IMG/VR virus record: IMGVR_UViG_3300032084_001184
Span: 1-22,205 of that record
Source: a virus
Reading direction: 5' to 3' (one strand)
DNA: 22,205 nt
Position numbers and translations under genes: made by a program. Below the pieces are notes generated by a model. The model had not been told where the DNA came from. It did not search any database and was given only the letters and a program-made list of their open reading frames with translations. The first letter of the stretch is position 1; each line of letters opens with the position of its first letter. Below are positions 1-22,205 of the stretch, one piece after another.

Positions 1-42
1 CAATCACTTAACGATGAAGTCGTAGAGGCTGAAGTAGAGTAA
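1..42 (+). CDS. 3' end of an upstream gene, unidentified
   Basis: An open frame enters from the left edge and ends at TAA 40-42. Only 13 residues are visible (QSLNDEVVEAEVE), an acidic C-terminus. Its stop overlaps the ATG of the next gene (TAATG), the junction type used throughout the rightward block, so it belongs to the same operon. By position it should be a head-morphogenesis gene, but nothing visible identifies it. Confidence 0.6.
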   Translation, partial: QSLNDEVVEAEVE

Positions 43-332
43 TGATTGTTCGTCAATGTGCCTATGATCACGATGTAGTTATTCATAAGAATACTAAACC
101 TAACATGATCAAATCTATTAAGAAAGCAGATGGAACGATAACATCTATTACTTATCCTAACTCTAAAGATTATTTTCTTTGTGTAGATGGAGTTATAGTA
201 AAGAAAAGTGATTCGTTCAAAACTATTGAAAATGCTTATATAGATGAATGTGCTAAAAGACATTCAGATGGTCATGGGCGTATTGACATTGTAAACCATA
301 AACTATTAAACAATAAGGTGACAGATAGATGA
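42..332 (+). CDS. Hypothetical protein, 96 residues
   Basis: Unrecognised. The start at 42 overlaps the preceding stop by one base and the 3' end overlaps the next gene by four bases, which supports both ends. The protein is soluble-looking and mixed alpha/beta with no signal peptide or membrane segment. It has a central stretch YFLCVDGVIVKK (about residues 44-55) that reads like a beta hairpin, and a His-rich C-terminal part (RHSDGHGR). It lies between the presumed head genes and the membrane-protein cluster. Function unknown. Confidence 0.7.
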   Translation: MIVRQCAYDHDVVIHKNTKPNMIKSIKKADGTITSITYPNSKDYFLCVDGVIVKKSDSFKTIENAYIDECAKRHSDGHGRIDIVNHKLLNNKVTDR

Positions 333-622
333 AAAATCCTTTGACTAAATTAGTATCATGGCAATTAAAAACAGGACAGCTAGATGGTTGGACTGCCTAT
401 CACATTGGAGCAGGAGCTTTTTTCTGTAAAATATTTCAATGGATGGATTGGAGTGCTTTTTGGTGTGTAATGGGAGTATTTATCATTGGTGTTTTATGGG
501 AAATCTTTGAAGTCTATATCGAAGGTACACATGAAACCTATGGAACTAAAAAAAGATGGGCTTATAATACGGCATCTGATCTTATTGTAGAAACTACTAT
601 GGCACTATGGATGGTAATATGA
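329..622 (+). CDS. Small integral membrane protein, VanZ/DUF2238-like pattern
   Basis: A 97-residue protein with hydrophobic segments at about 22-36, 43-61 and 81-97. The spacing of H25 and G27, the motif GVLWEIFE (54-61) just after the second segment, and the Asp in the third segment (TASDLIVE) resemble small VanZ/DUF2238-type membrane proteins, where a WE..E motif and a following D sit at the membrane. This is pattern recognition only. It opens a run of small membrane proteins ahead of the endolysin, so a role in lysis (holin or accessory) is possible, but no holin family is clearly matched. It overlaps the previous gene by four bases and ends with ATGA at 619-622. Confidence 0.65.
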   Translation: MKNPLTKLVSWQLKTGQLDGWTAYHIGAGAFFCKIFQWMDWSAFWCVMGVFIIGVLWEIFEVYIEGTHETYGTKKRWAYNTASDLIVETTMALWMVI

Positions 623-711
623 ATAAAGTAATTAAGAAATTAAAAAATGGAGACTTTGAAGTTGTTAGTACAAGTTATAATGTTACTGTCATCTACTCTT
701 ATGCTGAGTAG
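619..711 (+). CDS. Possible 30-residue ORF overlapping the lipoprotein gene
   Basis: The ATG at 619 overlaps the preceding stop (ATGA), the coupling arrangement common in this genome, and the frame runs to TAG 709-711. The product (MNKVIKKLKNGDFE... to ...YSYAE) has no recognisable domain. It overlaps the lipoprotein ORF (647-892) out of frame by 65 bases, and there is no convincing Shine-Dalgarno. It could be a real small protein or a leader that brings ribosomes to 647. Weakly supported. Confidence 0.25.
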   Translation: MNKVIKKLKNGDFEVVSTSYNVTVIYSYAE

Positions 712-892
712 TTGCACAAGTGGTTGGTCAGTTGGAAGTTTTGAGTTGAGTCCAGAAGATTCAATGTATACGTTTTTAGAGGTTATGGATCAAGATTCTA
801 CCTCACATTTCTATGCAGACAGGGTAAGAGTTAATTCAGACAACTGGTGTTTTACGCATAATCAATGGGAATCTGTTAGGGAACATGAGTGA
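647..892 (+). CDS. Putative lipoprotein (o-spanin-like candidate)
   Basis: An 81-residue protein with a type II signal peptide: hydrophobic segment at residues 7-20 followed by lipobox L20-S21-S22-C23. The mature part is about 59 residues and acidic, and lacks the proline richness of classical Rz1. The ATG at 647 has no good ribosome binding site, and an in-frame stop just upstream (641-643) rules out a longer form; an internal ATG at 680 would still keep the lipobox. The 3' end overlaps the next gene, a membrane-anchored coiled-coil-like protein, by eight bases. A lipoprotein next to an anchored helical protein recalls a spanin pair (outer-membrane and inner-membrane subunits for the last step of Gram-negative lysis). 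That role is inferred. Confidence 0.6.
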   Translation: METLKLLVQVIMLLSSTLMLSSCTSGWSVGSFELSPEDSMYTFLEVMDQDSTSHFYADRVRVNSDNWCFTHNQWESVREHE

Positions 893-1199
893 AGATGTCA
901 AAACAGCTAGGAGCTATCGAGGTGGGATTGTGGATGATAATGCTGTTGTCAGTATTAACCTCAAGTGGTTTGGGCAAATTCTTATTCTCGTTGGGACTCT
1001 CGTCTATGGTTACTATCGGATTGAGACTAGACTGGGGATACTTGAAACAAACTTTGCTAATGCAGATGAACGCATTGGGAGTTTACTTGATAAACATATC
1101 GTGGAAGAAAGGGCTGAGAGAGAAGAGCTTGCAGAAAAAGTAGCTTGGTACGAAAAAAATATTAATCCTTTAAGTTGGGGTAAGAGGAGGAAGAAATAA
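885..1199 (+). CDS. Membrane-anchored helical protein (i-spanin-like candidate)
   Basis: A 104-residue protein with a short N-terminal tail, one membrane segment at about 28-44, then a long charged helix rich in Glu/Lys/Leu (46-92, heptad-like) and a basic C-terminus. One membrane segment followed by a helical domain is the layout of inner-membrane spanins and some phage membrane accessory proteins. A second frame is open from 889 over part of this gene. The 885 frame is preferred because it has AGGGA just upstream, the expected membrane/helix pattern, and a TAATG junction with the next gene. Part of the probable lysis cluster; exact role unproven. Confidence 0.65.
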   Translation: MSEDVKTARSYRGGIVDDNAVVSINLKWFGQILILVGTLVYGYYRIETRLGILETNFANADERIGSLLDKHIVEERAEREELAEKVAWYEKNINPLSWGKRRKK

Positions 1200-1522
1200 T
1201 GGACTTTATGGCAGTATACGGAGAAGCAGGAATGATAGGGGTAGTAGGTATTATGTTTATGTACCTTGTTATTTCTCTATCAAAACAATCAACAGCACAA
1301 CAAGAATCGTTAAAAAATTTAGAGATAGAAAACAAAGGTCAATCTGAAAGTATTAATAACATGGAAGGAATGATAATTAAATTGATCAGTAGGTGGAATG
1401 AATCAGATTCTGTACGAGATAGAAGATATGAACAGATGATGGAAGCCGTATCTGATTTAGAAAAACAACTTTCAAGAATGGATGGAATAATGAGCAGAAT
1501 GAATGGTAATGGTCGTGGATAG
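1199..1522 (+). CDS. Membrane protein with coiled-coil tail
   Basis: A 107-residue protein with an N-terminal membrane segment (about 8-27), then an uninterrupted hydrophilic helix (30-100) with Leu/Ile/Met heptads, ending in a Gly/Asn tail. The topology resembles XhlA-type or spanin-type phage lysis accessory proteins, but sequence identity cannot be asserted. The start overlaps the previous stop (TAATG) and there is a GAGGAGG-like ribosome binding site at about 1186-1192. Long open frames on the opposite strand are shadows. Confidence 0.6.
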   Translation: MDFMAVYGEAGMIGVVGIMFMYLVISLSKQSTAQQESLKNLEIENKGQSESINNMEGMIIKLISRWNESDSVRDRRYEQMMEAVSDLEKQLSRMDGIMSRMNGNGRG

Positions 1523-1553
1523 CTTAAAGGTCTCAACAGGGAGTTTCGGTAGC

Positions 1554-1661
1554 ATGGCAATTGTATTTATGGACTTATTACCATACATATTAGGTATTGT
1601 GATTGCCGTAATGAATATTATTTACTTATATTATAAAATCAAAAAGACAAAGGAGTCGTAA
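1554..1661 (+). CDS. Very small single-span membrane protein, candidate holin
   Basis: The 35-residue product has a hydrophobic segment LLPYILGIVIAVMNIIYLYY followed by a basic tail KIKKTKES. One membrane span plus a short Lys-rich cytoplasmic tail is the layout of the smallest phage holins. ATG 1554 is chosen because AGGGAG lies 10 bases upstream. The frame is open from a GTG at 1515, which would give 48 residues and overlap the previous gene by eight bases. The stop overlaps the next ATG at 1661. It sits among other membrane proteins and about 730 bases upstream of the endolysin, which fits a holin. No experimental marker is visible. Confidence 0.55.
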   Translation: MAIVFMDLLPYILGIVIAVMNIIYLYYKIKKTKES

Positions 1662-1888
1662 TGGACTTTAAGAAAATGATGCTTGATCTTGCAGAAGTAC
1701 AAGCTGAGAAAATGAAAGCAGATGCAATGAGTCATATTGAATCAGATGATTTTGCATCTATGTTAGCCACTAAACTAAATGAAAAAATAAATATTCCTTT
1801 TGTATCAGAAGATAAAGAGCAAATATTATTTGAAAAAGTAATGGATGTTGTTACTGATGTAATGGGTGGATACTTCAAAGGTAAATAG
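1661..1888 (+). CDS. Hypothetical protein, 75 residues
   Basis: Unrecognised. AGGAG at 1651-1655 is well placed for ATG 1661. The protein is helical and acidic, Met-rich at the N-terminus, with no membrane segment or cysteine motif. Its stop TAG abuts and overlaps the GTG start of the basic protein gene at 1888. An acidic protein next to three strongly basic ones could be a binding partner, but this is only a juxtaposition. Confidence 0.65.
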   Translation: MDFKKMMLDLAEVQAEKMKADAMSHIESDDFASMLATKLNEKINIPFVSEDKEQILFEKVMDVVTDVMGGYFKGK

Positions 1889-2178
1889 TGCCTAAGAAAA
1901 AAGACTCTAGATTATCAAGATTTGGATTAAAGGGGTACAATAAACCTAAACGTACCCCTAGTCATCCAAAAAAGTCTCATGTTGTGCTTGCACGATCTGG
2001 AGGTAAAACCAAATTAATTAGATTTGGACAGCAGGGAGCAAAGACAGCAGGTAAACCTAAGAGTGGCGAGTCTGCTAGAATGAAAGCAAAGAGAAAGAGT
2101 TTTAAGGCGAGACATCGTAAAAACATAGCCAGAGGTAGACTCTCAGGAGCTTATTGGGCAAATAAGGTTAAGTGGTAA
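1888..2178 (+). CDS. Basic small phage protein (RFGQQG ... SFKARH ... AYWANKVKW type)
   Basis: A 96-residue, very basic protein read from a GTG start with AAAGG eight bases upstream; no ATG is available near the N-terminus. The motif order KLIRFGQQG (about 52-60), a Gly/Lys linker, MKAKRKSFKARH and a C-terminal AYWANKVKW is one I recognise from conserved small proteins of marine phages and other large DNA viruses, usually annotated as a domain of unknown function. The function is not established; the charge suggests nucleic-acid binding. It is followed by two shorter Lys-rich ORFs in TAATG overlap. Confidence 0.75.
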   Translation: MPKKKDSRLSRFGLKGYNKPKRTPSHPKKSHVVLARSGGKTKLIRFGQQGAKTAGKPKSGESARMKAKRKSFKARHRKNIARGRLSGAYWANKVKW

Positions 2179-2312
2179 TGGCAAAAAAAGTAAGTTGGGC
2201 GTTTGGTGGCAAAAGGTATTCTGGTACACTTATTAGAGAAACTAAAACACATAAGTTTGCTAGGACTTCAAATGGTAAAATCAAAAAAATCAAGAAAAGG
2301 AGAAAGAAATAA
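2178..2312 (+). CDS. Basic 44-residue protein
   Basis: Start and stop both form TAATG overlaps (2176-2180 and 2310-2314). The product has 17 Lys/Arg in 44 residues and ends in a basic stretch (KIKKIKKRRKK). N-terminal MAKKVSWAFGGKRYSG is Gly/aromatic-rich. No known domain. Its chained position between two other basic ORFs argues that it is translated. Possible nucleic-acid-binding or packaged peptide; function unknown. Confidence 0.55.
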   Translation: MAKKVSWAFGGKRYSGTLIRETKTHKFARTSNGKIKKIKKRRKK

Positions 2313-2395
2313 TGCCAAAAGGTAAAGGATATGGTTTCGGTAAACCAAAATCAAAGAAGAAGAGAAAAGTAATTAAGGGCAAGAAAAAGAAGTAA
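2312..2395 (+). CDS. Lysine-rich 27-residue peptide
   Basis: A 27-residue ORF (begins MPKGKGYGFGKPKSKKK) with 13 Lys and one Arg. It is joined to both neighbours by TAATG overlaps, and AAAAGGAGAAAG lies just upstream of its start. Too small for family assignment. The overlap chain, not the sequence, is the evidence that it is a gene. May be a DNA- or RNA-binding peptide. Confidence 0.5.
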   Translation: MPKGKGYGFGKPKSKKKRKVIKGKKKK

Positions 2396-2787
2396 TGTAT
2401 AAGTTTGGGAAAAGAAGTCGTGCAAGATTGAAAGGTGTAGATTCAAGGTTAGTCAATGTACTAAATGAATTAATCAAAGTCATGGATGTTACGATTATTG
2501 AAGGAGTTAGATCAGCCGAAACTCAAAATAAATACTTTAAAGATGGGAAGAGCAAGCTTGATGGTGTCAATAAAAAAAGCAATCATCAGTTAGGTAAAGC
2601 AGTAGATTTAGCTCCTTACCCAATTAACTGGGAAGAGAGTAATAGGTTTTATTATATGGGTGGCATAGTTAGAGGGATTGCCAAACAGCTCAATCTAAAG
2701 ATTCGATGGGGTGGAGATTGGGATAGTGATGGTGAGACTAAAGACCAAACATTTATGGACTTAGTTCATATAGAAATATTGGACTAA
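2395..2787 (+). CDS. Endolysin, M15 family Zn peptidase
   Basis: A 130-residue single-domain protein with the M15 peptidase signature: EGVRSAETQ (36-44), SNHQLGKAVDLAP (62-74) with Zn ligands H64 and D71, RWGGDWD (104-110), and MDLVHIEIL (121-129) carrying the catalytic acidic residue D122 and third ligand H125. Family members (M15C-type L-Ala-D-Glu or D-Ala-D-Ala peptidases) cut peptide stems of peptidoglycan. The length is normal for a globular Gram-negative phage endolysin. There is no signal peptide, so release needs a holin from the membrane-protein cluster just upstream. The ATG overlaps the preceding stop. All expected catalytic residues are present. Confidence 0.9.
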   Translation: MYKFGKRSRARLKGVDSRLVNVLNELIKVMDVTIIEGVRSAETQNKYFKDGKSKLDGVNKKSNHQLGKAVDLAPYPINWEESNRFYYMGGIVRGIAKQLNLKIRWGGDWDSDGETKDQTFMDLVHIEILD

Positions 2788-2839
2788 ATTATAATTATCT
2801 ATTGTATAAGAAAGATTTAAGTGATAAATTAGGAGAGAT

Positions 2840-4027
2840 ATGGCTTACTGCACAAATAGAGATTTAAAAGATATATACCCTTCCATAGATGAGTTTGATA
2901 CTAAAACTCCTTTATATGGCTGGGTAGAACTATTCTCACATGGAGGATATAAACTTTACGAAGCATTTAATGTTGGATTAGTAAGCAACTTATATCAAAA
3001 TGGTGAAGATTTAACTCCATACAATAAAGTAGAAAATTACTCAGACTCTACTGCTAATACAGATGGGGCTGTTGATATTATTGAAACAGCTATTGATGTA
3101 ACTGATGGTTCTGTATTTGGATATGGAGACATTATCAAGATAGATAATGAAAGTATGTTAATAACTAATATATCTTCAAATACCTTAACAGTAAAAAGAG
3201 GATTTTTAGGCACAACTACAGCTACTCACAATACTGGAGTTGATATTTATATTGGTGTAGAATGGTCAGAGCCAAAACAATGGTTGTATAGTGCTGGTAA
3301 TGATTCTGTATTGCTTTATGAGGATAATGCAGTAAATCCTAACGATCATTTAATAGAATCTGGAGATGATTGGGAAACATTAAGGACTCGTTATATTGAT
3401 AATGCAGGAAAGTATTTAGATTCAAGATTAGATGGCAAACTGCCTAGAGAACAATTTAAAGACCAAGATGGTAACTACGACTACATTATAGTCAGAACTA
3501 CAGCTTTATTAGCGTGTAGCTTTTTAATTCGTGCATCTCAACCCACATCTGAAATAGCAGATGCTTTATTTGAAGAGTCAGAAAAAAACATACTATCGTT
3601 GAATGAAGGAAGTACGAAACTATCTTGGCAAGTAACTGGTGATTCATCTCAAGGAGTAATTAGAGAAATCTCTGTAAGTGGTAATCTTCGTATTGTAGAT
3701 ACAAGAGGTCAATACCACGATATTTATGATCGTATTGGAGTTAAGATTACAACAGCAGGAGCTTTAGGAACTGCTAAATACTCTGTATGGTTAAAAGATG
3801 GAGACAACCTTGGTGCTGAAAGAATGAATAATAGCGAAGATGCAGACTATGTAGATACTGTTAATGGGCAATATCAAACATTAGCTAGTGGAGTTGATAT
3901 TCGTTTTGCAGGAGATACAGCAGATACAGCAACTTTAAATGATAAATGGGAAATAGAGTTTTTTGGCAAAAATGAATCTGTACTAGATGCAGGGATGCCT
4001 TTCTCTATAAGGATGTCTCGTAGATAA
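2840..4027 (+). CDS. Head-tail connector protein (DUF1320/Mu gp36-like) with inserted beta domain
   Basis: A 395-residue protein with a strong ribosome binding site (AGGAGAG, 2830-2836). N-terminal MAYCTNRDLKDIYP and the later helical stretch YIDNAGKYLDSRLDGKLP with ALLACSFLIRAS (about 186-233) fit the DUF1320-type head-tail connector pattern. An inserted segment at about 75-140 has the phage beta-domain pattern (GDIIKIDNESMLIT, then TVKRGFLGTTTATH). The C-terminal third (about 250-395) is a separate beta-rich domain. Connectors of this type form the ring between portal and tail. It lies first in the tail module, directly before a tail-terminator-like protein, as expected. Much longer than a minimal connector (about 140 residues) because of these additions. 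Confidence 0.65.
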   Translation: MAYCTNRDLKDIYPSIDEFDTKTPLYGWVELFSHGGYKLYEAFNVGLVSNLYQNGEDLTPYNKVENYSDSTANTDGAVDIIETAIDVTDGSVFGYGDIIKIDNESMLITNISSNTLTVKRGFLGTTTATHNTGVDIYIGVEWSEPKQWLYSAGNDSVLLYEDNAVNPNDHLIESGDDWETLRTRYIDNAGKYLDSRLDGKLPREQFKDQDGNYDYIIVRTTALLACSFLIRASQPTSEIADALFEESEKNILSLNEGSTKLSWQVTGDSSQGVIREISVSGNLRIVDTRGQYHDIYDRIGVKITTAGALGTAKYSVWLKDGDNLGAERMNNSEDADYVDTVNGQYQTLASGVDIRFAGDTADTATLNDKWEIEFFGKNESVLDAGMPFSIRMSRR

Positions 4028-4461
4028 TGCCTATAACATTTGCTAATATTTGGGAAACAAAGATACTGGATACAATTCGTTCTTTTTTAAATGCAGAGTT
4101 TGCAGGAAGTATTCCAGTATACACAGGAGATTTTAAAGATATGGGTAGCCAATCAATTAGGCTTAACCCAGTAGGATCAGATTTAATTGAATACAATGCT
4201 ACAGCAGAAACAAGAGAATATATCCTTGATGTTTCGTATACATTTAAAGAGAAAATGGTTAAAAAAGATACTTGGGAACATATTCTAAGACAAGTATCGC
4301 ATATAGAAGCATTATTTTTTAACAATCAAAATAACACCTTTCATAATGGGAGATTCGATACGGCTAGAATTAATGAAAAACAAGAAGCCGAATCTGCTAT
4401 AGAGGGACTTAATGTTATTAGATGGGAATTTAAATGCTCTTATATGGGAAATATATCTTAA
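4027..4461 (+). CDS. Tail terminator / tail completion-like protein
   Basis: A 144-residue protein starting in TAATG overlap with the connector. It has an N-terminal helix (IWETKILDTIRSFLNAEF) and alternating strands (IRLNPVGSDLIEY, TREYILDVSYTF), a helical middle (WEHILRQVSHIEALFF), and a final strand pair. This fold order and the position between connector and major tail protein are typical of tail terminator or completion proteins, which cap the tail tube and dock it to the head. The assignment is mainly by position and fold pattern. Confidence 0.55.
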   Translation: MPITFANIWETKILDTIRSFLNAEFAGSIPVYTGDFKDMGSQSIRLNPVGSDLIEYNATAETREYILDVSYTFKEKMVKKDTWEHILRQVSHIEALFFNNQNNTFHNGRFDTARINEKQEAESAIEGLNVIRWEFKCSYMGNIS

Positions 4462-4478
4462 AGTAATAAAGGAGAGAT

Positions 4479-4652
4479 ATGAAGATTAAACTAAAAGATA
4501 AAAATACAATCTTGCCGAATTGTTGGAAAGAATGTGGTTGTTCATTTGAAGATTGGGAAAATCTACATAATGGAAAATCAATAGAAGTAAGCAATTTAAA
4601 TAATATAGAGCATTTAGTAAATGTCTCTAAATCCAAAAAAGGAGATAAGTAA
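4479..4652 (+). CDS. Small protein of the tail module, 57 residues
   Basis: Preceded by AGGAGAG at 4470-4476 and ending in TAATG overlap with the major tail protein gene. The product (MKIKLKDKNTILPNCWKECG...) has C15, C19 and C21, a helix EDWENLHNG and a basic C-terminus. Small ORFs of this kind often lie just before the tail tube gene in siphoviruses; no function is known to me. Confidence 0.65.
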   Translation: MKIKLKDKNTILPNCWKECGCSFEDWENLHNGKSIEVSNLNNIEHLVNVSKSKKGDK

Positions 4653-5641
4653 TGGCAATAGCAGAACAAGCATTCTCACCAAAAGAATGGAAGGTAGCAT
4701 TAGTATCCGATGCTTCAAATGCAGGAGATACTGGAATTGGAACAACAATGCTTCAATTAGATGTTGATTCAATAGGTATGCCCTCATTAAACCCTAATCA
4801 AGTTGTTGATATTAGGAGTGGAGTAGGCAGGACATTTAAAGACGAAGATTTCTTTCAAGATAATAAAATGAGAGTAGCTGAAATTTCTCTTTCAGGTACA
4901 ATGCACTTAGATGCTGGTCATAAATTATTATTACAAAATATATGTAATGATGTTACTACAGACATATCAGTAGCTACTGGATTTACACCATCTAGTCAAA
5001 TATATGGAGCAAGTCTAACTAATGTAGCTTCTTCATTAACTCTTGTAATGCAACCATCAGATGTTACAAATCAACAAGGTATGGAGTTTTTTGGGTGTGT
5101 CGTAACTAGTTTTACTTTATCTGCTGATGCAACCACAGAAGGTGGAAGGTATAAGTTTTCTGCCACTCTACAAACGGGTAAAGTTCCAGATTTAGCATCT
5201 ACGGCTGAACCGACTATTACCCCTTATGCAAATACAACAGATGTATTTTTAAGCTCTGCAAGTGGAATTAAAGTGTTTGGTACAGACTCTATTATGCAAT
5301 CTTTTTCTACTACAATAGAAAACCCAGCAGTATTTACTGGATTTAGTTCTACTGGCTATCAAGTAGTATCAAGAGGTGCTGAAATTGCAGTGACTGCTGA
5401 ATCTACTGTAAAATACGATGCAAATACAAAAGGATTAATTAACACTTTTGATACTCAAACATCAGCATTAGCTGGTAATTCTTTAGTAATTACTAACAAT
5501 AATGCTTATGGAGTATTAATTGATAATGCAGTTTTAACAGATGTTTCATTAAATGAAGGTGATATAATGATGCTTGATGTTGCAATGAAATCTGTTGATG
5601 ATGGAACTGATGCTTTAATTACTTTTGATGTGAGTTCATAA
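4652..5641 (+). CDS. Major tail (tube) protein
   Basis: A 329-residue, Ser/Thr-rich, beta-sheet protein without membrane or signal segments. It is immediately followed by the tail chaperone pair and the tape measure gene, the canonical siphovirus order, and carries AAAGGAGATAAGT ahead of its ATG. The long strand-rich sequence (for example ISLSGTMHLDAG, SFTLSADATTEGGRYKFSATLQ) fits tail tube subunits that stack around the tape measure. The C-terminal part (about 200-329) may be an additional surface-exposed domain. The assignment rests on gene order and composition. Confidence 0.75.
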   Translation: MAIAEQAFSPKEWKVALVSDASNAGDTGIGTTMLQLDVDSIGMPSLNPNQVVDIRSGVGRTFKDEDFFQDNKMRVAEISLSGTMHLDAGHKLLLQNICNDVTTDISVATGFTPSSQIYGASLTNVASSLTLVMQPSDVTNQQGMEFFGCVVTSFTLSADATTEGGRYKFSATLQTGKVPDLASTAEPTITPYANTTDVFLSSASGIKVFGTDSIMQSFSTTIENPAVFTGFSSTGYQVVSRGAEIAVTAESTVKYDANTKGLINTFDTQTSALAGNSLVITNNNAYGVLIDNAVLTDVSLNEGDIMMLDVAMKSVDDGTDALITFDVSS

Positions 5642-5895
5642 TGAAACTTAAATCGGGAGTAGAAGCAGAACTTAAAGAGATGTCAGTAGATGATATTGAT
5701 TTCTGTAATGATTTACCTCAAATGAGATATGAAGGTAATGAAATTGTGGCTATTACTAACTTAGCAAAAGCAAGAACAGCTTGGATTCGCAAAGGTGTTA
5801 AGGGTGCTGATGATAAATTCATCAAAGGACTTAGCGATGATGATAAAAACGAATTATCTTTAGCGGTTCAAGAGTTTCAACGCTTGGGGGAGTAG
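5641..5895 (+). CDS. Tail assembly chaperone, short form (gpG-like)
   Basis: An 84-residue acidic helical protein overlapping the major tail protein stop (TAATG). It lies between the major tail protein and tape measure genes, where siphoviruses encode the gpG/gpGT chaperones that hold the tape measure during tail polymerisation. It ends ...FQRLGE at TAG 5893-5895. The -1 frame is open over the last 49 bases and continues for 434 bases beyond the stop, so this protein is probably the zero-frame product of a frameshifting gene. Confidence 0.75.
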   Translation: MKLKSGVEAELKEMSVDDIDFCNDLPQMRYEGNEIVAITNLAKARTAWIRKGVKGADDKFIKGLSDDDKNELSLAVQEFQRLGE

Positions 5896-6329
5896 AATCC
5901 CTTACATTAGAAAGTAACTTCCTAATTGAGAAACAATGTGAGGGATGTATGTATCACACATACCCCTATAAAGCTCAAATTCCTGTCTTAATCGAGGGAA
6001 AATATGAAACACGAACCTTTACATCAAAAGATGATGTTTGGGGAGTTATTGACTTAATAATAGCAGAAACAAAAGAAGAGAATGAAAAGGGTAGTAGTTT
6101 CAATATCGCAAGTTCGGTAATGGCACAGCTACCCTTTTTTGCTTGTAGCAATGTAATGATGAACCAAGAAGCACAAAAAGATATATCAAGATTTGTATAT
6201 GTAAGGAACTTTAATGTCCCTGCATATAAAGGTTCTTATGGAGAGCAACCTAAGAAGTGGGTTGAAAAAAGTTTTTTACTAAACAATTTACTAGAGAGAC
6301 AAAAAGCAAAGGCAATGAAAAATGGCTAA
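5641..6329 (+). CDS. Tail assembly chaperone, long form made by -1 frameshift (gpGT-like)
   Basis: The -1 frame relative to 5641 has its last upstream stop at 5844-5846 and then stays open to 6329. A ribosome slipping on the G run at 5886-5890 would read ...QRLG then GVESLTLESNFLIEKQCEGC and continue to YHTYPYKAQIP and the rest, giving about 228 residues. The extension keeps protein-like composition upstream of the first available ATG (5949), and that ATG has only AGGG four bases away. Both facts favour frameshifting over independent initiation. The extension ends eight bases inside the tape measure gene, as in lambda-like phages. The slip site is inferred; a separate 126-residue protein from 5949 remains possible. 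Confidence 0.65.
5884..5895 (+). promoter_or_regulatory. Candidate -1 ribosomal slippery site
   Basis: The zero-frame codons are TTG GGG GAG TAG. The five-G run at 5886-5890 lets P-site GGG re-pair perfectly one base back, and the zero-frame stop two codons later could add a pause. It is not one of the best-known heptamers such as GGGAAAG, so the exact slip codon is uncertain. A T AAA AAC string at 5844-5850 also lies near the overlap but would slip onto a TAA, so it is less suitable. Confidence 0.5.
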
Positions 6330-8379
6330 AGATATAATTGAAATAGAATTTAAAGCAACTGGTGAAAAGCCGTTAGTAAAAGCTATAGAGAAACTTGATA
6401 AGGCTACTAAGTCATTAGTAAAGTCTCAATCTAAATTAGTTACAGAAGGCAAAAAAGTTAAAGAAACTAATGAAAAACTAAGTAGAACAAAAAAGAAACT
6501 CGGAAACAGAACTCGTATACTAGGTGGAACATTTGCTGTATTAAGATCAAAGATGCTCTTATTTAACTTTGCAATGGGCTTAGGTATTAGGCAATTAGGA
6601 AGGTTTGGTTCAGCTAGTGCTAAAGTAGACTCAATGTCTAGAGCATTTAAAACATTGTCTGGTGGTACTGATAGTGCATCTATGGCATTAGGTAAGTTAA
6701 AAAAAGCAACAAATTCTACTATGTCTGAATTTGACTTATTTCAACAAGCAAACAATGCTATGATTTTAGGAGTGACTAAAAACTCTGATGAAATGGCTGA
6801 AATGTTTGATGTTGCTCAAAGATTAGGTAGGGCATTAGGAAGAGATACTGCAAGCTCTGTAGAATCTTTAATTACTGGTATAGGTAGACAGTCAAGACTT
6901 ATGTTAGACAATATTGGTATTATCGTTAAAGCAGATGAAGCTTACGAAAGTTATGCTAAAGAAATAGGTACAACAGCAGATAAATTAACTGACGCTCAAA
7001 AAAAACAAGCATTTCTTGAAGCTACTATGGAATCAGCTAGAGCAAAAGTTACAACATTAGGCGATGAGGTACTAACTGTACAGGATTCGTATGATCAACT
7101 ATCTACTGCTAGTTCTAATTTAGCAAGTGCTACTGGGTCATTTTTACAACCAGCTATTGGATTTTTAGCAACATCTTTTACATCAATAGCAAAAAGTGCA
7201 ACTAATTATTTAAATACATTAACTAATTCAAGAAAAATTATATCTGAAGTTACAAATTTAGAAGAAAAAGAAGAAGGAATATTAGCAAAAATAGCAGTAA
7301 ATAAAAATACAATAAGAGGTTTAGATGGATTTTTTGTATCTAGTACGAGCAAAAGAAATACATTGCAAGCTGAAAATTTAGAATTAGAAACTGATCTTTT
7401 AGAAGTTAGAGGAGAAATAGTTGAACAAAGAATAAAAGGATTTAAATTAGAAAAAGAAAAACTTAAATTAGACAAAGAAGCTAAAGATGAATTAGCAGAA
7501 AAAAATAAAAAAGAAAAAGAAGCAATTGAATTAGCAAAACAAAAAATAGAACAGGCAAAAGCAGAAGCTGAAGCCCATAAATTAAATTTTGAAGCTATAC
7601 GAGAAATTGAAAATGCTAAAAGAACAATTTATGAAGATAATTTAAACTTTCAATTATTGTCAATTGATCTTCAAGCTGATAAATTTAGAGAAATGAAGTT
7701 AAATGAAATAGATATAACTAATTTTGTAGAAGAAAGCAAAAAAGATGCTGTAATATCTAATCTTGAGGAAACAAGTGTATTATACAAAGGAGCATCAGCC
7801 ACTTATGATCAATTTATACAGAGCCTTGTTGATTTGGAAATGACAGGAAAAGATCGTAGAGAAAAAATATGGTCAGCTACAAGATCATCATTTATAGTAT
7901 TTTTAGGAGGACTAATAAAGGATAAAATAAAACAATTAATAGCAGAAAAATTAATAGCTACTTCAGCTCAAGCAAGTTCAGTGGCAAGTGCTAAAGCTAC
8001 TGGATTAGCAATTGCTCAAGCGTATGCTGTTCCAGCTTCTTTGGCATCAACTGCTTCATTTGGAGGTGCTTCTGTTGCTGGTACGGCTGGAATAACAGCA
8101 AGTATTTTAGCTACAAAAGCATTAGCTACATTTGAAGATGGTGGCTTAGTAGGTGGTCGTAGACATTCACAAGGAGGTACAATGATTGAAGCAGAAAGAG
8201 GTGAATTTGTGATGTCAAGAAGTGCTGTACAGTCTATAGGTGTAGAAACATTAAATCAAATGAATCAAGGTGGTGGTGGAGGAATTACGCTCAACATATC
8301 TGCCCCATTAGTAGATGAAACAATAGTAGATACAATTATACCAGCAATACAAAAAGCACAAAGGATGAACTTAGCATAA
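6322..8379 (+). CDS. Tail tape measure protein
   Basis: A 685-residue protein: basic helical N-terminus, hydrophobic segment at about 68-95, Ser/Thr/Ala-rich helical middle, a long Glu/Lys coiled coil (about 370-440), a hydrophobic Ala/Gly stretch (about 565-600), and the C-terminal signature FEDGGLVGGRRHSQGGTMIE followed by AERGEFVMSRSAV (604-633). That GG..GG..H..GG....A..GEFV pattern is typical of siphovirus tape measures. It sets tail length and is threaded through the tube by the chaperones encoded just upstream. At about 0.15 nm per residue a tail near 100 nm would be expected (inference). Start overlaps the chaperone frame by eight bases. Confidence 0.9.
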   Translation: MAKDIIEIEFKATGEKPLVKAIEKLDKATKSLVKSQSKLVTEGKKVKETNEKLSRTKKKLGNRTRILGGTFAVLRSKMLLFNFAMGLGIRQLGRFGSASAKVDSMSRAFKTLSGGTDSASMALGKLKKATNSTMSEFDLFQQANNAMILGVTKNSDEMAEMFDVAQRLGRALGRDTASSVESLITGIGRQSRLMLDNIGIIVKADEAYESYAKEIGTTADKLTDAQKKQAFLEATMESARAKVTTLGDEVLTVQDSYDQLSTASSNLASATGSFLQPAIGFLATSFTSIAKSATNYLNTLTNSRKIISEVTNLEEKEEGILAKIAVNKNTIRGLDGFFVSSTSKRNTLQAENLELETDLLEVRGEIVEQRIKGFKLEKEKLKLDKEAKDELAEKNKKEKEAIELAKQKIEQAKAEAEAHKLNFEAIREIENAKRTIYEDNLNFQLLSIDLQADKFREMKLNEIDITNFVEESKKDAVISNLEETSVLYKGASATYDQFIQSLVDLEMTGKDRREKIWSATRSSFIVFLGGLIKDKIKQLIAEKLIATSAQASSVASAKATGLAIAQAYAVPASLASTASFGGASVAGTAGITASILATKALATFEDGGLVGGRRHSQGGTMIEAERGEFVMSRSAVQSIGVETLNQMNQGGGGGITLNISAPLVDETIVDTIIPAIQKAQRMNLA

Positions 8380-10514
8380 TGGCATTTGGTACAGAAATAC
8401 AATCAGCTAGTATAAATGAAAATTGGTTATTTGAAATAGACGGCACAAGTAGTTTAACTCTTAGATTTGCTTTTGCAGATTGTTCGGTATCTGGTAATTT
8501 CTATCATGGAGTTATCTTAAATAACCCATCTATTAGAGAGTCAATTAATTTAAAAGATTCTACAGCTAAAACATCTAATGTGTCAATAGATATTCCAGAC
8601 TTTCAGTATAAAGACACTTTAATTAGTGAAGTTCTTTATGGTGGTTCTTCTTATTTTATTAATAGAATAGTAACTGTTAAATCTATGGTTAATAATGCTA
8701 CTCCTGTTGTAATAGGATATTTTAGATTAATAAATATATCAAGAACAATTGATACGATTTCTTTAGAAATGGCAACACATAGACCATGGGACTCTGTAGA
8801 CCATCCTCCTAATAAAACAGCAAGAAACAATTATGTTCCAGTAGCTTATGGTAATTTTGTTAAAAATCCAAATACAACTTATGCTTCTCCTCAATTTGAG
8901 ACAGACTTAGATGGATCATTATACTATCCATGCCCTTATGAACAAAGTAGTGCAGGAAGGCAGGAATTTAATGTTGCTATTATAGATAGAGACACTAATG
9001 CAGAATTAGCTTTTTATGACAAAGGTTTAGATATTTTTATTCCATTTACTACTCCTTTATCAAATACATTTGCTAGGTTATCTGAAAATTTTGTTTCTAC
9101 ATGTGAGAAATACTTTAGACGTGGTTTTGCATATAGGGCAGATGGGCATACTGATTATCACAGTGTTTGGGCAGATGAAACCAATGCATATGATACCAAT
9201 ACAGCTACATTTTCTAGATACGATGTGACGGCTGATTTAACTAATGATAATGGTGGTACTGAAAGTCATTCTAAAGATAATACGGATATAGATTTTACAT
9301 TTCCAAAGCCAGATGGTAAACTAAATAATGCAGTCATTAAAATAGAATTAAAAATTACCACATTACATGGATCAAATTTTGCATCTGGAAGCGATGATTT
9401 TAATTTAAGAGTTTATGTGGATTGGGATGGTGGAACAAATTATGGAGATGCTTTATTTCATACGACAGATAATTTAAACGATCATGCAGTTACCTTATCA
9501 AAAACATTCACCATAGACGATGATGCTAGTTTTCCAGATACTGTTAAACTAGCTATACAATGGAACGCAACAGATGATGCGGACTTTGGTGATCCTAGTA
9601 GTCAATGGGATCAACAAGTAAGAGTTGATATAAAAGATGTAAATGTAACTGCTGAAGTGATAACAGAAGAAGCAGATATAGAATTTGCCTATGTAGGAAC
9701 AGATGGATTACCAGCTACAGGCTGGAATAGTGGAAATGACATTACAGAAATACATGAAGCACATAGGGATATACTATACAGATTTGCAGACATGACTGTG
9801 ACTTCTGGAAGTGTTGATGGATGGAGCAGTTTAAATAGTACAAAAGATTGGTTAATTAGATATTGGAACTATGATTTAATATCCTTACAAGAAGTTTTAG
9901 AAAAATTACAATATGAGGGTGGATTTATATTTAGATTCAAGCAAGGTAGTACTGCTAACCCTCAATATATTTACATTAAAGATAGTTATAGTAGCTCTGA
10001 TATAGATTATAGGCTAACTAAACACGATATAAGTTCTACTACATTTAGCATTACTCCTTTAACTGATTTAGTGACAAGAATGAATATTAACTATCGTAAG
10101 CATCCTGCTGGTAAAAGGTACGGCTTAAAGAAAACAGCATCTTCTACAACAGCAAGAACTAATTACAATATTAATTCAAAAGAAAATGTATTAGATATAA
10201 ATCTAGATGCTTATATAAATCCAGTCATAACAGAATATGATGGAAGCACACTTGTTGAAAATGCCAATCCTAATGACAATTTTTTTGCTTATTATTATAA
10301 TATTATTGGAGTGCCTAGGATAGAAATTAGTGGCAATATAGTAAATGCTAAATTTTACAATATAGATGTAGGGGATTTAGTAGATTTTTCTAATATGTAC
10401 CCTGAAAAAATATTCAATGAAGCCTATACAAATAAAGTTTTTATGGTAACATCTATTCAAAGGCAAGTAGGAGTCTTAAAATTTAAAGCAAGAGAAATAG
10501 GCGTAATCAGTTAA
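8379..10514 (+). CDS. Large tail protein, probable tail-tip/hub component
   Basis: A 711-residue beta-rich protein starting in TAATG overlap with the tape measure gene. The N-terminal part (about 1-150: RESINLKDSTAKTSNVSIDI, YGGSSYFINRIVTVKS, VVIGYFRLINISRT) resembles distal-tail or hub proteins that attach to the tube. A central block (about 280-425) looks like an inserted beta-sandwich with acidic residues (DLTNDNGGTESHSKDNTDID ... FGDPSSQWDQQVRVDIKDVN), possibly carbohydrate-binding. The C-terminal part (about 430-711) returns to a hub-like pattern (DVGDLVDFSNMYPEKIFNEA...). Its position after the tape measure supports a baseplate role. The precise subunit is not assigned. Confidence 0.65.
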   Translation: MAFGTEIQSASINENWLFEIDGTSSLTLRFAFADCSVSGNFYHGVILNNPSIRESINLKDSTAKTSNVSIDIPDFQYKDTLISEVLYGGSSYFINRIVTVKSMVNNATPVVIGYFRLINISRTIDTISLEMATHRPWDSVDHPPNKTARNNYVPVAYGNFVKNPNTTYASPQFETDLDGSLYYPCPYEQSSAGRQEFNVAIIDRDTNAELAFYDKGLDIFIPFTTPLSNTFARLSENFVSTCEKYFRRGFAYRADGHTDYHSVWADETNAYDTNTATFSRYDVTADLTNDNGGTESHSKDNTDIDFTFPKPDGKLNNAVIKIELKITTLHGSNFASGSDDFNLRVYVDWDGGTNYGDALFHTTDNLNDHAVTLSKTFTIDDDASFPDTVKLAIQWNATDDADFGDPSSQWDQQVRVDIKDVNVTAEVITEEADIEFAYVGTDGLPATGWNSGNDITEIHEAHRDILYRFADMTVTSGSVDGWSSLNSTKDWLIRYWNYDLISLQEVLEKLQYEGGFIFRFKQGSTANPQYIYIKDSYSSSDIDYRLTKHDISSTTFSITPLTDLVTRMNINYRKHPAGKRYGLKKTASSTTARTNYNINSKENVLDINLDAYINPVITEYDGSTLVENANPNDNFFAYYYNIIGVPRIEISGNIVNAKFYNIDVGDLVDFSNMYPEKIFNEAYTNKVFMVTSIQRQVGVLKFKAREIGVIS

Positions 10515-10537
10515 ATTTACAAAATTAAAGGAATAAA

Positions 10538-11623
10538 ATGAATTATAATAGATTTGGAACACCAAGAGCATATATAGATACAATTAACTATGATATTACT
10601 ACAGGATGGAGGGATTTAGACGATATAGTTACAATTCAAAATGATAATTCTACAGCAGTTGTTTTTGATAACGGAACATCTGAAGGAGATATGTTTGACT
10701 TAAAACCTTCTAATTATGCTCAGATTGCTAACACAAATCAAAGTTTTTATATTCAATTTGATACAGGGACAATAAATACTACTATAGCAGAGTCTAATTA
10801 TATTGCTATTTTAAATCATAACTTTAAATCAGCAGATGCTGTGTTTAAGGTTGCCTATTCTTCGACTGCCGATTTCTCTTCTAATGTAACTACGATTACC
10901 ACAACAGCAGGAACAGGGGCAGGGCAACATCAAAAGGTTGTGAATTGTGGAGCTAATATGGGTGGTGGAAATGCTGATTTTCTTGAGCTAGAAAAAAATG
11001 GATGGACTTTACTTACTTGGACAACTCAAGAAACACATAATAGATATATAAGGCTTACAATAAAGGATTCTGATGGTGCAAGTGTTAATTTTGCCACAGA
11101 TGTTTTCATAGGAAGTATAATGATAGGAGAATACATCGACTTTCCACAAACTCCTGAGTTAGATATAAAAACTTCTATAGATTATGGAGGTTTGATTTCC
11201 AAAGAATCATTAGGTGGTAATACTTACACCAGTTCAACTCATTTAGGGCAACCGACTTGGGCTATTACTACTCCTTGGAATTTAAGCACCACTTCAAATC
11301 AGCAAACTTATTCTTTTTTACAAAGACATGGAAGGACTAATCACTCTATAAACTTTAAGTATTTAGCAGACACAGATGTATTTAGTGCTACAGCAGGATT
11401 AGAAAGTACAACTGGGGCAAACTGGCATGATTCAGGGAGTTTACATAATTCTTTTTATAATAAAGTAATTGGGAGCAGATTACCTTTTCTATTTGCTATA
11501 GATGGAGATTCTAGTCATATATCTGATTACGGAATGTTTAGACTTGCAAAAAATGATTTTTCCGTTACTCAAGTAGCTAATCAAGTATATGACCTTAGTC
11601 TCAATTTAACTGAGACTTGGTAA
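10538..11623 (+). CDS. Minor tail protein, possible receptor-binding component
   Basis: A 361-residue beta-rich, Asn/Ser/Thr-rich protein with an AAAGGA ribosome binding site eight bases before ATG 10538. It is the last gene of the rightward block. The first ~200 residues (FYIQFDTGTINTTIAESNYI, NRYIRLTIKDSDGASVNFA, IGSIMIGEYIDF) have the strand order of a galactose-binding-like jelly roll. The C-terminal half (210-361) is a second beta domain. By position it is a tail-tip or fibre-related protein, but no catalytic motif or collagen-like repeat is present. Its last 18 bases overlap the convergent NinB-like gene. Confidence 0.6.
   Translation: MNYNRFGTPRAYIDTINYDITTGWRDLDDIVTIQNDNSTAVVFDNGTSEGDMFDLKPSNYAQIANTNQSFYIQFDTGTINTTIAESNYIAILNHNFKSADAVFKVAYSSTADFSSNVTTITTTAGTGAGQHQKVVNCGANMGGGNADFLELEKNGWTLLTWTTQETHNRYIRLTIKDSDGASVNFATDVFIGSIMIGEYIDFPQTPELDIKTSIDYGGLISKESLGGNTYTSSTHLGQPTWAITTPWNLSTTSNQQTYSFLQRHGRTNHSINFKYLADTDVFSATAGLESTTGANWHDSGSLHNSFYNKVIGSRLPFLFAIDGDSSHISDYGMFRLAKNDFSVTQVANQVYDLSLNLTETW
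11597..11617. terminator. Hairpin at the convergent gene junction, possible bidirectional terminator
   Basis: A perfect 7-bp inverted repeat, AGTCTCA (11597-11603) and TGAGACT (11611-11617), with a 7-base loop. It lies exactly where the rightward tail gene and the leftward NinB-like gene end and overlap. There is no T-run on either side, so it is a weak intrinsic terminator at best. It is the only dyad I see at the meeting point of the two transcription units. Confidence 0.3.
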
Positions 11624-11968
11624 AGATTTAGGGTCAGGTATAACAATGCCCAAGTCAATAGCAGACCATCTTATAATCTGTTCTATTAACTTGGCAAATT
11701 CTTTTGTTGTGAGTGTCTTTGTACTCTCCACCTCGAAGTGATTCTTTAGTGTTGAGTGCATTTCCTGTTCAGTATAACCTAGATCATCGGCAAGTATATT
11801 AACGATCTTCCAATAATAGTTATTTTGCTGAGAGGAACGAACCCCTGTTTCTTTCAACTCTATATAATAATCCCCACTTAACTTGGCAATCGTATTATTA
11901 AACTCTTCTTTATTCTGAAGAGTCATCTTGCCATCTTTAATTAAGCAGGGGAATCGCAATTTGGACAT
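11606..11968 (-). CDS. NinB-like phage recombination-associated protein
   Basis: A 120-residue protein. The central segment YYIELKETGVRSSQQNNYYW (33-52) followed by KIVNILADDLGY matches the layout of lambda NinB (strand, then R-S-x-x-QN-x-x-x-W helix). TKTLTTKEFAKLIEQIIRWS, then AIDLGIVIPDP, corresponds to the C-terminal helix block. NinB proteins are recombination mediators that bind ssDNA. Last gene of the leftward block; overlaps its upstream neighbour by 28 bases and the convergent tail gene by 18. Confidence 0.6.
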   Translation of the reverse strand: MSKLRFPCLIKDGKMTLQNKEEFNNTIAKLSGDYYIELKETGVRSSQQNNYYWKIVNILADDLGYTEQEMHSTLKNHFEVESTKTLTTKEFAKLIEQIIRWSAIDLGIVIPDPKSLPSLS

Positions 11969-12186
11969 ACTTTAGCATCCCATAGTTTAACATCTGAGGA
12001 ACTCCATACTTCGCCCTCATACCAGTTCCATTTCTTCCTACATTCAGGACACCACCACAAATTCTCATCCGCCCTAATCTCATCTGTTTTATGATTCTCT
12101 CTTGACTTCTTTTCTACTATTTCATTATCAAGGGCATCAATAACCCATTGAATAGAATCATACTTTCTCGTTCCGTCTTTCTTCAA
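11941..12186 (-). CDS. Zinc-ribbon protein, 81 residues
   Basis: The C-terminal half contains CPEC (about residues 46-49) and CPNC (about 74-77), the two knuckles of a zinc ribbon, separated by Trp/Lys-rich sequence. The N-terminal half is charged and helical (WVIDALDNEIVEKKSRE). No enzymatic domain. It overlaps the genes on both sides (28 and 29 bases). Probably nucleic-acid or protein binding; function unknown. Confidence 0.65.
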   Translation of the reverse strand: MKKDGTRKYDSIQWVIDALDNEIVEKKSRENHKTDEIRADENLWWCPECRKKWNWYEGEVWSSSDVKLWDAKVCPNCDSPA

Positions 12187-12478
12187 TTATACCACCTAAT
12201 AATAATAAATAATTCCTTGCATCATGTATTCTACCTATAATATCTTCATCACTTGATTCCCTGCCATACAATACATAGTTACGAATAGAGTCCATGTGCT
12301 TTAATAGATATACAAGAGCAACAGTTTCAGCATTAAGGTTTATTCTTTCTCCAATACTTTTAAAGTTTTTAAACTTGTCATTATTAGATACAGTATACTC
12401 TTTACCTTTCTCAAGCATAATTTTATTCTCTTGAAACTGCATTGTTCCTGCCCATTCGATAAAGTCCTTAACTGTCAT
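12158..12478 (-). CDS. DUF1599-like (nucleotide modification associated domain 1) protein
   Basis: The ATG at 12478 is chosen because GGAG lies seven bases upstream; the frame is open further to 12502 but without a ribosome binding site. The 106-residue product reads MTVKDFIEWAG..., then EKGKEYTVSNNDKFKNFKSI, a pattern of K.-.Y, N-D-+-F/N-F typical of DUF1599-like phage proteins, and later a KHMDSIRNYV helix, a D-rich segment and DARNYLLLLGGIIEE. The family is associated with phage nucleotide modification and resembles all-alpha NTP pyrophosphatases. Enzymatic activity here is unproven. Confidence 0.55.
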   Translation of the reverse strand: MTVKDFIEWAGTMQFQENKIMLEKGKEYTVSNNDKFKNFKSIGERINLNAETVALVYLLKHMDSIRNYVLYGRESSDEDIIGRIHDARNYLLLLGGIIEERRNEKV

Positions 12479-12614
12479 ATCTATACTCCAAAACTCTATC
12501 AATAAGTTTTGTTAATATATAAGCAAGGACTCCAAGAGATGCAACCCAAAAGAATACACCAAGACCTAATATAAGAATATTTGCTACCCATCCTGCAATA
12601 TCAAACATAATCAT
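12468..12614 (-). CDS. Small membrane protein, 48 residues
   Basis: Read from ATG 12614, overlapping the preceding stop (TAATG), with GGGAG eight bases upstream. The product (MIMFDIAGWVANILILGLG..., then VFFWVASLGVLAYILTKLID and RVLEYRYDS) is mostly one or two hydrophobic helices with a short charged tail. A small inner-membrane protein inside the early operon; no known family. Its 3' end overlaps the DUF1599-like gene by 11 bases. Confidence 0.6.
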   Translation of the reverse strand: MIMFDIAGWVANILILGLGVFFWVASLGVLAYILTKLIDRVLEYRYDS

Positions 12615-12802
12615 TATTCATTCTCCCAATCTTCTACTTTTCTTATAGTAATAGTATAGGCAGTATTTTTATCCTTATTATACATTTTCTTAGGTATTAA
12701 TTCCATTTTCTCATTAACTTTCCACCCAAGGTCTCTCCATACTTTATGAGGGAGGTTAATCATCATGTCATTAGCACCTCTTAATAAAAATGACTTTTTC
12801 AT
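12614..12802 (-). CDS. Small protein with SpoVT/AbrB-like segment (tentative)
   Basis: A 62-residue basic protein. Residues 16-36 (NLPHKVWRDLGWKVNEKMEL) resemble the LP..V...LGW..-D..EL strand-helix pattern of swapped-hairpin AbrB-type DNA-binding domains, but only part of the domain is convincing. AGGAGAAATTAAG precedes the ATG, and the start overlaps the upstream stop (ATGA). Alternatively a phage-specific protein of unknown fold. Confidence 0.5.
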   Translation of the reverse strand: MKKSFLLRGANDMMINLPHKVWRDLGWKVNEKMELIPKKMYNKDKNTAYTITIRKVEDWENE

Positions 12803-12930
12803 CTTAATTTCTCCTCTATTTTATTCAACCTTATAGTCATTAAAGTCCATAGCAAAACCCAGAAAAATGTATTTAATAATACATCAAAGGCTTGAGTTTG
12901 CAACGCTTCCCATAGATAGTAGCTAGTCAT
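12799..12930 (-). CDS. Small membrane protein, 43 residues
   Basis: ATG 12930 has AAGGAG six bases upstream and the stop forms ATGA with the next gene. The product (MTSYYLWEALQTQAFDVLLN, then TFFWVLLWTLMTIRLNKIEE and KLR) has one hydrophobic span at about residues 17-32 followed by a charged helix. No family recognised. Second of several tiny single-span proteins in the leftward operon. Confidence 0.55.
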   Translation of the reverse strand: MTSYYLWEALQTQAFDVLLNTFFWVLLWTLMTIRLNKIEEKLR

Positions 12931-12931
12931 A

Positions 12932-13111
12932 TTAACTCCTTGTTATTTTAATTTTCAAATGCCTTATATTACTTCCAAACGCCAACCCAGAAATAGTTTC
13001 ATTTACCACTCTTTTCGCAGTTAGCCAATTAAGGCTCAACTGATTGCGAATATTCTTTCCTACGCTTTGTGCGATAGTCAGACAAGAATAGTATATCACA
13101 TTATAAGGCAT
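12932..13111 (-). CDS. Hypothetical protein, 59 residues
   Basis: ATG 13111 overlaps the upstream stop (TAATG), and the frame ends at TAA just before the ribosome binding site of the next gene. The product (MPYNVIYYSCLTIAQSVGKN...) is basic and without known motifs. Part of the DNA (13021-13080) is about 40% GC by count, higher than its neighbours, hinting at separate origin or RNA structure. Confidence 0.5.
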   Translation of the reverse strand: MPYNVIYYSCLTIAQSVGKNIRNQLSLNWLTAKRVVNETISGLAFGSNIRHLKIKITRS

Positions 13112-13371
13112 TATATCTTTTCTTCCATATCATCCAAGCAAGGTTCACAAACAGATACTTCATCTGATTCACAATGAGAACAAGTGTAACCCTTAGATGT
13201 TTCAATTTCTGTACTTAACTCTACGACTAAATCATTTATATCTCTACTTACAGCAAATAATTGTTTCTTTAAACCTGATCTAGATAAGTCATCTAGTTCC
13301 ATTTCTGTATGTCTCCAAATGTTTGAGACCTTATTTCGTAAGTCTTTTAATCTTTTAATATCTTTTTTCAT
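13111..13371 (-). CDS. Helical protein with C-terminal Cys4 knuckle
   Basis: An 86-residue protein with GGGAG eight bases before the start. Residues 1-58 form a long charged helix or coiled coil (IKRLKDLRNKVSNIW ... DLVVELSTEIE). The C-terminus holds CSHCESDEVSVCEPC (64-78), two CxxC pairs able to bind one zinc. Likely a small DNA- or protein-binding factor; function unknown. Confidence 0.65.
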   Translation of the reverse strand: MKKDIKRLKDLRNKVSNIWRHTEMELDDLSRSGLKKQLFAVSRDINDLVVELSTEIETSKGYTCSHCESDEVSVCEPCLDDMEEKI

Positions 13372-13422
13372 TGTTATTTCTCCCTTTGTCTGTATAGATA
13401 CTACTGCAAATATATGATAAAG

Positions 13423-13779
13423 TCAAAACTTTTTTTTACTTATTTGTTCTAAAAGTCCATCTACATCAAAATCTGAGAATTTAGTCATGCAGTTCTTTCG
13501 TTCTTTTAAATCATCATACCATTGGATGCCACGCTTTTCAATTGCCCATTCCACAAATTCAGCAGGGGTTTTATGGGCAGAGAAAGAGGAGGAGAATACA
13601 TGGCATCCAACACAGAGACAAAAACCATTATCTATATCCCATCGAACTGCTCTAATCGCTCTTGAATAAAAATGATGTGCATTTAACCGATTAGTCTTAT
13701 GGCAGACTTCGCACATCCCATACTCACGAACTTTCTTAGACCAAGCATTGTCGAGTTTTTTAGATAAGGCTTTTTTCAT
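13423..13779 (-). CDS. HNH endonuclease-like protein (NinG-like possibility)
   Basis: A 118-residue protein with the HNH/Zn layout: C23-x-x-C26, L32-N33-A34-H35-H36, D50-N51, C56-x-x-C59-H60, then H69. The HH...N...H core of a beta-beta-alpha metal nuclease and the four structural cysteines are all present. Proteins of this size occur in phage replication-recombination clusters and resemble the HNH part of NinG-type recombination nucleases. It follows the SSB-like gene directly (stop TAA, then ATG with no gap), consistent with a DNA-processing role. A packaging HNH is less likely given this position. Confidence 0.75.
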   Translation of the reverse strand: MKKALSKKLDNAWSKKVREYGMCEVCHKTNRLNAHHFYSRAIRAVRWDIDNGFCLCVGCHVFSSSFSAHKTPAEFVEWAIEKRGIQWYDDLKERKNCMTKFSDFDVDGLLEQISKKKF

Positions 13780-14310
13780 TTAGAAGGGAAAATCTTCTTC
13801 GCTATTACTATCGACCACGATACTCTCAGCATCTACTTTTTGACTACTTGTATTTTCTAGTACATTAAGTAGATGGTTCATATTAGCATCAACCATAATT
13901 AACTGAGCATCTGTCATTATACCTTTAACTTCACCTAACAAATCTACTGCTAATTTTAGGCATACTTGCTTATGAATATCGTGAGTCCTGTTGTCTATAG
14001 AGGCATTAGAACTAGCTTGAGGCGTAGGACTTACTGTGCCTTTACTCTTACCTGAGACTACCTCAACCTTATAGCCAAACTTATTAGGAGCATACTCATC
14101 CCTAATAATAGTCAGTTTTGATCCTATACCCCACGAAGATAACTGCTTATGTAGGTTAGGTGTAGCAAAAAAACTAGCATCCTGTTTATTTTTCTTTACC
14201 CCATAAAGGTAATACTCTCCATAAGTATTAGTACCTATTTTTGGCTCATCGTACATTAACTCGATATTGTGTCGTTCTTCTGAGTTTAGTTTAAACGTAT
14301 TATTTTCCAT
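13780..14310 (-). CDS. SSB-like single-stranded DNA-binding protein
   Basis: A 176-residue protein. The N-terminal half is strand-rich and OB-fold-like (TYGEYYLYGVKKNKQDASFF, then GSKLTIIRDEYAPNKFGYKV), followed by a Ser/Pro linker (about 93-106), a helical region (107-153) and an acidic tail ending EEDFPF. That tip matches the acidic C-terminal peptide ending in PF of bacterial SSBs, which recruits replication and repair partners. The helical segment between linker and tail is not part of a standard SSB. It lies among replication and recombination genes; ssDNA binding is the best reading but is not proven. Confidence 0.6.
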   Translation of the reverse strand: MENNTFKLNSEERHNIELMYDEPKIGTNTYGEYYLYGVKKNKQDASFFATPNLHKQLSSWGIGSKLTIIRDEYAPNKFGYKVEVVSGKSKGTVSPTPQASSNASIDNRTHDIHKQVCLKLAVDLLGEVKGIMTDAQLIMVDANMNHLLNVLENTSSQKVDAESIVVDSNSEEDFPF

Positions 14311-14551
14311 TTATTTCCTCTGTTTTGTTTTTAATAAATTCTTGTGCAATGATGGTAATATCTGTTTCTATATTATCTATATCTCTTGAGGCAGATTCTA
14401 CATATGGATACCTTTCTTTAAAGTATTCCATATAATATTCTATTCCTTCCAGTAGATCAGCAAGACTATACCTTGTGATGGTATATTCTCCTTCGGTATG
14501 TTCGTCATAACCATCCCAACAAATTGTACCCCAGTAGACTTCACGATTCAT
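14300..14551 (-). CDS. Hypothetical protein, 83 residues
   Basis: Acidic, aromatic-rich protein (MNREVYWGTICWDGYDEHTE...). The Tyr/Trp-rich N-terminus is strand-like and the C-terminal half is a charged helix. It overlaps the SSB-like gene by 11 bases and its upstream neighbour by 11. No family recognised. Confidence 0.65.
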   Translation of the reverse strand: MNREVYWGTICWDGYDEHTEGEYTITRYSLADLLEGIEYYMEYFKERYPYVESASRDIDNIETDITIIAQEFIKNKTEEINGK

Positions 14552-14675
14552 CTTTTCTGATTACCTTGCATTGATTACGTTCCAATAAACGTATCACTTG
14601 CTCTTGTATTTTCAGTATGTCCGCTTGGGACATTGACTCTGGAAATTCCACTTTAAACCTACCTTGTGTAAACAT
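14541..14675 (-). CDS. Small helical protein, 44 residues
   Basis: ATG 14675 is preceded by GAGG at spacing six. The product (MFTQGRFKVEFPESMSQADI...) has a short strand then an amphipathic helix LKIQEQVIRLLERNQ. The stop overlaps the next gene. Too short to assign. Confidence 0.55.
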   Translation of the reverse strand: MFTQGRFKVEFPESMSQADILKIQEQVIRLLERNQCKVIRKDES

Positions 14676-14728
14676 ATATACCTCATTTCTTATTTGAAAT
14701 TAACTATACTCATTATAAGAGTCAAGTA

Positions 14729-15493
14729 TTATCCTTTAATAACTTCGCCCCATAAAGAAGTTCTTCCATTCACTATCTGAACCACATGGACAGTAAAAAA
14801 ACCAGTATGATAAAAATCCACAATAGCAAAAGCGTGTTGCCAGTTATGTTGCCTATTACCTAACCATCCATTTGCTTCAGAACTCATATCTTTTAAGCAT
14901 CCGATAGACCAAGCTGATTTAACTCCATCTATATGAGTGACGCTAGATTGTTGTATGTCGTGATGATGTCCATACATAACATTCCCCCCAAGACGTATGA
15001 GGTGATTACGAGTATGATGAACACCAGCGAAATGATGTCCATGATAAAAGTTGAGTTTTCCGATTTTGAGCATCTTTCCGAGTCTATGATACTTATACCC
15101 CCTTTCTTTTAATTTAAGAGCGTTAGGCACAAGAAAATCGTTTTTTAAATAAGGATTCTCTTCTACAAACATATTTAGCCAATCTTCGTGATTTCCTTCT
15201 ACGAAATGTCTTTCATGTACATTGGCTTTATCTAGTGATTCATCAATTATATCCATACCCTTATTAACCTCTTCTACCTCTTTACATACATAAGGTAACT
15301 GATATTCTAAAGGAGGTCTTTTCTTCTTTTTCCATTGCCAATGAGATACAGACTCCCATTCTCCAGTATCGCCTAGATCAATATAACCATCAGGTTTTAT
15401 AATCTCTATCGCTTGACAAACTACACTTATAGCTTTCATATCTGCCATAGGAAAGTGTTTATCAGGTGTTACAACGTATCTTTTAACTTTCAT
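14729..15493 (-). CDS. Calcineurin-like metallophosphoesterase
   Basis: A 254-residue protein with all binuclear metal motifs: D11-x-H13 (PDKHFP), G41-D42, G100-N101-H102-E103, H151 (YHGHH) and G175-H176-x-H178. Family members hydrolyse phosphodiester or phosphomonoester bonds; phage relatives are annotated as DNA-repair-like exonucleases or phosphatases. No partner ATPase (SbcC/Rad50 type) is present, so it probably acts alone. It lies downstream of primase-helicase in the replication operon. The specific substrate cannot be told from sequence. Confidence 0.85.
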   Translation of the reverse strand: MKVKRYVVTPDKHFPMADMKAISVVCQAIEIIKPDGYIDLGDTGEWESVSHWQWKKKKRPPLEYQLPYVCKEVEEVNKGMDIIDESLDKANVHERHFVEGNHEDWLNMFVEENPYLKNDFLVPNALKLKERGYKYHRLGKMLKIGKLNFYHGHHFAGVHHTRNHLIRLGGNVMYGHHHDIQQSSVTHIDGVKSAWSIGCLKDMSSEANGWLGNRQHNWQHAFAIVDFYHTGFFTVHVVQIVNGRTSLWGEVIKG

Positions 15494-15639
15494 GCTAACT
15501 CCTTTTGCATTTTTAACAATTTTTCCATCATCTCATCCTCAGTATCATCATCTTCCCAAACATCACAATGTTCAAGACATTCACAACACAAGTCATAGTC
15601 GTCATAGACTATCGCTCCACAACACTCTGAATACATCAT
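15490..15639 (-). CDS. Cys-rich acidic small protein, 49 residues
   Basis: The start overlaps the upstream stop (ATGA) and the end overlaps the phosphoesterase start (ATGA). The product (MMYSECCGAIVYDDYDLCCE...) has cysteines at 6, 7, 18, 19, 21 and 25, enough for a zinc knuckle, followed by an acidic helix. Function unknown; probably a small zinc-binding adaptor. Confidence 0.55.
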   Translation of the reverse strand: MMYSECCGAIVYDDYDLCCECLEHCDVWEDDDTEDEMMEKLLKMQKELA

Positions 15640-15854
15640 ATTAACTCCGAGTTTAACCATTTATCTAAAGCAGTTTCCCATTCTTTGAATGTCGCTTTTC
15701 CTTCTCTATGTTTAATCCATACCTCATCAAACTCTTCTTGGTTTCTTTGAGCCATTTTTCGGATTCCATAGTCCATATTTGTGCCTGCATCTTCAGGCAT
15801 TGCGTATACCTTATCCAAATAGATTTTCTTTAACTTCTTCGAAGTATTCTCCAT
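15636..15854 (-). CDS. Hypothetical protein, 72 residues
   Basis: ATG 15854 is preferred because AGGAG lies eight bases upstream; a GTG nine bases further up (15863) would sit inside that ribosome binding site. The start lies within the last 44 bases of the primase-helicase gene in another frame. The product (MENTSKKLKKIYLDKVYAMP...) is charged and helical with a final WETALDKWLNSELI helix. No family recognised. Confidence 0.6.
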   Translation of the reverse strand: MENTSKKLKKIYLDKVYAMPEDAGTNMDYGIRKMAQRNQEEFDEVWIKHREGKATFKEWETALDKWLNSELI

Positions 15855-17481
15855 ACCTACCACTCCTTATGTCATAGCTTAATTTAGCTTTGTTTGGTTT
15901 ACCATTTTTATACTGAAAACGAATCTTATTTACATGAACACCAACATAATCATGTTCATCATTTTTATGTCTATGAATTGTAATTGCATTGTCACATTTA
16001 TTATACCAGTTGGCACTCCCTGATATGTCGTAAGGCGTTGGCACTAAAGGTTTTCGATTAAGATCGTTCTCCATTTTCTTTGGATGTGCCACAACCCATA
16101 TATGCAATTCATTGATTTTTGCAAAGGCGTTTAACTGAGCAAGAACCCTAGACACATAATTAGTCTCATTCTCTCCATCTCTGAATTTATGTTCCAATGT
16201 ATTCCAAGGATCAATAACAAGTCCATTTAAACCATATCTGTAGGTTAGTATCTTTGCCTGTTCCAGTATATTCTCTATACTAACAGAATCTTCCTGAGTA
16301 CCAATAAACTTGATATGTTCATTCATAACTTTCATACTTGCCCTTGCAGTTTCACTATCCATTTTATCATCACCCCAAAAAGGTTTACCATTAAACTTAC
16401 TAACTAATTTTAATAAATGGTGTTTTACTGGAAAATTTTCTGCTGAAAATATACCAAATTTCCATGAGTGATGTTGTACCATGTTAATCATAAGAGCATC
16501 CATCCATTCAGATTTACCCATATTAGGAACACCAGTAATAACTGTGAGTTCAGATGAACTAACTCTATATGCACCATCTAAAGCAACCCAACCAGTAGAC
16601 AGACCGAGATGTTCAGGTTTTTCAAGTAGATCAATAGCATCATCTTCAATATCGCTAATAGTAACTACACCCTCAATAGGATAAGGATGAGTATTACTAA
16701 CTATATCTAATATACACTCCTCTCCATGCTTAACCAAGACCTCATTCATATCCTTACAATCTTCAGGGTAGGTTACTCGATAACATTTTTCTCTACCAAT
16801 ACGCCTTGATAATTCATCCCTTAGATGATTCCCTGCTCCATCATTATCAGTACATAATATAATCGTCTTAGCGTTCATTAGATGTTCTTCTGCTGATAAT
16901 AGATAACTAAACTTTAGATCACTTGGTTTAGAGTTTGGAGCAGTAGCACCATCAGGAACACTTACAACATTCGTAAATCCTGCCTGAACTAAAGATAAAG
17001 TATCCATCTCACCTTCAGTTATAATAATCGTTTCCATACCTTTCATGTGATCAAACCTATAAAAACATTTCTCAGCATTTTTAGATTGCATAAACTTTTT
17101 ATCTGCTGTTCTTGATTTAATATTAACCACTTCTCCATCTTTATAAAAAGGAAATTGAATCCATCTATTATTATAACCTATCTTCTCGGCATCTACAACA
17201 TTTTGAGATATACCACGATCCTCAAACCATTTATAAACTTGCTCAGGGATGTCGGTTGTAGGTGGATTAGGTTTTATAACTACTTTAGGTTGTGCTATTG
17301 TTTTTACTTTATTCAATGAACCTTTCCACCCACAATGATGACAATGCCATACACCCTCATCTATGTTTACTGATAGACAAGGATCAGAACCCTTTCTTCT
17401 TGTATGTGAACACTTTGGACATTGTGTCTTTTCTTGCCCACTTGTATTTCTTACTGATATTCCATTCTCCTCAAATGTCAT
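15811..17481 (-). CDS. DNA primase-helicase (T7 gp4-type)
   Basis: A 556-residue two-enzyme protein. The N-terminal zinc finger is C21-x-x-C24 and C47-x-x-C50, for template recognition. TOPRIM primase core: E156-G-E-M-D160 (IIITEGEMDTL) and D212-N-D214 (CTDNDGAG). Then a RecA-type helicase domain starting about 290: Walker A GVPNMGKSE (317-325), Walker B LVIDP (421-425), WVVAHPKKM (462-470, with the SF4 H motif) and PYDISGSANW (483-492). Together it makes RNA primers and unwinds DNA at the fork. Length matches T7 gp4 (566). The gene follows the initiator with stop/start overlap. No residues are missing. The matching phage polymerase is outside the window. Confidence 0.92.
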   Translation of the reverse strand: MTFEENGISVRNTSGQEKTQCPKCSHTRRKGSDPCLSVNIDEGVWHCHHCGWKGSLNKVKTIAQPKVVIKPNPPTTDIPEQVYKWFEDRGISQNVVDAEKIGYNNRWIQFPFYKDGEVVNIKSRTADKKFMQSKNAEKCFYRFDHMKGMETIIITEGEMDTLSLVQAGFTNVVSVPDGATAPNSKPSDLKFSYLLSAEEHLMNAKTIILCTDNDGAGNHLRDELSRRIGREKCYRVTYPEDCKDMNEVLVKHGEECILDIVSNTHPYPIEGVVTISDIEDDAIDLLEKPEHLGLSTGWVALDGAYRVSSSELTVITGVPNMGKSEWMDALMINMVQHHSWKFGIFSAENFPVKHHLLKLVSKFNGKPFWGDDKMDSETARASMKVMNEHIKFIGTQEDSVSIENILEQAKILTYRYGLNGLVIDPWNTLEHKFRDGENETNYVSRVLAQLNAFAKINELHIWVVAHPKKMENDLNRKPLVPTPYDISGSANWYNKCDNAITIHRHKNDEHDYVGVHVNKIRFQYKNGKPNKAKLSYDIRSGRYGEYFEEVKENLFG

Positions 17482-18284
17482 TACTTACCCCCTTTATCAA
17501 TGTAACTTGCATACATATTTGTAAACTTTCTTTGACCATTAGGTGCTTTGTCCCGTAATACTCTCAAGGAATAGCATTTAGAAGCCCAAAACGTATCCTT
17601 AACGAGCCAATCTATTACACCCCTAACCTTACCCTCACCCCACTTATCAATCGTTAGTAAATCGAATATTACATTGATACTACCATTAGTTAGGTTTGTA
17701 TCTTTATGCCAATCCGATTTTATAATTTCAGGATAGTTTTTATTTTGAGTGGTATAAAAATTACTAACTATTCTTTTTATAAAAACCAACTGATTATGAT
17801 TGATTGCCTTATTAATAACAACCTTGTTTTTTTGGATACTATAGATATATTGTATATTATTATTACTATGTAATAATGTATCTGATTTCTCAGTACCCTC
17901 AACATCTTTATTAGGCACTACATCACCATCTACTGCATTACCCCCTACTGAGTTTTCAGCATAGGGTACAGGGATGTTATTGTCTACCCCTACTGAAATT
18001 TCGGGTGGGGTAAGCATTATATACCTATTTATGAATTTATTAGAATCTTCTTCATTTTCAATAACAACTTTTATAAGATTAAATCTTCTTAACTTAGTTA
18101 TACAGGAACTAATCGTTGATGCTGAAGAGCCTAAAACCCGAGCAAAAAACGAGTTTTTCTTCTTACAGTAACCTTGTTCTTCTATATTTGCCGTAATCTC
18201 TGAATACACTAATTTAGCAACTGCATTTAAATCGGGGTGATGTCTAATATAAGCAGGAATATAACCCACATGACCAAATCTCAT
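17481..18284 (-). CDS. Replication initiator / replisome organiser-like protein
   Basis: A 267-residue protein. Residues 8-72 (YIPAYIRHHPDLNAVAKLVY, YCKKKNSFFARVLGSSASTI, SSCITKLRRFNLIKVV) form the winged helix-turn-helix common to phage replication initiators of the lambda O/replisome organiser type. A low-complexity linker (about 92-150) follows, then a C-terminal domain (160-260) with VIDWLVKDTFWASKCYSLRV and LRDKAPNGQRKFTNMYASY, typical of replication proteins that recruit the helicase. AGAGG seven bases before ATG 18284. It lies immediately upstream of primase-helicase. The linker-coding DNA carries GC-rich repeats and an AT-rich stretch that may be the origin. Confidence 0.72.
   Translation of the reverse strand: MRFGHVGYIPAYIRHHPDLNAVAKLVYSEITANIEEQGYCKKKNSFFARVLGSSASTISSCITKLRRFNLIKVVIENEEDSNKFINRYIMLTPPEISVGVDNNIPVPYAENSVGGNAVDGDVVPNKDVEGTEKSDTLLHSNNNIQYIYSIQKNKVVINKAINHNQLVFIKRIVSNFYTTQNKNYPEIIKSDWHKDTNLTNGSINVIFDLLTIDKWGEGKVRGVIDWLVKDTFWASKCYSLRVLRDKAPNGQRKFTNMYASYIDKGGK
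17740..17880. other. AT-rich stretch next to the repeat cluster, candidate unwinding element
   Basis: The segment encoding the initiator linker and its end is extremely AT-rich (17821-17880 has 11 G/C in 60 bases). It lies directly beside the GC-rich repeats, on the side further into the gene. In lambda the origin lies inside gene O with iterons followed by an AT-rich region in the same relative order. Functional assignment is by analogy. Confidence 0.35.
17939..18012. repeat. GC-rich repeat cluster in the initiator gene, candidate origin iterons
   Basis: CCCCTACTGA occurs at 17942-17951 and 17987-17996 (45 bp apart), each followed after two differing bases by TTTC. AGGGTAC (17963-17969) has an inverted copy GTACCCT at 17893-17899, and GGGTGGGGTAAG lies at 18003-18014. 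The cluster is about 47% GC by count, against about 18% for the flanking 17821-17880. The repeats also give a repeated peptide (ENSVG/EISVG) in the initiator linker. Confidence 0.45.
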
Positions 18285-18511
18285 TATAAGACCTCTCTAT
18301 GTTTTAAGCCTGATATAGTCTTTGATCCAACATCAGCAATATAATCTTCATCGTATACATCGGTATTAAGATTAATCCTATTATTAATAGTAACATCGAC
18401 TTCATAAATCCCTCTTAATTCATCTTGTCCATTAAAAGTATAAATAGGTAGATTCTGATCTACTGATTCTAGTGCTTCTATAAGTTCATGTACCCTGATT
18501 GTTTTAATCAT
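18284..18511 (-). CDS. Hypothetical protein, 75 residues
   Basis: AAAGGAG seven bases upstream of ATG 18511; the stop overlaps the initiator start (TAATG). The N-terminus IKTIRVHELIEALESVDQNL followed by PIYTF resembles many small phage proteins beginning with a helix HELI..L..VD.. and a strand. No function is known to me. It is the first gene after the structured 100-base gap. Confidence 0.65.
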   Translation of the reverse strand: MIKTIRVHELIEALESVDQNLPIYTFNGQDELRGIYEVDVTINNRINLNTDVYDEDYIADVGSKTISGLKHREVL

Positions 18512-18611
18512 TATTTTCTCCTTTATAAGTGGAGGGGAGAAAAGGAAATAACCCCCCTATGAATCCACTTGTTAATATTTCATCCTTTTAAGGCGTAGTA
18601 AGATAATACAT
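18512..18611 (-). promoter_or_regulatory. 100-base gap with a predicted hairpin before the RBS of the initiator operon segment
   Basis: The largest non-coding gap within the leftward operon. AAGTGGA (18527-18533) pairs with TCCACTT (18564-18570), extended by GGGG (18534-18537) with CCCC (18554-18557) across a bulge. An alternative pairing is TTTTCTCC (18514-18521) with GGAGAAAA (18536-18543), which would include the ribosome binding site. Two exclusive folds, one covering the site, would suit translational control. No clear promoter seen. Confidence 0.35.
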
Positions 18612-18830
18612 TTATAAGCTATCTGCAATAGGTTTTACACATTTATTATAATAATCGCACTTCTTACCATTTGCAATAAGGCAAGGTTTACCTTCAAGAT
18701 CTGAATCAATCCTTTGTTGAAGTTTGCCACCAATTATAACACCAATACATTTAAATCCTGTATCATAATTAGCACAATGTTTCTTAACCTTGCCTTTCTC
18801 TGACTTATCGACTTTGTTTAGTCTCAACAT
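18612..18830 (-). CDS. Cys-rich phage protein, 72 residues
   Basis: The product has cysteines at 19, 28, 50, 58 and 64 in the pattern CANYDTGFKCIGVIIGG, GKPCLIANGKKCDYYNKCV, a layout I associate with small conserved phage proteins that probably bind zinc or an Fe-S cluster. The start lies 26 bases inside the upstream small gene, with AAAGG 11 bases before it. Function unknown. Confidence 0.6.
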   Translation of the reverse strand: MLRLNKVDKSEKGKVKKHCANYDTGFKCIGVIIGGKLQQRIDSDLEGKPCLIANGKKCDYYNKCVKPIADSL

Positions 18831-18948
18831 GAAATGTAGCCTTTATTTTTTCTTTAACTAATTTATTGGTTTTTTCATCTAAACCTATGATTTCAACATG
18901 AGTATCAAACCAATCTTTCTTTTTCTTTTTCTTCATTGGATATGGCAT
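18805..18948 (-). CDS. Basic small protein, 47 residues
   Basis: ATG 18948 overlaps the stop of the winged-helix gene (TAATG) and GGGG is five bases before it. The product begins MPYPMKKKKKKDWFDTHVEI and ends with a strand KATFHVETKQSR. No family recognised. Confidence 0.55.
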   Translation of the reverse strand: MPYPMKKKKKKDWFDTHVEIIGLDEKTNKLVKEKIKATFHVETKQSR

Positions 18949-19250
18949 TATAAACCCCTTAAATCGTCTGCATCTGTTTTAATTTTCCAGAGATGTTCTG
19001 GCTTACCATATAACCCCCTAGTCGTTTTATCAGTTTTTATAATCTTATTATCTAAAGTAAGATTTGTAACTGCTCTCCTAATGGATGTTATAGGACATCT
19101 AAGGTTTAATTTAGCAAGAATCATTGAAGGACTCAAGGGTTTTTTATAATCCAAGAAAAACCCATAAATCAAAGCCTCTTGACTAATTGCATTGGATCGA
19201 GATGTTTTTAAATCATCTCCTTTTATTTTAGTAGTATTATAATAACTCAT
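18948..19250 (-). CDS. Winged-helix DNA-binding protein
   Basis: A 100-residue protein with GGAG six bases upstream. Residues 21-90 (SQEALIYGFFLDYKKPLSPS, MILAKLNLRCPITSIRRAVT, NLTLDNKIIKTDKTTRGLYG, then KPEHLWKI) follow the winged helix-turn-helix pattern: first helix, recognition helix with SIRRAVTNL, and a wing rich in Thr/Lys/Gly. Such phage proteins are likely transcriptional regulators or replication accessory factors. It lies upstream of the initiator gene; its target is unknown. Confidence 0.65.
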   Translation of the reverse strand: MSYYNTTKIKGDDLKTSRSNAISQEALIYGFFLDYKKPLSPSMILAKLNLRCPITSIRRAVTNLTLDNKIIKTDKTTRGLYGKPEHLWKIKTDADDLRGL

Positions 19251-19251
19251 T

Positions 19252-19659
19252 TTATACTCCCATTATTGTTAATGAATCTAGTTGATCCTGTGTTGTTCTA
19301 TGCTCTTGATCTCCGAATACATTATATTTAGGTTCAATGAGTTCATAACAAACTATCTCACCGTGCATACTCTTTTTATACTCGCTACCATTACATAATA
19401 AGCATACTTCTTTTTCTTTTCCAAAGGTTGGAAAATCTTCATAGAATATAACAATCTTATTTTTTTTACGATAATTCCTAAGAATAGTTCGTTCAAAACA
19501 TTTATTACATTTAGTACAATGTTTAATGCTTTCATCTGCCATTTTAGAATCGTAATTGCATTTTTTACGCTCTTCCACTCTTTCTACTTGATGATAATAA
19601 AAATAATCATCATCATTATAAAAATCATCATCCATTGCTAGTTTAGTTCTGCTCATCAT
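19252..19659 (-). CDS. Zinc-finger-like protein, 135 residues
   Basis: Acidic Asp/Tyr-rich N-terminus (DDDFYNDDDYFYYHQ), then H-C-T-K-C-N-K-C (about 47-54) and later C-L-L-C (about 86-89), which could form a Cys4-type zinc site around a basic segment RNYRKKNKIVIFYEDFP. Overlaps both neighbours or abuts them closely. A second open frame within it (19353-19535) is a shadow. Function unknown. Confidence 0.6.
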   Translation of the reverse strand: MMSRTKLAMDDDFYNDDDYFYYHQVERVEERKKCNYDSKMADESIKHCTKCNKCFERTILRNYRKKNKIVIFYEDFPTFGKEKEVCLLCNGSEYKKSMHGEIVCYELIEPKYNVFGDQEHRTTQDQLDSLTIMGV

Positions 19660-19816
19660 CGACCCCCTCTAAAACAATATTATAATCATTAGCTACTTTT
19701 TTCAATAGTATCTCAGTATAATATCTTTTATCTGTGTTCATTTCCATAGTATACCCCATTGTAAATAGGTATTCAATTGCCTCTAGGCATTGCTTTTTAG
19801 TTACTTTATTCTTCAT
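19643..19816 (-). CDS. Hypothetical protein, 57 residues
   Basis: ATG 19816 forms ATGA with the upstream stop and has GGAG nearby (GGAGAGCAAG). The product (MKNKVTKKQCLEAIEYLFTM...) is helical with an acidic C-terminus and ends 17 bases inside the next gene. No family recognised. Confidence 0.55.
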   Translation of the reverse strand: MKNKVTKKQCLEAIEYLFTMGYTMEMNTDKRYYTEILLKKVANDYNIVLEGVDDEQN

Positions 19817-20160
19817 CTTGCTCTCCTTTTTTTTTGTTCGCCTTCTATTTTTTTTATGATTAAACGAATATTTAAAAAATGTTGATACTTTGGAGGGTTT
19901 TCATGGGGAAAATATTTTCTTTTGTAAGATTGTTGTTTATTATATAATCCTCCTAATATATAATCTAGTTCTTTTTTATCAAAAGTAATATTTTTTCTCT
20001 TATCGCCCCTGTTTTGTATTTTTTCTATTATGAACCCTACATTGTCACAATGTTCAGTTCTCGTATTCCAGTTATGAGTCAAGTGATACATAGTTTTCAT
20101 GCTAGATAATCCTCTCAATATATAGTCTAGTTCTTTTTTATCAAAAGTCATGTTTTTCAT
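19813..20160 (-). CDS. Internally duplicated small protein, 115 residues
   Basis: Two ~54-residue modules in tandem: residues 2-18 (KNMTFDKKELDYILRGL) and 56-72 (KNITFDKKELDYILGGL) are nearly identical, and both modules end in an II-K-I helix (about 44-48 and 101-105). At DNA level a 23-bp run is identical at 19964-19986 and 20126-20148, exactly 162 bp apart. This shows a recent in-frame duplication. Each module looks like a helical domain with a conserved FDKKELDYIL start. Function unknown. Confidence 0.65.
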   Translation of the reverse strand: MKNMTFDKKELDYILRGLSSMKTMYHLTHNWNTRTEHCDNVGFIIEKIQNRGDKRKNITFDKKELDYILGGLYNKQQSYKRKYFPHENPPKYQHFLNIRLIIKKIEGEQKKRRAR

Positions 20161-20161
20161 T

Positions 20162-20320
20162 TTATCGTTCCTTTTGTAGTTTTAATGCCATATTTCTCCA
20201 GTAGTCAGCATTTTTCTTTTCTTGGTAGTAATTATAACGCCATATGTTACTATTGGTTTTTATATAAAGCAACATAAAAATTAAAGCAGTAAATATAAAT
20301 ATAAGTATTAATTCCATCAT
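20162..20320 (-). CDS. Small membrane protein, 52 residues
   Basis: MM start at 20320 forms ATGA with the upstream stop; GGGGGC precedes it. The product is MMELILIFIFTALIFMLLYI, then KTNSNIWRYNYYQEKKNADY and WRNMALKLQKER: one N-terminal span (3-20) followed by a charged helix. Topology is like a very small inner-membrane anchor. Function unknown. Confidence 0.6.
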   Translation of the reverse strand: MMELILIFIFTALIFMLLYIKTNSNIWRYNYYQEKKNADYWRNMALKLQKER

Positions 20321-20532
20321 GCCCCCTTATCAGTTATTTTATCTATTTCAGTAAAAAAATTATCCATATCTACTTGTATTTCATCAAGTATGGATTTCTT
20401 TTTAAGTCTATTTATTGCTACTTCATATGCCATGTCCAATGGCAATGGTAATTGCTTTCTACTTGGATCATCATATTCTTCACCAAAAGCTATTTTATAA
20501 ACTTCTTTTTTTTGTTTATTTGTTACTTGCAT
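20317..20532 (-). CDS. Hypothetical protein, 71 residues
   Basis: Charged helical protein (MQVTNKQKKEVYKIAFGEEY...) without membrane segment or Cys motif. The start is preceded by GGGTTTATAAT, a motif found before several starts in this block. The 3' end overlaps the next gene. No family recognised. Confidence 0.6.
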   Translation of the reverse strand: MQVTNKQKKEVYKIAFGEEYDDPSRKQLPLPLDMAYEVAINRLKKKSILDEIQVDMDNFFTEIDKITDKGA

Positions 20533-20554
20533 ATTATAAACCCTTTATTTTCCT

Positions 20555-20851
20555 TTATTGTTTAAATGTATGATTTAATATATCGGTTATTTTTCTTAGC
20601 TTTTTACTTTTTTTCTTATATTTTCTAAATAAATTGTTTACTTCATTACTAAGACTATTATTCAATTCATCAAATATATCTAAATCAATGTCTCCATAAG
20701 TACGTTTTTTGTAATTTTTTATAATAAATGCCAATTTATCTTTCTTTTTTTGAATTAGCCTACAATTATCACTTAGTGCTTTAGTTTCTATTCTTAACAT
20801 CTTTTGTTTATAAAATAGCAATTTGAATTGTTGCTCTTCGTTAAATATCAT
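20555..20851 (-). CDS. Basic coiled-coil-like protein, 98 residues
   Basis: Nearly all helical and Lys-rich (IQKKKDKLAFIIKNYKKR, LFRKYKKKSKKLRKITDIL). The ATG is preceded by AATGGAGGGTTTATAAT. The upstream gene stop is two bases before the start. Could be a DNA-binding or structural accessory protein; no family recognised. Confidence 0.6.
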   Translation of the reverse strand: MIFNEEQQFKLLFYKQKMLRIETKALSDNCRLIQKKKDKLAFIIKNYKKRTYGDIDLDIFDELNNSLSNEVNNLFRKYKKKSKKLRKITDILNHTFKQ

Positions 20852-20852
20852 A

Positions 20853-21026
20853 TTATAAACCCTCCATTTCTAAAGCTTGTTCTAAATTATGCCACCCTGT
20901 TCTAACTCTTAAAATAGCATTTAGGCTTTCTAAATTATATCCATTTATATTAGTAACTAAGATAATTTCATCATCTGTGGCAATTCCATTATCTACTAGG
21001 TATTCGTATGTTTCTGTTGTATTCAT
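20853..21026 (-). CDS. Small phage protein (YEYLVDNGIATDDE type), 57 residues
   Basis: ATG 21026 with the AAAGGAAAATACA leader. The product (MNTTETYEYLVDNGIATDDE, IILVTNINGYNLESLNAILR, then VRTGWHNLEQALEMEGL) follows a pattern I recall from small conserved phage proteins (NGIA...E..LVT.INGYN...L..IL..RTG). Function not established. Confidence 0.65.
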   Translation of the reverse strand: MNTTETYEYLVDNGIATDDEIILVTNINGYNLESLNAILRVRTGWHNLEQALEMEGL

Positions 21027-21044
21027 TGTATTTTCCTTTGTTAG
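21023..21044 (-). repeat. Translation-initiation module, copy 2
   Basis: Identical over 22 bases to 21601-21622; contains AAAGGA nine to ten bases before ATG 21026. It also overlaps the stop codon of the upstream gene (21041-21043). Confidence 0.6.
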
Positions 21045-21376
21045 TTTAATGTTGTTAAATTTTCAATGTTGATAAGTTCAATTATATTGAATGATAGTAA
21101 CCCCTCATTTTCCCAGATACTTAAGTCATATATATCTTTGTTTATCTTGGTAATTTGAAAATCTTTTTTATTCCATGCATCAATATCTTTTATTTTTTGT
21201 CCATTTTTAGGAAAAAGAAAGCCAAATTTCAGTAAAAATTCGTGTTTATCATCATTAATTAAATCATTGAAAAATTTAATTATCTCTTCATGTCTTTTTT
21301 CAAAATCTATATTTAATTCTAATTTGCCTAAAATATGATTTTCAATATCAATAATTAAAAAAAATTGTTTATTCAT
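21041..21376 (-). CDS. Hypothetical protein, 111 residues
   Basis: Very AT-rich gene coding an acidic alpha/beta protein (MNKQFFLIIDIENHILGKLE...). Preceded by AAAGGAAAATAAAACA. No known motif; its 3' end lies 14 bases before the next start and overlaps the shared leader of that gene. Confidence 0.6.
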   Translation of the reverse strand: MNKQFFLIIDIENHILGKLELNIDFEKRHEEIIKFFNDLINDDKHEFLLKFGFLFPKNGQKIKDIDAWNKKDFQITKINKDIYDLSIWENEGLLSFNIIELINIENLTTLN

Positions 21377-21397
21377 TGTTTTATTTTCCTTTGTTGG

Positions 21398-21604
21398 TTA
21401 AATGTTAATAGCTTTTATAAAATTAGGTTCAATATGTTCGACTTCAGTAAGTCTAAGTCTATTATAACCATTTTCCTTAGCCCATTTTTTACCTTGTTTC
21501 ATTAATTTATCTTTATTTGTATACCCATCACATTCATATAAAACCTCTTCCATGTAATCTCTAGGTTCATCTTTTTTTACCCCATAAAGTATAGTAGTAA
21601 TCAT
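21398..21604 (-). CDS. First gene of the main leftward operon, hypothetical, 68 residues
   Basis: The product (MITTILYGVKKDEPRDYMEE...) has a strand-helix-helix pattern (YGVKKDEPRDYMEEVLYECD, KLMKQGKKWAKENGYNRLRL) resembling short phage early proteins; no function known. AAAGG lies nine bases upstream and the promoter at 21630-21658 lies directly before it. Being first in the operon, it should be an early product. Confidence 0.6.
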   Translation of the reverse strand: MITTILYGVKKDEPRDYMEEVLYECDGYTNKDKLMKQGKKWAKENGYNRLRLTEVEHIEPNFIKAINI

Positions 21605-21622
21605 TGTATTTTCCTTTGTTAG
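21601..21622 (-). repeat. Translation-initiation module, copy 1
   Basis: Twenty-two bases spanning ribosome binding site and start codon are identical to 21023-21044 (core on the minus strand AACAAAGGAAAATACAATG). A third, variant copy is at 21373-21397. The gene before which each copy lies is unrelated in sequence. Confidence 0.6.
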
Positions 21623-21629
21623 TTAGTTG

Positions 21630-21658
21630 ATATTAAAAACAATTTTTAAAAATGTCAA
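21630..21658 (-). promoter_or_regulatory. Leftward sigma-70-type promoter of the main early operon
   Basis: On the minus strand: -35 TTGACA (21653-21658, perfect consensus), a 17-base spacer and -10 TAATAT (21630-21635, four of six). The expected start is about 21623-21625, giving a leader of some 20 bases before ATG 21604. It is the best promoter in the window and no other good candidate serves the ~10-kb leftward operon. Confidence 0.7.
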
Positions 21659-21660
21659 GC

Positions 21661-21728
21661 AAAATTATAAACTAAAATTATAAAACCAAAATATAAAACC
21701 AAAATTATAAACCCATTTTATAAAAACC
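21661..21728. repeat. Five tandem 13-14 bp AT-rich repeats upstream of the leftward promoter
   Basis: Units at 21661-21673, 21674-21687, 21688-21700, 21701-21714 and 21715-21728, all close to AAAATTATAAAACC. They begin two bases upstream of the -35 box, where an UP element or activator sites would lie. The 13-14 base period is not the helical repeat, so successive units lie on rotating faces. Confidence 0.65.
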
Positions 21729-21748
21729 AGCTACTAAAATGTACTAAT

Positions 21749-21786
21749 TGAGATTCATTATCAATTGTTATTGAGACTCAATCTCA
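21749..21786. promoter_or_regulatory. Two 15-bp operator-like dyads
   Basis: TGAGATTCATTATCA (21749-21763) and TGAGACTCAATCTCA (21772-21786) share a 7-1-7 layout with half-site TGAGAYT, centres 23 bp apart. The layout resembles Fur-type 7-1-7 boxes (TGATAAT-N-ATTATCA; the right half of the first is identical), but could equally be a phage repressor site. Confidence 0.45.
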
Positions 21787-21798
21787 TTAAGGTATCTT
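21771..21798 (+). promoter_or_regulatory. Possible rightward promoter overlapping the second dyad
   Basis: TTGAGA (21771-21776, five of six to the -35 consensus), 16-base spacer, TATCTT (21793-21798, four of six). The -35 and spacer are covered by the dyad at 21772-21786, as expected for a repressed promoter. No ORF of useful length follows it. Confidence 0.35.
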
Positions 21799-21804
21799 CT
21801 CGAA

Positions 21805-21968
21805 AATTGCCTAAATTAGCCCTTTTATTTTTAGCTAGGGTTATGTATGCCTAAACTAAAAATCTCTTGATTTAGGGCTATTTTAAAGCCTTTTAAAGCT
21901 AAATTATCAAAAAACTATATCTATTTAAAACAGATCAAAAAAAAGCCCTAAAAAAGGGCTTTAATTTT
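21805..21968 (+). ncRNA. Possible small RNA between rightward promoter and terminator
   Basis: The stretch holds no ORF on either strand but contains several repeats: TGCCTAAAYTA at 21808-21818 and 21848-21858; TAGCCCT with AGGGCTA (about 21816-21822 and 21874-21880); and TTTTAAAGC twice, 10 bases apart (21881-21889, 21891-21899). It ends in a strong hairpin followed by TTTAATTTT. Consistent with a structured ~160-base transcript, but speculative. Confidence 0.25.
21942..21962. terminator. Bidirectional intrinsic terminator
   Basis: Stem AAAGCCCT (21942-21949) with AGGGCTTT (21955-21962), 5-base loop of A. On the minus strand it is followed by an unbroken U run, ideal for ending the two-gene transcript from 22187. 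On the plus strand TTTAATTTT follows. It lies five bases after the stop of the 26-residue ORF. Confidence 0.85.
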
Positions 21969-22047
21969 AGAAAATTAATCTAATCAAAAAACTAATTGGA
22001 AAGATCAATAAAACGTAAATATCTAATATTTTAAAAAGTGCTTTCAT
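21967..22047 (-). CDS. 26-residue membrane peptide
   Basis: ATGA overlap with the upstream gene stop; GGAG (in TTTTTGGAGGCG) precedes the ATG by nine bases. The product is MKALFKILDIYVLLIFPISF followed by LIRLIF, hydrophobic almost throughout. It ends immediately before the terminator. Could be a genuine membrane peptide; the good ribosome binding site and position support translation. Confidence 0.5.
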   Translation of the reverse strand: MKALFKILDIYVLLIFPISFLIRLIF

Positions 22048-22187
22048 TTTATCGCCTCCAAAAAGGTTTTTTTGTTAAAATTTGGATTTTCACTTTCAAA
22101 ATATTTTATCAAACTTTTTACAAGTTCTTTTTTTGTTTTTGTTGCTTTGATCATTTTAGCAATATTTACAAGATGTTTTTTAGTCAT
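22044..22187 (-). CDS. Small conserved-looking phage protein, 47 residues
   Basis: Starts at ATG 22187 with AAGGA about 12 bases upstream. The product (MTKKHLVNIAKMIKATKTKK, ELVKSLIKYFESENPNFNKK, TFLEAIK) has the ...L...F...NPNF....F..AI pattern seen in short phage proteins of unknown function. It and the 26-residue ORF form their own transcript ending at 21942; their promoter is at or beyond the right edge. Confidence 0.65.
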   Translation of the reverse strand: MTKKHLVNIAKMIKATKTKKELVKSLIKYFESENPNFNKKTFLEAIK

Positions 22188-22205
22188 TTTATTTTTTCCT
22201 TTTTT

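Follow-up and report, generated by a model that had tools for sequence, protein, structure and literature searches.

Where does an uncultured marine phage begin to copy its genome, and can that starting point lie within the gene of the protein that initiates copying? We analyzed these questions in a stretch of 22,205 bp from viral record IMGVR_UViG_3300032084_001184 (hereafter the window), where a first-pass annotation had suggested that replication may start among repeats and AT-rich DNA inside an initiator gene. That suggestion gains support from sequence conservation beyond coding needs. We conclude that the phage very probably starts replication here, from a theta-type origin embedded in the initiator gene, because the repeats and a melting stretch are kept in 26 divergent relatives despite change in the protein, and because the closest relatives carry a non-coding copy.

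The candidate origin lies in the first of two overlapping genes:

17481..18284, minus strand: initiator (replisome-organizer) gene, 267 aa, with a winged-helix N domain, a disordered linker and a helical C domain
18012..18284, minus strand: codons of the winged-helix DNA-binding domain (residues 1-91), from the AlphaFold2 model and weak fold matches
15811..17481, minus strand: T7-type primase-helicase gene (TOPRIM plus DnaB-like; phrog_239, E 7e-98; Pfam Toprim and DnaB_C)

Profile searches matched the initiator to phrog_270 'replication initiation protein' (E 2.4e-12, residues 8-125). The AlphaFold2 model comprises a winged helix (residues 1-91) and a helical C domain (residues 145-263), separated by a linker (residues 96-142) with pLDDT below 50 that is predicted to be disordered. 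The winged-helix domain gave weak fold matches (E about 0.03) to the N domains of RepA_N initiators (4pt7, 5kbj, 4pql) and to the DnaD N domain (2v79). Pfam returned nothing beyond HTH_36 (E 0.03), with no lambda O family match in the N domain and no RepA_N domain, and the initiator profile found no match by sequence among solved structures. The C domain aligns, over part of its length only, with that of lambda O (hhalign E 3.2e-5, 37 columns, probability 73%). The initiator is nevertheless not called a member of the lambda O family, because its DNA-binding domain fails the Pfam test. No prophage copy of the initiator was found in bacterial genomes, where the primase-helicase has distant relatives only (identity ≤40%). 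The start of the primase-helicase overlaps the initiator stop (TAATG), and its N-terminal cysteine pattern reads as a zinc-binding part. No helicase-loader gene was recognized near the initiator, including between initiator and primase-helicase, and no lambda P-like gene next door.

Other features of the neighborhood were also recorded. A G/C-rich stem-loop at 18524-18570 (AAGTGGATTCATAGGGGGG...CTCCCCTCCACTT), just upstream of a ribosome-binding site, is kept in several relatives with quite different sequence and is possibly a terminator or a translation control element. Between this leader hairpin and the initiator, the window and its relative L001 have a 75-aa reading frame (18284-18511 in the window). 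It is missing from L002, L003, L004, L008, and L009, in which the initiator comes straight after the hairpin. Two recombination genes, NinB/Orf-like and NinG/Rap-like, lie near the replication module (11606-11968 and 13423-13779), a placement common in lambdoid and flavobacterial phages. Rfam families and tRNAs were not detected in the window.

Within the initiator gene, two copies of CCCCTACTGA, at 17942-17951 and 17987-17996, lie 45 bp apart and are the only ones in the window (0.03 expected by chance). AGGGTAC stands at 17963-17969 and the inverted form GTACCCT at 17893-17899. The direct repeats and inverted elements described in the first-pass annotation are thereby confirmed at their coordinates. 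Each CCCCTACTGA forms the right half of a dyad, TACCC-N(10-22)-GGGTA, a pattern with exactly two occurrences in the 22,205 bp versus 0.02 expected:

17985..18012, minus strand: dyad 1, TACCCCACCCGAAATTTCAGTAGGGGTA (sites 1 and 2), with a dyad centre conserved in 26 relatives
17939..17968, minus strand: dyad 2, TACCCTATGCTGAAAACTCAGTAGGGGGTA (sites 3 and 4), 45 bp from dyad 1, with the same dyad centre
17876..17900, minus strand: degenerate third unit, GAGGGTACTGAGAAATCAGATACAT, adjoining the AT tract and common to the non-coding distal module of L001, L002, and L004

Since each CCCCTACTGA is half a dyad, the site count is four, and the earlier count of two clear copies was too low. The four G-tract sites (TACCCY / RGGGTA) alternate in orientation at a spacing of 22/23/22 bp, within dyads of 28-30 bp. 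The third unit was not significant from the window alone. As first described, the repeats and AT features all fall in linker codons, after the winged-helix domain.

Their position in codons raises the possibility that the repeats are a by-product of a linker peptide repeat (T-P-x(5)-G-V every 15 residues) without DNA function, since the 45-bp spacing is an in-frame distance of 15 codons and many relatives show the peptide repeat. With the protein held fixed by synonymous-codon shuffles, the 45-bp repeat is marginal in the window sequence alone (P = 0.06), and the case for the repeats therefore rests on relatives. Searches with the initiator and the neighboring primase-helicase yielded 47 distinct homologues; 26 of them, below 85% amino-acid identity to one another, formed the comparison set. 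Synonymous-codon shuffles, which leave the protein unchanged, served as the null (200 shuffles for the offset-45 test).

The linker protein is highly variable, while the site arrangement is kept by nearly every genome: CC, GG, CC, and GG stand at the four positions, 22, 23, and 22 bp apart, in 25/26, 25/26, 25/26, and 26/26 relatives, and the two units independently give the same dyad centre. Similarity at offset 45 summed to 273.5 across the 26 homologues versus 168.1 ± 9.8 after shuffling (maximum 191 in the 200 shuffles). The linker codons held 90 half-sites versus 27.8 ± 4.4 in shuffles, compared with 42 versus 41.6 in the rest of the gene, and the excess of the four sites over the shuffles amounts to about 11-14 sd. 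Similarity between the two units is higher within a genome (0.61) than between genomes (0.47 ± 0.018), and their spacers change in concert inside each genome. Iteron distance also tracks winged-helix distance with C-domain distance controlled (partial r 0.60, P 0.0005), a correlation possibly inflated because the two are adjacent and hence linked. The repeats thus outlast amino-acid constraint in relatives, a check proposed in the first-pass annotation. DNA similarity above protein-preserving shuffles, half-sites in both orientations (a feature for which a peptide repeat offers no explanation), and the predicted disorder of the linker all weigh against a peptide origin. The non-coding copy described below contradicts it. 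On the shuffles and this copy the peptide-repeat reading was rejected as extremely improbable.

Beyond the sites, A+T reaches 79% over 17740-17890 versus 68% for the whole window, in line with the very AT-rich flank first noted:

17836..17885, minus strand: predicted DNA unwinding element, the least stable 50 bp by nearest-neighbour energy
17859..17877, minus strand: AT palindrome, ATTATTAC-ATA-GTAATAAT; palindromes are kept in relatives

By nearest-neighbour energy, the predicted unwinding element has the lowest stability of any 50 bp in all 22,205 bp, and in 26/26 homologues the minimum-stability 50 bp of the gene fall at roughly the same relative position. Palindromes in the AT part of the 26 relatives reached a summed score of 210 versus 146.6 ± 6.6 in synonymous shuffles. 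Their arms change on both sides (ACTAT/ATAGT in L039, ACTGT/ACAGT in L045, GTTATTAT/ATAATAAC in L020), and L019 was the sole relative of the 26 without a clear palindrome at that place. The dyads and palindrome could act as mRNA stem-loops in pausing or translation control, and dyad 2 does fold better than shuffles (z -4.3), as does the AT palindrome (z -2.9). However, the palindrome hairpin is weak (-3.7 kcal/mol), the dyads are alike beyond pairing (direct similarity, concerted spacer changes), no Rfam family matches, and the distal copy falls between two converging genes. We regard a role as RNA structure as highly improbable.

The non-coding copy was identified in the closest relatives, among them L001, whose sequence matches that of the window at 98% identity across the 2.9 kb surrounding the initiator:

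17840..17939, minus strand: part of the origin with a non-coding copy in the nearest relatives (Smith-Waterman 59-63 versus a null of about 21 ± 3)
L001:1395-1610, L002:4560-4780, L004:4170-4386, L009:2200-2440: second non-coding copies, present also in L118 and L119

In L001, the junction at 1395-1610, 5.7-5.9 kb upstream, aligns in one orientation with the equivalent of 17840-17939 (Smith-Waterman score 59 versus a shuffled mean of 20.3 ± 3.1, maximum 32 in 500). Scores were 59 in L004 and 63 in L002. The copy is weaker yet significant in L008 and L009, in the same orientation, weak in L003 (29, P 0.016), and was not found at the equivalent place in four more distant relatives. This result applies to the relatives, because the equivalent place falls just past the end of the window, by about 1.5-2 kb if placed as in L001. 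The copy comprises a dyad, the third unit, and the AT module and lies 5.4-5.9 kb from the initiator on its upstream side, where a small zinc-ribbon-like gene and a terminase-small-subunit-like gene converge with their 3' ends (the latter named from an HTH-like sequence and gene position rather than by profile search). The junction has its own dyad, TACCCCACCCTATTTCTCAGCATAGGGGGTA, and lineage-specific letters match between both copies, reading GATACAT in the genomes of the window group and GAGGTACAT in L008/L009. A non-coding copy exists, and the sequence therefore matters as DNA. Because site positions, spacers, and palindrome outlast coding as well, sequence comparison indicates that the conserved object is the DNA itself, beyond what the protein needs.

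Another reading is an operator cluster, through which the initiator or another regulator controls transcription of the replication operon and not the start of replication. Dyad sites for a winged-helix protein would fit an operator, and the distal copy is intergenic. Yet the sites lie deep in the gene beside a conserved AT palindrome of low stability, in the order seen in the origins of lambda, SPP1, and 80alpha, and the distal copy sits where 3' ends converge instead of at a promoter. Control of transcription instead of replication is thus very unlikely, and a replication origin remains our preferred reading.

Under this origin model, the winged-helix domain would bind the four sites, as one dimer per dyad or as four protomers 22-23 bp apart on nearly one helix face, so that the initiator would bind its own gene. 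The bound array would then strain and melt the AT tract, and the C-terminal domain, a relative of the lambda O C domain, would pass the opened DNA to the primase-helicase that the phage itself encodes in the next, overlapping gene. We infer these steps of binding, melting, and recruitment. Counting against an origin, the AT tract begins about 60 bp past the last strong site, compared with a few bp in lambda. The GC-skew check suggested in the first-pass annotation, applied within the window, spoke neither for nor against an origin here: the skew changes sign near 11.6 kb, where plus-strand tail genes meet minus-strand early genes, with no switch at the candidate origin, and is uninformative because it follows gene orientation.

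By analogy with oriR and oriL of SPP1, the distal copy may be a second origin. A fuller model, which we consider possible but doubtful, has two origins of the same module, one in the initiator codons and one at the convergent junction by the terminase-like gene, co-evolving under one initiator. The distal one may act in a concatemer switch or in packaging, and the AT palindrome would be a cruciform-forming start site instead of a simple melting tract. Thanks to the duplicated non-coding module, a two-origin model can be put to a direct test. For this uncultured marine phage group, the analysis provides a concrete candidate origin with 26 natural variants of the initiator and its matching sites, a data set on the joint evolution of an origin and its binding protein within shared codons. 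The loader-free pair of initiator and primase-helicase points to a replicon of two genes, which could be reconstituted in vitro.

Among known systems, the origin of lambda within gene O is a close parallel. O dimers bind its iterons, which are inverted repeats (PMC5043065, PMC7466680). When run through the same tests as a positive control, lambda O behaved alike: its repeats exceeded synonymous shuffles (P 0.003), and its least stable 50 bp came directly after them. This bears out the lambda-like order, sites and then AT tract along the coding direction, proposed at the outset. The four annotated lambda iterons (starting at 635, 655, 679, and 702 of L112) are evenly spaced and span 67 bp centre to centre, equal to the span here. 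Both origins lie in the linker codons of the initiator, use G-tract half-sites (ATCCC...GGGA in lambda), and belong to initiators with related C-terminal domains. In lambda, however, CC and GG lie about 12 bp apart within an iteron, whereas here they lie 22 bp apart within a dyad of alternating single G-tract sites. The AT tract here is also the more distant one and contains a conserved palindrome, and a primase-helicase follows the initiator where lambda has its P gene.

Bacteriophage SPP1 combines an origin inside gene 38 (oriL) with oriR about 13 kb away, both with direct repeats and an AT unwinding element (PMC6316719). The arrangement of its replisome organizer (gp38) resembles ours in having one origin in the initiator gene and a second elsewhere, the counterpart here being the candidate second origin of close relatives. 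SPP1 differs in its gp39 loader and gp40 helicase and in the distance between its origins; the two modules here are 5.4-5.9 kb apart, alongside a fused primase-helicase. Staphylococcus phage 80alpha gp20 is likewise a replication initiation protein with an annotated origin in its gene, and ORF20 is not complementable in trans (PMC5499656). It differs in its 30-bp repeats and DnaC-like loader, and the initiator profile gave no significant match to gp20. In RepA_N plasmid initiators (pSK41 Rep), a winged-helix N domain binds four boxes mid-gene, followed by a dispensable linker and a replisome-binding C domain (PMC5703833). The weak N-domain fold match links our initiator to this group, which differs in being plasmid-borne, in its host DnaG partner, and in its boxes; our initiator has no Pfam RepA_N match.

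A Flavobacterium elemovirus also encodes a replication protein followed by a TOPRIM primase-helicase, with intragenic repeats beyond synonymous shuffles but another repeat and linker; no published description of its origin was found. Distant initiators with such intragenic repeats were observed at L103:1450-2319, L111:3249-3977, L087:4566-5300, and L064:2367-2999, with repeat lengths of 23 bp in Lactobacillus phage PL-1, 20 bp in the Flavobacterium elemovirus, and 22-23 bp in two uncultured phages. These repeats are apparently unannotated origins. The kind of origin proposed here is already known from lambda, SPP1, 80alpha, and RepA_N plasmids, whereas this phage group is set apart by its alternating sites, its loader-free neighbor gene, and its duplicated module.
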